Shown here: piece by piece, positions 1 through 64,000 of the stretch
Layout: each line of letters begins with the position of its first letter
Numbering within the stretch: position 1 is the first letter of the stretch
DNA from: Methylotuvimicrobium alcaliphilum 20Z
Lineage (GTDB): Bacteria; Pseudomonadota; Gammaproteobacteria; Methylococcales; Methylomonadaceae
Direction of reading: 5' to 3'
Assembly (NCBI RefSeq): GCF_000968535.2
Contig: NC_016108.1
Span: 1 to 64,000 of the forward strand
DNA: 64,000 bases
Program-made: the position numbers and the translations under genes
Notes under the pieces: generated by a model
What the model was told of the DNA's origin: nothing
The model's database searches: none
The model's input: the letters and a program-made list of their open reading frames with translations, nothing else

Positions 1-480
1 AACAAAAAGAAAGGAAAAAGAAAAAAAAAAAAAGGCGAGGGGCAGAAGAGGGAAAAAGTAGAAAAACGGCGGGCGAGAGGATAATAAAAAACGCGAGGAA
101 ACAGGGCGAGGCGGGGAAAAATATAATGTAAGCGAAAAAAAGTATGAAAATATAAAAAAAGGAAAAAAGATAAAATAAAAATAAAACACAAGGGGGCGGG
201 GGTTTGAAACAAAAAAAGTATATTAAAAAAAAAAAAAAGGAGAATAGGGCCGGGTGTAGTGGAGGAGGGGGAGGAGAGCGGGGGGGGAAGCAAAACAAAA
301 AAAAAAAACAATAAAATTTATAAAAAAAAAGAACCGGGTGTGATATGGGGGAATGGGGAGAAGGGGGGACAAGTTTTAAATTAGTAAAGTAAGTGTAAAA
401 AATAGGTGGGCGGGGGTTGGAGTATATTGCGGGCGTGGAAGTTGGGGGAGAGAATAAAAGAGCATAGATATCGGGTCAGG
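1..480. other. Purine-rich low-complexity sequence, probable artefact
   Basis: This stretch is almost entirely A and G with long A runs and G runs, few C or T, and no reading frame that resembles a protein. Ordinary mixed-composition coding sequence begins abruptly at about 490. I infer a low-quality read end or assembly artefact, not a biological element. The true upstream part of the gene at 548 is probably missing here. Confidence 0.7.
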
Positions 481-547
481 CAGGGGCCGGTTAGGGATTA
501 AAAGAGATCAATCCCAAGCCCGGGCCCGGGAGGCTATACTGATAAAT

Positions 548-1276
548 TTGGATTCCCGCCCAAGCGGCTCGCCTAACTACATGGCTATCATGAAAAAAGA
601 AGCTGGCACCATTAAACTGAACGATCAACAAGAAGCCAAGGTCGATGAGTGGCGTCAAGAACATCACACTAAAGCAACAGAACTGGCTGCGGACATCGTG
701 GCTGCTGAACACACATTGGCAGAAGCCTCTATGGACGGCACAAACCTAGAAAACATGATGAAAAAGTTTGATGAAATAGCGGTGATGCGCCGCACTTTGG
801 CAGAGCTAAAAACCAAATGCCGCGACCTGTTGCAAACCATTTTGACCTCTGAACAATGGACGCAATTGGTTACGCTGCAAAAATCCGCGATGGGATTAAA
901 TCAGCAAGCTAACATGAAAAATATGATGCACGCCCACCCGATGCCTAACTACATGGCTATCATGAAAAAAGAAGCTGGCACCATTAAACTGAATGATCAA
1001 CAAGAAGCCAAGGTCGATGAGTGGCGTCAAGAACATCACACTAAAGCAACAGAACTGGCTGCGGACATCGTGGCTGCTGAACACACATTGGCAGAAGCCT
1101 CTATGGACGGCACAAACCTAGAAAACATGATGAAAAAGTTTGATGAAATAGCGGTGATGCGCCGCACTTTGGCAGAGCTAAAAACCAAATGCCGCGACCT
1201 GTTGCAAAACATTTTGACCTCTGAACAATGGACGCAATTGGTTACGCTGCAAAAATCCGCGATGAGATTAAATTAG
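548..1276 (+). CDS. Tandemly duplicated helical metal-sensor-like protein, 5' end probably lost
   Basis: The 242-residue product consists of two almost identical copies of one unit of about 110 residues, joined by a short Met/His-rich linker (MMHAHPM). Each unit is helical and charged, with an HH pair and Met-rich patches. It ends in a segment like the LTxxQ motif of Spy/CpxP-type periplasmic metal or stress proteins (LTSEQWTQL). The only available start is a TTG at 548 with no signal peptide. Just upstream the sequence is unreliable, so the real N-terminus is probably missing. A single-unit Spy/CpxP-like protein is about 120-170 residues, so the double form is unusual. The family assignment is inferred from composition and the QW motif, not from a clear match. 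Confidence 0.55.
   Translation: MDSRPSGSPNYMAIMKKEAGTIKLNDQQEAKVDEWRQEHHTKATELAADIVAAEHTLAEASMDGTNLENMMKKFDEIAVMRRTLAELKTKCRDLLQTILTSEQWTQLVTLQKSAMGLNQQANMKNMMHAHPMPNYMAIMKKEAGTIKLNDQQEAKVDEWRQEHHTKATELAADIVAAEHTLAEASMDGTNLENMMKKFDEIAVMRRTLAELKTKCRDLLQNILTSEQWTQLVTLQKSAMRLN
571..905 (+). repeat. First copy of a 372-bp-period tandem duplication
   Basis: Bases 571-905 recur at 943-1277 with only a handful of substitutions, including C/T in the sixth codon after the shared start, one changed residue (QTIL to QNIL), and the base that makes the stop codon of copy two. The near identity points to a recent duplication or an assembly collapse/expansion error. Confidence 0.9.
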
Positions 1277-1277
1277 C
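943..1277 (+). repeat. Second copy of the tandem duplication
   Basis: This is the partner of 571-905. Reading frame is preserved across the junction because the period (372 bp) is a multiple of three. The copy ends at the TAG stop of the fused gene. Confidence 0.9.
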
Positions 1278-1328
1278 TCTAACACTTTACCTGGAAGGCA
1301 CTTTCAACGAAATCTAACCCGATATCAA

Positions 1329-1364
1329 CCAAAGGCTGCACCCAGGCGAACGCGCAGCCTTTGG
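1329..1364. repeat. Inverted repeat, 11-bp arms
   Basis: CCAAAGGCTGC at 1329-1339 pairs perfectly with GCAGCCTTTGG at 1354-1364 across a 14-base loop. It lies about 50 bases after the stop of the duplicated protein, so it may act as a terminator, but no T run follows. Confidence 0.55.
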
Positions 1365-1776
1365 CCGGCCAAGCCGCGCTATGCCGAAGCGGGTCGGGAA
1401 CCGATTGTAGAACGGAAGTGATCGTGGCTGGCGGGCACAGCGAGGTGACTGAGAAAGTTCTGCAACGGGTTTTCAAATCATCGCTAGGTTGATTTAACCT
1501 TCGTAATTTACTGCGCTATGTAAGATAGCGAACAGACTGCACTCCAAAGAATGCAGCACTATGAGATACCTTGATTGGGCATTTATAGCCAACATTATTT
1601 TGTTCTGTCGTTGACCAAGCGTTTGGCTAAGTTTGTTTTGGGGACCTAGCGCTAATCCGCATGAAGCTCATGACCAAACGAACAGGGCAAAAGATGACCT
1701 AAGGAATCGCTGAGTAAATCAATTCCGCCCCCCCATTAGAAGTAGGCGGGACACCATAAAATCAAAAGCATAGAAG

Positions 1777-1800
1777 ATTCCCGCCTGCGCGGGGATGACG
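1777..1800. repeat. REP-like hairpin
   Basis: The stem CCCGC/GCGGG (1780-1784 with 1789-1793) sits inside ATTCCCGCCTGCGCGG followed by GGATGACG. This is the form of a dispersed extragenic repeat common in many proteobacteria. It is a single copy in this window, so repeat status rests on general knowledge. Confidence 0.45.
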
Positions 1801-1943
1801 ATCTAGTCAGCACTTCCCCAACCATCATTGCAGAGCATTTTATAAGCTGGCAGGGAACATTCGTCCAGTTTGCAGGCTGATGCGTCTGCTTATTCGAAAC
1901 AGGCGTTTTCAAAGTTATTGTGACAGAACCGGAGCATGTGTAA

Positions 1944-2618
1944 GTGAACATACCACAATCTAACACCCTAAATGACAAAGCTATATTGAACAATGACGAG
2001 ATCCGTTTGCACCTTTACCTGATTCGTCATGGCGAAACCGAGTGGGCGGTCTCCGGTCGTCACACAGGCAGTTCGGATATTCCGTTAACCACAAATGGCG
2101 AGAATGAAGCCCGTGAACTAGGTAGGCACATCCGCGACATTGATTTTACCCAGGTGTTGTGCAGTCCGCTGCAGCGTGCCCAGCAAACCTGTGAGCTGGT
2201 CGGGCTGAATCGAGCTGCGGAAATCGAGCCGGATTTGGCGGAATGGGCTTTTGGTGATTATGAAGGGTTGCGTTTGGCTGAGATTCTGAAAATACACCCA
2301 GGCTGGAACGTACTGGCAGACGGTTGCCCAAACGGTGAAATGCCTGCACAAATTTTACAGCGTACTGATCGGCTGATTGCGCGTCTGCGCAAATTAAAGG
2401 GCAATGTTGCTTTGTTTTCACATGGCAAGTTCGGCGGCATTCTGGCGGCGCGCTGGATCGGATTACCGATCACTGAATCCAGTCATTTCCCGTTGGGAAC
2501 CGCATCGGTCAGCATGCTGGGCTACGACCATCACCACCCCGAGGTGTCAGTGATCGATTTATGGAATGTGGTCGGACATCAATCATTGGAGACTTTAAGT
2601 TTTCAAACACTCACATGA
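1944..2618 (+). CDS. Histidine phosphatase family protein
   Basis: The 224-residue protein has the RHG motif (LIRHGETEW) near residue 27 that carries the phosphorylated histidine, a conserved CSPLQRAQQT block, and a second catalytic histidine in FSHGKFGG. This fits the histidine phosphatase (phosphoglycerate mutase-like/CobC-like) branch. The substrate is unknown; small sugar phosphates or cobalamin-type phosphates are typical of the family. A GTG start is used. The gene is oriented with the ferritin-like and iron-uptake genes downstream, and a second, larger mutase-type protein lies at 8649, so the block has two members of this superfamily. Confidence 0.8.
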   Translation: MNIPQSNTLNDKAILNNDEIRLHLYLIRHGETEWAVSGRHTGSSDIPLTTNGENEARELGRHIRDIDFTQVLCSPLQRAQQTCELVGLNRAAEIEPDLAEWAFGDYEGLRLAEILKIHPGWNVLADGCPNGEMPAQILQRTDRLIARLRKLKGNVALFSHGKFGGILAARWIGLPITESSHFPLGTASVSMLGYDHHHPEVSVIDLWNVVGHQSLETLSFQTLT

Positions 2619-2725
2619 CTGGCTAAGGCACGGTTTCGACCAGCACGACGATCAAATCTGAAAGACCAAAATTCAAATATCCGCCATCATCGGACGCAGC
2701 CCCAAAAAATTATAGGAGAACCACC

Positions 2726-3151
2726 ATGCACCAAACCATAACTCATCGCTTAACTGACGCTTTGCAAGATGAATACAAATCGCGGGCGACTTACCGGAAA
2801 GTGAATGAAAAGTTCGGCCCGGTCCGCCCGTTCATCAACATAGTTGAGGCCGAGGGCCGTCATGTCGACGCCCTAATTGCATTGTTTGAGAAATATCAAA
2901 TACCGGTACCGGAACATAGATGGTCTGAACGGATTACTGTTCCAGACACGTTTGAACAAGCTTGCCTGAATGCAGTCGCTGACGAAAAAGCCAATACTGC
3001 GATGTATGACCAGCTGATCGCTGCCAGTCCGGAACCTGATATTCGCCGGGTATTGGAAAACCTGCAATCCGCTTCCCGTGACCGTCATTTGCCGGCTTTC
3101 GAACGCAACGCTTCGAGACAGGGTAAAGGTGGCATGAGAAAACACGGTTAG
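2726..3151 (+). CDS. Ferritin-like (DUF2202/rubrerythrin-type) protein
   Basis: The 141-residue protein is all helical, with spaced acidic and histidine residues of a ferritin-like four-helix bundle: DEYKSRATY in helix 1, EAEGRHVDAL in helix 2, DEKANTAMYDQ in helix 3 and RDRHLPAFERN in helix 4. These look like E/H ligands of a di-iron site. A good ribosome site (AGGAG) lies 6-7 bases before the ATG. It has no signal peptide, so it should be cytoplasmic. Its place directly upstream of a ferrous iron transporter suggests iron storage or oxygen/peroxide detoxification, but that is inference. Confidence 0.75.
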   Translation: MHQTITHRLTDALQDEYKSRATYRKVNEKFGPVRPFINIVEAEGRHVDALIALFEKYQIPVPEHRWSERITVPDTFEQACLNAVADEKANTAMYDQLIAASPEPDIRRVLENLQSASRDRHLPAFERNASRQGKGGMRKHG

Positions 3152-3271
3152 GGTGTCGCGCTGATTTAGATCGAACCATTCTCGCGAATGCGGGTGTGAC
3201 GAAACGAACAATGCTGTTCTGACTATCTTCCGCACGGCTCAATTCCGCACGCTTTTTCAGGGAAGTTTCAA

Positions 3272-5800
3272 ATGTGTATCAATTTAGGTGACATGAAACA
3301 GGGTGATCGGGGACGCGTGGTAGGTTTCCGGAAAAACTTTTTGCCTTATCAAAAGAAACTGCTGGCTATGGGTTTAACGCCCGGCACTGAATTTGAACTG
3401 GTGCGCAGAGTGCGTGGCACCGATCTTAGTCTGCGCCGGGGTGAGGTGGCTGGATTGAAAATTGAGCGCATTAAAAACGAAGCACCCCGTTCAAAGCCAA
3501 CACTGGAACAAAAGTCGGAATACACCATCGCTGTCATCGGCAATCCCAACTGCGGTAAAACCACTGTTTTCAATGGTCTGACCGGTGCCCGTCAACATGT
3601 TGGCAATTGGGCGGGGGTCACTGTCGAACAAAAAATCGGTTTTTACCGTTACGAAAATAAAGCCATCAAAGTCGTCGATTTACCCGGCATCTATGCGCTG
3701 GACGTGAACGAGACGGCTACTGCTTTGGATGAAAAAATCGCCAGGGATTACATCCTTTCCCAGCAGGCCGACCTGATCATAAATATCGTCGACACCTCCC
3801 ATCTCGAACATAACCTGTACCTGACGATACAACTGCTGGAAATGGAACTGCCGATACTGGTGGTTTTGAATAACATGGACGATGCCACAGGCCAAGGTAT
3901 CACAATCGATAGTGATGAATTGGCCCGCAACCTGGGTTGTCCCCTGGTTTCGTTGATCGCAACACAGGTAAATGACATCAGCGCCTTGAAAGCGAGGATT
4001 AACCAGTTAGCCGAAAAGAAAACGCTGTCGACTTTTTCTATCGACTATCCGCTGGAGGTCAAAGCTGCGCTGGATAAGCTCTCGCCATTAGTTGAACAAA
4101 AATTAGCCAACCGGTTTGGCGATTCGCACTGGTTTGCAGGCAAATTGCTGGAACGGGACGGTTTCGCGCTAAGCCATGCCGATGCTGTGCTGACTGAAAC
4201 AGCGGAAAAACTGCGCGGCGAGATTGAAGAAAAAGCCGCCGAAGATGCGGATATCGTGATTGTTGACAGCCGCTACGGATTTATCAGCTTTCTGGTACAA
4301 AAGACACTAACCCGACAATCCGGGCAGGCTCGGAGTCTGTCGGATAAAATCGACAACGTGGTTTTACATCGTTTTTTAGCCATTCCGATCTTCCTCGGGG
4401 TGATGTATTTGATGTTCACCTTCACCATTAAACTCGGTCGGGTCTTCAAGCCGTTTTTTAACGATCTGGCGCAGGCATTTTTTGTGGACGGGTTGGGCGA
4501 TTTTTTAGGACTGATGAACAGCCCGCAATGGCTGATAACGCTGATTGCCTCGGGTGTTGGTAACGGCATTCGGGAGGTGGCTGCGTTTATCCCGATTCTG
4601 GGATTTCTGTATCTGTTTATTTCGGTACTTGAAGAATCCGGCTATATGGCCAGAGCGACTTTTGCAATGGATCGTTTCATGCGGGTATTGGGACTGCCCG
4701 GCAAAGCCTTTGTACCAATGATCCTGGGCTTTGGCTGTAACGTCCCGGCCATGCTGGCGACCCGCACACTGGAGCGTCCGCGTGATCGGCTCTTGAGTCT
4801 GGTGTTGAATCCCTTCATGACTTGCGGTGCTCGCTTGGTGGTATTTACCCTGTTTGCCGCCGCCTTTTTTCCCGATAACGGCGGGATAGTGGTGTTTGTA
4901 CTTTATATGATAGGGATTGTGGCTGCATTGCTGACGGCGTTCCTGCTGAAACACAGTTTTCAGAAAGAGGAATCCTCTCTGGTGATGATGGAAATCCCCA
5001 GCTATCACATCCCGAAGCTGAAAAATGTGTTGATTAACAGCTGGACTCGTCTCAAGGCGTTTATGGTGCGGGTCGGTAAAATCATTATTACCATGGTGGT
5101 GATCTTGAACCTGCTCAGTTCGTTGGGAACAGACGGCTCATATCAAGCGAATAATATTGAACATTCAGTGCTCAGTGCGGCTGGGCGTGCATTGACGCCG
5201 ACGCTGGCGCCACTGGGTATCAGAGAAGATAATTGGCCTGCAACCGTTGCGTTATTTACCGGCATTCTGCATAAAGCCGTCGTGATCAGCACGCTGAAAA
5301 CCATCTACTCGGAAAGTCCCGCCGCTAAAGCAGCTCTTCAAGCGCAAGAATTTAATCTTTATGGTGCGGTCAAACGGGCTTTTATGACAATCCCCATGGG
5401 GCTGAAAAAAATGATCGGGATTGGTGTAACGCAACCGACTAGCCAAAATACATTTATTGCCGAATTGCATACTCATTTTGAAGGACAAGTAGGCGCTTTT
5501 GCCTATTTGCTGTTTATTTTGCTTTATTTTCCCTGTATTGCCACCTTGGCGGCTGCTTATAGAGAATCCAGCCTGCGCTGGTCGGTATTCATGGTGTTCT
5601 GGTCCACCGGTCTAGCCTATCTGACTGCAACGCTGTTTTATCAATTATCGACCTATAGCCAGCATCCGCGAACCTCAATGGCATGGCTGACAATGATTGC
5701 GTTAATCATAATCGCTGTGGTGCTGATATTTCGTTATTGGGGCGGACAGCATCAAGCTTCTATGTCCAACAACGCCATTAAACCTTCAACCAAGGACTAA
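3272..5800 (+). CDS. feoB: FeoA-FeoB fusion, ferrous iron transporter
   Basis: This 842-residue inner-membrane protein imports Fe2+. Residues 1-75 are a FeoA-type SH3-like domain (KLLAMGLTPGTEFELVRR). A G-protein domain follows with G1 GNPNCGKTT near residue 90, G3 DLPG and G4 NNMD. The rest is the membrane part with two nucleoside-recognition gate regions (GFGCNVPAMLATRT and TGILHKAVVISTL). FeoA and FeoB are usually separate genes; fusion is known but less common. The stop is 3 bases before the P-type ATPase start, so the two are co-translated. No Fur box was recognised upstream. Confidence 0.95.
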   Translation: MCINLGDMKQGDRGRVVGFRKNFLPYQKKLLAMGLTPGTEFELVRRVRGTDLSLRRGEVAGLKIERIKNEAPRSKPTLEQKSEYTIAVIGNPNCGKTTVFNGLTGARQHVGNWAGVTVEQKIGFYRYENKAIKVVDLPGIYALDVNETATALDEKIARDYILSQQADLIINIVDTSHLEHNLYLTIQLLEMELPILVVLNNMDDATGQGITIDSDELARNLGCPLVSLIATQVNDISALKARINQLAEKKTLSTFSIDYPLEVKAALDKLSPLVEQKLANRFGDSHWFAGKLLERDGFALSHADAVLTETAEKLRGEIEEKAAEDADIVIVDSRYGFISFLVQKTLTRQSGQARSLSDKIDNVVLHRFLAIPIFLGVMYLMFTFTIKLGRVFKPFFNDLAQAFFVDGLGDFLGLMNSPQWLITLIASGVGNGIREVAAFIPILGFLYLFISVLEESGYMARATFAMDRFMRVLGLPGKAFVPMILGFGCNVPAMLATRTLERPRDRLLSLVLNPFMTCGARLVVFTLFAAAFFPDNGGIVVFVLYMIGIVAALLTAFLLKHSFQKEESSLVMMEIPSYHIPKLKNVLINSWTRLKAFMVRVGKIIITMVVILNLLSSLGTDGSYQANNIEHSVLSAAGRALTPTLAPLGIREDNWPATVALFTGILHKAVVISTLKTIYSESPAAKAALQAQEFNLYGAVKRAFMTIPMGLKKMIGIGVTQPTSQNTFIAELHTHFEGQVGAFAYLLFILLYFPCIATLAAAYRESSLRWSVFMVFWSTGLAYLTATLFYQLSTYSQHPRTSMAWLTMIALIIIAVVLIFRYWGGQHQASMSNNAIKPSTKD

Positions 5801-5803
5801 CGA

Positions 5804-7804
5804 ATGCCTTATAAAACTTATTTCGACAAAATTGATGCCCAACTGCTGAAAATCAGCCCTGCTCGCGACATTATGTTGTTGCGCGTGATTGCCGCTGTCA
5901 TTCCGGTGGTGTGTTTTGCTTTGGATGCCTTCTATGACATGCCGGTGCTTTATTGGCTGGGCATCCCTTTTTATCTGATCTGTCTGGCGCTTTATCTGGA
6001 AGCCTTGTTAAAAACCATCTTATTGATGCACAAGGTTTCAGCCGAATTGTTAATCGTCTTGGTGATGATCGTCACCCTGCTTGACGGGGAGCCGTTGAGC
6101 GGTGCGATGGTGGCTTGGTTTATCGGCTTGGGGTTGTATATCTCGTTTACGATTATTAGAAAAAACCGGGAAAAAATCGAAGCGCTCATCCAGGACAGCA
6201 AGAAAACCGCACAAGTCCTGCGCGGTGATCAAATCCATGAAATTCCGCTGCTGGAGGTGCAAAAGCAGGATGTGATCATTGTCGCCAAAGGCGCCATGAT
6301 CACTGTCGACGGGCTTATCAGCGACGGTGAGTCGTCCATCGATGAAGCCTTTGTTACCGGCGAGCCGTTTCCAGTATTTAAGCAACGCGGCGATGCAGTG
6401 ATTTCCGGTACATTGAATTTAACCGCGCCGCTCAAGGTGGTGGCGGAAAAAAACGGCAATGAAGCGTTTATTGCGATTATGACGCGGGAAATCGAAGCCG
6501 GTCTTCAGCAAAAATCCAGCTTACAGAAACGCGCCGATTTAACCGTGCAGATGCTCATCCTCGGCGTCACGGCTTATGCCTTTTTGCTGTTGTTTATGAC
6601 TGGCAGTCTGCATCTGATGGCAACCGCGCTTGCCGTGGTGTGTCCGTGTGCCTGGGCCTTGGCAACGCCCACTGCCTTTGCCGCCAATATCGGGCGCTTG
6701 GCGCGTAGCAACATTTTGGCACGCGGCGGCGAGCCGTTGGAAAATATGCAGGATATTAAAACCCTGATTTTGGATAAAACCGGCACCGTCACCAAGGCCG
6801 TGCTGGAAGTCAGCCAGGTGATTGCCCTCGCCATGCCGGAGCAGGACTTGTTGACCTTATGCGCATCGGTTGAATCCCGTTTCGAACATCCCATTGCCAA
6901 TACGATCGTCGCGTATGCCAACGGGCACGGTGTATCGCATTTGTTAAACGTAACCCAGGTTGAAGACTTGCCGGGCCGTGGCATAAAAGCTCGAATCGGC
7001 GCAGATACCGTATTGATCGGTAGTCAGGAAACCCTGCAGCAACTGGACATCGAACTACCGCCTTTAGATTACACCGGTCGGGCGATTTGGGTGGCTGTTA
7101 ACCGCGAAGTTAAAGGTGTCATTGTTATTCGCGACATTATCCGTGCCGAAATGCAGGGTTTGGTTACCGCTATTCATGAATGTGGCATCGAAACGGTACT
7201 GCTGGCCACGGGTGACAATGAGGAAAGCGAAGCCAAGCGGGTGGCTGAATACATCGGTGCTGATGGTTATTTTTACAACTTCAAGCCGGATGACAAAACC
7301 GCATTAGTCAAGAAAATGCAATTGCAAGGCAAAGTTGCCATGGTGGGTGACGGCGTCAACGATGCTCCGGCTTTGGCTGCGGCTAATGTCGGCATTGCCA
7401 TAGGCGGGCACAAGAATGTCAGTTTGGCGGTCATGTCGGCCGATATTGTGATTCTAGGCGACGACGCCAAGGACTTGATTACCATCCTGCGACTCAGCCG
7501 AAAAATGGGCGGCATTATCAAGCAAAATTATACCTGGGCAATGGGCTTTAATGCGATTGGGCTAACCCTGGCAACCCTCGGTGTGCTTAACCCTATCTTG
7601 GCCGCGCTATTTCATCATCTCAGTTCGGTCTTTGTCGTGGTCAATGCCAGCCGTCTGTATTTCACCGGCATTGAAAATTCTCCGATCGGGCCTTTGTTTC
7701 AGAAAATGGATGAAATTACCTGTCGAAAGCCTATGAGTCCGGCAGAGCCATTGCTGATCAATTCAGAAAATGCTGCCGAAACCGTTGTTGAACAACAGCC
7801 CTGA
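5804..7804 (+). CDS. P1B-type heavy-metal-translocating ATPase, CPC type
   Basis: The 666-residue membrane ATPase carries the TGEP actuator motif, the membrane metal site CPC (residues about 280-282, in CPCAWALATPT), the phosphorylation site DKTGT (Asp near 324), the HP signature (FEHPIA) and GDGVNDAP near 515. It lacks an N-terminal HMA domain. CPC pumps usually move Cu+, Zn2+, Cd2+ or Co2+. The tight link to FeoAB makes Fe2+ or a compartment-loading role worth considering: ferrosome clusters use P1B ATPases beside iron genes. I cannot assign the substrate from sequence. The start codon lies 3 bases after the feoB stop. Confidence 0.9.
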   Translation: MPYKTYFDKIDAQLLKISPARDIMLLRVIAAVIPVVCFALDAFYDMPVLYWLGIPFYLICLALYLEALLKTILLMHKVSAELLIVLVMIVTLLDGEPLSGAMVAWFIGLGLYISFTIIRKNREKIEALIQDSKKTAQVLRGDQIHEIPLLEVQKQDVIIVAKGAMITVDGLISDGESSIDEAFVTGEPFPVFKQRGDAVISGTLNLTAPLKVVAEKNGNEAFIAIMTREIEAGLQQKSSLQKRADLTVQMLILGVTAYAFLLLFMTGSLHLMATALAVVCPCAWALATPTAFAANIGRLARSNILARGGEPLENMQDIKTLILDKTGTVTKAVLEVSQVIALAMPEQDLLTLCASVESRFEHPIANTIVAYANGHGVSHLLNVTQVEDLPGRGIKARIGADTVLIGSQETLQQLDIELPPLDYTGRAIWVAVNREVKGVIVIRDIIRAEMQGLVTAIHECGIETVLLATGDNEESEAKRVAEYIGADGYFYNFKPDDKTALVKKMQLQGKVAMVGDGVNDAPALAAANVGIAIGGHKNVSLAVMSADIVILGDDAKDLITILRLSRKMGGIIKQNYTWAMGFNAIGLTLATLGVLNPILAALFHHLSSVFVVVNASRLYFTGIENSPIGPLFQKMDEITCRKPMSPAEPLLINSENAAETVVEQQP

Positions 7805-7835
7805 GCGTAAACCGTAATTCAAAAAGAGACGATAA

Positions 7836-8570
7836 ATGTTGTTATGGATCATGGGATTTAGTGCCTTAGGCAGTATCGGAGCTGTTGGTTGCGCAGCCTT
7901 GTTTTTGTTTTTCCCTAAAAGCATTCGCAAAGTGCTTATCCCTTGTTTGATCAGTTATGCGACCGGGACTCTGCTCGGTGCCGCATTCCTGGGTATGCTT
8001 CCCAATGCACTGCTAAAAGCACCGGCCGTTTCGGTGATGGCTACGACGCTGGCAGGTATGGTGGGGTTTTTCGTGTTGGAGAAACTGGTCATTTGGCGTC
8101 ACAGCCATGATGCTGAGGGTCAAGTAGATGACCGGGCCGCATCGTTAATTCTGATTGGCGATGCCTTTCACAACTTTGTGGATGGAGCGCTGATTGCAGC
8201 TGCATTTTTGACATCCATGCCCTTGGGAATCACCACAGCATTGGCAGTGATTGCCCACGAGATACCCCAGGAGGTTGGCGACTTTGCCATTCTCCTCGAC
8301 AGCGGCTACAGCCGAGGAAAGGCGTTGCTGATGAATGGACTCTCCTCCATCACCACCCTGCCTGGTGCATTGATCGCCTATTACTGGCTGGCCGAGATAC
8401 GCGAAGCAACACCCTATATTCTGGCGATTGCAGCGGCCAGCTTTATCTATATTGCGACTGCTGATCTCATTCCCATGCTGCATAGGCAGGTAAACACTGT
8501 GGCTGCGCTGCGTCAGTTATTACTGCTACTGGCAGGGATTGCTACGATTGCCTGGTTTCATTTTGGATAA
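7836..8570 (+). CDS. ZIP family metal transporter
   Basis: The 244-residue membrane protein has about eight hydrophobic segments and the two ZIP signature helices: HNFVDGALIAA (TM4) and HEIPQEVGDFAILL (TM5), whose His, Asp and Glu residues bind the metal. A short His-bearing loop (RHSHDAEG) lies before TM4. ZIP proteins carry Zn2+, Fe2+ or Mn2+ toward the cytoplasm. It begins 31 bases after the P1B ATPase and probably belongs to the same operon as feoB, which supports a role in divalent metal balance. Confidence 0.9.
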   Translation: MLLWIMGFSALGSIGAVGCAALFLFFPKSIRKVLIPCLISYATGTLLGAAFLGMLPNALLKAPAVSVMATTLAGMVGFFVLEKLVIWRHSHDAEGQVDDRAASLILIGDAFHNFVDGALIAAAFLTSMPLGITTALAVIAHEIPQEVGDFAILLDSGYSRGKALLMNGLSSITTLPGALIAYYWLAEIREATPYILAIAAASFIYIATADLIPMLHRQVNTVAALRQLLLLLAGIATIAWFHFG

Positions 8571-8648
8571 AACATGAATACTTTGACATATTGAACGCAT
8601 CTCTGGGTTTAACCATGGTTCGGCTTTGATGAACTCAAGAATTTGATT

Positions 8649-9395
8649 ATGTTTAAACTGGTTCTGATTCGTCATGGACAAAGTGTCTGGAATCTTGAAA
8701 ACCGCTTCACGGGTTGGACTGATGTGGACTTGTCCGATCAGGGGCGTGCCGAAGCCCGTGCCGCCGGTAAACTTTTATGCGAGTTAGGCTATGAATTTGA
8801 CCTGGCTTTTACATCGGTATTAAAACGCGCTATCCGCACCCTTAACCGCATTCAGGAAGAAATGGATCTGGACTGGATTCCGGTTATTCGCGCCTGGCAG
8901 TTGAATGAACGTCATTATGGCGCCTTACAAGGACTCAACAAGGCTGAGATGATTGACAAGTTTGGCGAAGCTCAGATCAAGATCTGGCGCCGCTCATACG
9001 CGATATTGCCTCCTGCGCTGGCATTGAATGATCAGCGACATCCCAAACTTGACCGTCGTTATGCCGATCTGACTCCGGAACAATTGCCCGTAGCCGAGTC
9101 GCTGAAGCTCACCCTGGAACGCGTGTTACCTTATTGGCATTCGGTGCTGGAACCCACCATCCTATCGGGCAAGCGCGTGCTGATCTCCGCCCACGGCAAC
9201 AGTATCCGTGCGCTAATCAAATACCTTGATAATCTTTCCGATACCGAGATAACTGAGCTCAACATCCCCACGGGTGTTCCGCTGGTTTACGAACTGGATG
9301 ACAATCTCAGGGTGATTCAGCATTACTACTTGGGCGGCTCAGAAGTCATCGCCAAAGCAGCAGTTGCCCATCAAGGAAATGCCAAAACCTATTAG
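8649..9395 (+). CDS. gpmA: 2,3-bisphosphoglycerate-dependent phosphoglycerate mutase
   Basis: The protein has the full GpmA pattern: [10 protein letters not shown] with the catalytic His near residue 9, [33 protein letters not shown], a RRSYAILPP-type loop, and the second catalytic His in [14 protein letters not shown]. About 248 residues is the normal length. The enzyme interconverts 3- and 2-phosphoglycerate in glycolysis. I chose the ATG at 8649; a TTG two codons upstream is possible. Its 3' end overlaps the convergent cytochrome gene by four bases. A housekeeping enzyme on a plasmid is unexpected, unless this block is chromosomal in origin. Confidence 0.93.
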
Positions 9396-9829
9396 TTTTG
9401 CAGTCGATACAGGTATTCCGTCAATGCCAGAATGCGACTACGAGCGGCCGACTCGCTGTCCTGTTGTGGATAATTATCGAAATACAATGAAGTCTGGTTG
9501 TTAAAGGCGTTGCCCCAGACGGGCATGTTACGTGGCCCATGAGCTGCAACTTCCTGGCGGCCATCTATGATTTGGAAGACTTTGTCGAATGGGAATACGC
9601 CTTTATTACTCTTGGCCAATACCGTCAGGTTGGGAACCGGACGGGTTAGCAGAGATTTTAACGGACCATCGTCGCCCTTGCCTGTCAGCCCATGGCAAAC
9701 GGCGCAGGCGGAATCGTATTCCCTTTTGCCAAGATCCAGCTTATCCGCCTGTGCATGATTGCACAAACCGATCAGCATGACGCCAATGAGAGCTAATGAG
9801 ATAGCTCGACATTTTGTAGAAATCTTCAT
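9392..9829 (-). CDS. Small periplasmic c-type cytochrome
   Basis: The 145-residue protein has an N-terminal signal peptide (hydrophobic stretch ending in NHAQA), one haem c site CAVCH, and a distal Met candidate in RNMPVWG. This fits a class I monohaem cytochrome c of the type found in electron transfer to oxidases or peroxidases. A possible partner is the triheme peroxidase-family protein at 10914-12314 on the same strand. The exact partner is not shown by the sequence. Confidence 0.85.
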
Positions 9830-9935
9830 CTTGTCTCCAAAGGTGGTTTAACGATGTCTGACTGACGCATGCGAACTATAGAGATCGCTTCAAAATTCAA
9901 AATATGACCGGGTTTACATACATTTGAGCGTAGGT

Positions 9936-10310
9936 TTAATCATGGTGATGATGTCCATGTTCATGCCCGTGCTCGTGTGGTTCAAGCGCTTCGGTTTTCA
10001 GCGTACCGTTTAAAAAATCCTCGACGGCTTGATCTGGACTGGTTTGCTTGGTGATCAAGGCCTGAATGTTTTTCCGTTGTAAGCGTCTGGCCAAGCCGGT
10101 ACCCATGCCGCCGGCAATGAGCACCTGCACGTGATCCAAGGGCGACGGCTCCAAGGGTGATGTCTCGTGGAACGACTGATCCTTGGTCAATTCCAGCATG
10201 TCTTTTCCGGCGATCGCGTCGTTCTCGATGGAATAAATCCAGAACTTCCTACACATACCGGTGTGGCCGGTAATTTCTTTTCGATTTTGACTGGCGACGG
10301 CAATTTTCAT
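9936..10310 (-). CDS. NifX/NifB C-terminal-like (dinitrogenase Fe-Mo cofactor family) protein with His-rich tail
   Basis: The 124-residue cytoplasmic protein begins MKIAVASQNRKEITGHTG, the start of the RNase H-like NifX/NafY fold, and contains VLIAGGMGTGLARRL, the family's conserved core. The C-terminus is HEHGHEHGHHHHD, a likely metal-binding tail. Family members bind iron-molybdenum or iron-sulfur clusters or act as metal carriers. Because no nitrogenase genes are nearby, a metal storage or carrier role linked to the iron block is more likely. Confidence 0.8.
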   Translation of the reverse strand: MKIAVASQNRKEITGHTGMCRKFWIYSIENDAIAGKDMLELTKDQSFHETSPLEPSPLDHVQVLIAGGMGTGLARRLQRKNIQALITKQTSPDQAVEDFLNGTLKTEALEPHEHGHEHGHHHHD

Positions 10311-10358
10311 GGTAATTCTCGCTAGTTGCGACCTAAAGCCACATTCGTTTTAGGCGGT

Positions 10359-10865
10359 TTAAATATAATTGGGCGGCATAATCGGTTCGATGCCTTCAAA
10401 TTCAGCTTCTGGATGGTGTTTGGTAATTAACTGCTTAATGGCATCGATACGCTGTTTTGGAATATCAATCAAAACCAGTAGCTGGCCATGCTCAATTGCA
10501 TCGGCATAATCCTTGACCCTGGAATTGCCCACCTGAAGACCTGCCAAACCACTCATCATTGCGCCTATCGTGGCGCCGTAAACCAATACCCCCAGCACGG
10601 GTCCGCCGGCAATCGCAAAACCGGCAAAGCGCATGGCGGCAAGACCCACCAGCAAACCTGTGGTTGCTCCAAGTGCGGCGCCGCGTTCGACTGCTGGTAT
10701 AAAGTCGGTTTTCTCGAATACTGAGGCTTCCGGCATGTCGCCTAGCGGCGTATCACGTTTTGCCAAAATATGAATATGCCGATCTTCGATACCTTCCGCC
10801 CTTAACTCATCGACAATCTGATGCGTGGTTTCAAGGTTCGGCGCTAAAAAATAGATTCTTCTCAT
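10359..10865 (-). CDS. DUF1269-like membrane-associated protein
   Basis: From the internal ATG at 10865 (GAGAAG lies just upstream) the product is 168 residues. It starts MRRIYFLAPNLETTHQIVDELR, continues with a segment on spotting lowered or divergent sequences, then a glycine- and alanine-rich hydrophobic stretch (VERGAALGATTGLLVGLAAM, then a further GGPVLGVLVYGATIGAMMSG region). A basic C-terminal part follows. This matches DUF1269/general stress-type proteins with a glycine-zipper membrane segment. No enzymatic motif is visible. It is co-oriented with the NifX-like gene and the triheme protein. Confidence 0.6.
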   Translation of the reverse strand: MRRIYFLAPNLETTHQIVDELRAEGIEDRHIHILAKRDTPLGDMPEASVFEKTDFIPAVERGAALGATTGLLVGLAAMRFAGFAIAGGPVLGVLVYGATIGAMMSGLAGLQVGNSRVKDYADAIEHGQLLVLIDIPKQRIDAIKQLITKHHPEAEFEGIEPIMPPNYI

Positions 10866-10913
10866 GGTCTTCTCATGTCTAACAAGGATTGAAGTACATA
10901 GCACAAAACAATT

Positions 10914-12314
10914 TTATTGGATGTCTGCAGCCGTCAAATGAGCAAGCGGTTTGCCTTTGTATTCACCCGTCAAAGTGCCTAAAAATGCCACCATTTTGGC
11001 AATTTCCTCGTTGGTAAAAGTTTTGTCGAGTTGGACTTCGCCCATAATCCGGACTGCATCGGCAAGACTAAGCACCGAACCATCATGGAAATAGGGGTAA
11101 GTCAGTTCGATATTGCGCAACACGGGTACTTTAAACAAATAACGGTCTGCCTCCTGATGAGTGACATTAAACCGACCATTGTCCACTGCTGTCTGTACGC
11201 TACCGCGCTGAGTAAAATAATTTCGCTTGACGCCCATTTTTTCGTAGGACAATCCTCCCAACGCAGGCCCAGCGTGACAGGATGCACAGTTGGTTTTGAA
11301 TAGCTCGTAGCCTTCTAATTCGTCTTTGGTCAGAATAGTCGTATTGCCACGCAGATATTGATCAATGCGGGAATTGCCGGTGACTAGCGATTGTTCAAAA
11401 ACCGCAATCGCATCGGTGACTGTGGCTTTGTTAAGCCCTTGTTGCGGATATATTTTTTCAAAGGCCGCTTGATATTCGCTAACCTGTTTAAGTTTTTCGA
11501 CGACTTCATCCCATTGCGCCCCCATTTCTAAGGGATTGGCAACCGGGCCGGCGGCTTGCTCCTGCAAGTCCTTGGCGCGACCATCCCAAAATTGAGCGAT
11601 GTTGTACATGGCATTGTAGACAGTCGGTGAATTGATCGGCCCCTGTTGGCCGCGAATACCCGTGGAGACCTTAGCCTGGTCGGTGCCGCCACGAGTCAAG
11701 TCATGACAGGATGCGCAGTTTAACGTGTCATCGCCGGACAGCAGACGTTCATGGAACAGTTTGTTACCCAATGCCACTTTATCTAGATCCAGATCGACCG
11801 CCAGCGGCAATGTTGGTAACGGTTCACCTTTGAAGGCGGGCGCAGCGTCTACACTCCAAGGCAATTTGGCCCGTTCTTCTGCGATCCAGGCGAGCAAGAT
11901 TTGCTTTTCATCGGCACTCAAACTATCGGTCCAGTGCATCGACAAATATTGCGTCGGCGGCATACTGCCGTTACGAACCACATGCTCCAGCCTGGCAAGC
12001 ATCAAAGGTGTAAAGACTTCTTCGCCGCTAAATAGCGTTTTCGACAAGCTAAGTCTGGCACTGCCCTGTTGCATATCTTTTTCCATCAAGGGCTTGGCGA
12101 TAGGAAGCTCGGCGTAAAAAGGCTTTCTGAGCATGCCGGGCGCATGGCAATCCACGCACTTGTTCTGCAGAATCAGCGACACCTTGGTAAAACTGTCGGA
12201 AGTGTTCGTAATTACGGCAATCACTTCGTTTTCGCCCTGTAACCCCATCAGATTGGAAATGGGGAAAAATAAAATGATGACCAAAAGTGACAGTAGAATA
12301 AATTTAATCTTCAT
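10914..12314 (-). CDS. Triheme cytochrome c peroxidase/MauG-family protein
   Basis: The 466-residue protein has an N-terminal signal/anchor segment and three CXXCH haem sites: CVDCH (residue about 48), CASCH in NCASCHDLTRGG and CASCH in NCASCHAGPALGG. The last two lie in the di-haem peroxidase region (FWDGRAKDLQEQA, GYELFKTNCASCH, YPYFHDGSV). Classical bacterial CcpA has two haems; the third N-terminal haem is the added module. The function is periplasmic peroxide reduction or MauG-like oxidation. I chose the ATG at 12314 because AAGGA precedes it at good distance; an upstream start at 12344 is poorer. Confidence 0.9.
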   Translation of the reverse strand: MKIKFILLSLLVIILFFPISNLMGLQGENEVIAVITNTSDSFTKVSLILQNKCVDCHAPGMLRKPFYAELPIAKPLMEKDMQQGSARLSLSKTLFSGEEVFTPLMLARLEHVVRNGSMPPTQYLSMHWTDSLSADEKQILLAWIAEERAKLPWSVDAAPAFKGEPLPTLPLAVDLDLDKVALGNKLFHERLLSGDDTLNCASCHDLTRGGTDQAKVSTGIRGQQGPINSPTVYNAMYNIAQFWDGRAKDLQEQAAGPVANPLEMGAQWDEVVEKLKQVSEYQAAFEKIYPQQGLNKATVTDAIAVFEQSLVTGNSRIDQYLRGNTTILTKDELEGYELFKTNCASCHAGPALGGLSYEKMGVKRNYFTQRGSVQTAVDNGRFNVTHQEADRYLFKVPVLRNIELTYPYFHDGSVLSLADAVRIMGEVQLDKTFTNEEIAKMVAFLGTLTGEYKGKPLAHLTAADIQ

Positions 12315-12468
12315 AGGAGGTTCCTTAGATTTTAGGTGCGCCAAGATTGATTCAGTATATTAGACATTACTTTTATTTTGGTAATCATTGCAATTATGAA
12401 GCTGAACAAGTCGCGCCTGTAATCCGGGCTAAATAGCGAAAGTTGCATGGCGGATGAGTAAGATTCAG

Positions 12469-12950
12469 TTATTTAAACTGGCCGGAGAGGATGCCGTATT
12501 TTTTCAGCTTGCCATATACCGCTCTAGGCGTCAGTCCCATGGCGGCAGCAACTTGTTTGACGTCGCCGCGATGGCTTTGCATCGCTTGCTTCAGAAATAC
12601 TTGCTCAGCGTCTGCTTCTGGGCGTTCCAGTCGACGCCTGTTGCAGTAAACGGTTTTTGATCCAATTCAAGACGGGTCAATTCGCTACCCTTGCAGAACA
12701 ACACGCTCCTCTCCAGGGTGTTTTCCAGCTCACGAACGTTGCCAGGCCAAGCTTAGGCGCAGATTTGCCCCATCACCTCGCTTGACCAATTGCACGTTTT
12801 TCGCGTATTTTTCGTTCAGACGTTTCAGAATCAACTGCACCAGATGCGGCAGGTCTTCTGGACTTTACGCCAACGGCGGCATCCATAAACGCACCAAGTT
12901 CAGACGATAAAACAAATCCTGCCTAAACGACCCCAGCTCGACGTGTTGTT
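12469..12950 (-). pseudogene. Relic of a sigma-54-dependent (NtrC-type) activator
   Basis: On the minus strand the remains of an activator can be read in pieces. There is an AAA+ fragment (FYRLNLVRLWMPPLA, the usual LFYRLNVV...LPPLRER block), then WPGNVRELENTLERSV. A Fis-type helix-turn-helix follows (QAMQSHRGDVKQVAAAMGLT, RAVYGKLKKYGIL), ending at TAA 12469-12471. Frameshifts and stops separate the pieces, and the N-terminal receiver and ATPase core are absent. It probably once controlled the adjacent gene cluster and was lost, perhaps when the transposon inserted about 50 bases beyond. Confidence 0.75.
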
Positions 12951-12989
12951 CCCACAATCATGATGGTTTGTCAGTCTTATTGTTTGTCA

Positions 12990-12999
12990 GGCTATAGGC
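12990..12999. repeat. 10-bp target duplication of the IS4-family element, left copy
   Basis: GGCTATAGGC flanks the outer element here and again at 20279-20288. The inverted repeats ATAAGTATCTACACAACTT (left) and ATAAGTATCTACACATCTT (right, read in reverse) start directly inside. Confidence 0.92.
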
Positions 13000-13068
13000 A
13001 TAAGTATCTACACAACTTGTCGTAAATTTTGGCATGATGTCGCATGATTTTAAAAAAGCCTATCCGGC

Positions 13069-13358
13069 GTGGACTCACGCCTAAACGACCGCTACCAGCG
13101 CCTGGTGATTGAACACATGAATTCAAGTGAACGCCTGAGTGCTGGATTAAAAGCGTTGCCTGACAAAATCAGCAGCTTTGCCAGCACTCAAGCGGCGTGG
13201 CGCTTCTACCAAAACGAATCGGTCAGTCTATCGAAGCTCCAAGAACCGCTCACGGTCGCCGCGCACCAAGGCATCTTGGCTCATTGCCTGAACTTCGCTT
13301 TATGCATTCATGACTGGTCCCGATTGAGTTACAAACATGCCAACAAACCGGACACTTA
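13069..13358 (+). pseudogene. IS4-family transposase, N-terminal part
   Basis: This is the first 97 residues or so of the split transposase. It starts at a GTG and carries a typical N-terminal DNA-binding region (LNDRYQRLVIEHM, SFASTQAAWRFYQNE). In the preceding frame, MSHDFKKAYPAWTHA precedes LNDRYQRL, so a one-base frameshift near 13080 may also have occurred. The gene stops at the inserted Tn3 element. The C-terminal half is at 19275. Confidence 0.85.
13354..13358. repeat. 5-bp target duplication of the Tn3-family element, left copy
   Basis: ACTTA here and at 19275-19279, directly abutting the GGGG... termini. A 5-bp duplication is the rule for Tn3-family transposition. Confidence 0.93.
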
Positions 13359-13430
13359 GGGGTACGACAACGATTCCTTCATTTTCGGGCCATAAGGTTG
13401 CATTGATATGATTTTGGACTCATGCGACCA

Positions 13431-14340
13431 TCACCAGCTTCGTTCTGGATCGTCCACAGAAAAAATATCCGCCTCTATAAAACAATGACGCATGTCAGCT
13501 GTGTGTTCGGCTTCAGCCATTATTTCATCGTAGATAATACTGTCGAGCTCTTCGTCTGAGGTATAAGGGATCGAAAGAATATATCGGCAGTTATGCTTAT
13601 CCAATTTTTCCATAGCAAACTGGCTTAAGAATGAATTGTTCAATTTCATTCCGTACCTTGCCTTTTCCGCGCACAAACTTACTATTGTTTTCAATCTGCA
13701 AACATAATTCGACTTTCATCACTTTGGTGATATTTGTGTTCGCACTATCCTCTGACTGTTGTATTTTCTGCGGTGCCTCTGCTAATTTGTCCTCTGACTG
13801 CGTATATTTGTAATAGGTGTTGCGAGAAATACCTAGGATATCGCAAATTTCCTTAACGCTCCGACCTGGATCTTTCTTTAATGCCAGCGCGGCTTTACGT
13901 TTTTTTTCATCCACCCCTTTTGGCCTGCCACCTTTTCTGCCTCGTGCCCGTGCAGATGAAAGCCCGGCGTGGGTTCTCTCGCGGATGATGTCCCGCTCAA
14001 ACTCGGCCAACGAAGCGAAAATATGAAAAATAAGCTTACCACCGGAAGTGGTTGTATCGATATTTTCTTGTAAGCTTTTGAATCCGACCTCTCTGGCAAT
14101 AAGGTCACGTACCGTCTCCACCAAGTGCGGAAGAGAGCGTCCCAACCGATCAAGTTTCCAAACAACTAGTGTATCTCCAGGTCGGCAGCATTGAAGCGCT
14201 TCAATTAATCCTGGGCGTTGCGCTTTGGCGCCACTGGCCGTATCGGTAAAAATGCGCCCACATTTTGCCGCTAAGAGTGCATCTTGTTGAAGATCAAGAT
14301 TTTGGTCGGCAGTTGAAACCCGGGCATAGCCAACGAACAT
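13431..14340 (-). pseudogene. tnpR: Serine resolvase (TnpR) with C-terminal extension, frameshifted
   Basis: The 247-residue reading frame (13597-14340) has the resolvase catalytic start YARVSTADQNL (Ser near residue 10), KLDRLGRS, and the HTH region (ISRNTYYKY). Resolvases of this kind continue into a domain of about 100 residues. The frame here breaks at about 13630 and continues in another frame as SQFAMEKLDKHNCRYILS...DDPERSW to 13431. Removing one A in CTTAAGCCAG restores a single protein of about 303 residues. The catalytic domain is intact, so resolution may still work. The shift could be a real mutation or a sequencing error. Confidence 0.8.
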
Positions 14341-14573
14341 AAAAAGCGGCTCCTTTTCAACAGGCAGTTTGTACCATGAAACTCAACTCATATAAAAATA
14401 TTGGTACGTTGATTTAGTATATGGGTTTTATGGTATAAAATTGATTATTAAATCGGCTTAATTTTGGCGTTTTACGCGTTTAAGTCACTGTACCATAAAA
14501 ACGGTCGTTTTTATGGTACAGGTTGTCAGCCTATTGATCTAATCACTTTTGCTTTCAATAAGGTTCTTTATCC
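14341..14573. promoter_or_regulatory. Probable res site between tnpR and tnpA
   Basis: The divergent 233-bp spacer holds a 34-bp inverted repeat at 14488-14521 with arms GTACCATAAAAAC either side of a short centre, and related TGGTA/TACCATA motifs nearer tnpR. In Tn3-type transposons the resolvase binds such a spacer and represses both genes from it. The assignment rests on position and symmetry. Confidence 0.65.
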
Positions 14574-16406
14574 TTGCCAACGATTCAAGAAACCGCATAC
14601 CCGCGACTAAAAAGTCATGTTTCAGTTCGCGATTTGGCTATCATTTATACGCCTAATGTGGATGAATTATCCTTGGCTAATCAAGTAACCCGTGGGGCGG
14701 TTGCCCAGTTGGGATTCCTAGTTCTTTTGAAGATTTTTCAACGCCTAGGATATTTTGTTCCAATCAGCCAAGTACCATCGGCTATCATTGAACATATCGC
14801 CGGCGTGGCTCAGATTCAACCCGCTATCACTGAGCTGGCCGGCTATGATTCGTCTGGAACGCGCAAGCGCCATTTACAAATCATACGCCAGACACTTCAT
14901 ATCAATTGCTATGACAAGGAGGCCCGCCATATTCTGATGCTGGCCATGAGCCAAGCGGCCAGGACAAAAGAAGAGTTGGCTGATCTTATCAATGTCGGCA
15001 TTGAAGAATTAGTGCGTAAGAAATATGAGCTTCCCGCCTTTGACACGTTGGTACGCGGAGCTCGCCATGCACGCACCATTCTCTATCGGCAGTTCTATCA
15101 GCAAGCGGATGCCAGTCTGAGCACAGAAGAAAAGAAACGCATCGAAATGCTGTTTATAGCTGAACCAGAATCGCGTTTTACACCCTGGAATACGCTCAAG
15201 CAGGAACCTGATAGTCCAACCCTAACGAACCTCAAAGTCTGGTTAGATCGGAAGGCCTGGTTGGCCCAGTATCACATTGATCAACAAGTTCTTGCCGATA
15301 TTCCTGATGTAAAAATCCAGCACTTCGCTGCGGAAGCCAGAACCTTGGATGCCGCGAGAATGTTGGAAATCGAACCCAAAAAACGCTTAACTCTGGCGGT
15401 TTCGTTGCTGAAAGTGCAGTCGTATCGAGTGCTGGACGATTTGGCAGAAATGTTCATCAAGCGCATGTCGACCATCCATCAGAAAGGCAAAGATGCCATG
15501 GCAGATTATCATGCACGCAACCAACAGCGTGCCGACGAATTAGTACAAACCTTACGCGACTTGGTCATTGCCTACCGCACCGAAGGATCCGCCCAGGATA
15601 AGATCACAGCAATTGATGCCTTATTGGCAGATCAAGGTGATGTTATTCTCCAACGCTGCGATGATCATATCGCTCATGCGGGCGACAACTACTTTGTATT
15701 TCTGTGGCGCTTCTACAAGAGTCATCGCTCAACACTTTTTCGCCTACTCAGGTGTATCACGGTGCAGACCACTACCCAGGACACAACATTCGTGGCGGCG
15801 CTGCATTTTCTGCTAGAGAATGAACACAAGACCGGTGAATGGCTGACAACACCAAAATCCCCCTGTCTTGATCTCTCTTGGATGCCGGAAGCCTGGTGGC
15901 GTTTGGTTACAGAGTTGCACAATCATGATGAAATACCAAAACGTTTGCACCGTCGCCATTTCGAACTATGCGTTTTTTCGCAGCTGATGATGGAGCTAAA
16001 GTCCGGTGATTTGTGTATCCTTGGAAGCAATCATTACGCCGACTATCGTGACCAGCTCATCTCCTGGGAGGAGTATCACCGCGATATCGCCGCCTATGGT
16101 GAAATGGTCGGATTGCCCACCGAAGGCGCTGCTTTCGTAGTGCACATGCAAGCACGATTAACTGAAGTTGCTCAAAAAACTGACCACGCTTTCCCCGATA
16201 ATACGGATTTGCGTATTGAGAGTGGCGAACCTATTTTACGCCGACCCACGAAAGCAACGACGCCCGCTGGATTACGTAATTTCGAACAACTCGTGGCCGA
16301 CCGGTTGGAACCCACGCATTTATTGGGTGTGTTACGTGACACCGAACACTGGTTGAACTGGACGCGATTTTTTGGCCCCATTTCCGGCCACAACACCAAG
16401 CTCGAC
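14574..16406 (+). pseudogene. tnpA: Tn3-family transposase TnpA, N-terminal part
   Basis: About 611 codons of a Tn3-type transposase from a TTG start. It covers the N-terminal DNA-binding (DUF4158-like) region and linker, ending at ...GPISGHNTKLD where the IS66-type element begins at 16407. The catalytic residues are all in the second part at 18091. Removing the insertion and one duplication gives a protein of about 997 residues, the standard family length, so the gene was intact before the insertion. Confidence 0.92.
16399..16406. repeat. 8-bp target duplication of the IS66-type element, left copy
   Basis: AGCTCGAC occurs here and at 18083-18090, directly outside termini GTAATCGTTTAGCCCCC. 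Eight bases is the normal IS66 duplication. Confidence 0.93.
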
Positions 16407-18082
16407 GTAATCGTTTAGCCCCCCCCCTGTTCCTATCACGCCAAAACCGGCATAGGCAAACGAGGGACGGGTTGGTTTTTACGGCGTTCGGCCAGTGTTT
16501 GAGCAATAAACTCCCAAGGATTCAGGTCTCTCAAACGCGCGGTATCAATCACGCTCGCCAGCAAGGCAACCACGCGACTGCCTTGGGCCGTCCGCGAACC
16601 GAAGGTGATTTTGCGCAGCAATACCCAGTGCCGCAAACTGCGTTCCGCGACGTTGTTGGTCAATGGATGCGCCGGCGTTTCGACCACGCGCACGATGGCC
16701 TCCCAATCGTTGAGAAATTCGCCGGCTAATTGTCGGCTGTCAACATGCGCGATGTCTCGGTGCGTCTCGCAGAGCGAGCGCAGCAAGGTCAGCAACTGTT
16801 GATTCTGCGCCCATAAGGATTCGGCATCCGGCGGCGATTCGCGGAGTCGGTGGATGTTGCGCATCAACAGGATCATGGCCAATAACAAGGCTTCGCCGAA
16901 AGCTTGTCCTTCGCTATCCAGGCACTGATACAGTGCTCGGGCCTTGCGCACCAAGTGCGCCCAACAGCGCAAGCGCCTAGGAAAGATGCGATAGACGCTG
17001 TAGCCGTCGGTCATCAGTAAGCCGCAAAACGCTTCCCCTAAGAGCTGGTTCACGACGAGACGATGGCGTTTGCCCACTTGATAAATCACCGTCTGTGCGC
17101 TGACAAAGACCCAGAGCCAAAATAACTGCCCGGCTTCTTTCCAGGGTGTTTCATCGATATGTAAGAGGCCGGCGGCCTTGAGTTCCGCGATCAACTGCTC
17201 GTCGACGACCGGCGCAACGGCACGTCCCGCTTCATGAATGCATTGATTGATGGTGCTGGTGCTGAGGTAGATTCCCAGCCAATCGCGCAAATAGGCTTGG
17301 ATTCTGCGGCGCGATGCCCGTAGGGACAATGAGAGATAAACCAAAAAGCTAACCAACCGAGGGCCGCACAGATGCCATTCGCTCAGGGCTACGCTCCAGC
17401 CATCTTCGTCGGCGCCTCGCCCGGGCTCGGCAAGGGTTTGATGACCGCAGGGACAGGTCGCCGAGAAGTAGTCATGTCGGCTATGTTCGATTTGTAATTT
17501 CGGCGATTCGGCGTTGCCGATTTCAAGCTCCAGTTCGAACCGGGCGTTCCAGGGTCGGTAGTCGGTGTTGTCGGCAAACGATTGCCTACACGCGGCGCAG
17601 CAATCCGGGCGATGCTCAATTGTCCGTGTCACCGGTAAGGTCAGGTTGCGGCTATAGCCTGGGCTACCGACTTGGCGCCCGGCTTTTTTAGGCTTTCCGC
17701 TATCACCGGTCGCCGCCGGAGGTGTTGCCGAGTCCTGGCTAGGTAAGTCATCTGACGAAGACTCAGACGAATCCAGTGCCGACAAGTCGTCCGTTGCCGG
17801 CGCTTCTTCCGACGGTTCGGCGCTGGATTGATTCGATTGCCAAGGCTCCCGGGATGACGGCGGACGCGAACTCGTATCCGGGGATTGTTTGAGTCGTTCT
17901 CGGGCTTCTTTGAGATCCGCCAACAGTTGCTTACTCAATGGACGCAACTCACCCTCCGGCAAATCATCCAGATAGTCCGTGTCCATTTGGCTAAGGTCTC
18001 GGTCGCTCAACGTCATGTCCTATAGCTTTTCATGTTTTAACGTGAGTTGCTACTTTTTTAGTGATGGGGGCTAAACGATTAC
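16407..18082. mobile_element. One-gene IS66-family element (ISBst12-like organisation)
   Basis: Innermost level of the nest, 1,676 bp. Terminal inverted repeats GTAATCGTTTAGCCCCC are present at both ends, flanked by AGCTCGAC. It has only the large transposase gene and lacks tnpA/tnpB of the classical 2.5-kb IS66 layout, as in the ISBst12 subgroup. It is the most recent insertion of the three, because it lies inside the Tn3 transposase gene. Confidence 0.92.
16436..18016 (-). CDS. tnpC: IS66-family transposase TnpC
   Basis: The 526-residue protein has an N-terminal leader with LSKQLLADLKEARERLKQSP and a Pro/Ser linker typical of IS66 TnpC, a zinc-finger CCAACRQSF, and the DDE core. The first Asp is in HIDETPWKE, the second in MTDGYSVY, and the Glu is in NNVAERSLRHWV. 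All motifs are intact and the element has clean ends, so it may still be active. It is transcribed opposite to the split Tn3 tnpA. Confidence 0.92.
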   Translation of the reverse strand: MTLSDRDLSQMDTDYLDDLPEGELRPLSKQLLADLKEARERLKQSPDTSSRPPSSREPWQSNQSSAEPSEEAPATDDLSALDSSESSSDDLPSQDSATPPAATGDSGKPKKAGRQVGSPGYSRNLTLPVTRTIEHRPDCCAACRQSFADNTDYRPWNARFELELEIGNAESPKLQIEHSRHDYFSATCPCGHQTLAEPGRGADEDGWSVALSEWHLCGPRLVSFLVYLSLSLRASRRRIQAYLRDWLGIYLSTSTINQCIHEAGRAVAPVVDEQLIAELKAAGLLHIDETPWKEAGQLFWLWVFVSAQTVIYQVGKRHRLVVNQLLGEAFCGLLMTDGYSVYRIFPRRLRCWAHLVRKARALYQCLDSEGQAFGEALLLAMILLMRNIHRLRESPPDAESLWAQNQQLLTLLRSLCETHRDIAHVDSRQLAGEFLNDWEAIVRVVETPAHPLTNNVAERSLRHWVLLRKITFGSRTAQGSRVVALLASVIDTARLRDLNPWEFIAQTLAERRKNQPVPRLPMPVLA

Positions 18083-18090
18083 AGCTCGAC

Positions 18091-19251
18091 AACCCTGTTT
18101 CACGTTACCTGACCACTACATTCTGCTATGGTTGCCACCTTGGGCCGGCACAAGCAGCGCGTTCACTGGGTAACGTCGACAGACGGCAACTTTCCTGGAT
18201 TCATTGGCGGCATATAACAGAGGGAAGCCTTGAAAAAGCGATTCGGGAAATTATCAATGCCTATCACCGTTTCGACCTGCCCAAACACTGGGGGACTGGC
18301 AAAAATGCCTCCGTCGATGGCACCATGTGGGATCTGTATGAGCAGAATCTATTATCCGAGTACCACATTCGCTATGGCGGATACGGTGGAATTGGCTATT
18401 ATCACGTCTCCGACACCTATATAGCGTTGTTCTCAAACTTCATTCCCTGTGGGGTCTGGGAAGCGGTCTACCTGCTTGATGGGTTGCTCAAAAACTTTTC
18501 CGACATCCAACCCGATACGATTCATGGCGATACCCAGGCGCAAAGTACACCGGTTTTTGCCCTGGCGTCGCTTCTGGGGATTTCCTTGATGCCCAGAATC
18601 CGTAATTGGAAAGATTTAAAAATGTATCGTCCTGACAAAAACAGCACTTACAAGCATATCGATACGCTGTTTTCGGATACCATTGACTGGAAACTGATCC
18701 AGACTCATTTGCCGGATATGTTACGGGTAATTCTTTCTATTAAAGCTGGCAGGATTACTGCGTCAACATTGTTGCGAAAATTGGGAACCTACAGCAAAAA
18801 GAATAGGCTATATCAGGCGTTTCGTGAGCTTGGGCGCGTTATCCGAACCGAATTTTTGTTGAAATACATCAGTGACTCTGAATTGCGTGTACTTATCCAG
18901 GCAGCGACTAACAAAAGCGAGGCATTCAATGGATTTTCGCAGTGGCTAGCTTTCGGAGGTGATGGCACAATATCGACAAATGACCGGGATGAGCAGCGCA
19001 AAATCATTAAGTACAACCATCTCGTGGCTAACTGCCTAATTTTCCACAATGTATTCTCTATCAGTCGAGTATTGCAAGATTTACAGCGTGAAAACTATCC
19101 GCTGGAACCTTGGCACATAGCCGCACTGAGCCCATATTTGACTTGGCATATCAATCGTTTTGGTCGGTACGATTTGGATATGGAAAAACAGCCACCAGAA
19201 TTGCTCTACGACCTATGGATACATGAGAGTCAAATCCTTATGGCCCAATAA
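18091..19251 (+). pseudogene. tnpA: Tn3-family transposase TnpA, C-terminal part
   Basis: About 386 residues that complete TnpA from 16406. It contains the DDE triad: SVDGTMWD (first Asp), IHGDTQAQ (second Asp) and NKSEAFN (Glu). The reading frame as printed begins within the element at 18061, but true TnpA sequence starts at NPVSRYLTTTFCYG. Its stop lies 23 bases before the right end of the transposon. Confidence 0.92.
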
Positions 19252-19274
19252 TGAAGGAATCGTTGTCGTACCCC

Positions 19275-20270
19275 ACTTACGCGATCACCCATGACACCGA
19301 CATCGGCTACGATCTGCAAACCAGCCTCATTATTAGCGACCAAACGGGACAGCCCTTGGCGCCGGTAGCGCAGCGACTGGTTAGCAGCGAAGGGAGTTTC
19401 GCGACCTATCAGGAAGCCAACCCTCAACCCATCGTTCAAAATCATTTGGATGAAGTCAGCGACTGCATTCAGTTTTTGGACGGACAAGGTTTTGCCAAGC
19501 CATTAGTGCACCTGATTGATCGAGAAGGCGATTCCATCGGCCATATCCGCCGCTGGGAAGCGACGGGTAGCCACTGGCTGGTCCGCGTCAAGGATAATCC
19601 CAAAGTGGACTACCAGGCTAAGCCCATGGCTTGTAAAACCGTGGCGCAAGAGCTGGCGTTCAGCAAGACTCGGGAAGTCCGTTATCAGGGTCAAACTTAT
19701 TGGCAGTGGGTAGCAGAAACAGACGTGGTGCTAACCCGTCCCGCCAAACCGAGTCAGAAGAAAAGCAAAAAGCCGGCTGTGCCTGGCATTCCTGTAGCGG
19801 CAAGACTGGTGGTCAGTCGCGTCTTGTCCGACGAAGGTGATGTGTTGGCGGAATGGCTGCTATTGACCAATGTAAAAGATGTCGATGCTTCGACTATTGC
19901 GCTATGGTACTACTGGCGCTGGCAAATCGAGTGTTTCTTCAAACTGGTCAAGTCGGCAGGTCACCACCTCGAATCGTGGCAACAGGAATCAGCCATGGCC
20001 ATTGCCAAACGCCTCTTGGTGGCTAGCATGGCCTGTGTTACGGTTTGGGCCATAGCCGCCGACAAAAGCAAGGAAGCGGCTGAATTAAGACTATTTCTGA
20101 TCAAGCTCAGCGGCAGGCAAATGCGCCACAACAAGGAGTTTACGAATCCAGCACTATTGTCGGGGCTGTGGGTCTTCCTCTCCATGCTTGAAATCATGGA
20201 GGCCTACTCTCAAGAAGAACTGGATAGTTTGAAGGCAACCGCTCAGCAATTTTTAGGAAAAGATGTGTAG
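19275..20270 (+). pseudogene. IS4-family transposase, C-terminal part
   Basis: Continues the protein broken at 13358. It holds the DDE residues, with HLIDREGDSI (second Asp) and the Y-2-R-3-E-6-K signature in YYWRWQIECFFKLVKSAG. The open frame begins within the transposon at 19251, so any translation from there would lack the N-terminal DNA-binding part and should be inactive. Confidence 0.88.
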
Positions 20271-20278
20271 ATACTTAT

Positions 20279-20288
20279 GGCTATAGGC
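20279..20288. repeat. 10-bp target duplication of the IS4-family element, right copy
   Basis: GGCTATAGGC matches 12990-12999. Deleting 13000-20288 restores the original target. Here the sequence reads into GAAAAACAGCCC and a short open frame (KLKLEIGQLTALEPSS) that may be the tail of a lost gene. Confidence 0.92.
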
Positions 20289-20422
20289 GAAAAACAGCCC
20301 TTCAGAAATTAAAACTTGAGATTGGTCAACTGACTGCTTTGGAGCCTTCCAGTTTGCAGAATCTGGATTTTACTGACTGGCCGGTTTGGAGAAACGCGTC
20401 CGGCCGCTTAGGGTCGTAACCT

Positions 20423-20690
20423 GCCAATTTACCTCAACTTCCGCTTAACATCCGCCAATTCCTTCTTCCGCTGCAAAGCCTGATCGAACGTCTCCCCCGG
20501 CTTGGCGTCCTTGGCCACCGAATTACCGTTCAAACGCGCGATCACAGCCACCCTCGTCTCTCCCGGCCTCGCTTCGCGTTCGATATCGGCGTCGGTCAAC
20601 TGTTGCCTCGGCTTGGGTTGGTTCTTCAGCCCGAACTTAAACTGAAAATGTGTCACGGTCCGGCCTGATTTGCGTTGTCCGTATTCAACC
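20423..20690. repeat. Shared 3' region of the two repB genes, copy A
   Basis: The last roughly 260 bases of this repB, from the stop side TTTACCTCAACTTCCGC, are nearly identical to 21752-22019 of the neighbour, while the rest of the genes differ. The boundary is sharp, which suggests gene conversion or a recombination joining two rep genes at a shared tail. The exact limit is approximate. Confidence 0.7.
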
Positions 20691-21310
20691 CAAAGATTCG
20701 AATGTTCGTTGATCTCGGCGATGGCCGGATCGACAACCCTCTTTTTCAAGTCGGTCAACCGGCTGTATTTATCCTCGACCTGAAATTGCGTTTTAAGCCA
20801 CTCGACCTCGATTTCTTGTTCGCCGGCAGAACTCCATTGCACCAATAATTCATATAGACGAATAGAATAGACGCTTTCGAAGCGTGCGACATGCTTGAGC
20901 TTGGTGAATTCTTTCGAGAGCTGGGATAGGTAAGGAATGATGCCGACCGAGAAGCTGAGCACCAGCTTCCCCTCTCCCGGAACGTAATCGATGCTGCTGA
21001 TCCAGCGAGTTTTCCGCTGCGTGATTTGTGGGTTACCCGGATCCGGGTGATCGATAATCACGCTGCGCTCGTAGAGTTTTTCGGCTGCTTTCTTGAGATC
21101 CCGGTAAGCGTTCGAAAGACTGTCCAGACCAACCAGGTCCGCTACGCCCGAAGCGGTAACCTCGAACCGAAAGTTTTCGGACAGTTCCGCCGTCGAATCG
21201 ACCTGCGTTATGCACGCCAACAAAACCCGCTGCTCGGCCAGCGTGAGCATGTAACTGGCTTCGACAACCTTGTTCGATTTTACGACGGTTAGGTAAGTGG
21301 GCTGATCCAA
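20429..21310 (-). CDS. repB: RepB-family (Rep_3) replication initiator, copy 1
   Basis: The 293-residue protein has the RepB/Rep_3 layout: an N-terminal winged helix (VVKSNKVVEASYMLTLAEQR, ITQVDS, VADLVGLD), a central SYVPGEGK/LSFSVGIIPYLSQL and SIRLYELLVQWSS, then the second winged helix. The C-terminal 85 residues match copy 2 at 21758 almost exactly, while the N-terminal part differs considerably. Two 22-bp-spaced iteron-like repeats lie just upstream. It initiates replication at its own origin, so this may be a second replicon of a fused plasmid. Confidence 0.92.
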   Translation of the reverse strand: MDQPTYLTVVKSNKVVEASYMLTLAEQRVLLACITQVDSTAELSENFRFEVTASGVADLVGLDSLSNAYRDLKKAAEKLYERSVIIDHPDPGNPQITQRKTRWISSIDYVPGEGKLVLSFSVGIIPYLSQLSKEFTKLKHVARFESVYSIRLYELLVQWSSAGEQEIEVEWLKTQFQVEDKYSRLTDLKKRVVDPAIAEINEHSNLWVEYGQRKSGRTVTHFQFKFGLKNQPKPRQQLTDADIEREARPGETRVAVIARLNGNSVAKDAKPGETFDQALQRKKELADVKRKLR

Positions 21311-21399
21311 AATGATATGACGACATAAAGATTTAGATGCCTGACTATACGCCCGAATGATGTCAAATACAACGACAAATAAAGCATCATGTCGTTATG

Positions 21400-21436
21400 A
21401 ACGATCAATCTGTCCACTTTTAACGATCAATCTGTC
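21400..21436. repeat. Iteron pair for RepB copy 1
   Basis: AACGATCAATCTGTC occurs at 21400-21414 and 21422-21436, a 22-bp period or two helical turns, about 90 bases upstream of the repB copy 1 start. Further GACGACA-type words flank it. Two copies are few for an iteron origin, so this may be the repressor site of the gene rather than the full origin. Confidence 0.6.
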
Positions 21437-21757
21437 GTCATATCAAAAAAATCTCATCTTCCGGGCAAATAATAAGGTTCAAAATACAGTCCCAGCTTAA
21501 CTTACACAATATTCCGGACAAAAACGCTTCAATTTTCAAAAGTCGATTAGATTTTTGACCCAACACCAAGACAAAACATTGGCAGCAAGGAAGCCAGTTT
21601 GCAGTCAGTGATCAAAGATTTTTCTACGGCAGGAATTAGCCGACTGGGTGAGGTCGCCAGTGACTGCCTTGTAGACATTTAGTCCGCAAAACTGAATTTG
21701 GCTGACCGGCCGCTTTGGAGAAGTCCGACCGGCAAAAATGGGACGGAACCTGACAAT

Positions 21758-22615
21758 TTACCTCAACTTCCGCTTAACATCCGCCAATTCCTTCTTCCGC
21801 TGCAAAGCCTGATCGAACGTCTCCCCCGGCTTGGCGTCCTTGGCCACCGAATTACCGGTCAAACGCGCGATCACAGCCGCCCTCGTCTCTCCCGGCCTCG
21901 CCTCGCGTTCAATATCGGCGTCGGTCAATTGTTGCCTCGGCTTTGGCTGGTTCTTCAAGCCGAATTTAAACTGAAAATGCGTCACGGTCCGGCCGGATTT
22001 GCGCTGGCCGTATTCGACCCAGATATTAGAATGTTCGTTGATGTCGGCAAGCGAAGGCTCGACGATGTATTTCTTGAAATCCTTGATCGCCTTGTATTTG
22101 TCCTCGACCTGGAAAATCTTTCTTAACCAATCGACTTTAACTTCCCTTTCGCCGGCCGATGCCCATTGCACTAAGATTTCGTAAAGGCGTATCGAGTAGC
22201 TGCTTTTGAATTGGGTAACGTATTTGAGCTTGTAAGCGGTGAATTTATCGGATAGCTGGGAAAGGTACGGAATGATCTCGGGCGAGAAGTACAGCGTTAT
22301 TTTGCCTTCGTTCTTGACGTATTCCTTGCGGTAAATCCAGCGCATTTCGCCGTCTTCGCCATCAATCTTAATCGTGCGGTTATATAGCCTTTCAACGGCC
22401 ATCTTCATATCGCGGTAGGCATTGCTAGAATCCAGCCCCATGAGGTCGACGATTTCGCTGGCCATCACATGAAATTTATTGTCGGGTTGCAAAGTGCTTT
22501 TCGAATCGATTTGGCTAATACAAGCGAGCAAAACCCTCTGTTCCGATAAGGACAGCGTATAAGAAGCCTCTATAATTTTGTTATCTTTGACGACAACGAG
22601 ATAGTCTTTGCTCAA
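21758..22615 (-). CDS. repB: RepB-family (Rep_3) replication initiator, copy 2
   Basis: The 285-residue protein has the same architecture as copy 1: N-terminal winged helix (VVKDNKIIEASYTLSLSEQR, VDLMGLDSSNAYRDM), middle part ITLYFSPEIIPYLSQL and SIRLYEILVQWASAGE, and the shared C-terminal domain. Directly upstream (22659-23064) lie eight 18-bp iterons with consensus GTCAATTACTCCCTTAAT, the likely origin it binds. Gene and iterons lie in a region of low GC, as expected for an origin. Confidence 0.93.
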   Translation of the reverse strand: MSKDYLVVVKDNKIIEASYTLSLSEQRVLLACISQIDSKSTLQPDNKFHVMASEIVDLMGLDSSNAYRDMKMAVERLYNRTIKIDGEDGEMRWIYRKEYVKNEGKITLYFSPEIIPYLSQLSDKFTAYKLKYVTQFKSSYSIRLYEILVQWASAGEREVKVDWLRKIFQVEDKYKAIKDFKKYIVEPSLADINEHSNIWVEYGQRKSGRTVTHFQFKFGLKNQPKPRQQLTDADIEREARPGETRAAVIARLTGNSVAKDAKPGETFDQALQRKKELADVKRKLR

Positions 22616-22658
22616 GCGGCGATATGGGGAAAATTAAAATTTTTTTTCCCTTTATACC

Positions 22659-23064
22659 GTCAATTTCTCCCTTTATCAATCAAAAAAATTCTTTGCCAGG
22701 CACGAAGAGTTTTATCTACGACAAAAACAAATACTTGATTTCCAAATAAAAGGAAACTAAAAAAATATTTTCCTTCAATACAGTCAATTTCTCCCTTTAT
22801 TGAATTTCAACCGGTGGGTTTACGACAGTCAATTACTCCCTTAATGCTCGTAAGACGCTAATTGCATAGACCTCTAACCCCCAAAGAAAAAACTCAAAGA
22901 CAATCAATTTGTCGACATATCATTCAGGGAAAAAGGCGAAAGATTTTCCTTTAATACAGTCATTTACTCCCTTAATGACAGTCAATTACTCCCTTTATAG
23001 AGGTCAATTACTCCCTTAATGACAGTCAATTACTCCCTTTAATACGGTCATTTACTCCCTTAAT
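22659..23064. repeat. Iteron array, replication origin of RepB copy 2
   Basis: Eight copies of an 18-bp unit, consensus GTCAATTACTCCCTTAAT with variants CTTTAT and TTTCT, start near 22659, 22783, 22828, 22959, 22981, 23003, 23025 and 23047. The last five have 22-bp spacing, in phase on the helix. AT-rich DNA follows (23100-23145). A further copy lies far away at 24377. This is the pattern of an iteron-controlled origin. Confidence 0.9.
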
Positions 23065-23347
23065 ACGCTTGCAACCTTATGATTTACAATCGTTTAAATG
23101 CTCTTAAAAAAGAAAAAATATTAAAAAAGAAAAAAAGAAAAAACAGGGGTAGTAACGATCAAAGGCGCCCCCACGATTTCTCGATTTCTTTAATGCTTCT
23201 CTTCTCATTAAGTATCGTGTTGATGGGCGCATTTGGCGAAACATGAATAAATGACTCTACCATTAGGCTCATCAGAGAATAATAAATCGAATGCAGTTTC
23301 ATCGAACCAATAAATTTGAAGAAATGGTATGACTATGAAAAGTCGTC
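23065..23347. other. AT-rich gene-free interval of the origin
   Basis: About 280 bases without a gene. Near 23100-23145 there is an A-rich stretch (runs of A with G) that could be the melting region of the origin. From 23229 a 31-bp word recurs at 24475. Confidence 0.5.
23229..23259 (+). repeat. 31-bp direct repeat flanking the toxin-antitoxin module, left
   Basis: GCATTTGGCGAAACATGAAT... recurs at 24475-24505 with four differences. The two copies bracket the toxin-antitoxin pair and an extra iteron copy, so the module may have been inserted by recombination or duplication of the origin edge. Confidence 0.6.
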
Positions 23348-23364
23348 ATATTGACGTACAATAT
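23348..23364. promoter_or_regulatory. Inverted repeat, likely operator of the toxin-antitoxin pair
   Basis: ATATTG-5-CAATAT, a perfect 6-bp inverted repeat 37 bases before the antitoxin ATG. RHH antitoxins bind such sites as dimers to repress their own operon. Confidence 0.6.
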
Positions 23365-23400
23365 CAACCAATATGAAGAACACGACCAATGAGGTTACCC

Positions 23401-23703
23401 ATGTCCAGCAAGAACTTGCAGTTAACACAAAACCCAGTACGCAAAGAAAGACTTGGTTTTCGTTTGGATGAACAAACCAAGGACTTAATCGAACGCGCAG
23501 CCCATCTGGAATCACGAAAACTGACTGACTTTTGTATAGCGGCACTTACCGATGCTGCACGACGAACCATTGCGGAGCATGAAACACTGATACTTTCCGA
23601 GCTTGACCGAAAGGTATTTTTCGATACGCTCATGAGCCCACCGCAAGCAAGTGAACGACTTGTTCGCGCACTGGCCGAGCACAAACGGCGGATCATTTCA
23701 TAA
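23401..23703 (+). CDS. DUF1778 ribbon-helix-helix antitoxin (TacA-like)
   Basis: The 100-residue protein has the DUF1778 pattern: RLGFRLDEQTKDLIERAAHLESRKLTDFCIAALTDAARRT, an N-terminal RHH strand-helix-helix followed by a flexible tail that covers the toxin. The ATG at 23401 has GAGG 9 bases upstream, so it is preferred over the ATG at 23389. It ends exactly one base before the toxin start, so the two are translationally coupled. It neutralises the toxin and represses the operon. Confidence 0.9.
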   Translation: MSSKNLQLTQNPVRKERLGFRLDEQTKDLIERAAHLESRKLTDFCIAALTDAARRTIAEHETLILSELDRKVFFDTLMSPPQASERLVRALAEHKRRIIS

Positions 23704-24228
23704 ATGACTGAGGCGATATCGCCAGACTTAAAAATCGAACCATTCGGCTCCCATCACAACCGTGCTGGCTTTGCCTGCGGCGTCGAAAGCCTGGATCGCT
23801 ATTTCAAAACACAAGCCAATCAAGATGTGAAGCGCAAAATCAACGGCGTATTCGTTCTCGTCGATCCGCGCGAACCGACTGAAGTCCTTGGCTACTACAC
23901 CTTGTGTGCGACCGCGCTCGCACAAGGGGACGTACCAGAAGCGGCCCGCAAACACGTCCCGCGCTATCCTTTGGTCAGTGCAACCCTTATAGGTCGTCTG
24001 GCCGTGGCAAGTCGTCAACAAAGACAGGGGTTGGGCGCACTGTTGCTAGCGGATGCGGTGAAGCGGGCTTATGCGAGCGCAAGTTCTATTGGATCTTCCA
24101 TGCTCATCGTAGATGCCATCAGCGAACAGGCGGCTGCCTTTTACGAGGCTAACGGCTTTATTTGCTTACCAGACTCTCTTCGACTGATATTGCCAATGCA
24201 AGCCATTGCGAAACTGGTGGAGTCGTAA
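23704..24228 (+). CDS. GNAT acetyltransferase toxin (TacT-like)
   Basis: The 174-residue protein has the GNAT acetyl-CoA loop (SRQQRQGLGALLLADAV) and family features such as GVESLDRYFKTQ near the N-terminus and a C-terminal FYEANGF. TacT-type toxins acetylate charged tRNA and stop translation until the antitoxin is present. On a plasmid this works as a maintenance (post-segregational killing) system. The start follows the antitoxin stop directly. Confidence 0.92.
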   Translation: MTEAISPDLKIEPFGSHHNRAGFACGVESLDRYFKTQANQDVKRKINGVFVLVDPREPTEVLGYYTLCATALAQGDVPEAARKHVPRYPLVSATLIGRLAVASRQQRQGLGALLLADAVKRAYASASSIGSSMLIVDAISEQAAAFYEANGFICLPDSLRLILPMQAIAKLVES

Positions 24229-24570
24229 TCGCCAATACCGCCCATTTCTGAGTCCGAGCCATCCTAGGGCGCCGCTGGCATGACCACCGGTCCCATTCTC
24301 AGTTAATGTGGTCCTGAAAAACAGATGTAATCAGTTTCTGTGCTTCATGTTACCGGGCCGCGACACCTAAAATACAGTCAATGACTCCCTTAATAGCCCA
24401 CATCTTCCGAGCATACGCGGCGGCTTCATCAAGCATTCCAAACGTCTTATACTCGGTACCAGTCTTTACTCGGAGCATTTGGCGAATCATGAAGGTATGA
24501 CTCTATAAAATACGTGTCACATGAGTTTATCCGCTACTGATTATTTTTCGCACAACGCATTACGATCACC
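24229..24570. other. Gene-free interval with a stray iteron
   Basis: Around 340 bases without a convincing gene. A single iteron-like 18-mer lies at 24377-24394 (GTCAATGACTCCCTTAAT), separated from the main array by the toxin-antitoxin pair, and the second copy of the 31-bp repeat is at 24475-24505. Confidence 0.6.
24475..24505 (+). repeat. 31-bp direct repeat flanking the toxin-antitoxin module, right
   Basis: GCATTTGGCGAATCATGAAG..., partner of 23229-23259. Confidence 0.6.
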
Positions 24571-25596
24571 CTATTTAGGAGAATTTATATTTATATCCTT
24601 CGATAGGGTAGCCATTACTTCCTCCAACGCCTGAATGCGTCCACGAAGAGAAGCGGTTTCCTCGCGAACTTTAGCCGCATCCTTAACTGCCTCATCTCGC
24701 TCAGCGCGAACCTTGGTGTAGCGCTCGGCCTGACGAGAAGCTTCTTGAGCACTTGCTTTGCGCTGCTCCTGCTGAACCTTCTGCTCAGCGACCATCTGAG
24801 CCTTAAATACAGCAAGCTGCTCAGCGACTTGGTTCTTCTCGCTCTGAGCGGCTTCCAGGGCGCTATTCAACTTACTCGCCTCTGCCTCACTCTTCTCGGC
24901 CGCCATCACAGCACGCTGCTCGCTTGCCGCTAGTCGCTCGCGCAACTGAGCCAGCTCTACAGCATGCGCATCGTTCTCACGCTTCAACTGCACACCTGTC
25001 GATTGAGCGGATTCCAAGGCATTATTCAGTTTACTTATCGCTGCCGCATTTTGCTCGGCAGCCGCCCTAGCGCTTTGCTCGGCAGCCGCCAGTCGCTCGC
25101 GAACCTTGGCAAGCTCTACGGCTTGTACCTGATTTTCTCTAGACATATCCGCAATGCGTTCCTGAGCAGATTCTAGCTCAGCCCGTAGCTCATCAAGCTG
25201 TTCTTCCAGATCATCAACCGTCTGAGAGGCGTCAGCAAGTTCGCGCTCGGCCTGTTCGCGCTGCTCGCCAGCGGTCCTAATGACTTCTGCAACGCGGCGC
25301 TCGGCGGCCTTAACGGCCTTATCGTTTAACTCTACTGCCAAACTTGCCAATCGATCAGTAAGCGATTTAGTGACGGCCGCCACTTCGTCGGCAACTTCAA
25401 TAGGCAGTTCTGCCACCGGCTCAGTTTTAACAACGGACTGACTGCTAACGTACTCATCCCAGACCTGTTTCAATCTGCTTGGATTGCCGCCACCAACCTT
25501 GGTGCGGAGGGCAAATCCGGTGATATTGCGCCCGGATTCTTGCAGTTCTTGGCCGGCTTTGATGATTTCTTCTTGGGCAAATTCTACGGGTCTCAT
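24571..25596 (-). CDS. kfrA: KfrA-like coiled-coil plasmid protein
   Basis: The 341-residue protein begins with a small DNA-binding domain (FAQEEIIKAGQELQESG, FALRTKVGGGNPSRLKQVWDEY), as in the KfrA N-terminal family. A very long, uninterrupted alanine- and glutamate-rich coiled coil with heptad repeats follows (residues 70-330). In IncP plasmids KfrA binds its own promoter and forms filaments that support partition. It lies directly after korB on the same strand, in the IncP order korA-incC-korB-...-kfrA, with AT-rich direct repeats just upstream that probably bind it. Confidence 0.85.
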   Translation of the reverse strand: MRPVEFAQEEIIKAGQELQESGRNITGFALRTKVGGGNPSRLKQVWDEYVSSQSVVKTEPVAELPIEVADEVAAVTKSLTDRLASLAVELNDKAVKAAERRVAEVIRTAGEQREQAERELADASQTVDDLEEQLDELRAELESAQERIADMSRENQVQAVELAKVRERLAAAEQSARAAAEQNAAAISKLNNALESAQSTGVQLKRENDAHAVELAQLRERLAASEQRAVMAAEKSEAEASKLNSALEAAQSEKNQVAEQLAVFKAQMVAEQKVQQEQRKASAQEASRQAERYTKVRAERDEAVKDAAKVREETASLRGRIQALEEVMATLSKDININSPK

Positions 25597-25619
25597 GGCG
25601 GCATTCTCAACAGTTATTT

Positions 25620-25712
25620 GACGCTTTTATTATAGCAATAAATAGAATAATAAACAAATAAATTAACAAACAAACTAATAAACTAACTTACAAACAAACA
25701 AACTATCCTAGC
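25620..25712. promoter_or_regulatory. AT-rich direct repeats upstream of kfrA
   Basis: Between the kfrA start and the korB terminator lie many near-repeated AAACTAA / AACAAAC words (AATAAACAAATAAATTAACAA and similar). KfrA proteins autoregulate at long direct-repeat operators, so this is a likely binding region. No clean consensus can be fixed by eye. Confidence 0.55.
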
Positions 25713-25720
25713 AAATAGGC

Positions 25721-25747
25721 AAAAAAAACCCCGCACAGGGCGGGGTT
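25721..25747 (-). terminator. Rho-independent terminator after korB
   Basis: Stem AACCCCGC/GCGGGGTT (25727-25734 with 25740-25747), 5-base loop, followed on the minus strand by a run of eight T. It ends transcription of the korA-incC-korB operon 24 bases after the korB stop. Confidence 0.9.
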
Positions 25748-25770
25748 GGTGGGTTTAAGGGGAGAGTGAG

Positions 25771-26820
25771 CTATCCTTCTAGCACTGCAATAAGCTGCAC
25801 ACTACCAAGGTCAGTTTCGAACTCATTCCCATCATCATCATATTTCACCCATGCGTAACCGTCTTGAGTTGGTCGTCGCGATAGAACCAATCGGGCGATG
25901 CGGCCGTCATGCAGTACCCGTACAATCGCTTTCTTGAGCTTGTCCGAATCGTTCTCCCTCTCTTCCCTCTTATGTTTGGGCTCTTCTGTGTCGTGCTCCT
26001 CGTCTCTATCGACTGTCTCGGAATAAGTCTTGACGGTTTCGGCATCGGTCTTGTCTGTTAGCGTATCCACTGTATCTGGATAATACTCTTCGTCACTGTC
26101 TTGATCCTCTAGTTGTTGACGTTTTTTGTCATCGAGGTATTCACGCAACAACTTAACCGATCCCCGCGTCAAGTCCAGGCTGTCGTCGTCCAGCCATGTT
26201 TCCACTTCAGAGGGATTCTTTTTGTAAACAGTCACCAGCTCATTGATGACGGTTACATCCCTGACGCGACCGGTGTTGAATATCAGCGCAATCGGCTCCG
26301 GCAAATCCAGCAAGGTGACATGCTGCGTCACAAATGCCGCCGATTTACCGATTTCTTTGGCAATTTCGCCCTTCTTCTTACCCATCGCCAGCTCGCGACC
26401 GATAAAATCAGCGATCTCGCGCGGAGTCAGCTCATTTCGTTGCAGGTTCTCAATAACCTGGTCCGCGTGATTGTAATCGTTGTCAATGAAAACCGGGATG
26501 GTCTTCTTTCCTGCCCACTTGGATCCACGGTAACGACGCGCACCGTGATTGATAATGTAGCGGCCCTCTATCTCGGGATGCTCCCTTACCGATATGGGAG
26601 ACTTCACGCCACGGTCTTTGATCGTCTGCCCTATTTCTGCAATACTCTCGGATGAGAAACCGGGGTTATCGGCTGTTCGAGGCTGATCCGGATCTTCATC
26701 AATCAGTTCTAGCGACAGTTCCAGTGGGCCGAAGCTCTTAGTTATTTCCGGCTGATCTAAAAGTTCTGAAAGATCGCCTATGCTCTCTAGGCCCAAGCTC
26801 GATTTCTTCTTGGCGTTCAT
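25771..26820 (-). CDS. korB: KorB, ParB-family repressor and partition protein
   Basis: The 349-residue protein has the ParB N-terminal domain (IDEDPDQPR, ISVREHPEIEGRYIINHGARRYRG with the GxRR CTPase signature), then NLQRNELTPREIADFI, and the KorB HTH region (KGEIAKEIGKSAAFVTQHVTLLDLP). An acidic linker and a C-terminal dimerisation domain (YAWVKYDDDGNEFETDLGSV) follow. In IncP plasmids KorB is both the centromere-binding ParB and a global repressor that binds TTTAGCSGCTAAA. Four such sites are visible in this window. Its start overlaps the incC stop by four bases. Confidence 0.95.
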   Translation of the reverse strand: MNAKKKSSLGLESIGDLSELLDQPEITKSFGPLELSLELIDEDPDQPRTADNPGFSSESIAEIGQTIKDRGVKSPISVREHPEIEGRYIINHGARRYRGSKWAGKKTIPVFIDNDYNHADQVIENLQRNELTPREIADFIGRELAMGKKKGEIAKEIGKSAAFVTQHVTLLDLPEPIALIFNTGRVRDVTVINELVTVYKKNPSEVETWLDDDSLDLTRGSVKLLREYLDDKKRQQLEDQDSDEEYYPDTVDTLTDKTDAETVKTYSETVDRDEEHDTEEPKHKREERENDSDKLKKAIVRVLHDGRIARLVLSRRPTQDGYAWVKYDDDGNEFETDLGSVQLIAVLEG

Positions 26821-27902
26821 TGTGTCATCTCCATTTTTTCAAAAATATGTGTTGCAAACGCACGAACTTCCTGTGCGGCCTTGCGCGCGGCGGTTTTCTT
26901 AATTTTCCAGACGGGCATGCCTGACGCTAACGCATCGGCAATACTGCTTCGGAGGCCAATACCGACAGGTATCATCAATTGCGGATAAGCGCGCTTCAAT
27001 TCTTCCAGGTGTCGGCCGTGGCGTGAGTTTCGGCCATCGACCTTACTCGGCACCATGCCCAAAAATTGCAAACCGGGATTTGATTTGCGGATGTTGACAA
27101 TTGTCGTGACCATCTTCTTGATGCCCTGGATGCTATAAGCTTCCAGCTCAATGGGCGAAAAAACATAATCGGCCGCAAAAAGAGCGGCGGCCATACTGAC
27201 GCCAAGAGACGGAGCGGTGTCGATTAAACAGGCATCAAAACCACATTCAGCCAATACTTTGATATTCCGCTTAAAGCTCGTTGCCGCTTCCGTCATGGTG
27301 AGCTTTTCCATGTTCGCCATAGCCGCATCGGAACTTATCAAACATAGTGCCGGTTCGGCGGTCAGGTTGTTGAAGCAAGCACGCAATTTGTCATCGTCAG
27401 TCGTGAACATCTGACTGGCAAGAGAGCCGCTTTCAAATTCTTGCAGCGTATAAGACGCGTTTGCCTGTGTATCAAGGTCGATCACAGCAACTCTCATACC
27501 TCGCTCAAGGAAATCAAACGCGAGATGTACCAGGGTCGAAGTTTTGCCAACGCCCCCTTTTTGATTCGCTGTGACCAGTGTTTTCATTTCTTTGTCTCCA
27601 GTTTTTTGGTTGCGTCCTCTGCCCATTTCTTGACGATAAACGCTTGATGCTTCGGTAGGACCGCCGACACCCGCTCGAAGCCCTCCGGGATCTTCTCTTG
27701 TTGGACCGCCGCCTTTACGCGGCTGACTGCTTGCGATACCGCGCCCTTCGATATCCCTAGCGCTGCCACAAACTCGGACTGCGGTCTTCCTTCCACCAGT
27801 ACCCCCCGCGCTATGTCGATGGTCTGCCGACCGACATTCAACCCCTTTATGGCCTCTTCGAATTGAGCTTCGCTTAATCTTTCTATCATGGATATCATGC
27901 AT
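26817..27902 (-). CDS. incC: IncC, ParA-family partition ATPase (long form; short form from 27587)
   Basis: The ParA domain has the deviant Walker A ANQKGGVGKTS near the start of the short form, DLDTQANAS and DTAPSLGVSM. A long form from ATG 27902 gives 361 residues; the short form from ATG 27587 gives 256. The 105-residue extension overlaps the whole korA gene in another frame. In plasmid RK2, IncC1 and IncC2 differ by the same 105 residues and overlap korA in the same way. The extension is low complexity and basic. IncC acts with KorB in partition and strengthens KorB repression. Confidence 0.93.
   Translation of the reverse strand: MHDIHDRKIKRSSIRRGHKGVECRSADHRHSAGGTGGRKTAVRVCGSARDIEGRGIASSQPRKGGGPTREDPGGLRAGVGGPTEASSVYRQEMGRGRNQKTGDKEMKTLVTANQKGGVGKTSTLVHLAFDFLERGMRVAVIDLDTQANASYTLQEFESGSLASQMFTTDDDKLRACFNNLTAEPALCLISSDAAMANMEKLTMTEAATSFKRNIKVLAECGFDACLIDTAPSLGVSMAAALFAADYVFSPIELEAYSIQGIKKMVTTIVNIRKSNPGLQFLGMVPSKVDGRNSRHGRHLEELKRAYPQLMIPVGIGLRSSIADALASGMPVWKIKKTAARKAAQEVRAFATHIFEKMEMTQ
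27584..27889 (-). CDS. korA: KorA (TrfB) global repressor
   Basis: From the ATG at 27889 the product is 101 residues, the same length as RK2 KorA. It has MIERLSEAQFEEAIKGLNV, GRQTIDIARGVLVEG, the HTH EFVAALGISKGAVSQAVSRV, and the C-terminal dimer region PEGFERVSAVLPKHQAFIVKKW, which TrbA at 30202 shares. It binds GTTTAGCTAAAC; a perfect site is in the repA-trbA intergenic region. The gene lies within the 5' part of incC in a different frame. Its TGA overlaps the ATG of the short IncC (ATGA). An ATG at 27898 is an alternative start. Confidence 0.95.
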   Translation of the reverse strand: MIERLSEAQFEEAIKGLNVGRQTIDIARGVLVEGRPQSEFVAALGISKGAVSQAVSRVKAAVQQEKIPEGFERVSAVLPKHQAFIVKKWAEDATKKLETKK

Positions 27903-27955
27903 ATATTCTCCATCCTGATGTTGAACAATCGCGTTACAGCCGCCAATATTTAACT

Positions 27956-27966
27956 GTTTGCCAAAC
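27956..27966. promoter_or_regulatory. KorA-operator-like inverted repeat in the korA leader
   Basis: GTTTGCCAAAC is a near-palindrome resembling the KorA site GTTTAGCTAAAC, located just upstream of korA/incC. It is 11 bases with an odd centre, so it may be a diverged operator. The same word in inverse appears near 45924 outside any known regulated gene. Confidence 0.35.
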
Positions 27967-27986
27967 AACGAGTGCTTATCAATTTT

Positions 27987-27999
27987 TTTAGCGGCTAAA
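27987..27999. promoter_or_regulatory. KorB operator at the korA promoter
   Basis: TTTAGCGGCTAAA, a perfect match to the IncP KorB operator TTTAGCSGCTAAA, about 90 bases upstream of korA/incC and 3 bases outside the kleE stop. It implies autoregulation of the korA-incC-korB operon. Confidence 0.92.
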
Positions 28000-28001
28000 A
28001 T

Positions 28002-28337
28002 TTATCGTTGCTTCATGCCTTGCGGTCTATAAAAATCGACAAACCAGGTCAGCACTACCAATACAGAGAAATGCAATAGAAAAGTCCAACCGGCATAAAC
28101 GCCGGGCGTGTCCCAATGGTAGATCATGCGCAGCATCTGGAAGAAAATTTCGATTGACAGCACCCATTTAACGAGTGGCCAGGCAAGCACTGTCATCACC
28201 CAAACAAAACTCAATATTTTGTCGAGAACGATTTTTACTCTCGTTGGTTTAACCGGCTCACGAGTAAGATCATGCGTCGGAACCGGCGCTTGTTTTCCGG
28301 CCGGACTCACCTTTTGAGGAAACTTGATTATGTTCAT
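28002..28337 (-). CDS. kleE: KleE-like small membrane protein
   Basis: The 111-residue protein begins MNIIKFPQ and has a hydrophobic core with VWVMTVLAWPLVKWVLSIEI, FFQMLRMIYHWDTPGVYAG and WTFLLHFSVLVVLTW. These are characteristic of IncP KleE. KleE is a conserved accessory protein of the IncP central control operons with no settled biochemical role; membrane location is clear from the sequence. It lies upstream of korA on the same strand, as kle genes do in IncP plasmids. Confidence 0.88.
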   Translation of the reverse strand: MNIIKFPQKVSPAGKQAPVPTHDLTREPVKPTRVKIVLDKILSFVWVMTVLAWPLVKWVLSIEIFFQMLRMIYHWDTPGVYAGWTFLLHFSVLVVLTWFVDFYRPQGMKQR

Positions 28338-28770
28338 GCTTGGCTCTCCACGCTTTAACGATTGCCAATTGCCAATACCGACTCCTTCAGGCGCTAACGA
28401 TTAATATCCTTCTGCTTCGCGCTTACGGCAATCCTACGGTTGTGACCGGAGCGGAATGCCCGGCTTTTAAATGCATTAATAAATGAAATACCCATGCTAG
28501 TCAATAAGTTTAGTCAAACTTATTTCATTATATCGTTTTTTATCTATTTTGACATCCCTCTTTTTTTGCGTTTAAGCCCCCTTGGGCATAACGCAGTGAC
28601 AGAATACGAAATGAATAAAGTTGAATGAACGCAGGAAAGGAATTTAGCGGTTAAAACCCTGGAAAGCAGTTATTGAGGGATAAGTCGGGTTTTAAGAGTT
28701 TTAATGGTTTTAATAAGTTTTAGGTCAAAAAAACGCTTATTTGTTTCATATAATCAAGCGCTTACTTAAG
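28338..28770. other. Gene-free kle/ori spacer
   Basis: No gene seen in about 430 bases. A weak inverted repeat GTTTAGTCAAAC (28508-28519) in ATAAGTTTAGTCAAACTTAT resembles a degenerate KorA site and lies upstream of kleE. The segment leads into the repA iterons. Confidence 0.5.
28508..28519. promoter_or_regulatory. Degenerate KorA-operator-like palindrome
   Basis: GTTTAGTCAAAC with two differences from the KorA operator, in a 20-bp near-palindrome about 170 bases upstream of kleE. In IncP plasmids KorA also controls kle promoters, which makes it plausible. Confidence 0.4.
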
Positions 28771-28775
28771 TCCTT

Positions 28776-29000
28776 GGTTCCTAATAGACGGATTTGGGTT
28801 CCTAAAAGACGGGTTCCGGTTCTTAATAGACGGATTTCGGTTCCTAATAGACAGGCTATACACAGTTTAAGATTTGTTACGGTCGAAACAAGTTTATATC
28901 GGCGATTATGGCTTAGTTTAGCTTTGCTGACAGAGTACAAAACCACACGTTAACAGCTAGTATCAACCGCTGTATTTTTTATGCCGTCTATTAGGAACCC
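28776..29000. repeat. Iterons of the RPA-type repA (four direct, one inverted)
   Basis: Consensus GGTTCCTAATAGACGG: copies at about 28776, 28797, 28818 and 28839 (21-bp period) and an inverted copy at 28983-29000 directly against the repA stop. The array lies downstream of repA, as in several plasmid origins, and forms a likely origin of replication. Confidence 0.85.
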
Positions 29001-29002
29001 TA

Positions 29003-30022
29003 TTAATTTTCGATTAATGACTCTTTATGTTTTATGACCAATAAGGGGCCTTCCTGACCGCTTTCCTCTGCGAGTCGGTATTCAGGCAGGTCGTTAGTTT
29101 CGATCAGCTTGCGTAAGGTGAATGTGAACTTCTTGAACGTGCCCGTGCTACCGCTGCGCTGGTAGATGAGTTGAAACGACCACTTAGCCACGCTTTTGCC
29201 TGCGGCCCGGCGTGCCAAGCGATAGATGAAGCGGCCGATGCCGGGTTCTATCAGGAAATAATCAGGGTGGACAGTCAATACGTCCGGACGCTTCCGATCT
29301 GTAACTTCGCGGTGCAGCCATTTCGGGATCTCTATTTCAACAGACGCAATCTTGCCTGTTTCGGTGTAGGAGAGCACCGTGTAATCGCCGATTAAGCCTT
29401 CAGCCTTGATTTCGCGTAAGCCGCGCTTCCCTCCGATGGCGGGTTGCTCGCGCACACTCTTGATGGTCGTTCCTCTCAGACGATCCAGCGCTTTTTCGAC
29501 TTCTTCAATTTGCCGGCCACCGTCGCCTTTTCGGCAGAACTTGAGAATTTCGCTAACGTGTGGACGGAATGTGCGGCCTGGCTTGTCTTCCTTTCCTTCA
29601 CAATAGCGGTTCATGGCATCGGTCAAATAAGAGATCAACATCAGCACGATGTCGTAATCCCAAATCGACGCCATGCCGTCCGGACCGGCCTTGACCTCGA
29701 CATATCCGTCCGGCAGATCGTATCGGATAACATCTCCCGCGCGCTTCTCTCGCTTGGACAACCGGAATACTGCGACGTCCATGATGCTTCGGCTGTCACG
29801 CGTGCCAACGTCATAGCGTGTCGGCACGAAAATATCAGCCTGTCTGTCGCTTGAAGGTGCTCGATGTGTATGTGATCTATGAAGAATGGTGTTTTCTTCG
29901 TTTTGCCGAATTCTAGCCGCAGCTTGCTCATAAGTTTCGCCTGGCCTGGCAACAGCCTCTATCTTGCGTCGCAGTGCGGCGCTCTCAAGCGCTTTCAGCT
30001 TGACCGCAGTCTCGTCAACCAT
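29003..30022 (-). CDS. repA: RepA, RPA-family replication initiator
   Basis: The 339-residue protein carries the replication initiator protein A core: SIWDYDIVLMLISYLTDAMN, GRTFRPHVSEILKFCRKGDGG, VLSYTETGKIASVEIEIP, HPDYFLIEPGIGRFIYRLARRAAG, and a C-terminal winged-helix RSGSTGTFKKFTFTLRKLI. This third initiator is unrelated to the two RepB copies. It occupies the place that trfA holds in IncP plasmids, divergent from trbA, but it is not TrfA by sequence. Its iterons lie at 28776-29000 and its promoter holds KorA and KorB operators. Confidence 0.93.
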   Translation of the reverse strand: MVDETAVKLKALESAALRRKIEAVARPGETYEQAAARIRQNEENTILHRSHTHRAPSSDRQADIFVPTRYDVGTRDSRSIMDVAVFRLSKREKRAGDVIRYDLPDGYVEVKAGPDGMASIWDYDIVLMLISYLTDAMNRYCEGKEDKPGRTFRPHVSEILKFCRKGDGGRQIEEVEKALDRLRGTTIKSVREQPAIGGKRGLREIKAEGLIGDYTVLSYTETGKIASVEIEIPKWLHREVTDRKRPDVLTVHPDYFLIEPGIGRFIYRLARRAAGKSVAKWSFQLIYQRSGSTGTFKKFTFTLRKLIETNDLPEYRLAEESGQEGPLLVIKHKESLIEN

Positions 30023-30126
30023 GGCAATTCCCCGTCTTTTGGTGTTTAATGACTCGCATTTTGTGGGTCCTTCGTGTTGATCGATTATTTTGACTTACAG
30101 AGAGGCGTCTTATTTATCGAATTGAA

Positions 30127-30138
30127 GTTTAGCTAAAC
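30127..30138. promoter_or_regulatory. KorA operator in the repA-trbA divergent promoter
   Basis: GTTTAGCTAAAC, a perfect match to the IncP KorA operator, between divergent repA and trbA. It ties replication and transfer genes to the KorA circuit. Confidence 0.93.
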
Positions 30139-30160
30139 CTTTAATTATCGTCAATATTAT

Positions 30161-30173
30161 TTTAGCGGCTAAA
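30161..30173. promoter_or_regulatory. KorB operator in the repA-trbA divergent promoter
   Basis: TTTAGCGGCTAAA, a perfect match to the KorB operator, 34 bp from the KorA site on the side of trbA. Adjacent KorA and KorB sites allow the cooperative repression known from RK2. Confidence 0.93.
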
Positions 30174-30201
30174 ATAGGCCAAACTTAACAAGGTAAACTC
30201 A

Positions 30202-30564
30202 GTGTACAACTACATATTCTTTACCAACATTCTTCGTATTTTGGACGAGCGTGGAATGTCCAAAAAAGAATTACATGATCTATCCGGAGTGTCGAACTCG
30301 TTTTTATCCGATCTCACATCGGGTACCGGCAATCCATCGCTTAAGGTAATGGAGGCTATAGCTAAGGCGTTAGAAGTTCCGTTGCCTCTTCTGCTCGAAT
30401 CAACTGACTTGGACAAGGCAGCGCTCGATGAGCTGGCGGGCGGTACGGCTATGCATAGTCTGCCACCGGGATACGAGCGCGTGTCTGTCATTCTTCCGGA
30501 AGTCAAAGCCTTTATCGTCAAAAAATGGGGCGAAGAAACAAGAGCTAAAATAAGGCAATCTTAA
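30202..30564 (+). CDS. trbA: TrbA, transfer-gene repressor
   Basis: The 120-residue protein has an N-terminal HTH (MSKKELHDLSGVSNSFLSDLT, then SLKVMEAIAKALEVPLPLLLES) and a C-terminal part PPGYERVSVILPEVKAFIVKKWG shared with KorA, which is the TrbA hallmark. A GTG start at 30202 follows AAGG. TrbA represses mating-pair promoters in IncP plasmids. It is divergent from repA and precedes the trb operon. Confidence 0.95.
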   Translation: MYNYIFFTNILRILDERGMSKKELHDLSGVSNSFLSDLTSGTGNPSLKVMEAIAKALEVPLPLLLESTDLDKAALDELAGGTAMHSLPPGYERVSVILPEVKAFIVKKWGEETRAKIRQS

Positions 30565-30611
30565 TATAACGCCCATAGAATAAACCTTCATCCAAAGCTA
30601 ATTAAGGAAAC

Positions 30612-30624
30612 TTTAGCCGCTAAA
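30612..30624. promoter_or_regulatory. KorB operator upstream of trbB
   Basis: TTTAGCCGCTAAA, the S = C version of the KorB operator, about 170 bases before trbB. It marks the promoter region of the mating-pair operon, matching the position known in IncP plasmids. Confidence 0.9.
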
Positions 30625-30791
30625 ATTCGCATTTCACCGGGATGACACCATCCCGGTTCATGACTATATCCAGACATCTCAAAGATACCACAACCTGAAA
30701 AATTTTCGCTATACTGTTGCATTTTTTATTTTTTCGGTATATCGTATTTATCAAAAGACATGACCTAAATCCGCAGATCTGCAGGATAACG

Positions 30792-31754
30792 ATGACCTCA
30801 TTAAACGATAACCCTGACAACACCCGTGATCGAGCCAAACGTAAGTTGGAACGCGACATGGGGGCGACACTCTTGTCGGCCCTATACGATCCCAAAACCG
30901 TTGAAATCATGCTCAACGCCGACGGCAAGCTGTGGCAAGAGAGGCTTGGCGAGCCCATGCAGTGTATTGGCACCATGCGCGTTGCACAGGCGCAAGCCAT
31001 CATCGAGACCATTGCCGGTTATCACGGCAAAGAGGTGACTCGTCAAAAACCCATACTGGAAGGAGAGTTACCGTTAGATGGTTCTCGCTTTGCCGGTCAG
31101 CTTCCCCCGATTGTTCCGGCCCCGACTTTTGCCATCCGTAAGAAGGCCGTTGCTATTTTCACGTTAGACCAATATGTCGAGGGCGGAATAATGACCCCCG
31201 GACAACGCCAAGTGATTATTGAATCAGTTGCCGCACACCGAAACATTCTGGTTATCGGTGGCACAGGCTCAGGCAAAACGACTCTGGTCAATGCGATTAT
31301 TAATCAGATGGTGGCGAACGATCCGACTGAACGCGTCTTCATCATCGAGGACACCGGCGAAATCCAATGTGCTGCGGAGAATTACGTTCAGTATCACACC
31401 AGCATCGACGTAACAATGACGGCGCTATTGAAAACCACGCTGCGTATGCGCCCGGACCGGATTTTAGTCGGTGAAGTGCGCGGCCCGGAAGCGCTCGATT
31501 TGTTAATGGCCTGGAATACCGGCCATGAAGGCGGGGCGGCAACACTGCATGCCAATAACGCCAGAGCCGGACTTGATCGGTTGGCCATGCTCATCAGCAT
31601 GCATCCCGATTCCCCCAAACCCATCGAACCGCTCATCGGCGAGGCGGTTCATGTTGTCGTGCATATCGCCAGAACCCCGGAAGGCCGTCGTATTCAGGAA
31701 ATTATTGAGGTTTCCGGATACCACGGCGGCCAATACAACATAAGATCACTTTAG
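30792..31754 (+). CDS. trbB: TrbB, conjugation ATPase
   Basis: From the ATG at 30792 (AGGA nearby) the protein is 320 residues. It is a VirB11-type traffic ATPase with Walker [10 protein letters not shown] near residue 156, an Asp box in [10 protein letters not shown], and the His box/Walker B region [15 protein letters not shown]. It energises pilus assembly and substrate transfer at the inner-membrane base of the type IV secretion system. It is the first gene of the trb operon and is followed by trbC after 11 bases. Confidence 0.95.
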
Positions 31755-31765
31755 GAGAAACATCT

Positions 31766-32188
31766 ATGCAATTCGCAATTCCATCGCTTCAGAACGACCG
31801 TCACAGCATTTTGTACCTGAGCCTATTCGTACTGCTCATGGCCGTTATCTTTTTGCCGCAACCGGCCTTTGCGTCGGAAGGCACCGGCGGCTCGCTGCCC
31901 TATGAGAGTTGGCTGACGAATCTGCGCAATTCCGTTACCGGTCCGGTGGCATTTGCGCTCTCGATTATCGGCATTGTGGTTGCCGGCGGCGTGCTTATTT
32001 TCGGCGGCGAACTGAACGGTTTTTTCAGAACGTTGATTTTTATCGTCCTGGTCATGGCGTTACTGGTCGGCGCCCAAAATATGATGGGTACCTTCTTTGG
32101 TCGCGGCGCCGAAATAGCCTTACTGTCTGACGGTTTAGTCAATTACGCTCACAACGCGGCATCTATCGCTACCGGAAGGGTTGTGTAA
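31766..32188 (+). CDS. trbC: TrbC, pilin precursor
   Basis: The 140-residue protein has a hydrophobic leader ending at QPAFA, then two membrane helices ([18 protein letters not shown] and [19 protein letters not shown]), as in VirB2/TrbC conjugative pilins. RK2 TrbC is cyclised after cleavage; the mature start [14 protein letters not shown] is visible. It forms the conjugative pilus subunit. Confidence 0.92.
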
Positions 32189-32189
32189 C

Positions 32190-32501
32190 ATGGCCGGTCG
32201 CACGATTCCCATTCGTCGGGCCGGCAATAGAGACAACCTATTCATGGGCGGGGATCGGGAATTGGTGATGTTCTCGGGACTTCTCGCCGGAGCGCTGATT
32301 TTCAGTGCTCAGGACATGAGGGCTACGGTATTCGGCGTCTGTCTTTGGTTCGGCGCACTCTTCGTGTTCCGACTCATGGCAAAGAGCGATCCTAAGCTGC
32401 GCTACGTTTATCTGCGGAGCCGTCGCTACAAGAAGTATTACCCGCCGCGTAGTACGCCGTTTCGTGACAATACCAATACCCAAGGGAGACAATACCAATG
32501 A
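32190..32501 (+). CDS. trbD: TrbD, inner-membrane mating-pair protein
   Basis: From the ATG at 32190, one base after the trbC stop, the product is 103 residues with two membrane helices (LLAGALIFSAQDM and VFGVCLWFGALFVFRLMA) and the typical start RTIPIRRAGNRDNLFMGGDREL. It matches the VirB3/TrbD family, which works with the TrbE ATPase. Its stop overlaps the trbE start. Confidence 0.92.
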   Translation: MAGRTIPIRRAGNRDNLFMGGDRELVMFSGLLAGALIFSAQDMRATVFGVCLWFGALFVFRLMAKSDPKLRYVYLRSRRYKKYYPPRSTPFRDNTNTQGRQYQ

Positions 32502-35041
32502 TGATCGAAGTACTCGCGATTATGATTGCTGTACTCGGCGTCGTCTTGCTACTTATGCTGTTCGCCCGCATCCGGTCGGTCGATGCGGAGCTGAAGCTCA
32601 AAAAGTATCGATCCAAGGACGCCGGGTTGGGCGATCTGCTTAATTATGCCGCCGTCGTCGATGACGGTGTCATTGTCGGTAAAAACGGCTCATTTATGGC
32701 GGCATGGATATACAAAGGGGACGACAACGCGAGCAGCACCGATGCGCAGCGCGAAATGGTGTCTTTCCGCATTAATCAAGCCCTCGTCGGCCTTGGCAGT
32801 GGGTGGATGGTACACGTCGATGCTGTGCGCCGCCCAGCCCCTAATTACGCTGAATTGGGTTTGTCGCATTTCCCCGATCCGGTATCTGCCGCGATCGATG
32901 AAGAGCGACGCAGGCTATTCGAGCGCCTGGGAACGATGTACGAGGGTTATTTCGTATTAACGCTGACCTGGTTTCCGCCGGTTCTAGCGCAACGTAAATT
33001 TGTCGAGCTCATGTTCGATGACAACACGCCGGCGCCGAATCACAGAGCTCGCACCACGGGGCTCATCACTCAATTCAAACGTGAAATAACGTCGATAGAG
33101 GAACGCCTGTTAACGGCTATTACGATGACGCGTCTCAGAGGTCAGAAGGTCGTTACCGAGGAGGGAGCATCTGTTACGCATGATGATTTTTTGAGCTGGA
33201 TACAATTTTGCATTACCGGCAAGCATCATCCCGTACAGCTCCCCAGCAATCCCATGTATCTGGATGCTCTCATTGGCGGGCAAGAACTGCGCACCGGGGT
33301 CGTGCCAAAAATAGGCCGCTCCCTCATCCAAGTCGTCGCGATCGAAGGCTTCCCGCTGGAGTCGACTCCAGGAATCTTAAGCGCTCTGGGCGAATTATCC
33401 TGCGACTACCGCTGGTCATCCCGGTTTATTTTCATGGATCAGCATGAGGCGGTTGCCCACCTGGACAAATTCCGTAAAAAGTGGCGCCAAAAAGTGCGCG
33501 GCTTCTTCGACCAGGTTTTTAATACCAATACCGGACCTATCGATCAGGATGCTCTGTCGATGGTAGAGGATGCCGAATCCGCGATAGCCGAGGTGAACAG
33601 CGGCTTTGTCGCGATGGGCTATTACACCAGTGTCGTTATTTTGATGCATGAGGATAGAACGCGACTTGAGGCAATCGCACGGCAGGTAGAAAAGGCGATA
33701 AACCGTCTCGGTTTTGTCGCGCGTATAGAGACCACCAACACGATGGATGCGTATCTAGGCAGCTTACCGGGTCACGGTGTCGAGAATGTTCGCCGACCCC
33801 TCATCAACACGATGAACCTCGCCGATTTGTTGCCCACGTCAACGATCTGGACGGGTAGCGCAACAGCCCCTTGCCCGCTGTATCCGCCCATGTCTCAGGC
33901 ACTGATGCACTGCGTGACTCACGGGGCCACACCTTTCCGACTGAATCTGCATGTCCGCGATGTCGGCCATACTTTTATGTTTGGACCCACAGGTGCGGGT
34001 AAATCGACGCATCTAGCCATTATCGCCGCACAATTACGACGTTATGCCGGCATGTCGATCTACGCATTCGATAAGGGTATGTCAATTTATCCGCTTACCA
34101 AGGCCGTTGGTGGGCTGCATTTTTCAGTGGCGGGGGACGGCGAATCACTCGCATTTTGTCCACTGCAATTCCTCGAAACGCGGGGCGACCGGGCTTGGGC
34201 AATGGAATGGATAGATACCATCCTGGCGTTGAACGGTTTGATCACCACACCCGAGCAACGCAATAAAATAGGCCATGCCATTCTGAGCATGAGCGGCACT
34301 CAGTCCCGCACACTATCCGATTTCAGCACGACCGTACAAGACTTACCGATTCGTGAGGCGCTACAACAATACACTATCGGTTCATCGATGGGCTATCTGT
34401 TGGACGCCGAAGAGGATGGACTCTCTTTGTCCTCATTTACGACGTTTGAAATCGAGGAGCTGATGGGATTAGGCGATAAATTCGCGCTCCCCGTGCTGTT
34501 GTATCTATTTCGAAGAATAGAGCGATCACTCCACGGCCAACCGGCCGTCATCATTCTGGACGAAGCCTGGTTGATGCTTGGGCATCCGGTATTTCGCGAC
34601 AAAATCCGCGAATGGCTCAAGGTCTTGCGCAAAGCCAATTGCCTTGTCTTGATGGCGACGCAAAGCCTGTCTGACGCGGCCAACTCGGGCATCTTGGATG
34701 TCATCGTTGAATCGACAGCAACCAAAATCTTCCTGCCCAACGTGTATGCCCGCGACGAAGACACGGCAGCCCTCTACCGTCGTATGGGCCTCAATGCCCG
34801 CCAAATCGAAATTTTGGCGACCGCCATTCCGAAACAGCAATATTACTACGTTTCCGAATATGGCCGCCGTCTCTACGACCTCGCTCTCGGTCCGCTTGCC
34901 CTGTCACTTGCCGGTGCCTCGGACAAGGATTCCGTTGCAGCCATCAAGAATCTGGAAACCAAATTCGGCGATCGGTGGGTTCATGAATGGCTCGCCGGGC
35001 GTGGACTGAAACTCAATGACTACCTGGAGCCCGCAATATGA
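32498..35041 (+). CDS. trbE: TrbE, VirB4-type conjugation ATPase
   Basis: The 847-residue ATPase has an N-terminal hydrophobic segment, the CagE/VirB4 N-terminal region, and a C-terminal ATPase with Walker A FGPTGAGKSTHL near residue 495 and Walker B VIILDEAWLMLG. It powers pilin extraction and assembly. The start (ATGATGA) overlaps the trbD stop, and the stop (ATGA) overlaps trbF, so translation is coupled along the operon. Confidence 0.96.
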   Translation: MMIEVLAIMIAVLGVVLLLMLFARIRSVDAELKLKKYRSKDAGLGDLLNYAAVVDDGVIVGKNGSFMAAWIYKGDDNASSTDAQREMVSFRINQALVGLGSGWMVHVDAVRRPAPNYAELGLSHFPDPVSAAIDEERRRLFERLGTMYEGYFVLTLTWFPPVLAQRKFVELMFDDNTPAPNHRARTTGLITQFKREITSIEERLLTAITMTRLRGQKVVTEEGASVTHDDFLSWIQFCITGKHHPVQLPSNPMYLDALIGGQELRTGVVPKIGRSLIQVVAIEGFPLESTPGILSALGELSCDYRWSSRFIFMDQHEAVAHLDKFRKKWRQKVRGFFDQVFNTNTGPIDQDALSMVEDAESAIAEVNSGFVAMGYYTSVVILMHEDRTRLEAIARQVEKAINRLGFVARIETTNTMDAYLGSLPGHGVENVRRPLINTMNLADLLPTSTIWTGSATAPCPLYPPMSQALMHCVTHGATPFRLNLHVRDVGHTFMFGPTGAGKSTHLAIIAAQLRRYAGMSIYAFDKGMSIYPLTKAVGGLHFSVAGDGESLAFCPLQFLETRGDRAWAMEWIDTILALNGLITTPEQRNKIGHAILSMSGTQSRTLSDFSTTVQDLPIREALQQYTIGSSMGYLLDAEEDGLSLSSFTTFEIEELMGLGDKFALPVLLYLFRRIERSLHGQPAVIILDEAWLMLGHPVFRDKIREWLKVLRKANCLVLMATQSLSDAANSGILDVIVESTATKIFLPNVYARDEDTAALYRRMGLNARQIEILATAIPKQQYYYVSEYGRRLYDLALGPLALSLAGASDKDSVAAIKNLETKFGDRWVHEWLAGRGLKLNDYLEPAI

Positions 35042-35778
35042 GCCTGATTCTATCCAAGAAAAAACCAGTTGACTCTCGGCCTATCAATAAACCCAAAAAC
35101 GAGGACGCTAACCCGTACCTGACTGCCCGGCGCACATGGAATGAGCATGTCGGTTCGGTCGTGTCGTCACGGCAGACCTGGCAAGTTGTCGGTATTCTCT
35201 CGTTGTTGATTGCGCTGGCCGGTGTGGGTGGAATCATCCATATAGGAAGTCAATCTAAGTTCATCCCTTATATTATCGAGGTTGACAAGCATGGCCAGAC
35301 CATTGCCGTCGGACCGACGACAGCGGGTTCTACCGCCGATCCCCGCGTTATTCATGCGTCTATAGCCGATTTCATCGCTAATGCCCGTATGGTCACGCCG
35401 GATGTCGCATTACAGCGGAAAGCGGTATTTCGCGTCTACGCAATGTTATCGCCTAATGATCCCGCAACCCAAAAAATGAACGAATGGCTGAACGGAACGC
35501 CCGATTCCAGCCCGTTCAAACGTGCAGTGAAGGAAATGGTCAGCACCGAAATCAAGTCCGTGCTGCCGCAATCGCCGGATACCTGGCAGGTCGAATGGGT
35601 AGAAACCCTTCGCGATCGGCAAGGCGTTCTAAAAAGTCAGCCGGTCAACATGCGGGCATTAGTTAATGTCTATATCGCCTCGCCTACATCCCAAACAACA
35701 GACGAGCAATTACGCAACAATCCGCTCGGTATCTATGTGCGTGATTATTCCTGGTCGATCATCACTTCCTCGAAATAA
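35038..35778 (+). CDS. trbF: TrbF, VirB8-type inner-membrane protein
   Basis: The 246-residue bitopic protein has a cytoplasmic N-terminus, one membrane helix (VGILSLLIALAGVGGIIHIG near residue 45-65), and a periplasmic VirB8-like NTF2-fold domain (IPYIIEVDKHGQTIAVGP). It links inner and outer parts of the secretion channel. Overlaps neighbours by one to four bases. Confidence 0.94.
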   Translation: MSLILSKKKPVDSRPINKPKNEDANPYLTARRTWNEHVGSVVSSRQTWQVVGILSLLIALAGVGGIIHIGSQSKFIPYIIEVDKHGQTIAVGPTTAGSTADPRVIHASIADFIANARMVTPDVALQRKAVFRVYAMLSPNDPATQKMNEWLNGTPDSSPFKRAVKEMVSTEIKSVLPQSPDTWQVEWVETLRDRQGVLKSQPVNMRALVNVYIASPTSQTTDEQLRNNPLGIYVRDYSWSIITSSK

Positions 35779-36695
35779 TGATAATGAGACTATTCACCAT
35801 GAAAAAACATATGATCACCCTTCTGGCCGCCGCTATGGCTGTGTCGGAACCCATTCTGGCCGTTCCCGGCGACGATCTGGCCGACAAATATTTTTCGAAA
35901 AACAACCCAAGGCTAACCGCACAAGAAAAGGCGGCTCTCGCGATTGCCAAACGCTGGGAAGCCGGAAAATCCAACGGCATAAAGCCAGTATCCGGTGCCA
36001 ATGGGGCCATCCATTTCATATACGGCGCACAACAGCCCAGCATCGTTTGCGCGGTTCTTCAGGTCTGTGACGTGGCCCTACAAGCCGGAGAACTGGTCAA
36101 TTCGATCCATCTGGGCGACACGGCCCGCTGGACTGTGGAACCGGCCATCACCGGTAGCGGACCGGCCGAAACGCAACATCTCATCATCAAACCGATGGAC
36201 GTGGGATTGGAGACCAGTCTGGTCGTGACGACAAACCGCCGCACTTATCATTTCAAGTTGCGCTCGCACCGCACAGAGTACATGCCGCAGGTTGCGTTCA
36301 CCTACCCGGAAGACGCTCTCGCCAAATGGGATGCGATTCAAACTCGGGAAACACAAGCGCGCGAACAAAAAACCCTTCCGCAAACAGGCGAGTACCTGGG
36401 CGATCTGAATTTCAACTATGAACTGGACGGTGATGCCGCATGGCGTCCGATTCGCGTCTTTAACGATGGCAGTAAAACCATCTTACAAATGCCGAAGGCG
36501 ATGGCGCAGACCGAAGCGCCGACGCTGTTGGTCTTGCGCAAAGAAGGCGGCCTGTTCTCGGATGATGAGACCGTCATAGTGAATTACCGTGTTCAAGGCG
36601 ACCGCTACATCGTGGACACGGTATTTGACCAGGCCATCTTGATTTCCGGCGTTGGCAGAAGCCAAGACCGAGTAACCATTAGACGGGAGCAATAA
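35778..36695 (+). CDS. trbG: TrbG, VirB9-type channel protein
   Basis: The 305-residue protein has a signal peptide (from MKKHMITLLAAAMAVS at residue 8, cleaved near ILA) and the VirB9/TrbG/CagX domain, with KPMDVGLETSLVVTTNRRTYHF and the C-terminal part FNDGSKTILQMPKAM. It forms the outer-membrane core ring with TrbH and TrbI. Starts at 35778, 35784 or 35799 are possible; 35778 overlaps the trbF stop. Confidence 0.94.
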   Translation: MIMRLFTMKKHMITLLAAAMAVSEPILAVPGDDLADKYFSKNNPRLTAQEKAALAIAKRWEAGKSNGIKPVSGANGAIHFIYGAQQPSIVCAVLQVCDVALQAGELVNSIHLGDTARWTVEPAITGSGPAETQHLIIKPMDVGLETSLVVTTNRRTYHFKLRSHRTEYMPQVAFTYPEDALAKWDAIQTRETQAREQKTLPQTGEYLGDLNFNYELDGDAAWRPIRVFNDGSKTILQMPKAMAQTEAPTLLVLRKEGGLFSDDETVIVNYRVQGDRYIVDTVFDQAILISGVGRSQDRVTIRREQ

Positions 36696-36699
36696 TTGT

Positions 36700-37131
36700 A
36701 TGCGCAGAATATCTCTAGCGGCTTTGGCCGCTTTATCTCTCGCAGGATGCGTGACATCGCCATACGGCAACCATCTACGCAATGTTTCAGTAGATCAACA
36801 AAAGCTGGCTGACGATGCCGCCAAGCAGCTCGCCACGCTATGGCCGCCAGCAAAAACACAATTTGAGCTAAAACAAACGACGCCGGATGTTTTCGGGAAT
36901 GCGTTGGTAAAAAACTTGCGCGAAAGCGGTTATGCACTCATGGAGTTCAGCCCAAACGCGACAGAAGACAATACCTTACTGCCATTGCGCTATGTGCTCA
37001 GCCAAATCAAAGGCGAAAACGTCAGCTTATACCATTTGACCCTATGGGTCGGTACTGAATCCATTACTCGTCCGTACATCGAGCAAAACGGCATGGTGAT
37101 GCCGGGCGGCTATTGGACGCATAAGGAGTAA
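36700..37131 (+). CDS. trbH: TrbH, lipoprotein of the mating channel
   Basis: The 143-residue protein starts MRRISLAALAALSLAGC, a lipobox (LAGC) with Cys at residue 17, followed by a periplasmic domain (VDQQKLADDAAKQLATLWPP). It fits the TrbH/VirB7-type outer-membrane lipoprotein and lies between trbG and trbI as in IncP plasmids. Confidence 0.9.
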   Translation: MRRISLAALAALSLAGCVTSPYGNHLRNVSVDQQKLADDAAKQLATLWPPAKTQFELKQTTPDVFGNALVKNLRESGYALMEFSPNATEDNTLLPLRYVLSQIKGENVSLYHLTLWVGTESITRPYIEQNGMVMPGGYWTHKE

Positions 37132-37134
37132 ACG

Positions 37135-38493
37135 ATGACGGAAGATATCGACAACATGGACCCGGAGGCATCGCCAAGCGCTGGCGTGCGCCGCGTCAAC
37201 AACTTACCCATGTACCTTCTCGGCGGGGTATTGACGGCGTTTTTGATCATGATGGGGATTGTCGCGGCGGATCGCGCAGCCCAGCAGACTGATGCGGAAG
37301 ATCGTCATTTAAAAACCGGCAACACGTCGATGTTCGCTAAGGAAATTGCCGGCGATCACATGGACGGATTAATCACGCCTTTGATACCGCCCGCTGAAGA
37401 AACCATGCTGAAACCCGAACCGGTACTCATTGCGCGTCCGGAAACATTGGACAGGCCACCGGCTCCCCCTATGCAGCCGCAGCATGATGATGAAGCGGAG
37501 CGTATCCGTCAGGCAAAGCTGCAAATGTTTCAAGAAGCGGTGAAAGCAAAAACCGGCGTGCAAGTCATTGCGCCAAAAAGCTCCGGCTTGTCATCCAGTC
37601 ATGCCAATTTGGGCGCGAAAACGCCCAAAACGCGCGAAGCCATGCTGGCTAGGTTATCCGCCGTGCGCCAAGAAATAGACTCTATACAGCATGAGGACCC
37701 ATCAACGGCGTATCAAAAGCGATTAAATCATCTTCGCAGTATGCATAGCCTGAATAGTGGTGCAGGGATGCCGGCGAATGTATCCGCTTCACCACAAACC
37801 GGAACATCAACCGAAGGAACCGGTAATGATTACGCGCAATTTGCGGATAATGCCGGTGATCGTTGGCAACTCGAATCGACTACGCAAGCCCCCCGTTCAC
37901 AGTATGAACTGCGAGCCGGGTTTGTGGTGCCGGCAACGCTAATCTCCGGAATCAACTCCGATCTACCGGGACAGATCATGGCGCAAGTGGCGCAGAACGT
38001 GTACGACACACCCGTCGGCAAATACCTCTTGATTCCGCAAGGATCGCGTCTGGTCGGCACGTATTCGAGCGATGTGGCCTATGGTCAAGCCCGTGTCCTT
38101 GTCGCTTGGCAACGCATTGTATTCCCCGATGGGAAAGCGCTGGATATCGGGGCGATGCCGGGAGCGGACAGCGCGGGGTACGCTGGATTTCACGATCTGG
38201 AAAATCATCATTACGTCCGTCTATTTAGCTCGGCGCTGCTAATGTCGGCCGTAACGGCGGCGACAACCTACAGCCAGCGACAAAATCAGAGTAGTGCGAC
38301 ATTTGGCCGGCCGGATGCCAGTAGCGCGTTGAGTGAGGCGTTAGGCCAGCAACTTGGCCAAGTCACCGCACAATTGATTGCCAAAAACATGAACATAGCG
38401 CCAACCCTGGAGATTCGCCCTGGCTATCGATTCAATGTGATTGTCACGAAAGACATGACGTTTTCAAAACCTTATCAATCGTTTGATTATTAA
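37135..38493 (+). CDS. trbI: TrbI, VirB10-type channel protein
   Basis: The 452-residue protein has one N-terminal membrane helix (PMYLLGGVLTAFLIMMGIVA), a Pro-rich periplasmic linker (residues 80-130), and the VirB10/TrbI C-terminal domain (IPQGSRLVGTYSSDVAYGQARVLV, PGYRFNVIVTKDMTF). It spans the envelope and senses ATPase energy to open the channel. Confidence 0.95.
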   Translation: MTEDIDNMDPEASPSAGVRRVNNLPMYLLGGVLTAFLIMMGIVAADRAAQQTDAEDRHLKTGNTSMFAKEIAGDHMDGLITPLIPPAEETMLKPEPVLIARPETLDRPPAPPMQPQHDDEAERIRQAKLQMFQEAVKAKTGVQVIAPKSSGLSSSHANLGAKTPKTREAMLARLSAVRQEIDSIQHEDPSTAYQKRLNHLRSMHSLNSGAGMPANVSASPQTGTSTEGTGNDYAQFADNAGDRWQLESTTQAPRSQYELRAGFVVPATLISGINSDLPGQIMAQVAQNVYDTPVGKYLLIPQGSRLVGTYSSDVAYGQARVLVAWQRIVFPDGKALDIGAMPGADSAGYAGFHDLENHHYVRLFSSALLMSAVTAATTYSQRQNQSSATFGRPDASSALSEALGQQLGQVTAQLIAKNMNIAPTLEIRPGYRFNVIVTKDMTFSKPYQSFDY

Positions 38494-38563
38494 CCATAAC
38501 GCTAACCGCCGAGCGTAACGGGTCAAATTGAGCGGCCGGCTATGCAAAACACTGGAGAATAAA

Positions 38564-39385
38564 ATGAGAAAGAGTTTTTTGACGATATCGATGAAACGGA
38601 AAATTTTAGCGGCTAAAAAAATCCTTTTGGTCGGAGTCGAAATCACTTTGGTGGTTTCGATTACGCAGCAGGCGCACGCACAAACGGCTGTAATCGACAT
38701 GACCAATTTGACGCAAAATGTTCAAACTGCGATTCAATCAGCCATGTCGGCGGGAGAGGAAGTCGCACAAACGCTGAAACAAATAGAGCAATATGCGACT
38801 CAATTGCAGCAATACGAGGATCAAATACGGAACACGTTAGCGCCTGCGGCTTATATTTGGGATCAGGCGCAATCCACGATCGATGGCCTAATAACCGCCA
38901 CCGACACACTCAACTATTATAAGAATCAAGTCGGCAGTCTCGATAGCTACCTGAGTAAATTCCAAGACGTTTCTTATTACCGTAACTCGCCGTGTTTCTC
39001 GAATGAGGGATGCAGTGACGCCGAGTTCGCGGCAATGAGCGAAAACCGGCGCTTGGCATCCGAATCACAAAAAAAGGCAAACGATGCGCTTTTTCGTGGA
39101 CTGGATAAACAACAAGATGCGCTCAAGTCGGACTCAAGACGATTAGAGCAACTGCAAGCAGCGGCTCAAAGCGCCGGGGGACGAATGGAAGCTATTGGCT
39201 ATGCCAACCAGCTTGCGAGCCAACAGGCGAACCAGCTATTACAGATACGCGGCCTGTTGATCGCACAGCAGAACGCAATTGCAACCAGGATGCAGGCGGA
39301 GGCTGATGGAGAGGCAATATCTAGTGCTCGTGCTGAACAACTCCGATCAGGTAGGTTCAAGAAAAGTGCACCTGGTGATTATTAA
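38564..39385 (+). CDS. trbJ: TrbJ, VirB5-like mating protein
   Basis: From the ATG at 38564 (GGAG upstream) the product is 273 residues, with a signal peptide ending near QAHAQ and a helical, Gln-rich mature domain (LKQIEQYATQLQQYEDQI), typical of TrbJ/VirB5. A KorB operator lies inside its signal-peptide codons (38605-38617). The last 15 residues or so (QLRSG-FKKSAPGDY) recur at the end of TrbK, a duplicated tail. Confidence 0.9.
   Translation: MRKSFLTISMKRKILAAKKILLVGVEITLVVSITQQAHAQTAVIDMTNLTQNVQTAIQSAMSAGEEVAQTLKQIEQYATQLQQYEDQIRNTLAPAAYIWDQAQSTIDGLITATDTLNYYKNQVGSLDSYLSKFQDVSYYRNSPCFSNEGCSDAEFAAMSENRRLASESQKKANDALFRGLDKQQDALKSDSRRLEQLQAAAQSAGGRMEAIGYANQLASQQANQLLQIRGLLIAQQNAIATRMQAEADGEAISSARAEQLRSGRFKKSAPGDY
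38605..38617. promoter_or_regulatory. KorB operator within trbJ
   Basis: TTTAGCGGCTAAA is a perfect KorB site inside the 5' part of trbJ, where it encodes ILAAK. Its function in an operon interior is not obvious: it may be a KorB spreading or partition site rather than a promoter operator. Confidence 0.88.
39337..39385 (+). repeat. Duplicated C-terminal coding tail, copy 1 (trbJ)
   Basis: CAACTCCGATCAGGTA...FKKSAPGDY at the end of trbJ recurs at 39602-39650 at the end of trbK, with few base changes. The repeat is about 48 bp and extends to the stop codon. Confidence 0.85.
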
Positions 39386-39413
39386 TAGTTCTAACATAAT
39401 TAGAGGATCATGT

Positions 39414-39650
39414 ATGAAAATGTATAACCTTACAATTATCTGTTTTGGGGTAGTTCTTCTCCTGGTTGGTTGTAGTGAACAACCGGTGGCGAACGCGGCA
39501 AATTGTACGCCAGAGATGAAGGAAAAAATACTATCAGACCTTATGTTCGAGGCAAGTCGCAATACGTTTATTGACGACTGTCGATCATTCGACAAGGCGA
39601 AACAACTCCGATCAGGTACGTTCAAGAAAAGTGCGCCTGGCGATTATTGA
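39414..39650 (+). CDS. trbK: TrbK-like lipoprotein (entry exclusion)
   Basis: From the ATG at 39414 (AGAGGATC upstream) the product is 78 residues. It has a lipobox LLVGC with Cys about 18 residues in and a mature part NAANCTPEMKEKILSDLMFE. Its position between trbJ and trbL and its size match TrbK, which blocks entry of related plasmids. Its last residues duplicate those of TrbJ, so the C-terminus may be borrowed. Confidence 0.75.
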   Translation: MKMYNLTIICFGVVLLLVGCSEQPVANAANCTPEMKEKILSDLMFEASRNTFIDDCRSFDKAKQLRSGTFKKSAPGDY

Positions 39651-39666
39651 TAGGAGGTTTATCAGA

Positions 39667-41262
39667 ATGAATAAATCTCACTGGCATATGCTGATAACGC
39701 TAGGTGTCCTGCTGCTGACAAGCGAACCCGCATTGGCCGAGCTCAGTAATGAAGGCATTATGAATGATGTATTGAAGCGATTCGATAATGCTGCAAGTAA
39801 CTGGGCAAACACACTTACAAATGCGGCAAGCTGGTTATTCTGGACGCTTGTTCTGATCTCGATGGTCTGGACATTCGGCATGATGCTGCTTCGTAAGGCA
39901 GACATAGGAGAATTCTTTGCCGAGTTTGTTCGGTTCACTATTTTCACAGGCTTCTTTTGGTGGTTACTCACAAATGCAGTGAGTAACCAGAATATTGCTG
40001 GGACGATCATTGATTCACTACAACAACTCGGTGCACAGGCCGGGAGTTTAGGCACGACGAGGCTTGACCCTGGCGCAGTTGTCGATGTCGGATTTGAATT
40101 GTTTGACCGCGTCATACGCGCAGTAGACGATCTAGGTTGGCGAGATTTCGATTTAGCCCTTGCCATGATGATATTGGGAGGTGTCACCCTGACCATATTA
40201 GCCTTAATCGCCGTGAATATGCTGGTGTTACTGGCGACGAGTTGGATTGTATTGTACGCCGGTGTTTTTTTTCTGGGTTTCGGAGGAGCTCGTTGGACGT
40301 CCGACATGGCGCTCAATTATTACCGCACTATATTCGGCGTGTCTGCACAGCTGCTGTCGATGATTCTTATTGTTGCTATTGGCAAACAGTTTATCAACGA
40401 TTTCTCGCAGCAAATCAGTCCCGAAACGACAATACAAGAACTCGCCGTGATGATGGTGGCGTCTATCATCTTGCTGGTACTAACAAATAAAGTCCCAGCA
40501 ATCATAGCCGGTATTATCACGGGTAGCAGTATTGGCAACACAGGCATTGGTCAACTCGGTGCCGGTGCGGCGCTCGGCGCGGCCGGTATGGCCACAGCGG
40601 CGACCGCAACAGCCGGCGCAATGATAGCGGCCGGTACGGCAAACGCCGCTGGTGGAGCTCAAGCAGTAATGGCCGCGTTCTCCAAGGCCAGCGAAAACGT
40701 TTCCAGCGGGTCCGATGTGCTGACCAACATGTGGGGCGGGGGCGGCGGCGGTGGCGTAAGCAGCGACAGCAGTAATACCGGCGGCACTCCATTTGCTCAA
40801 GCAGCAGGATTCAGCAACAGCTCGGACAGCATGTGGGGTCGCGGCGAAGATGGGGACACCAAAAGGCAAACCGAAAGCGGCACCGACCAAGCGAAGAGTG
40901 ACGGCAAACAGAATAGCGGCGCGACCGAACCGACCGGCACGGCAAAAACCGGGCAAGGCGGTAACCGGCAATCAACAGGCACGCAAAACGGCGGCTTCAT
41001 GACGGCAGCGGCAAAGTCCGGCAAAATTGCCGTCGATGCCGGCGTTAACTTGGCTAAGGGTATTGCCGATGTAGCCATGGCCAAAGCCGGCGAGCGCATT
41101 GCGGATACGACACCGGGCAAGATTGCCGACGCGATAAAGGGGAACGGCAATTCGTCCGAAACCAACATCGAATTTGCCGGTAATAGCCTCAGCGGGGAAA
41201 GCGATACCCATTCCGAAATTGCAGCCTTCGTTAACCGAGGCAATAACGGCACATCGACTTAA
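39667..41262 (+). CDS. trbL: TrbL, VirB6-like inner-membrane protein
   Basis: From the ATG at 39667 (AGGAGG upstream) the product is 531 residues. It has a signal-like N-terminus, about six membrane helices (VRFTIFTGFFWWLL and others through IITGSSIGNTGIGQLG), then a long Gly/Ala/Ser-rich C-terminal tail (residues 330-530) with low complexity. TrbL/VirB6 is a polytopic channel component. The tail is typical of the family and variable. Confidence 0.93.
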   Translation: MNKSHWHMLITLGVLLLTSEPALAELSNEGIMNDVLKRFDNAASNWANTLTNAASWLFWTLVLISMVWTFGMMLLRKADIGEFFAEFVRFTIFTGFFWWLLTNAVSNQNIAGTIIDSLQQLGAQAGSLGTTRLDPGAVVDVGFELFDRVIRAVDDLGWRDFDLALAMMILGGVTLTILALIAVNMLVLLATSWIVLYAGVFFLGFGGARWTSDMALNYYRTIFGVSAQLLSMILIVAIGKQFINDFSQQISPETTIQELAVMMVASIILLVLTNKVPAIIAGIITGSSIGNTGIGQLGAGAALGAAGMATAATATAGAMIAAGTANAAGGAQAVMAAFSKASENVSSGSDVLTNMWGGGGGGGVSSDSSNTGGTPFAQAAGFSNSSDSMWGRGEDGDTKRQTESGTDQAKSDGKQNSGATEPTGTAKTGQGGNRQSTGTQNGGFMTAAAKSGKIAVDAGVNLAKGIADVAMAKAGERIADTTPGKIADAIKGNGNSSETNIEFAGNSLSGESDTHSEIAAFVNRGNNGTST

Positions 41263-41276
41263 CCCAAAAGGATATA

Positions 41277-41897
41277 ATGCCGCCCTTTATTGCCGACCTT
41301 ACCCCGATAGCACAAGAGCGCGTCGTGTGTGCAATCTCGGCCGCCGTCAAATATGAAGTCCCGGCCAACATCGTCCTAGCCGTGGCGGAAAAGGAAGGCG
41401 GCAAGCCGGGGCAATGGGTGCGCAACTCGAACGGCACCTATGACGTCGGCTCGATGCAATTTAATACCGCGTACCTGCGCGACCTGGCACGGTACGGAAT
41501 CACAGCGAACGATGTAGCGGCCGCTGGATGCTATTCGTTCGATCTGGCCGCTTGGCGACTACGGATGCACATCCGCAACGACAAGGGCGACCTGTGGACT
41601 AAGGCCGCCAACTACCACTCGCGCACGCCGCGATACAACGCCGTGTACCGCGCCGATCTGATTCGCAAGGCGTTGAAGTGGGCTGACTGGTTGGATGCCC
41701 ATTTCGTGACGCTAGATGTAACCAAAGCGGATACAACGCCTTCGATGCCGCTTCAACCGATAGAAGTACAACGCGTAACCCAGCAAACCCCGGCTTCGTC
41801 TCCTGTGTCTTCGCCGGCGGCGAAGCAGGCTTCGGTTCGTTCCCTGAGCCAGAAAAATTATGTGCCACGCTCAATTTCCTTCAAAACCGGTGATTAA
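41277..41897 (+). CDS. trbN: TrbN-like lytic transglycosylase
   Basis: The 206-residue protein has an SLT-type fold: EKEGGKPGQWVRNSNGTYDVG, with catalytic Glu in AVAEKEGG, then MQFNTAYLRDL and a C-terminal region with AANYHSRTPRYN. It cuts peptidoglycan to let the mating channel cross the wall. A Pro/Ser tail follows. It comes 14 bases after trbL; trbM is not present between them. No signal peptide is obvious. Confidence 0.9.
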   Translation: MPPFIADLTPIAQERVVCAISAAVKYEVPANIVLAVAEKEGGKPGQWVRNSNGTYDVGSMQFNTAYLRDLARYGITANDVAAAGCYSFDLAAWRLRMHIRNDKGDLWTKAANYHSRTPRYNAVYRADLIRKALKWADWLDAHFVTLDVTKADTTPSMPLQPIEVQRVTQQTPASSPVSSPAAKQASVRSLSQKNYVPRSISFKTGD

Positions 41898-41980
41898 GAA
41901 AACCTGCAATAACCCTCAAGACTCTCATTCCGGCAACCGAGGGCGCTACGTTTACAAATTAATCGTCACGGCCAAAAGCG

Positions 41981-42075
41981 CATCACCGTAAAGCTCAACG
42001 CAAGTTCCTTGAACGCCGAACAAGAGCAGAAGCTGAAGGATTTCCTCGAAGACCTGATTCAAGGCGAAGAGTGAG
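41981..42075 (+). pseudogene. Duplicated 3' tail of parB
   Basis: This stretch encodes ITVKLNASSLNAEQEQKLKDF... and ends in TGA at 42073-42075, identical in nature to the last 31 codons of parB at 48009-48908. It has no upstream ORF, so it is a fragment carried by the direct repeat. Confidence 0.85.
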
Positions 42076-42099
42076 GATTTTTCCAAAACGCCATGAAAA

Positions 42100-42122
42100 A
42101 GTGTCGCAACTTGCGACACTTT
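42100..42122. repeat. 23-bp palindrome, copy 1 of 4
   Basis: Arms AAGTGTCGCAA and TTGCGACACTT around a single C. Identical copies lie at 45967, 46991 and 48933. It directly follows the parB tail and is followed by a T run, so it could serve as a terminator as well. The number of copies and clustering around parAB make it a candidate centromere or operator. Confidence 0.85.
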
Positions 42123-42346
42123 TTATATCTCCATGCCTCACCAATTTGCCGACGGCAAGCGCAGACAGCATCCGGTCGATTAGCGGATTCAACAAAAAAT
42201 ACCCTCATCATTCGCCAGCCGGTGAATAAATCACACAAACGGCGTGACTCGATCACCGCCTTTTCTTCCGGAAATCGGGATACTGTACCCAAGTTCAACG
42301 AAACGCTTGAACGAACCAAACCAACAAAAACCAAGGGGAAACCATC

Positions 42347-42637
42347 ATGAAAACAGTATCTTTCGCAGCAGTCGTTTTAATGTCAATCGTTGCCGGCACC
42401 GCCATGGCCGAAGGCTCGAAAATCGAAAAATCCACATTGATCAACGCTTCTAAAAACACGTTGACCAATACTCAGGCGATCGGCCGCAACAGCGCAGCCA
42501 GCACCGGCTCGATCAGCGTCGTCGGATCGAAAGTCGAGAAATCGACGCTGATCAATGCATCAAAAAACACATTGACCAACACGCAAGCGATAGGCAGGGA
42601 TTCAGTGGCGACAACCGGTTCAATCGACATCCGCTAA
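42347..42637 (+). CDS. Two-repeat small secreted protein, copy 1
   Basis: The 96-residue protein has a signal peptide (SFAAVVLMSIVAGTAMA) and two tandem repeats of about 39 residues, each with SK-EKSTLINASKNTLTNTQAIGR. A good AAGGGGAA ribosome site precedes the ATG. No family was recognised; the Asn/Thr/Gln/Ser-rich repeat and N-A-S/N-T pattern recall curlin-type or other beta-helical repeats. A near copy is at 49182. Confidence 0.75.
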   Translation: MKTVSFAAVVLMSIVAGTAMAEGSKIEKSTLINASKNTLTNTQAIGRNSAASTGSISVVGSKVEKSTLINASKNTLTNTQAIGRDSVATTGSIDIR

Positions 42638-42878
42638 AAAACGCATGAAAGCATAAGGACGTGCGCTACTGGGATAGCAGGACGCGCAGGGATAGCGACG
42701 CTTGGGTGCCGGCGAGCGATAAACAGAGCGATAAGACTTCGGGCGGCGATAACATGGACGTTTTCGCCGCGCGGCCAGGGATGGCTTATGCTCGGGCGCT
42801 TAAAGCTCCTTATGGATTAAAATTTATTGTGACAACACAGGATTCGTGGTAATTATGCGGAAGCCATCTAATTACTAG
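42638..42878. other. Gene-free GC-rich segment of the direct repeat
   Basis: No convincing gene in about 240 bases. A small frame at 42661 (63 codons) has poor ribosome site and skewed composition, and the same DNA recurs in diverged form at 49496. It ends at GTTGGGC (42878), which resembles an integron recombination point. Confidence 0.45.
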
Positions 42879-42914
42879 TTGGGCCAGATTTCGACTTATC
42901 GGTGCCATTCAAAA

Positions 42915-43337
42915 ATGAAAACTCAAATTCTTTTAATATGCTTCCTTCTCTTGCCCATCGGTGTATATGCGGACTCTTCATTAAAGGCAGGAGACTTGGA
43001 AAGAATCTGTACATCTTCGTCCGAAGATGAACGTGTGGTTTGCTCATTAATAGTTAAAGCCTATAAGGATGGATTTATTGAGGGTATCGCTAACGGCATA
43101 ATAGGCGCGTACAGATATGATCCTGATATTCTAGCAATAGTAAAAGATGTAAAAGCCAAAGACTTTGCACCAAGATTTAACAAAGTCGTTGCGCAATCAA
43201 CGTGCATACAGAATGTCCAAGTTGATGATCTAGCCAAGGCATTTTCTGGATACGTGAAACTGAACCCCTCGGTGCAGGCAGCCCCCTACCGCACCGCCAT
43301 GTTCCGAATGATCGAGGCGACATACTGTAAGAAATGA
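42915..43337 (+). CDS. Rap1a/Tai-like secreted protein
   Basis: From the ATG at 42915 the product is 140 residues. It has a signal peptide (MKTQILLICFLLLPIGVYA) and the pattern DLERICTS...CSLIVKAYKDGFIEGI, C-IQNVQVDDLAKAFSGYVKLNP and a terminal C, as in the Rap1a/Tai4-type immunity family of periplasmic proteins. It overlaps the next gene by four bases, so the two are co-expressed. The immunity role is inferred only; a paired toxin is not visible. Confidence 0.65.
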   Translation: MKTQILLICFLLLPIGVYADSSLKAGDLERICTSSSEDERVVCSLIVKAYKDGFIEGIANGIIGAYRYDPDILAIVKDVKAKDFAPRFNKVVAQSTCIQNVQVDDLAKAFSGYVKLNPSVQAAPYRTAMFRMIEATYCKK

Positions 43338-43912
43338 GCCACATCATCAATATAGATACATTGCCGGAGATGTATCCCACTCATCGGCATGAACCTGTTT
43401 TCTGGGAAGCACTTGGACGAGTTGTCGCAACATATGGTTTTCTGGAAGAAACCTTGGGCAAGGCGATATTTGCATTTACAGCGACAACACCATATAGCGA
43501 ACAGGAAGTCCAAAAGGCTCTTGATGGTTGGCTGCCCAAGTTACAACATGCGCTATCTGATCAGCTCTGGAATCTCATTGAGTTATATGGAAAATCTGTG
43601 CGTGAACACCCAAATGCCACAATTGAAAATCTTGCAGATCTGATTGAGCAGTTAAAAGAAGCGGGCAAAATCCGCAATGTAATCTGTCATGGTTCATGGC
43701 GAACGCCAAATTCTGAAGGTGCATCAGTTCCGTTTTTCGTTAATCGACAACAAGAACGTTTCGATAGGACAATTGATGTTGCATGGTTGGCTCAATTACA
43801 GAAGCATATCTCTGAGCTTATATGCGCTGTCATTAATTCGGTTACTCATATGGGTTGGCAGTTTCCTGGCGGTGCTGGCCCAGGTAAGGTTATTTGGGAA
43901 TCAAATAAATGA
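43334..43912 (+). CDS. Hypothetical protein with HEPN-like R-X4-H motif
   Basis: The 192-residue helical protein is of no recognised family. It contains KIRNVICHGSW, which fits the R-X4-H motif of HEPN ribonucleases, and helical flanks (ATYGFLEETLGKAIFAFTA, LIELYGKSVREHPNATIENLADLI). HEPN proteins act in toxin-antitoxin and defence systems. No minimal nucleotidyltransferase partner is next to it; the neighbour is the Rap1a-like gene. It ends 8 bases before an attC-like word GCCTAAC. Confidence 0.55.
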   Translation: MSHIINIDTLPEMYPTHRHEPVFWEALGRVVATYGFLEETLGKAIFAFTATTPYSEQEVQKALDGWLPKLQHALSDQLWNLIELYGKSVREHPNATIENLADLIEQLKEAGKIRNVICHGSWRTPNSEGASVPFFVNRQQERFDRTIDVAWLAQLQKHISELICAVINSVTHMGWQFPGGAGPGKVIWESNK

Positions 43913-43920
43913 AAAATCGC

Positions 43921-43927
43921 CTAACAA
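43921..43927 (+). other. attC-like core (GCCTAAC) after the HEPN-like gene
   Basis: GCCTAACAAGGCGCT 8 bases past the stop of the preceding gene is the typical left end of an integron attC site. A clear matching right end was not found. Similar cores occur at 42872-42878 (GTTGGGC) and 44771-44777 (GTTAGGC/GCCTAAC in reverse). Assignment is tentative. Confidence 0.4.
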
Positions 43928-43955
43928 GGCGCTATAGGTCTTTGGTGTTCGATAC

Positions 43956-44498
43956 ATGAATAACTTCTCTTGGAAACAGTGGCTACTCCTTCTACTTGCA
44001 ATTCCCGTGGTGCAGCAACTTGCGTCTTTTGTTGGCGGCTCATTCGGACATTACATGAACCAACGGGAGGCGATGACGCAGACACCGACTATACCGAATG
44101 CGTCACCGCCTCCAATACGAGTCGTCTTTTCCAGTCAAGATGCTGAAGGCGCCACTCCAAAACAGATGGATATTGCGTTCTTGCGGCGACTCGAAGAACA
44201 CACTGTCACCTCAATCAAGGAAAAAGTGCGAAAGAATCATGCCGCCCAAGGCTATTCTGGACCTGATCTCGACCTTCAAGCGGAGTCCGTCTTTGTTGAA
44301 GCGGGAGGCAATAAGTTAGCAGTAGTCCGACTTCGAGGATCCGACAATTCATTTTCTGTATTCCTACTTGGCATAGTCGGAAACGAACTAAGAAAGATCG
44401 CTTGCACCAGGACGCATCCAGACCCTATCCCGATCACCAGTGGTACTTGCTCAGAAAAGGTGAAAGAGGTATTCGGCGCTCGCATTGGTGGTCAGTAG
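43956..44498 (+). CDS. Hypothetical membrane-anchored protein
   Basis: The 180-residue protein has one N-terminal membrane helix (QWLLLLLAIPVVQQLASFVGG), a Pro-rich linker (PTIPNASPPPIRVVF) and a soluble domain (EGATPKQMDIAFLRRLEEHTV, LDLQAESVFVEAGGNKLAVVR, ACTRTHPDPIPITSG). It is probably periplasmic, anchored in the inner membrane. No known domain was recognised. Confidence 0.6.
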   Translation: MNNFSWKQWLLLLLAIPVVQQLASFVGGSFGHYMNQREAMTQTPTIPNASPPPIRVVFSSQDAEGATPKQMDIAFLRRLEEHTVTSIKEKVRKNHAAQGYSGPDLDLQAESVFVEAGGNKLAVVRLRGSDNSFSVFLLGIVGNELRKIACTRTHPDPIPITSGTCSEKVKEVFGARIGGQ

Positions 44499-44672
44499 AA
44501 CGTGACATGCCATCCTCTTGCGCCCAAAGTCCCAACTCGGAAGTCCAACACGACGTCGCTCTGATTCCGCGCTGGCTTTGCAGAGTTTCTCTAAATCTTC
44601 GTCCTTGATTGTTTGGGCAAACAAGCATGTGGAGAAGTATATGCAGAAAAATGCGAGAAGTGTTTGTTTCAT
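44451..44672 (-). pseudogene. Truncated Rap1a-like secreted protein
   Basis: The reading frame starts with a signal peptide (MKQTLLAFFCIYFSTCLFA) and DEDLEKLCKASAESE, the opening of a Rap1a-type protein like that at 42915, then runs into unrelated sequence after about 40 residues and overlaps the convergent gene at 43956-44498. It is probably a remnant cut by recombination. Confidence 0.55.
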
Positions 44673-44770
44673 GGTATCTCATTAAAGTAAAGTGAATTTA
44701 GGTCAGCAGGTCAGTCTCACTCACCATACCCTAGAACTTTAAAATAACTGAACTCCGTGCAGCGGAATGT

Positions 44771-44777
44771 TAGGCCA
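44771..44777 (-). other. attC-like core (GCCTAAC on the minus strand)
   Basis: In the minus direction the reading frame remnant ending at 44801 is followed by GCCTAACATTCCGCTGC, the pattern expected where an integron cassette gene meets its attC site. No full attC fold was established. Confidence 0.35.
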
Positions 44778-44800
44778 GATGATGTACTCGAAATGGCGGA

Positions 44801-44989
44801 TCATGCTAACCCGCCCTTGCGCTTCAGGGTTGCCAGCTCATCCAAGCAGTCGAAATTGGCTGAATTGTGATCAAGAGACGGTTTACAAAACCCATCCCAC
44901 TCAGGTATTTTACTAGCCCACACTCGGTATTTATATAACTGTTCGGAATTCCGAACAGCTAAAAAATAACGTCGTAAAAAACGAAGTGT
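44801..44989 (-). pseudogene. Open reading frame remnant without a start
   Basis: On the minus strand a 62-codon open frame ends in TGA at 44801-44803, with protein-like content (YRVWASKIPEWDGFCKPSLD, NFDCLDELATLKRKGGLA). There is no plausible start codon after the upstream TAG at 44990. It contains a 20-bp palindrome. It is likely the tail of a lost cassette gene. Confidence 0.4.
44939..44958. repeat. 20-bp perfect palindrome
   Basis: CTGTTCGGAATTCCGAACAG is a perfect palindrome within the ORF remnant. It may be a protein-binding site or chance. Confidence 0.6.
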
Positions 44990-45277
44990 CTATCGTGTAC
45001 GGTTTTCCGCTGCATGTCGGGGTATGTTACCTCAGCACTTAAGTTTTACTGACAATCCAGCTTTTGATCAACCCGGTTGCATGAACCGCATCGATCGAGT
45101 TATACCCCTGCTAATATCCTCGATAATTTGATTTCATCGCCCCAATTTTCAAAAAACACCCCTGTTGTTAGCTTAGCTATGAAAACTTGAATAGGGCCAA
45201 TCTTTTTAGGTTTGCGTTGAATGACTGCTAATTGAATCCATGCCGATTTTTAGTGCAAGGCTTCGAACGTCAACTTT
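44990..45277. other. Gene-free interval
   Basis: About 290 bases, AT-rich, with no gene or clear signal seen. It leads to the palindromic head of the 417-bp element. Confidence 0.5.
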
Positions 45278-45309
45278 GGGTCGCTATGTTGAGCTTAACA
45301 TAGCGACCC
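45278..45309. repeat. 32-bp palindrome at the head of the 417-bp element, copy 1
   Basis: GGGTCGCTATGTT and its complement AACATAGCGACCC flank the centre GAGCTT. At 51638-51669 the same palindrome has the centre AAGCTC, which is its reverse complement. It directly abuts and overlaps the terminal repeat of the element. Confidence 0.85.
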
Positions 45310-45723
45310 CTATGTGTAGTTCGAAACTATGTGTAAATTGTTAATACGACCTGGAAGAAAGATAGAATTCACCTGGGTTATGGCCAATATGAGAAAACCT
45401 TAGGTTCACATAGTTTTATCGGTGTCTTGAAGTAAAAATTTCAGTGACATCAGGAATTCTAGTGAATCGTATCCGACACTACTCAATAAGTTGGCTATTT
45501 GAGAGCCAATTAGCACCCTACCTCGAGATTTCCTGACTATCGCGATGCATGAAAAAGTCGGAATTAACAATGGGCTGATATTACCCAACCGATCGCAAGT
45601 TGATGCTACTTCTTCAAGCATTGAAATTATGTGAAGTTGCGTTCGACCTTATGCGACGGACACCAAGGTCTAGTCCTCAATGTAAATTTGCAACTCCACA
45701 TAGTTTCGAACTACACATAGGGG
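45307..45723. mobile_element. 417-bp non-autonomous inverted-repeat element, copy 1
   Basis: Bounded by 27-bp perfect inverted repeats starting CCCCTATGTGTAGTTCGAAA. A 417-bp copy with reversed interior lies at 51667-52083. The interior has a 71-codon frame in both copies, probably not a gene. The size, long inverted repeats and lack of a transposase suggest a MITE. No clear target duplication is visible. Confidence 0.75.
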
Positions 45724-45966
45724 TCGATTCCGGACAAAAAAATGCGGCCAAAAAGCCGCATTACAGAGGAAGGATATTTGAGCACAATCGCATCAACGAT
45801 TGAGTTGCGCATATCCTACCTAATCCTCTCCTTCGCCGGAATGTGACGAATCGCCGCGCGGCAGACCGCCGCACTCCCACACGAAAAAACCGTCACCACC
45901 ACGTCTAGGCATTACTCGATATATGTTTGGCAAACAACGTACTAATAAAATTCCGGGTAAATCAAA
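45724..45966. other. Gene-free interval with a KorA-like word
   Basis: No gene in about 240 bases. GTTTGGCAAAC near 45924 repeats the operator-like word found in the korA leader. A 23-bp palindrome follows. Confidence 0.4.
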
Positions 45967-45989
45967 AAGTGTCGCAACTTGCGACACTT
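45967..45989. repeat. 23-bp palindrome, copy 2 of 4
   Basis: Same AAGTGTCGCAA-C-TTGCGACACTT palindrome. It lies about 90 bases upstream of the degenerate AlbA_2 gene and 1.2 kb before parA. Confidence 0.85.
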
Positions 45990-46080
45990 TTCCGTAGATA
46001 ATGAATACGATACCTGCCCTAAAAATGGCTTTTGGTTTCTAATGCAGATTCGAGAAATGACGAGTGACCAGGAATAAGGC

Positions 46081-46739
46081 GTGACCATCGAACACCAACT
46101 ACTTGCCCTCATCGCACAAGGCGAAAGCTTAACCCTCGAGTTCAAAACCTGCGCAAAGCGCCTAAACCGGGACGTCTATGAAACGGTTTGCGCTTTTCTG
46201 AACCGGCATGGCGGCACTTTGCTGCTCGGTGTCACCGATAGCGGCGACTTGGCCGGCGTCGATCCAGATTGCGTGGCGCATTCGCCCTTCCCGAAAAATC
46301 CCGTCATTGCCCGCTTTTTCCGGGAGATCGGCCGGGCCGATGAACTGGGTTCGGGCGTGCGTAATCTGCTTAAGTACAGCAAAGCCTATGGCGGCAAAGC
46401 GCCGGCGTTAGTGGAAGCCGATATTTTCCGAATTGCCATTGCCGTGCCCGAATCAAGCTTATCGACCGTATTATCGAATGCCGGACAAGCTACCGGACAA
46501 GTCACCGGACAAGTTGATGCCTGGTCCTCAACGTGCTGACAGCGTGCCGGACACCGAAAAAAAGCAGCGAAATACAAGACATTTCAGGGATTAAGCACCG
46601 CGAGACATTTCAGCGCAATTATCTGGATTATCTGCTGAAAGAAGATCTGTTAGCGCGGACGATTCCCGAGAAACCCAAAAGTCCCATGCAGCGCTATCAG
46701 ACGACCGCTAAAGGGCAACAGTTATTACAGGGTATTTGA
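46081..46739 (+). pseudogene. Degraded AlbA_2/Schlafen-type ATP-binding protein
   Basis: The N-terminal part has the AlbA_2 motif (AQGESLTLEFKTC, GGTLLLGVTDSGDLAGVD). The frame then jumps to PVIARFFREIGRADELGSGVRNLLKYSKAYGG, the late ATPase-like part of such proteins, without the middle. A frameshift near 46535 separates the C-terminal winged helix (EIQDISGIKHRETFQRNYLDYLLKEDLLARTIPEKPKSPMQRYQ). So an internal deletion and a frameshift have broken it. Confidence 0.8.
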
Positions 46740-46990
46740 TAAAAATGATATAAATCACACAAATGATTTATGTCCAATTATTGCGAAAGAAACAGAGCAA
46801 CTCAGCCAATGATTGGCGGCAAAACGTCTCCAACTTTCATTTCCTAATACGATTGCCAAGCCTTCATGAACGCTAAGATAGACATAGAGGGGCAAACACT
46901 CGGCCAATATCTCGCAAGAATACCGAGGTTTTTACTAATGCCTTGGCCTAAGCTCAGTGTGTCGTTCTTTTATAGGTTTCTCGTTTAAAA
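46740..46990. other. Gene-free interval before parA
   Basis: About 250 bases, no gene seen. It ends at palindrome copy 3. Confidence 0.5.
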
Positions 46991-47013
46991 AAGTGTCGCA
47001 ACTTGCGACACTT
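46991..47013. repeat. 23-bp palindrome, copy 3 of 4
   Basis: AAGTGTCGCAA-C-TTGCGACACTT, 170-200 bases before the parA start. It is the best placed of the four for parA promoter control. Confidence 0.88.
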
Positions 47014-47186
47014 TTCCGTAGGTAATGAATACGGATTCTTTCCTATCATACACAGTAGCGAACGCGATAAAAAATCAATACAAGTTCGATAAGGCAAAAA
47101 TTCAGGCATTTATTCGATCAATAAGCCACTTATCAGCGCAAAACACTAGTTGCATTGCGATCGATAAGCTTTATACTGGACACAAA

Positions 47187-47996
47187 ATGAAACAAAATCG
47201 AACACAAATGACAAGTAAAACTAAAGTAATCGCTGTCGCAAATCACAAGGGCGGGTGCGGTAAAACCACAACGGTCGTCAATCTGGCGTCAGAGCTGGCG
47301 AAAATGGAACTTTCCGTACTGGTGATCGATCTCGACCCGCAAGCCAACGCCAGCCTGCACATCGGCAAAAAGCACCCGAGCGAAGTCCCGGTTACCTGCG
47401 CGGAACTGCTGTTGTCGGAGGTCGAGAAACTGCCGCAATCGATCTACGATGACACTAACATCGAAGGCGTATCTCTGATCTACGGCTCGCTCAATCTCGG
47501 CAAGGCCGAAGACGAATTGAAGGATGAAGCCCCTCGGCCTTCCGAAGAACTACGCGAAAAAATAAATCACCTTCACGGTATCTACGACGTCATCCTGATC
47601 GATTGCCCGCCCAGCCTGAAACTACTCACTAGCAACGCATTGGCCGCCGCCACGCATTTAATCATTCCGATCGAGTCCGGTTCCCAGTATGGGATGTACG
47701 GCGTTACTGATTTAATAAGGCTAGTCGAAAAAATCAGGCGCATCAATCCAGAGTTGGAATTGATCGGCGCTTTATTGATCCGTCACGACGCACGGCAAAC
47801 GGTTTGCAAACTGATCGAAGCTTCGGCCAAGGAGCAAATCGGCAAACTCATCGATGTTCGCATATCGACCAGCACTAAGGTCAATCAGTCCGCGATAGCG
47901 CAAACGAGCGTTCATGACATAGACCGAACCTGCAAAGTCTCACGCGAGTTTAAACGGCTGGCCGACGTGATCGCCAAACAACTCAATCTTGTATAA
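47187..47996 (+). CDS. parA: ParA-family partition ATPase (second system)
   Basis: The protein has a deviant Walker A VANHKGGCGKTT, DLDPQANASLHIG, a DCPPSLKLLTSNAL switch and the C-terminal VREFKRLAD-type helix. I chose the ATG at 47187 (269 residues); the ATG at 47208 is also possible. An upstream open frame begins at 47025, but the first 54 codons (NTDSFLSYTVANAIKN...) have no ParA features. It is separate from IncC at 26817 and forms an operon with parB, which starts 12 bases downstream. Confidence 0.92.
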   Translation: MKQNRTQMTSKTKVIAVANHKGGCGKTTTVVNLASELAKMELSVLVIDLDPQANASLHIGKKHPSEVPVTCAELLLSEVEKLPQSIYDDTNIEGVSLIYGSLNLGKAEDELKDEAPRPSEELREKINHLHGIYDVILIDCPPSLKLLTSNALAAATHLIIPIESGSQYGMYGVTDLIRLVEKIRRINPELELIGALLIRHDARQTVCKLIEASAKEQIGKLIDVRISTSTKVNQSAIAQTSVHDIDRTCKVSREFKRLADVIAKQLNLV

Positions 47997-48008
47997 GGAA
48001 CCGGCTCA

Positions 48009-48908
48009 GTGGCTAAAGACATTAAAAAAATGCTGGAGAAAAAGCTGCAGGAGAACACGCAGCGTCATGCCTCGGCGGAACAATCCGTCAATTTTGATCA
48101 AGGCCGGGAATTGGTCTCGGTTCTGGTCGGAAAGATCGAACCGAACCCGTACCAGCCCCGACGCATTTTCCCGCAAGACGAGTTAGACAAATTGGCCCAG
48201 TCGATCGCCGAAGTTGGTTTGCTGGAGCCGATCTTGCTCAGGAAAACCGGCGACGGCTATCAAATCGCCGCCGGCGAGCGCCGCTGGCGGGCACATAAGC
48301 AAATCGAGCGGCGCCATATCGATGCAGTGGTCATGGTGATATCCGATAGCGATATGGCGGTATTCGCGCTGGCAGAAAATATCGACCGTGAGGATCTGAG
48401 CGATTACGAAATCGGCATCGCCCTGAAGCAAGTCGAAAAAGCCTTTCCGACCAAGAAAAAGCTGGCAGAGTCGCTAGGGCTTAACCGCCAGGATATGTAC
48501 CGCTATTACGCTTATGACGACCTACCCGCATTTATTATAGAGGACCTTAACAAGAATCCGCGTTTATTGTCGAGATCGGCGGCCAATGACATCAAGCGGC
48601 TTTTGAACGAGAACAAGGATCATCCGGCTGTCAGCGATTATTTGGCGGAAGCGTGGGATTTGCTGCTGAGCAGCGACCTGGACCAAACCAAGATCGCGGC
48701 CTATGTCGCACGCAAGCTCAAGGGTCACGAAACCAGAGACAGTCACATCCAGGACGCGCATAACTTGATCAGGGACGGCAAGAAGGTCGGCAATATCGCC
48801 AGGACCGAAAAGCACATCACCGTAAAGCTAAATGCAAGCGTCTTGAACGCCGAACAAGAGCAGAAGCTGAAGGATTTCCTCGAAGACCTGGTCCAAAGCG
48901 GAGAGTGA
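48009..48908 (+). CDS. parB: ParB-family centromere-binding protein (second system)
   Basis: The 299-residue protein has the ParB N-terminal domain (VGKIEPNPYQPRRIF, AAGERRWRAHKQI), the HTH region (TKKKLAESLGLNRQDMYRYYAYDDLP) and a C-terminal dimer segment (KHITVKLNASVLNAEQEQKLKDFLEDL). A GTG start at 48009 is used. The DNA it binds is unknown, but four copies of a 23-bp palindrome surround the operon. The last 31 codons are duplicated at 41981. Confidence 0.93.
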   Translation: MAKDIKKMLEKKLQENTQRHASAEQSVNFDQGRELVSVLVGKIEPNPYQPRRIFPQDELDKLAQSIAEVGLLEPILLRKTGDGYQIAAGERRWRAHKQIERRHIDAVVMVISDSDMAVFALAENIDREDLSDYEIGIALKQVEKAFPTKKKLAESLGLNRQDMYRYYAYDDLPAFIIEDLNKNPRLLSRSAANDIKRLLNENKDHPAVSDYLAEAWDLLLSSDLDQTKIAAYVARKLKGHETRDSHIQDAHNLIRDGKKVGNIARTEKHITVKLNASVLNAEQEQKLKDFLEDLVQSGE

Positions 48909-48932
48909 GGATTTTTCCAAAACGCCATGAAA

Positions 48933-48955
48933 AAGTGTCGCAACTTGCGACACTT
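48933..48955. repeat. 23-bp palindrome, copy 4 of 4
   Basis: Located 25 bases after the parB stop and followed by a T run, so it can also act as a terminator of parAB. Confidence 0.88.
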
Positions 48956-49181
48956 TTTACATCACCATACCTTCTCCTATTTACCGACGGCAAGCGCAGA
49001 AAGCATCCGACCGATTAGCGGATTCAACAAAAAATACCCTCATCATTCGCCGGCCGGTGAATAAATCACACAAACGGCGTGACTCGATCACCGCCTTTTC
49101 TTCCGGAAATCGGGATACTGTACCCAAGTTCAACGAAACGCTTGAACGAACCAAACCAACAAAACCTAAGGGGAAACCATC

Positions 49182-49472
49182 ATGAAAACAGTATCTTTTG
49201 CAGCAGTCGTTTTAATATCAGTCGTCGCCGGCACCGCCATGGCCGAAGGCTCGAAAATCGAAAAATCCACATTAATCAACGCTTCTAAAAACACGTTGAC
49301 AAACACGCAAGCGATCGGCCGCAACAGCGCCGCCAGCACCGGATCAATCAACGTGGTCGGTTCTAAAGTCGAAAAATCCACGGTCATCAATGCGTCTAAA
49401 AACACTCTGACCAACACACAAGCCATAGGTCGCAACTCAGTCGCGAACACAGGATCAATCGACATACGCTAA
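49182..49472 (+). CDS. Two-repeat small secreted protein, copy 2
   Basis: Nearly identical to 42347-42637 (96 residues, signal peptide ending TAMA). The two tandem units read SK-EKSTLINASKNTLTNTQAIGR and SK-EKSTVINASKNTLTNTQAIGR. Most base changes are silent, so the protein is under purifying selection or recently copied. The function is unknown. Confidence 0.75.
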   Translation: MKTVSFAAVVLISVVAGTAMAEGSKIEKSTLINASKNTLTNTQAIGRNSAASTGSINVVGSKVEKSTVINASKNTLTNTQAIGRNSVANTGSIDIR

Positions 49473-49475
49473 GAG

Positions 49476-50424
49476 AGACATGAAAGCACAAGGTTATGCG
49501 CTATCGGGACAGCAGGACGCGCAGTGATAGCAACGTTTGGGTACCGGCGAGCGATAAACAGAGCGTCAAGACTTCGAGCGGCGATGACAGGGATGTCTTC
49601 GCCGCGAGGCCATGGAAGGCAAATACCCGCGCACGGTTGGGTTAGGAAAGACTGAGCCATTCGTTTGGCCATTGGGGCAATACAGGGACGTATTGCGCTT
49701 GGCCAAACGATTGGCGGATTTGACGCGGCCAAGGCTCCCGGCGGGCGATGGTCAAGTACCGGGGGCGTTGAACCGTGCCGGCCAAAGGTGGGGCGGCATT
49801 CACACGGACGTGTGTGCCGCGCGGCCATGGACGGCTTATGCTCGGGCGTTTCCGGCTCGGGGGCGTGAGCAATTCGGGCGGGCCGAGTTTAAAAGCGTAC
49901 AGGGAGGTAGGCTTTTAAGCCGGACTGGCCGATTTGCGGGTTTTGTGCGTTGAGTTTCGGATTTCGGCCAAAACCCGCCACTGAGGATGCTGGCGAAATT
50001 TTCCTTCCCTAAGTTCAGCGAATGGCAGCTTTTCGGCAAGCAACCTTGCGTCATCTTTGGCTCGACCCGGCCAATTTGCGACGATCAGAGTATCAAAAAC
50101 TTTATAATTGAACACCTGGTATCTGTAGCTAACCTGACTACCGACTTACCTTCTTTACCCCCAATGAGTCTAATTAAATTAAGTTTAATGAAAAAGAAAG
50201 GACGATTTGGGGATGGTTTTAATTGAGAAGACAATGACCCTAATCCCTACTTTTAGCTCCTCTTTTGAACTGTAACAATTCTGTTGCTTGATTAAGAAAA
50301 GCTCTGTCTGTTAGGCTTAAATCACGACTTGCAGTCACTTTTTATTTTGAACCAGCCACAGAATTTAACCAAATGAATATAGTCGCACTTTTTTCAACTA
50401 TTCTCCGGCTTAAAGCAAGAAACG
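49476..50424. other. Gene-free interval of about 950 bases
   Basis: I see no reliable gene. Open frames of 60-120 codons occur on both strands in the GC-rich first half but lack ribosome sites and resemble no protein. A long hairpin lies at 49661-49710. Words such as CGCGGCCATGGACGGCTTAT repeat in variant form at 49830 and 42770. From 50100 the sequence is AT-rich and leads to the promoter of the gene at 50425. Confidence 0.5.
49661..49710. repeat. Long imperfect hairpin
   Basis: Outer arms TCGTTTGGCC (49661-49670) and GGCCAAACGA (49701-49710), inner arms GCAATAC (49677-49683) and GTATTGC (49690-49696). It may be an RNA structure, terminator or dispersed repeat. Confidence 0.7.
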
Positions 50425-51351
50425 ATGAGAATTTCCAATTTATTTAAATTTTTTAGTTTACTCTTTATTTTGACCGTACCGTACACGGCAACAGAAGGTT
50501 CAACCTTTACGGCTGGCCACATATTTACTTCGAATTATTTTTCAAACGCTATTAATTACTATCAAAACGACGGAACTTATGTTGACTCCTTCACAGTTCC
50601 ATCTATTTACGGTAAGGATGTTAAAGGCGTGGCTTTTGGTCCGGATGGTTTGCTTTATGCTGTCACATCTACTGGCACTTCAGGATTTAATGTCCTAGCG
50701 ATGGATAGTAGCGGCGCAGTTAAAAAGACCTACTTCGGAACTAGCTATGTAGCCGGAAACTTATCTTCAGGCAAAATTACATTTGGTGAAAACGGTGATT
50801 TTTTTGTAGCTGGTGGCAATTCTCTTACCGCTTTTACCCCTACCAACGCAAGCGGTAGCATTATTTACAATAATAATCAAGTTTTTGATGCTACAAATTT
50901 ACCCAACGGTAATTTATTAGTTCTATCGGCATATGATTTACATGAAATTACGCCCGTAGGCTCTGTCGTTAGAGCCCTGACTTCCGCTTATATAGTGGAT
51001 GGCCGAGGATTGGCTTATGACGCAACTACTAACAGTATTTATGTCTCTATGCTCGGCTTTACCAATAATTATGATCAACTGATGCGTTTAAATGGAAAAA
51101 CCGGTGCTTTGGAAAATAGCACAGTCTACTGGTATGGTGACGACATAATGTTAACCGCTGATAACAGAGTGATTGTTGGAAGCAGGACATTAGCGCCTGG
51201 AATTTTTGACTTGGACTTGAATTATTTAGGGACTTTAGGAACAAAACAACAAATGTTTGTTGCTCAAGTGCCAGTACCATTACCCTCCGCTATATGGCTA
51301 ATCTGCACTGGCTTATTGGGGCTGTTAGGCCTGAATCGCAGTCAGCTATAA
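50425..51351 (+). CDS. Secreted beta-propeller-like protein with VPLPA-type sorting tail
   Basis: The 308-residue protein has an N-terminal signal peptide (FKFFSLLFILTVPYTATEG). It has repeated NHL/SMP-30-like beta segments (GVAFGPDGLLYAVTS, GKITFGENGDFFVAGG, GRGLAYDATTNSIYVSM) and ends in VPVPLPSAIWLICTGLLGLLGLNRSQL. That tail is a PEP/VPLPA-CTERM sorting signal: motif, membrane helix and basic end. The exosortase would process it for export to the surface or matrix. No exosortase gene is in the window. Confidence 0.85.
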   Translation: MRISNLFKFFSLLFILTVPYTATEGSTFTAGHIFTSNYFSNAINYYQNDGTYVDSFTVPSIYGKDVKGVAFGPDGLLYAVTSTGTSGFNVLAMDSSGAVKKTYFGTSYVAGNLSSGKITFGENGDFFVAGGNSLTAFTPTNASGSIIYNNNQVFDATNLPNGNLLVLSAYDLHEITPVGSVVRALTSAYIVDGRGLAYDATTNSIYVSMLGFTNNYDQLMRLNGKTGALENSTVYWYGDDIMLTADNRVIVGSRTLAPGIFDLDLNYLGTLGTKQQMFVAQVPVPLPSAIWLICTGLLGLLGLNRSQL

Positions 51352-51637
51352 CCCACGACCTTCTATTATTGAGTATAGCGTAATAACTCGGTTGTTAAAA
51401 TGTACCTACAAAATAAAACTAACATATTTTGTATATCCAATATATTTAACTTAGGGTTATTTAGGATTCCCCTCAACATATGTCTGCTGGTCTTTCTGGT
51501 CTACGCGCTTAATAATTGACCTCTCCGGCTGCAGCAATTCACCTAATGAAACAGTCACCCATTTACAGTATGATTTTTAGGTCAGCTAACGAGACCAGAC
51601 CAGTTATCTAATCGTCGTTAAAGTCAGAGACAGCTTA
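51352..51637. other. Gene-free interval
   Basis: About 290 bases, AT-rich, no gene or clear signal. A possible terminator for the CTERM gene was not found. Confidence 0.5.
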
Positions 51638-51669
51638 GGGTCGCTATGTTAAGCTCAACATAGCGACCC
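51638..51669. repeat. 32-bp palindrome at the head of the 417-bp element, copy 2
   Basis: Same as 45278-45309 but with the centre AAGCTC, its reverse complement. It lies on the same side of the terminal repeat in both copies. Confidence 0.85.
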
Positions 51670-52083
51670 CTATGTGTAGTTCGAAACTATGTGGAGTTGC
51701 AAATTTACATTGAGGACTAGACCTTGGTGTCCGTCGCATAAGGTCGAACGCAACTTCACATAATTTCAATGCTTGAAGAAGTAGCATCAACTTGCGATCG
51801 GTTGGGTAATATCAGCCCATTGTTAATTCCGACTTTTTCATGCATCGCGATAGTCAGGAAATCTCGAGGTAGGGTGCTAATTGGCTCTCAAATAGCCAAC
51901 TTATTGAGTAGTGTCGGATACGATTCACTAGAATTCCTGATGTCACTGAAATTTTTACTTCAAGACACCGATAAAACTATGTGAACCTAAGGTTTTCTCA
52001 TATTGGCCATAACCCAGGTGAATTCTATCTTTCATCCAGGTCGTATTAACAATTTACACATAGTTTCGAACTACACATAGGGG
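51667..52083. mobile_element. 417-bp non-autonomous inverted-repeat element, copy 2
   Basis: Same 27-bp inverted repeats as 45307-45723, but the interior is in reverse orientation. Near identical interior (one or two base differences seen). The two copies bracket 6 kb including parAB. Confidence 0.78.
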
Positions 52084-52111
52084 TCGGAATCAGCCAACCA
52101 AATTGGCTCAT

Positions 52112-52261
52112 TCACTGTTCCGGCTCCGCCAAAAACACATAATAGCTAAAATTCTGCAGCGCCTTCGCCCGATCGCCGATCACTCGCATTTTCTTTTCAG
52201 CGAACATAAAAGCGTCAACCTCATCGGTCGCTGTAAGTCGTTTTGCAATTCTGGTTTTCAT
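52112..52261 (-). CDS. Small protein overlapping the protease gene
   Basis: A 49-codon frame from ATG 52261 to TGA 52112 overlaps the 3' end of the retropepsin-like gene (out of frame). Translation runs MKTRIAKRLTATDEVDAF and then MFAEKKMRVIGDRAKALQNF. The ordinary residue mix and overlap suggest a real downstream gene. Function unknown; too short for firm assignment. Confidence 0.4.
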   Translation of the reverse strand: MKTRIAKRLTATDEVDAFMFAEKKMRVIGDRAKALQNFSYYVFLAEPEQ

Positions 52262-52916
52262 CGCAGATCAGTCTTTTGATGATTTTATCCGGACTTCTCA
52301 CGGGCGGTTGTGCCGAAATGCTATCAAAGTTGACGGTCGGCTCGATAGGCAATCTGTCTGAGACCTCATTGATGGCCAACAAGGTCAAAGTATCCCCGTT
52401 TTGCGTCATGTTGAAATGCTTCAATGTGTTCATCCCAATCAGCACTTGTTCTATATAATCATTGATATGAGCGTCAAGATTTCTGATTACCGCATTGCCG
52501 ATCTTTAGGCTACTTATTTGTGTCTCACTGTCATAGACTTTTCCGCCGGCCGTGCTTGTTTGAATGGGACGGCCGAAAGGCAATCCCGCAGCGGTTGCCA
52601 TTTTTGTGGGAATCACGGTTTTGGTCGCGCCGGTGTCGATCATAAAGGGCATGGGAACATCATTGATCAGAGCAATTCCCCTGAAATACCCTTGCCGGTC
52701 CGTTTTCAGTACCACACCGCCGGTGATCGGCTCAATGGGAAGGGCGGCTTTGATTCGCTCTTCGGCTTGATATTTCAACAAAGCGTCGGCGCCGAACCAA
52801 AGCGTGGCCAGCATCAGCGCGGGAATAATCAGGTATTTCAGGCTTCCTCCGCCTTTTTTGGGAGGCTTCTGATTATGATATTTTTCCCTGTAATAGTCTC
52901 GATCCTGTAGTCCCAT
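52221..52916 (-). CDS. Retropepsin-like clan AA aspartic protease, membrane-anchored
   Basis: The 231-residue protein has an N-terminal basic region, one membrane helix (LKYLIIPALMLATLWFGADAL) and a retropepsin-type domain with the catalytic motif PFMIDTGATKTVIP (Asp in DTGA). The flap-like and second halves follow (IGNAVIRNLDAHINDYIEQVLIGMNTLKHF). It fits the TIGR02281-type family and would face the periplasm, acting as a dimer. Its role is unknown. It starts one base after the stop of the next gene on the same strand. Confidence 0.85.
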   Translation of the reverse strand: MGLQDRDYYREKYHNQKPPKKGGGSLKYLIIPALMLATLWFGADALLKYQAEERIKAALPIEPITGGVVLKTDRQGYFRGIALINDVPMPFMIDTGATKTVIPTKMATAAGLPFGRPIQTSTAGGKVYDSETQISSLKIGNAVIRNLDAHINDYIEQVLIGMNTLKHFNMTQNGDTLTLLAINEVSDRLPIEPTVNFDSISAQPPVRSPDKIIKRLICDENQNCKTTYSDR

Positions 52917-53216
52917 TTACGGTTCCCATGTTGGTAACGCTCGCCATAATGCGCTAATTATCACCGAGGAAGCATCATTTGGGTGAGAAGTGCCGCACGA
53001 TGCCAGCAATTTACTACCGGGCTCATGCAATCTAAACGCATTCCGGATCGCCAAACCAAGCCCGAAGTGTAAATCGAATAGTTTATCCTTCGGCATCACC
53101 GCAATCTCGAATTTTTCTTCGACGCTCAATAACCCCAGAAGCATTTCAACGGCCTCCGCCACCGTTTCAGGGGGGGTAAGTATGTGCCCAAACAAGCTTG
53201 TCCAAATTTTAGTCAA
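52917..53216 (-). CDS. DUF6794-like small protein
   Basis: The 99-residue protein has PPETVAEAVEMLLGLLSVEEKFEIAVMP, DKLFDLHFGLGLAIRNAF and HPNDASSVIISALW, as in DUF6794 proteins of unknown function. The only good start is TTG at 53216. It directly precedes the retropepsin-like gene, with one base between. Confidence 0.65.
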   Translation of the reverse strand: MTKIWTSLFGHILTPPETVAEAVEMLLGLLSVEEKFEIAVMPKDKLFDLHFGLGLAIRNAFRLHEPGSKLLASCGTSHPNDASSVIISALWRALPTWEP

Positions 53217-53273
53217 AATTCTAAAACCTTGAAGCTAAAAGTGTGCAAAGCGAATATGACGAGTTAATGACAA

Positions 53274-53300
53274 GGTTATCCACAGATTTTGTGGATAACC
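53274..53300. promoter_or_regulatory. Inverted pair of consensus DnaA boxes
   Basis: TTATCCACA and its complement TGTGGATAA face each other in GGTTATCCACA-5-TGTGGATAACC. Both match the DnaA box consensus exactly. It is also a strong hairpin 3 bases after the minus-strand gene at 53303, so it may be a terminator. Either function is possible. Confidence 0.65.
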
Positions 53301-53302
53301 CA

Positions 53303-53917
53303 TCATTCAATCGAACCTGTCCATGGCTCAAATACACTGTGCTTGAGCAGCGTGCATTCAACAATGAATTCTGAAAATGGGTGCCTGCGCTTGGCGTCTG
53401 TGCGGACAATCTCGGTAAATTTTTCCCTGGTTCGGTCTCTAGTTACCCATGATTGAGTTAGCCCTAATTCGGCACATAATGGCTCCTGAATAAATGGTGT
53501 TTCGTCTAAAAGTATCCGGTCAATTTTCATGTCATAGTAAATATTGGGGATGGTCTCATCCGGATTGATATATTGGTGGATCGGGAAGGGATCAAAACCC
53601 AAGCAGACTTCGCCTGTACACCAATCGCCCTTTTTCAGGTTTATATTAGTGTTGTTTTGGAATATGAAGAAACCGACGTCAATAACGATCACTTGCTTGT
53701 CGCGAAACACCACCTCGCCAATGATTTGATAGTTCGATTGTTTAAGCTGGATCGCTTTTTTCTCGTAGACCGAAACCTTCTTGAGGCTTTTGGTGGAGAA
53801 CTCAATCGCCGTGTCGTCCTCTACTTGATTGACCTCAATATCGCATCGCTCACCGGACTGAATGATCCAGCCTTCCAAAGAAAGGCAAAGTTTGTTGGTC
53901 GATAAAGATTCGAGCAT
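53303..53917 (-). CDS. Hypothetical protein
   Basis: The 204-residue protein is of no recognised family. It has a beta-rich N-terminal half (LSLEGWIIQSGERCDIEVNQVED, IIGEVVFRDKQVIVIDVGFFIF) and a mixed C-terminal half. It has no signal peptide or membrane helix. The following 27-bp hairpin with DnaA-box arms may end its transcript. Confidence 0.55.
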   Translation of the reverse strand: MLESLSTNKLCLSLEGWIIQSGERCDIEVNQVEDDTAIEFSTKSLKKVSVYEKKAIQLKQSNYQIIGEVVFRDKQVIVIDVGFFIFQNNTNINLKKGDWCTGEVCLGFDPFPIHQYINPDETIPNIYYDMKIDRILLDETPFIQEPLCAELGLTQSWVTRDRTREKFTEIVRTDAKRRHPFSEFIVECTLLKHSVFEPWTGSIE

Positions 53918-53979
53918 ATTCCGGATTGTTCCATAAAATCATTTCAAACACACCAATCCAACTTTGGCGAAGCGGCAGT

Positions 53980-54297
53980 CTAGGTTGTTCTGCTGTGATC
54001 GCGCGAAGAGCAATTACCTTCTTTGCCCCTTTTGGTTTCGTCGTTCATATAAATGAGCCCATACCGCATCATATTTTTGACGCCGGCCGGCGTCATTTCG
54101 ATTTCCAAGCGCTTCAAAGCCTCACTGATCACGTCGGCATAGCCGGTTTTATCGTTGCCGGTTTCACTCATCTGCTCGATCAGCCGTTGCAGGCGAAGGC
54201 TATCCTCAGCGGGGAGCCAACAGGAAATTCTCGATGCTCCGGATTGCATCCGGGATTCACGAAACCGTTTTTGCTTCTCTCGATTTGAAATGGCCAT
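53980..54297 (-). CDS. Small RHH-like plasmid DNA-binding protein
   Basis: The 105-residue basic protein starts NREKQKRFRESRMQSGASRISCWLPAEDSLRLQRLIEQM, the form of small ribbon-helix-helix or plasmid control proteins, with a helical C-terminal part (YADVISEALKRLEIEM). A DNA-binding role is likely. The ATG at 54297 is used. It lies 60 bases upstream of the unrelated minus-strand gene. Confidence 0.6.
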   Translation of the reverse strand: MAISNREKQKRFRESRMQSGASRISCWLPAEDSLRLQRLIEQMSETGNDKTGYADVISEALKRLEIEMTPAGVKNMMRYGLIYMNDETKRGKEGNCSSRDHSRTT

Positions 54298-54645
54298 GTT
54301 TAGGTTACCGATAACTTGGGATGGGTTAGCGCTACCTAATTATGCGAATAAATTCTAATGTTAGCCGACCGAATCAGTTTTGCCAATTTTGGGTGGGAAT
54401 AGGGGAAACTGAGGGTAAAATTCCTAAAACAAAAATTTTAGTAATTTTTTATTCCCAGGCACTCCCGAAATTGTGTTTTCGTGTTCCCTAATAGGCTTTT
54501 TTGCATGAAACCTGGAATTTTACGTTTTGGTATTTTAAGTCTAATGCTACAAAATAGTCATTTTAGTAAATTCTGTTTCCGGCCGAAACGACCGGAAAGC
54601 CGCCGAAAACCGCTAACAGGTTTCGAACGAGCGGATGGAGGAGAG
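54298..54645. other. Gene-free interval, promoter of the recombinase
   Basis: About 350 bases without a gene. It is AT-rich and divergently placed between the RHH-like gene and the recombinase. A reading frame from 54481 extends upstream of the true start but lacks a ribosome site. Confidence 0.55.
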
Positions 54646-55578
54646 ATGGCTAATTCGATTGAATTGAAGTTCAAGAAAATCCAAAAAGAGTTTCTTGAGT
54701 TTTTAAAGTTCACCAAGGGCCACGCCGACACGACTTGCTACAACTACAACAGCGATTTGAACATCTGGATCGCCTGGCTGACCGAAGAGGGTAAGGACTG
54801 GCGCAAATGCCAGCCCCTCGACACCGAGCATTTCGTTTCGTACCTGGCCAAAAACAAAGTCGGTCCCCACGCGATCGCCCGGAAGATTTCCTGCCTGTCC
54901 ACCTTTTATAAATGGGCCAAGCGCAATAACCACGTCGAGGAAGATCCGATCTACCAGATCGAGAAGCCGAAACGCCCCCGGCGGATGCCGGTTTGGTTGG
55001 AAACTGAAGAACAAGATGCGTTCACCAAAGCCGTCCGCAATTACGACGACATTCCGGACAACATTTATGGCCGTAGCAAGCCCTCGTCAATCAAGATTCG
55101 TCAGCGTTATGAATTACTGTTTGAGTTGATCCAAAAGTCCGGATTGAGGATCAGCGAAGCCTTGAGTCTGAAATCCGCCGACGTTCGGGTGGTCGACGGC
55201 GTGGCCAAATCGGTGCGGGTGATAGGGAAGGGCAACAAGGAACGGCAAGTTCCGCTCCCGGAAAGTTTCGGCCGGGTTCTGGCGTTGTCGATCGCCGACA
55301 AGTACCGCGATGAATTCCTGTTCGCGAAAAAACCGGGCTGTCGGCCGGTTAGCCATCATGCCGCGCGGGCCTATCTTAAGAAGATGATCGACAAGGCCGG
55401 CATTGAAAAGAAGGTTACGCCGCACAAGCTCCGACATACTTATGCCACGAGGCTCTTGGAAAAGGACGTGCAGCTGGTGGACATTCAGACGCTGTTGGGC
55501 CATGAAAGCATTGCCACGACGCAGATTTACACGCATGCGGGGCAGGAGCGGTTATCTAAGCTGGTGGCGGATATTTGA
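54646..55578 (+). CDS. Tyrosine recombinase/integrase (XerC-like)
   Basis: From the ATG at 54646 (GGAGGAGAG directly upstream) the product is 310 residues. It has the SAM-like N-terminal core-binding domain (FLKFTKGHADTTCYNYNSDL) and the catalytic domain with Arg in SGLRISEAL, HKLRHTYATRL (His, Arg), GHESIATTQIYTH (His and nucleophilic Tyr). It could resolve plasmid multimers or mobilise the defence block downstream. No attachment repeats were found by eye. Confidence 0.92.
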   Translation: MANSIELKFKKIQKEFLEFLKFTKGHADTTCYNYNSDLNIWIAWLTEEGKDWRKCQPLDTEHFVSYLAKNKVGPHAIARKISCLSTFYKWAKRNNHVEEDPIYQIEKPKRPRRMPVWLETEEQDAFTKAVRNYDDIPDNIYGRSKPSSIKIRQRYELLFELIQKSGLRISEALSLKSADVRVVDGVAKSVRVIGKGNKERQVPLPESFGRVLALSIADKYRDEFLFAKKPGCRPVSHHAARAYLKKMIDKAGIEKKVTPHKLRHTYATRLLEKDVQLVDIQTLLGHESIATTQIYTHAGQERLSKLVADI

Positions 55579-55586
55579 GGTGAAAC

Positions 55587-55835
55587 ATGAATCGCATCTA
55601 CCTGGAACGCCACGATCCCGACCAAAACATGCACCGGTTCTATCAGATGTTTGTTTCACCCGGCTTAGACGGTGATTGGTCGTTGGTCCGGGAATGGGGC
55701 CGGGTAGGATCGCCCGGAACAGTCCGGAAGGATTGGTTCGATACCGAACCGGAAGCATTGGAAGCCGCTGGGAAAGTTTTTGATGCCAAGAAGAAAAAGG
55801 GTTACCGGGTCATTATTGAGAAGTTGATATCGTGA
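55587..55835 (+). CDS. WGR-domain protein
   Basis: The 82-residue protein is essentially one WGR domain: NMHRFYQMFV..DWSLVREWGRVGSPGTVRKDWFD, with the WGR-type signature EWGRVG. WGR domains bind nucleic acids and occur with DNA repair or RNA-linked proteins. It starts 8 bases after the recombinase stop, so it is co-transcribed. The paired role is unknown. Confidence 0.85.
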   Translation: MNRIYLERHDPDQNMHRFYQMFVSPGLDGDWSLVREWGRVGSPGTVRKDWFDTEPEALEAAGKVFDAKKKKGYRVIIEKLIS

Positions 55836-56017
55836 CCTAATCAAATACAAAGATCTTGAGCCGAAGACTTTTTTCAAGTTTGTTCTCAAAACAAATCTGA
55901 CTTATGCAAGTTATTGCCATTTTATACGAGTCATTACTGATTTAGAGCTTTTGGAGCTATACTATCTAGCTTGCAATTACCACTATCCCTTTAATTCATA
56001 TTTGATTCCCAAAGACG
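55836..56017. other. Promoter region of the defence operon
   Basis: AT-rich 180 bases leading to the HTH gene. No operator was identified. Confidence 0.45.
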
Positions 56018-56218
56018 ATGGAAGACAGATGGCTTTCCGTAGAAGAAATTTGTGACTACCTCGGTATCAAGCGGGATACGGTTTACAAGTGGATTAATGA
56101 AAAATCGATGCCAGCGCATCGAGTGGGGCGTCTTTGGAAATTCAAAAAAGAGCAAGTCGATGCATGGGTTGAGGCGGGTGGTGCAGCGGAGAGCAACAAG
56201 AAGGACTCGAATAAATGA
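56018..56218 (+). CDS. HTH excisionase-type DNA-binding protein
   Basis: The 66-residue MerR/excisionase-like protein has RWLSVEEICDYLGIKRDTVYKWINEK and PAHRVGRLWKFKKEQVDAWVE, the usual helix-turn-helix of such proteins. It overlaps the helicase gene by four bases (ATGA), so it is coupled to the defence operon and probably regulates it. Confidence 0.9.
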   Translation: MEDRWLSVEEICDYLGIKRDTVYKWINEKSMPAHRVGRLWKFKKEQVDAWVEAGGAAESNKKDSNK

Positions 56219-59200
56219 GGATCATCGATAACATCAATTCTTTGCTAGGCGACGATCTTAAGGCGTCTATTTCCCCCAAATCCAAGTTGAAGATTGCAGC
56301 ATCATGCTTCTCAATTTATGCCTATGAAGCCTTGAAGACAGAGGTCTCAAAAATTGAGACCTTAGAATTCATTTTTACGGCTCCGACTTTTGTACCTAAC
56401 GAAGTTACGGATAAATTTAAAAAGGAACGCCGAGAGTTTTTTATACCTAAGGCTGACCGTGAACGTAGTCTGTACGGTTCTGAATTTGAAATTCAACTTC
56501 GCAACAAACTGACTCAGCGGGCTATTGCACGCGAATGTGCCGAATGGATGCGAAGAAAGGCTAAATTCCGCTCCAATAAAACCAAGTCACCAATGCAACA
56601 GTTTGCCTGTGTACAGGGCTCAGGACATGACGTTGCGTATATGCCACTACATGGTTTTACTGCCGTGGATTTGGGGTATCAGCGAGGAGATGCCGTTTCG
56701 AATATCGTTAACCGGGTTGATGAAACCGCCTTTACGACGACCTACCTCCAGCTTTTTGACCAAATTTGGAACGACCCTGACAAACTTGAAGATGTTACCG
56801 CCGCGATCTGTGATCATATTGCATCGGTCTATCAGGAAAATTCGCCTGAGCGTATCTATTTCCTGATGCTCTACAATATCTTTAGCGATTTCCTTAATGA
56901 TATCGACGAAGATGTTTTGCCGAACGATCTCACGGGCTATCAGGATACGTTAGTCTGGAACAAGCTCTTCAATTTTCAACATGATGCCGCCATAGGCATT
57001 ATCAACAAACTGGAAACCTATAACGGTTGTATCCTGGCCGACAGTGTGGGGCTTGGTAAAACATTCACGGCCTTGGCCGTTATCAAATACTACGAGCTTA
57101 GAAATCGGTCTGTGCTCGTTTTGTGTCCGAAGAAACTTGCGGACAACTGGCTAAATTACAATAGCAATCTTACAACTAATATTTTCTCCAAGGATCGTTT
57201 CAATTACGACGTTCTTTGTCACACGGACTTATCTCGTACCTCGGGTGAATCATTTGGCATTCCTCTGAACCGCATCAACTGGGGTAACTATGATCTGGTT
57301 GTAATAGACGAGTCGCATAATTTTCGGAACAACGATGCGGTTAAAGACAGAGAAACTCGCTATCAAAAACTGATGAATCAGGTTGTTCGCCAAGGCGTTA
57401 AAACCAAAGTTCTCATGCTGTCTGCTACCCCGGTTAATAATCGCTTCAATGATCTGCGCAACCAACTGGCCCTGGCTTACGAAGGTGAATCCGAAAATCT
57501 CAGCAAAAAGCTACGCACTGGCAGAAGCGTGGAAGAAATCTTCCGGAACGCACAAACAGTATTTAATCAATGGTCAAAATTACCCATAGAAAGTCGCACA
57601 GCACGGGCCATTCTGGAGGCCCTTGATTTCGACTTTTTTGAGCTATTGGATAGTGTCACCATTGCTCGTTCGCGTAAGCACATTCAGACCTTTTACGATA
57701 CCAGTGACATAGGCCAGTTCCCTGAGCGCCGAAAGCCCCTGTCGTTCCATTCTCCGCTTACCGGTCGCATGGACGTAATGAATTTCAACGAGATTTTTGA
57801 ACAGCTATCGCTGCTCAAACTCGCCGTCTATGCTCCAATCAGTTACATATTGCCCAGTCGTCTTAAAAAGTATGAAGATTTGTACGACACGCAAATTGAA
57901 GGTGGTAAAGGGAAACTGAAGCAAGCGGATCGCGAACGGAGTCTTCAGGCACTGATGACGACTAATCTGCTCAAGCGTCTTGAAAGCTCCGTCGAGGCCT
58001 TTCGTCTTACCCTGCAAAGTTTACATAACAACCACACTCGCACCTTGACTAAAATCGATTCATTCAAGGTTTCTGGTAGCGAAAGTAGTGTTTCCGACTG
58101 GACCGATAGCCTGGCTAATCTGGATGCCGAAGAAGATGATATCCCCGGTTTAGATGACAACTCGATTGGCGGCAAGGTCAAAATTAATCTTGCCGACATG
58201 GATCTGCCCTCATGGGAACATGATTTAAACGGCGATCTGGAGGTCATTAATACCTTGTTGGACTCAATGGCAAAAGTCACTCCAGAGGACGATGCCAAGT
58301 TGCAACACCTCAAGAACCTTATCCTGGGTAAGATTGAAAACCCGATTAATGACGGTAATAGAAAAGTCCTGCTCTTCACTGCCTTTGCAGATACGGCCAA
58401 TTATCTATACAACAATTTGGCCAGTCATCTTCTGGCCACAAAGGGGCTGCATACGGGAAAAGTCACTGGCAAGGATTCGCCTAAATCAACGCTCAAGAAG
58501 AGCTACGATTTTCAGTCGTTGCTGACGCTTTTCTCGCCCCGTGCCAAGGAAAAGGCACAAGTGCTGCCAGAGGAACCGGCCGAGATAGACCTATTGATTG
58601 GCACCGACTGTATTTCAGAAGGCCAAAACCTTCAGGACTGCGATTATTTGATCAACTACGATATTCACTGGAACCCGGTTCGCATTATCCAGCGTTTTGG
58701 CCGTATCGACCGCATTGGCTCTATCAATCAGACCATTCAGTTGGTGAACTATTGGCCCGATATTTCACTGGACGAATACATAAATCTCAAAGAACGAGTC
58801 GAAAATCGAATGATGATTGCCGACGTGACGGCTACTGGTGATGACAACGTACTTACGGCAAAAAGCAGCGAGGTTTCTTACCGGAAAGAGCAGCTTCGGC
58901 GTTTGCAGGATGAAGTGATTGAACTTGAGGATCTAAAGACCGGCGTATCCATCACTGATCTTGGCCTAAACGACTTCCGGATGGATTTACTGAACTATGT
59001 AAAAACCAATGGCGATCTCGCAAATGTGCCCAATGGCATGCATGCGGTTGTTCCGGCTAAGCCGGAACTGGGTTTGCACCCTGGTGTAATCTTCGCACTG
59101 CGCAACCTTAACCATGCCGTTAATATCAATCAGCAGAATAGGCTGCATCCCTATTACCTGATCTATATTGCCGTCGATGGGCAAATTATCGCCAACCATA

Positions 59201-59487
59201 CCGAGGTTAAATCGCTGCTCGACCTGGTGCGATCCAGCTGCAAAGGTCAGTCCGAACCCATTCAGACGATCTGTCATTTATTTAATCAGCAGACAGATGA
59301 AGGCCGTAACATGAAAGCCTGTTCCGACCTGCTTAGTGCGGCCATTCGCTCAATGATCGACGTCAAGGAAGAAAAGGATATTGATAGCCTATTTTCCGGC
59401 GGCAGGACCACGGCGCTGGTGAACACCATTGCCGGGCTCGATGATTTCGAACTTGTGGCTTTTCTCGTGGTGCAGGAGCAAGGATAA
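56215..59487 (+). CDS. SNF2-like helicase with degenerate PLD-like N-terminus
   Basis: The 1,090-residue protein has an N-terminal part of about 270 residues that resembles a phospholipase D-like/nuclease fold (KLKIAASCFSIYAYEAL) without the HKD motif. The helicase has Walker A GLGKTFTAL near residue 278, DESH near 365, SATPVNNRF, GTDCISEGQNLQ near 795 and QRFGRIDRIGS near 826. It would translocate on duplex DNA. It is tightly coupled to the HTH gene upstream and to the DUF4391 gene downstream (5 bases between). It is probably the motor of the defence module. Confidence 0.93.
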   Translation: MRIIDNINSLLGDDLKASISPKSKLKIAASCFSIYAYEALKTEVSKIETLEFIFTAPTFVPNEVTDKFKKERREFFIPKADRERSLYGSEFEIQLRNKLTQRAIARECAEWMRRKAKFRSNKTKSPMQQFACVQGSGHDVAYMPLHGFTAVDLGYQRGDAVSNIVNRVDETAFTTTYLQLFDQIWNDPDKLEDVTAAICDHIASVYQENSPERIYFLMLYNIFSDFLNDIDEDVLPNDLTGYQDTLVWNKLFNFQHDAAIGIINKLETYNGCILADSVGLGKTFTALAVIKYYELRNRSVLVLCPKKLADNWLNYNSNLTTNIFSKDRFNYDVLCHTDLSRTSGESFGIPLNRINWGNYDLVVIDESHNFRNNDAVKDRETRYQKLMNQVVRQGVKTKVLMLSATPVNNRFNDLRNQLALAYEGESENLSKKLRTGRSVEEIFRNAQTVFNQWSKLPIESRTARAILEALDFDFFELLDSVTIARSRKHIQTFYDTSDIGQFPERRKPLSFHSPLTGRMDVMNFNEIFEQLSLLKLAVYAPISYILPSRLKKYEDLYDTQIEGGKGKLKQADRERSLQALMTTNLLKRLESSVEAFRLTLQSLHNNHTRTLTKIDSFKVSGSESSVSDWTDSLANLDAEEDDIPGLDDNSIGGKVKINLADMDLPSWEHDLNGDLEVINTLLDSMAKVTPEDDAKLQHLKNLILGKIENPINDGNRKVLLFTAFADTANYLYNNLASHLLATKGLHTGKVTGKDSPKSTLKKSYDFQSLLTLFSPRAKEKAQVLPEEPAEIDLLIGTDCISEGQNLQDCDYLINYDIHWNPVRIIQRFGRIDRIGSINQTIQLVNYWPDISLDEYINLKERVENRMMIADVTATGDDNVLTAKSSEVSYRKEQLRRLQDEVIELEDLKTGVSITDLGLNDFRMDLLNYVKTNGDLANVPNGMHAVVPAKPELGLHPGVIFALRNLNHAVNINQQNRLHPYYLIYIAVDGQIIANHTEVKSLLDLVRSSCKGQSEPIQTICHLFNQQTDEGRNMKACSDLLSAAIRSMIDVKEEKDIDSLFSGGRTTALVNTIAGLDDFELVAFLVVQEQG

Positions 59488-59492
59488 CAACT

Positions 59493-60194
59493 ATGCTCTT
59501 CGACTATCCAAAAAGCGCCGCCTTCGGTCGTGTGCTGCCCAAGAACAAAATCTATGAGCATGCAAATCCGAGCGCTGCGGTAAAAGAGCTTTTTGTTCGC
59601 CAGGTGGAAAGGATCGTTTGGCAGTACAAATTGGCTCCCGATACCATCAACTTGAAAGAAACGTCGTTTGTCCCTGAAATCCAGATTTTTAGCGTGACTC
59701 TCAAGGATGGAGAGCTGAAACATGATGTACTGCGTTGCATTGACCAGGCAATTCCTTTTCCGATTTTCTTTGAGCTGAGTTTTGACGGAAATATCAAAGC
59801 TATCGCGGCCTTCAAACGGCCTAGCGAAGCGGACGGATCGAAATGGGTGATTAGCGACTATTTTGAGACCGCTTGGTTTCTAAGCGATGAGCCACGTCGA
59901 CCGTTGCCGATGGCTTTCGATCTTGAAGCATTATACGCGCATTTTTTGGGGCCTTTGATGCCTTACCCAGCCCTGATAGGAGAGGGATTACGGGCGCGTG
60001 TTGAAAGGATGGATCAAATTCGCTTCAAACAACGGGAGCTGGAAAAATGCGAGGCCCGTCTGCGCAAAGAAAAACAATTCAATCGCAAAGTCGCGATTAA
60101 TGCGGAACTCCGCAACCTGAAACAAGAACTAGAAACTATGACCCGCCCCCTCCCTGTAAGTGGGTCGGCAGTCACCTCTAAAGGACGATTATGA
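59493..60194 (+). CDS. DUF4391-domain protein
   Basis: The 233-residue protein has the DUF4391 pattern: KNKIYEHANPSAAVKELFVRQVERI, VWQYKLAPDTINLKET, IQIFSVTLKDGELKHDVLRCIDQAIPFPIFFEL, and a C-terminal coiled coil. DUF4391 genes recur next to helicases and type III restriction genes in defence islands. The biochemical role is not known to me. It overlaps the mod gene start by four bases. Confidence 0.88.
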   Translation: MLFDYPKSAAFGRVLPKNKIYEHANPSAAVKELFVRQVERIVWQYKLAPDTINLKETSFVPEIQIFSVTLKDGELKHDVLRCIDQAIPFPIFFELSFDGNIKAIAAFKRPSEADGSKWVISDYFETAWFLSDEPRRPLPMAFDLEALYAHFLGPLMPYPALIGEGLRARVERMDQIRFKQRELEKCEARLRKEKQFNRKVAINAELRNLKQELETMTRPLPVSGSAVTSKGRL

Positions 60195-62173
60195 TGGAAA
60201 AAATGAAAATGCACTCCCCGAACCTGACACAGGACAACATCACCCGTATTAAGGAGCTGTTTCCCGGTTGTGTGACTGAAGCCTATGACGAAAACGGCAC
60301 GCTAAAACTAGCGGTGGATTTTGACCAACTGCGGCAGGAATTGTCGGAATCCATCGTTGAGGGTCCGCAAGAACGCTATCACCTCAATTGGCCAGGGAAA
60401 CGGGAAGCACTGCTCACCGCCAACGCCCCCATCGCCAAGACCCTGCGCCCCTGCCGGGGGGAGAGTGTGGATTTTGATACCACGAAGAACCTGTTTATAG
60501 AGGGCGACAACCTGGAGGCCTTGAAGCTGCTCCAGGAGACCTACCTCGGCAAGGTCAAGATGATCTATATCGATCCGCCGTACAACACGGGGAATGATTT
60601 TATCTACGAGGATGACTTTGCTGAGAACTCAGAAGAGTTCCTGAAAAGGTCAAACCAGAAGGATGAAGAAGGCAATCGTCTCGTGGCGAATACAGAGGCC
60701 AATGGGAGGTTTCACTCTGACTGGCTTTCCATGATTTATGCACGACTGAAACTGGCGAGAAACTTATTGAGCGATAATGGTTCCATCATACTCAGCATCG
60801 ATGATGCTGAGTATGAGAATCTGAAAAAATGCATGGATGAGATATATGGACTTGATAACTATTTGGCCACTTTAGTCTGGGATAAAAATAGAAAGAATGA
60901 TGCAAAGTATTTTTCTGTTGGCCATGAATATATGCTCATTTATTCAAAGTCATCACAGAGGCTCTTGGAAGATGGGGTGATTTTTCGTGAGCCAAAGGAA
61001 GGAATTGATGAGATTAGAGCTTTCTACACAGAATTAAAAATGAAGTATGGCGATGATAATGAAGCTGTCCAGCTTGAATGGCGAAAGTACTTCAACTCAT
61101 TGTCTTCGGATGATCCAAAAAAGCTGCTCGGGCGATTTTCAAAAATTGACAGCAAAGGCCCTTTCCGAGATGACGGTAATATCTCCTGGCCAGGGGGAGG
61201 GGGGCCAAAATACGACGTTGTTCATCCTGAAACTGGCAAGAAGTGTAAGGTTCCTGATGGAGGGTGGCGATACGGAACGCCTAAAAGATTTTGGGAAGAA
61301 GTAGCTTCTGGAAAAGTTGTATTTGGGCCTGATGAATCTACTCTACCCCGTCAGTGCAGGTATTTATTTGAGTCTGAGGGGCAAGTTATGCGTTCTGTTC
61401 ATTACAGTTACGCGCAAACTGCGACGATGAAATTTAACGAGATAATGGGTCAAAGAATATTCGAGAACCCCAAAAGCTACTCTGACATTCAAAGAATGAT
61501 TAGATACCTTACCAATGGCAATGACTTGGTAGTTGATTTTTTTGCTGGTTCAGCAACTACTGCCCATTCTGTTGTTGCACAAAATTCCGAAGATGGCGGC
61601 AATCGCAAATTCATTATGGTTCAACTTCCCGAACTATGCGATCAAAAGTCCGAAGCATTCAAATCAGGCTATAAAACCATCGCTGAAATTAGCAAAGAAC
61701 GCATCCGCCGGGTTGGCAAGAAAATTCTGGAAGGCGGATGTCATGAAGGCTGGAACAAGGACATCGGCTTCCGCGTTCTCAAGATCGACTCATCCAACAT
61801 GGCCGAGGTCTACTACACCCCAGATGCCATAAACCAAGGTCAGGTCGATGCCTTTGTCGATAACATCAAGCCAGATCGCAAGCCGGAAGATCTGCTCTTT
61901 CAGGTGTTGCTTGATTGGGGCGTTGATTTGTCGCTGCCTATTCGCAAGGAAACCATTCAAGGGAAGTCGGTCTTCTATGTCAATCACCCCCCCTATGATC
62001 TGATTGCTTGTTTTGACGATGGTGTAAACGAAGAGCTGGTCAAGGAGCTGGCTCGGTCCGAGGCTTTGCGTGTCGTATTCCGTGACAATGGTTTCGTGTC
62101 TGATTCCGTAAAAATCAACGTCGAACAGATTTTCAAACAGTTGTCTCCGGGCACCGAAGTGAAATCAATTTAA
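60191..62173 (+). CDS. mod: Type III restriction-modification methyltransferase subunit (Mod)
   Basis: The 660-residue protein has the DPPYNTG motif (Asp near residue 128) before the SAM-binding motif DFFAGSATTAHSV near 449, the order of beta-class N6-adenine methyltransferases used in type III systems. A target recognition region lies between them. It methylates one strand of an asymmetric site and, with Res, forms the restriction enzyme. The recognition sequence cannot be read from the protein. It lies 12 bases upstream of res. Confidence 0.95.
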   Translation: MMEKMKMHSPNLTQDNITRIKELFPGCVTEAYDENGTLKLAVDFDQLRQELSESIVEGPQERYHLNWPGKREALLTANAPIAKTLRPCRGESVDFDTTKNLFIEGDNLEALKLLQETYLGKVKMIYIDPPYNTGNDFIYEDDFAENSEEFLKRSNQKDEEGNRLVANTEANGRFHSDWLSMIYARLKLARNLLSDNGSIILSIDDAEYENLKKCMDEIYGLDNYLATLVWDKNRKNDAKYFSVGHEYMLIYSKSSQRLLEDGVIFREPKEGIDEIRAFYTELKMKYGDDNEAVQLEWRKYFNSLSSDDPKKLLGRFSKIDSKGPFRDDGNISWPGGGGPKYDVVHPETGKKCKVPDGGWRYGTPKRFWEEVASGKVVFGPDESTLPRQCRYLFESEGQVMRSVHYSYAQTATMKFNEIMGQRIFENPKSYSDIQRMIRYLTNGNDLVVDFFAGSATTAHSVVAQNSEDGGNRKFIMVQLPELCDQKSEAFKSGYKTIAEISKERIRRVGKKILEGGCHEGWNKDIGFRVLKIDSSNMAEVYYTPDAINQGQVDAFVDNIKPDRKPEDLLFQVLLDWGVDLSLPIRKETIQGKSVFYVNHPPYDLIACFDDGVNEELVKELARSEALRVVFRDNGFVSDSVKINVEQIFKQLSPGTEVKSI

Positions 62174-62185
62174 GGAGGGCTTGGC

Positions 62186-64000
62186 ATGAAACTGAAGTTC
62201 AAAGTCCAGCCCTACCAAACTAGTGCCGTCGAATCAGTGATTAACTGCTTTGCAGGGCAAGCAAATACCTCTGGCATTGTTTACCGGATCGATCCTGGTA
62301 TTGATAAAAAAGCCTTAAAAAAAGGAGCCTATTTACCGGGCATGGAGCCTGAAATAGTATCTGGCTTCAAAAACGCTGACATACAACTGACAGACGCGCA
62401 GTTGATTGAAAACATACAAGCCGCGCAGCAACGGCAAAATCTGAACATCTCTCAATCTCTCGATGAATTTTTTGATATGAAAGGCACGCCCATGCCTGCA
62501 TCATATAAACCTGGATGTAAGGTCAATCTCGACATTGAAATGGAAACCGGAACAGGCAAGACCTACTGCTATATCAAGACCATCTTTGAGATGAATAAGC
62601 AGTACGGTTGGACCAAGTTCATTGTTGTGGTGCCTAGCATTGCCATCCGAGAGGGCGTGTTTAAATCTCTTAAAATTACTGCCGAGCACTTCACCGAAAG
62701 TTATGGGAAGAAAATTCGATTTTTCATATACAACTCTAAACAGCTCCATCAATTGGAGAGCTTCTCGTCCGATGCCGGCATCAATGTCATGGTTATCAAT
62801 ATCCAAGCATTCAACGCCAAAGGAGCCGATGCTAGACGTATCTATGGCACGCCTAAAAAAATGCCAAATGGAAAAGAAGAGCTTGTGGGGCTCGATGATT
62901 TTCAATCTCGAAAGCCTATAGACGTCATTAGCGCTAACCGTCCAATTCTCATTCTGGACGAACCGCAGAAGATGGGTGATAAGACGCGTGAATCACTAAA
63001 AGATTTTAAGCCGCTGATGATTTTGCGCTATTCGGCGACACACAGTACTACACATAACAAGATTCATCGACTCGATGCCCTGGACGCCTACAATCAGAAG
63101 CTGGTGAAGAAGATTGCCGTTCGCGGCATTGCCATGAAGGGACTGGCCGGTACTAATGCCTATCTCTATTTGGAGTCCATCGAGATTTCCAAAAAGGCTC
63201 CGGTAGTTCGCCTTGAGATGGAGGTTCGCCAGGGCGGCGGCATCAAACGGATTGTGAAGCGCCTGGAAAAGGGAAAGGATTTGTTCGTTGAGTCAAACGA
63301 ACTCGATCAATATCGCGGCTTTGTTATTGCTCAGATCGACGCCAACAAAGACACTGTTGAATTCACCAATGGTCATGTACTGAGTGCTGGTGACGCAACC
63401 GGTGACGTAACCGAGATGGCAATCCGTCGAATTCAGATTCGTGAGGCAATCAAAGCCCACTTCGAGAAGGAACAGCGCCTCTTTGCACAGGGAATTAAGG
63501 TCTTGTCTCTATTTTTCATTGATGAAGTGGTTAAGTACCGGGATTACAGCCAGGCCGATGAGCAGGGGGAATATGCCCGAATTTTTGAAGAAGAGTACGA
63601 GCAACTTAAGGCAGAATATTTAGGCGAGCTTGCCCTTGATAACGAGGGCTACAGAAAATACCTGACCGATATTCAGGTTCGTCGCACACACAATGGTTAC
63701 TTTTCCATTGATAAAAAGACAAAGAAACTCACCGATCCCGGTTTCAAAACACGTGGTGAAGATGCCGGGCTATCGGATGATGTCGATGCCTATGACCTGA
63801 TTCTCAAGGATAAAGAACGGCTATTGTCCTTTGAAGAGCCGGTTCGGTTTATCTTCTCCCATTCTGCTCTGCGCGAAGGTTGGGATAACCCCAACGTTTT
63901 TGTGATGTGCATGCTTAAGCATAGCGATAACACAATTTCTCGTCGCCAAGAGGTAGGCCGAGGCCTCAGGCTGTCTGTTAACCAACATGGCGACCGCATG
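62186..64000 (+). CDS. res: Type III restriction enzyme Res subunit, 3' end beyond the window
   Basis: An open frame from the ATG at 62186 (AAGGAGGGC upstream) runs to the last base without a stop, 605 codons. It has the DEAD-like helicase of Res: [13 protein letters not shown] (Walker A), [13 protein letters not shown] (Walker B), then the C-terminal helicase part [17 protein letters not shown] and [14 protein letters not shown]. The endonuclease domain normally at the C-terminus lies beyond 64000. It is the last visible gene of the operon. Confidence 0.95.

Follow-up and report, generated by a model that had tools for sequence, protein, structure and literature searches.

A SNF2-family helicase and a DUF4391 protein in fixed order with type III Mod and Res in Methylotuvimicrobium alcaliphilum 20Z and other bacteria

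Introduction

What could a DNA motor add to type III restriction, which is taught as a two-protein system? The question is raised by a locus of M. alcaliphilum 20Z in which genes for a SNF2-family helicase and a DUF4391 protein stand directly before those for Mod and Res. We examined the locus within a window of 64,000 nucleotides (positions 1 to 64,000 of contig NC_016108.1) and compared it with related loci in other genomes. An earlier note on this DNA had proposed a coupled defence operon of five genes, probably acting by a composite mechanism.

Results

Five genes packed like an operon

All five genes of the proposed operon exist on the + strand, and every junction is an overlap or a short gap: a 4-base overlap between the HTH and helicase genes, a 5-base gap between helicase and DUF4391, a 4-base overlap between DUF4391 and Mod, and a 12-base gap between Mod and Res. 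They are packed like an operon. The stop of Res lies past the end of the window, and the full gene was read from the extended locus L002 (12186-15341). The features are as follows.

54481-55578, + strand: tyrosine recombinase, XerC/D-like (Phage_integrase E 1.8e-35); context, outside the system
55587-55835, + strand: WGR-domain protein (PF05406 E 1.1e-20); context
56018-56218, + strand: HTH protein, 66 aa
56215-59487, + strand: SNF2-family helicase (motor), 1090 aa
56215-56958, + strand: helicase N-terminus, predicted PLD-nuclease fold lacking the catalytic H/K pair (AlphaFold, Foldseek, HKD-site alignment)
59493-60194, + strand: DUF4391 protein, 233 aa
60191-62173, + strand: Mod, type III modification methyltransferase, 660 aa
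60911-61450, + strand: variable region of Mod, presumed target recognition, residues ~241-420
62186-65341 of the contig, + strand: Res, type III restriction subunit, 1051 aa; in-window part 62186-64000

The recombinase and WGR genes claimed to lie upstream are both there, the recombinase scoring below the cut-offs of the XerC and XerD models. Past Res the same-strand array continues up to ~75.3 kb of the contig and comprises about 10 genes. The locus lies within a defence array close to recombinases. The 128-kb contig looked like a plasmid candidate, but its opening genes code among others for FeoA-FeoB and a P-type ATPase, and we provisionally set the idea aside. Promoter-like sites were fewer than in shuffled sequence (12 observed against 21.9) and terminators about as frequent (18 against 15.1), so neither scan carries weight.

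The HTH protein matches HTH_17 (67 bits) and passes the MAD1 model NF047737 (82.7 bits, cut-off 80); this MAD1/excisionase-like protein is probably a regulator, optional in the family. Among the 107 helicase rows with room for an upstream gene, an HTH homologue lies directly upstream of the helicase in 21 and a WYL regulator homologue in 9, together 30. The HTH gene is outside the core of the unit: the five genes are real, but what recurs is a unit of four, set here in the longer local array. We did not adopt an assignment to MADS, for which the MAD scan, covering all but three of the downstream genes, gave beyond the MAD1-like HTH protein weak matches of a downstream AAA ATPase to mad3 (36 bits) and mad8 (23 bits).

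A complete type III pair with two additional genes

By sequence, Mod and Res qualify as a type III restriction-modification pair, a class whose members methylate one strand and require a pair of inverted, unmodified sites for cleavage. Mod has an N6_N4_Mtase domain, scores 764.5 bits against the PADLOC type III methyltransferase model (MTase_III), and over residues 22-516 matches EcoP15I Mod (4zcf_A, E 4.2e-78); its DPPY motif is present in 80/80 homologues and its F.G[SG] motif in 76/80. Res scores 1109 bits against the PADLOC type III restriction endonuclease model (REase_III) over residues 1-1046, carries ResIII over cut-off and a RE_endonuc domain at residues 928-1037 (E 1.4e-33), and over residues 112-772 matches EcoP15I Res (4zcf_C, E 2e-73). 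The PDW..ETK-type pattern, which we take to be the appropriate one for Res, occurs in 79 of 80 homologues. Both proteins therefore resemble EcoP15I and EcoPI in matching the 4zcf subunits and keeping the catalytic motifs. The EcoP15I system, as described in the accessible part of PMC12707154, consists of two genes, whereas here two extra genes, for the SNF2 helicase and the DUF4391 protein, lie upstream in fixed order. They are additional to an otherwise complete pair, as the earlier note had it.

The presumed recognition region of Mod (residues ~241-420) has a median distance of 0.80 within the window's clade and a correlation of 0.01 with helicase distances, and is freely exchanged.

The gene order recurs in at least ten phyla

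The same order is found elsewhere, beyond what chance would give: in all 102 loci with all four genes it is invariably helicase-DUF4391-Mod-Res. Spacing is below 350 bases between helicase and DUF4391 in 100 of the 102, between Mod and Res in 59, and between DUF4391 and Mod in 57, the other 45 having 350 bases or more at the latter junction. Up to 45/102 loci have extra genes separating DUF4391 from Mod (insert families being judged from one representative each of the ten largest clusters), and neighbours other than the four genes vary among loci. The four-gene form occurs in at least 10 phyla, also on plasmids and in phages, and helicase relatives are present in ~1% of complete E. coli genomes; a four-gene locus is also found in the seawater E. 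coli PCP06171 (L212).

We also searched with the helicase, requiring E <=1e-60 and scoring no more than two candidates in any genome. The 311 genomes of the order yielded 44 matches, to which 398 genomes of the phylum added 20. Of these 64, 48 adjoin a free DUF4391 gene, 15 adjoin an Eco57I-type methyltransferase, and 1 lies at a contig edge. The possibility had been raised that the helicase-DUF4391 pair is scattered independently; instead, no helicase among the 64 lacks a methyltransferase partner, save where the contig ends at most 0.9 kb from the last gene found.

Several features of the sampling define these counts. Loci L033-L067 and L073-L152 were found via DUF4391 and therefore inform the statement that DUF4391 implies the helicase, never the reverse. 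One search used a single C-terminal peptide pattern and took the best 80 of 180, so that sample is biased to the window's close relatives. Deduplication dropped only frames identical in the last 150 residues; L081 and L108, where the helicase is split over two frames, gave double entries, and the final tally is per locus. Two DUF4391 matches (G076:C39 and G293:C89) were left out of the reading.

The helicase bears a PLD-fold domain that has lost its catalytic residues

That the long protein is a SNF2-like helicase stands: SNF2-rel_dom and Helicase_C are both over cut-off, and simple patterns match motifs I and II in 80/80 homologues and motif VI in 78/80. The description was incomplete, however, in that an additional N-terminal domain is predicted to have the PLD-nuclease fold and lacks the catalytic residues. 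In the AlphaFold model, of moderate confidence here (mean pLDDT 72.5), this N-terminus has three Foldseek matches at E <=0.001, namely two SauUSI chains (best 7clg, 3.7e-5) and the NgoAVII R-protein (4rct, 6.3e-4); most of the 50 matches listed are, we take it, PLD-superfamily proteins.

The H/K pair of the HKD site is complete in 14/14 Eco57I-associated helicases and missing in 112/112 Mod-Res-associated helicases, including that of the window, counting those with a readable site and leaving out 14 type III-associated and 2 Eco57I-associated rows without one. In two of the 112 (L044 and L117) an HxK string precedes the aligned site by a few residues and was not counted as the motif. A single branch of a quick tree, with SH-aLRT support only, splits the two groups of helicases, and the contrast therefore represents one event. 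The top PADLOC model is C3a139 'HKD+Snf2', both here (428 bits) and for an Eco57I-type sister helicase (415 bits); its name implies an HKD nuclease, whereas helicases of the type III form have lost the catalytic residues.

The DUF4391 protein goes with the helicase

The DUF4391 assignment is firm (PF14335, 229.4 bits, cut-off 29.9). The AlphaFold model (mean pLDDT 91.1, pTM 0.83) predicts an alpha+beta body at about residues 1-155 and a C-terminal helical hairpin at 166-217. Foldseek found no match to it in the PDB at E <=0.001, which does not imply a novel fold, and VIA-align matched chiefly the helical hairpin (best Z 7.5). No convincing match came from profile comparison with PDB sequences (best E 0.15), and PADLOC 2.0.0 gave no match at E 0.001.

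A DUF4391 profile matches the N-terminus of the Eco57I-type methyltransferases over 130 columns (probability 82.7, P 9.5e-6), while 22 control slices all gave P >=0.03. Pfam DUF4391 hits two of these enzymes at E 8e-5 and 2e-6, both below the curated cut-off. A weak DUF4391 match is present in 13 of the 15 Eco57I-type partner loci, the Pfam match being absent from L162 and L183; frames with such a match number 14, one of them being L070, where no helicase adjoins. These matches weakly suggest a DUF4391-like domain at the N-terminus of the Eco57I-type methyltransferases.

Partial correlation of distance matrices across 66 loci gave 0.72 for helicase-DUF4391, 0.20 for DUF4391-Res and 0.00 for DUF4391-Mod; with all 80 loci the values are 0.54, 0.13 and -0.03. 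By this measure DUF4391 co-varies with the helicase and not with Mod, so a role in docking to Mod gains no help from it. We nonetheless consider that DUF4391 probably couples the motor to the methyltransferase.

Mod and Res also occur without the pair

Eight of 20 further Res loci have no helicase-DUF4391 pair within the 3.5 kb or more available upstream of Mod. Five of the eight are nested in pair-bearing clades of the Res tree, a quick tree with SH-aLRT support only, in which L196, L198, L199 and L205 are long branches and L192 and L193, labelled as pair-bearing, hold fragments only. In L055, L063, L067 and L192, Mod and Res are kept and the helicase is lost or cut to 24-59 matching residues; L055 retains a full-length DUF4391 though its helicase has decayed. 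L064 holds fragments of helicase, DUF4391 and Res, with Mod absent. The Res family is present in 64/311 genomes of the order, against 35/311 with DUF4391 over cut-off. Constant order and adjacency agree with the coupling first claimed, but Mod-Res loci without the pair or with a decayed one speak against full coupling.

Comparison with known systems

The locus shares parts with several known systems. In CglI, according to the accessible text of PMC4267653, the R and N proteins form a complex and cleavage requires ATP hydrolysis. CglI and NgoAVII likewise combine a PLD-fold protein and a helicase with a methyltransferase, but there the PLD R-protein, which cuts, is separate from the helicase N-protein, whereas here a single protein holds both PLD domain and helicase, its PLD site is degenerate, and the locus includes a Res nuclease. 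The type IV enzyme SauUSI, with PLD, helicase and SRA parts, shares the PLD-then-helicase order (PMC12707154, in part) and is the best structural match of our N-terminus; the system here differs in having no SRA domain by Pfam, a lost PLD site and a methyltransferase of its own.

Against the related models PADLOC PLD_Helicase and HmaA the helicase scores low, at 83.6 and 87.9 bits, and likewise against NCBIfam NF042964, at 120.7 bits (cut-off 1100); we take PLD_Helicase and NF042964 to stand for BREX-related (BR) type 2. That DUF499-centred system has an HKD nuclease-Swi2/Snf2 helicase fusion and an N6-methyltransferase, and is built with a DUF499 ATPase, a DUF1156 methyltransferase and DUF3780 (accessible part of PMC12839542). 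Pfam found none of these three domains among the array genes and upstream neighbours scanned, and with DUF499 and DUF1156 missing the BREX-related assignment was not adopted. DISARM class 1 resembles the locus in having a related SNF2 helicase adjoining a methyltransferase, but was likewise not adopted, DrmD being far under its cut-off (149 bits against 610). Among the genes scanned, the DrmA model is touched by the helicase alone (78 bits) and neither DrmB nor DrmC is among the matches listed, the HerA, phosphoesterase and AAA_27 genes having been scanned by Pfam alone. Nor was ARMADA adopted (PMC12458937, accessible part).

We found no description of a helicase-DUF4391-Mod-Res system in the literature searched, though subscription papers and preprints may hold one; the accessible parts of PMC10853773, PMC12452197, PMC10952713 and PMC13335696 contain none, and DUF4391 itself appears as a table row in the accessible part of PMC7784981. 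The nearest mention found, in the accessible part of PMC12757443, is one Cronobacter element listing a type III REase, Mod, DNA helicase IV and a SNF2 family helicase, which are not treated there as a system.

Discussion

We favour, at a probability of roughly one half, a type III restriction system to which a non-cutting SNF2 motor is attached, with DUF4391 as the adaptor that holds it. Mod, an N6-adenine methyltransferase, would mark host DNA at an asymmetric site, Res would be the nuclease, and the helicase an ATP-driven motor on double-stranded DNA whose PLD-fold domain would no longer cut and may be kept for DNA binding or assembly. DUF4391 would fix this motor to the methyltransferase. 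Its counterpart in the sister systems would be a related domain forming the N-terminal part of the Eco57I-type methyltransferase itself; there the helicase, with a complete PLD catalytic site, would be the nuclease, and in the type III form cutting would have been taken over by Res. Most likely the motor would drive translocation along foreign DNA or displace proteins from it, and such a complex, presumably directed against phages, could restrict targets that are hard for plain type III enzymes, such as sites not in inverted pairs. A composite mechanism, as proposed earlier, fits these observations.

Other arrangements can be weighed on the same observations. Rather unlikely, in our estimate, is that two independent defence modules, Mod-Res and a self-sufficient helicase-DUF4391 module, share one transcript. 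This would account for Mod-Res loci that stand alone or beside a decayed pair, for the genes that separate DUF4391 from Mod in as many as 45 of 102 loci, and for the absence of DUF4391-Mod co-variation, but a self-sufficient module sits poorly with the methyltransferase partner found throughout the 64 helicase-selected matches (apart from those cut off by a contig end no more than 0.9 kb past the last gene), and in sister loci the DUF4391-like domain appears to belong to the methyltransferase itself; decayed L064 keeps helicase, DUF4391 and Res fragments but no Mod.

Alternatively, the pair may serve modification or self/non-self control, regulating Mod or sensing unmethylated or blocked DNA and so licensing Res without translocation for cleavage. 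A probable DUF4391-like domain on the methyltransferase of sister systems and a motor with conserved motifs and a lost nuclease site count in favour of such control; yet Mod-Res relatives persist without the pair, which is therefore not needed for viable modification, and we regard this reading as quite unlikely. Very improbable is that the two extra genes are hitch-hikers of a defence island next to an ordinary type III pair, with no functional link: constant order, adjacency and co-variation across many lineages, plasmids and phages, while other neighbours vary, speak against it, despite the position in a defence array near recombinases and the loss of the pair from some Mod-Res loci.

The favoured reading, a type III system with an attached motor, has a broader form that we offer as speculative and, on balance, unlikely: DUF4391 would be a general restriction coupler that plugs a PLD-fold SNF2 motor onto different methyltransferases, the motor being also the nuclease with an Eco57I-type enzyme and, with Mod-Res, part of a powered translocating restrictase, itself non-cutting, freed from inverted site pairs.

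The loci described here constitute a four-gene form of type III restriction: Mod and Res are preceded, always in the same order, by a DNA motor and its small partner. They provide a first testable role for DUF4391, and set beside the Eco57I-type loci they allow a natural comparison between two systems whose motors, alike in kind, have kept or lost the nuclease site.

The operon and the array that follows it

All five of the tightly packed genes that the earlier note had described as an operon were found, and their names are backed by Pfam, NCBIfam and PADLOC. Only the 3' end of Res lies past the window, and the whole gene occupies 62186-65341 of the contig. Because genes of the same array continue past Res, the five-gene finding opens a longer array, with ten genes over about 19 kb, given here in order (L002 and L003 are stretches of the contig that reach past the window):

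56018-64000, + strand: HTH gene, 1090-aa SNF2 helicase, DUF4391, type III Mod and Res (first 605 codons); co-directional, tightly packed
L002 15409-17517 (contig 65409-67517): AAA_13 ATPase, 67 bases after Res; PADLOC candidate PDC-S06 (986 bits, nearly full length)
L003 3629-6587 (contig 67629-70587): DUF4297 protein, then HerA-type ATPase
L003 6618-11331: metallophosphoesterase, then 1149-aa AAA_27 protein; a resolvase is next

By name, the DUF4297 and HerA genes are like a known two-gene defence type, and the metallophosphoesterase and AAA_27 pair looks Mre11/Rad50-like. Exported proteins with what we take to be PEP-CTERM-like C-termini flank the array (window 50425-51351 and L003 13171-14184). 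Elsewhere in the window, an 842-aa FeoA-FeoB fusion protein (3272-5800) adjoins a P-type ATPase.

A conserved four-gene unit

DUF4391, the helicase and Res were sought in 311 genomes of the window's order, and the helicase and DUF4391 also in 398 from its phylum. DUF4391 matched in 44 of the 311 genomes (35 above cut-off) and in 23 of the 398; the helicase gave 44 matches in 37 genomes of the order sample and 21 in the phylum sample, one being the window itself; and Res was found in 64 genomes of the order sample. The independent scattering of the helicase-DUF4391 pair that the earlier note had considered was not what we saw: among 64 distinct helicase matches, with all neighbourhoods read, a free DUF4391 gene adjoins 48, a large Eco57I-type methyltransferase 15 and a contig edge 1. 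Where a helicase-DUF4391 pair has no visible Mod or Res, no more than 0.9 kb of contig remains after the last gene identified. In the phylum sample, five DUF4391 places (L207-L211) lack a helicase match; each is truncated by the end of its contig, which in one case falls within the helicase gene.

For loci fetched through DUF4391 (the best 80 of 180, which favour close relatives of the window), the helicase lies 5' of DUF4391 on the same strand and within 450 bases in all 80. Mod comes next in 77 of them and Res is present in 70; the absentees are on contigs that end there. The gene order, which the earlier note had proposed looking for in other genomes, is identical in the 102 loci that carry the complete set, and spacing is below 350 bases in 100 of these between helicase and DUF4391, in 57 between DUF4391 and Mod, and in 59 between Mod and Res. 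The four-gene operon unit is much more certain than either of the roles proposed below for its parts. The regulator 5' of the helicase differs among operons, being a MAD1-like HTH in some and a WYL protein in others (L002 6018-6218 compared with L103, L110 and L204); none was recognised in 77 of 107 helicase rows with room for one.

The operon gaps contain known defence-type genes, and of 149 inserted frames 134 lie on the same strand. Representatives of the ten largest clusters, one from each, are an OLD/GajA-like ATPase, a YhcG nuclease, an AlbA/Schlafen protein, a BRO-N protein, two Fic proteins, SIR2, HerA, a UvrD-type helicase and a second Mod. These inserts indicate that the DUF4391/Mod and Mod/Res junctions accept cargo, and that the helicase/DUF4391 junction rarely does. 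Related operons with such inserts include L108, L115, L137 and L212; SIR2 + HerA is one of the kinds of cargo.

Within the 66 loci of the window's clade, DUF4391 distances follow helicase distances most closely (r 0.91, partial 0.72; partial 0.54 over all 80 loci) and Res distances less so (r 0.80, partial 0.20; 0.13); with the other genes held constant they do not follow Mod distances (r 0.40, partial 0.00; -0.03). In Mod, the median pair differs at 80% of sites in residues 241-420, where the history of the operon has left no mark (r 0.01). Mean agreement, in blocks of 30, is 74-93% over the N-terminal 210 and the C-terminal 120 residues. This is the pattern expected of a restriction system exchanging target specificity on a constant chassis.

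Distribution and loss

The lineages of the Res tree span ten phyla. Helicase relatives occur in 101 plasmid records (including Listeria 20, Enterococcus 18 and Escherichia 14) and 5 phage records, and 88 of 5426 complete E. coli genomes have DNA similarity to the Yersinia rohdei helicase gene, covering at least 80% of the query in 54. Helicase, DUF4391, Mod and Res stand in this order in Erysipelothrix phage phi1605, a 115-kb E. coli plasmid and two E. coli chromosomes, both of which have an extra gene between DUF4391 and Mod. On this plasmid, pEC21Z137-115K (L206), perhaps a phage-plasmid, only a few small genes separate the four-gene set from repA; dnaE and an exonuclease gene are also present.

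Decay of the pair need not take Mod and Res with it. In the order sample, L055 retains full-length DUF4391, Mod and Res, but its helicase is reduced to the final 59 residues; in L063 DUF4391 is truncated and the helicase missing; L067 and L192 hold remnants of both; L064 has fragments of both with a Res remnant and no Mod; and L065 is broken at a contig edge. Mod and Res genes still stand beside most of these decaying pairs. We also examined 20 additional Res loci of the order sample, most without a DUF4391 match nearby (in L192 and L193 a fragment matched). In eight, the sequence 5' of Mod extends for at least 3.5 kb and contains neither helicase nor DUF4391; 2 carry fragments of one or the other; and 10 are too near a contig edge. 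Five of the eight (L186, L188-L191), from genomes with no match in the helicase search of the order sample, nest within pair-bearing clades of the Res tree. Mod-Res can therefore exist alone, and, provided that the ancestors of the deep clades had the pair, at least three losses of it have occurred.

A lost nuclease site and a possible adaptor

The N-terminal 248 residues of the helicase were modelled with mean pLDDT 72.5 and pTM 0.65 (residues 59-96 below 50). The top PDB matches were SauUSI (7clg) at E 3.7e-5 and the R-protein of NgoAVII (4rct) at 6.3e-4; PLD-superfamily proteins make up most of the remaining rows. Pfam finds a PLD domain directly in the helicase of one sister locus with an Eco57I-type methyltransferase, whose HKD site reads LLHGKLYHID...GSSNFT, against MQQFACVQ...PLHGFT in the window. 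All 14 Eco57I-associated helicases have the catalytic H/K pair, and none of 112 type III-associated ones does (deduplicated, readable site). Since one branch divides the two groups in a tree of the motor part (69 rows, N-terminal domain excluded), the contrast counts as one event, not 126. Motif patterns are otherwise retained among 80 homologues (motor 80, 80 and 78; Mod 80 and 76; Res 80, 80 and 79). Site loss is much more certain than the adaptor or translocation role.

The DUF4391 model is confident (pLDDT 91.1), with an alpha+beta body and a helical hairpin; structure and profile searches of the PDB found no related fold for the body. Its profile matched the N-terminus of Eco57I-type methyltransferases (probability 82.7, P 9.5e-6, 130 columns), against a probability of at most 1.6 for 22 control slices taken from other proteins of these loci, and 14 Eco57I-type frames of the order sample gave a weak Pfam DUF4391 signal (2 above cut-off, 13 beside a helicase). 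Mainly because of this match, DUF4391 may be an adaptor to the methyltransferase, a proposal much less certain than the operon unit or the site loss. The two-gene sister system (L068 2816-10159; also L069, L071, L072, L153-L162 and L183) combines an SNF2 helicase, its PLD site intact where readable, with a methyltransferase of the Eco57I type that is DUF4391-like at its N-terminus; in the two such methyltransferases scanned (L068, L070), Pfam gave no nuclease domain.

Possible modes of action

All the parts fall into named families, and type III restriction-modification accounts for two of the four genes. The literature searched, with some key papers outside its reach, contains no description of the four-gene combination, nor of the PLD-fold identity and site loss, the DUF4391/Eco57I-type link or the cargo slots.

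The pair could be an independent module sharing a transcript with Mod-Res, a possibility to which we give some weight. In its favour, Mod-Res does persist alone; against it, none of the 64 helicase matches is without a methyltransferase partner unless the contig stops close by. Slightly less probable is a role in modification control; the methyltransferase of the sister systems bears a DUF4391-like domain, which speaks for this role, and the survival of Mod-Res without the pair speaks against it. That the two genes simply hitch-hike is very improbable; the decay of the pair in places speaks for it, and the constant order, adjacency and co-variation across many lineages speak against it.

The reading we prefer, at a probability of about one half, is a type III enzyme to which a motor has been added. 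Type III enzymes require two inverted unmodified sites (PMC12707154), and CglI/NgoAVII show that an ATP-driven restriction complex can be built from a helicase and a nuclease of the PLD type (PMC4267653). On these grounds, Res would do the cutting and DUF4391 would couple the motor to the enzyme. Translocation may be the benefit that the motor brings, much less certainly than the unit itself or its lost PLD site.
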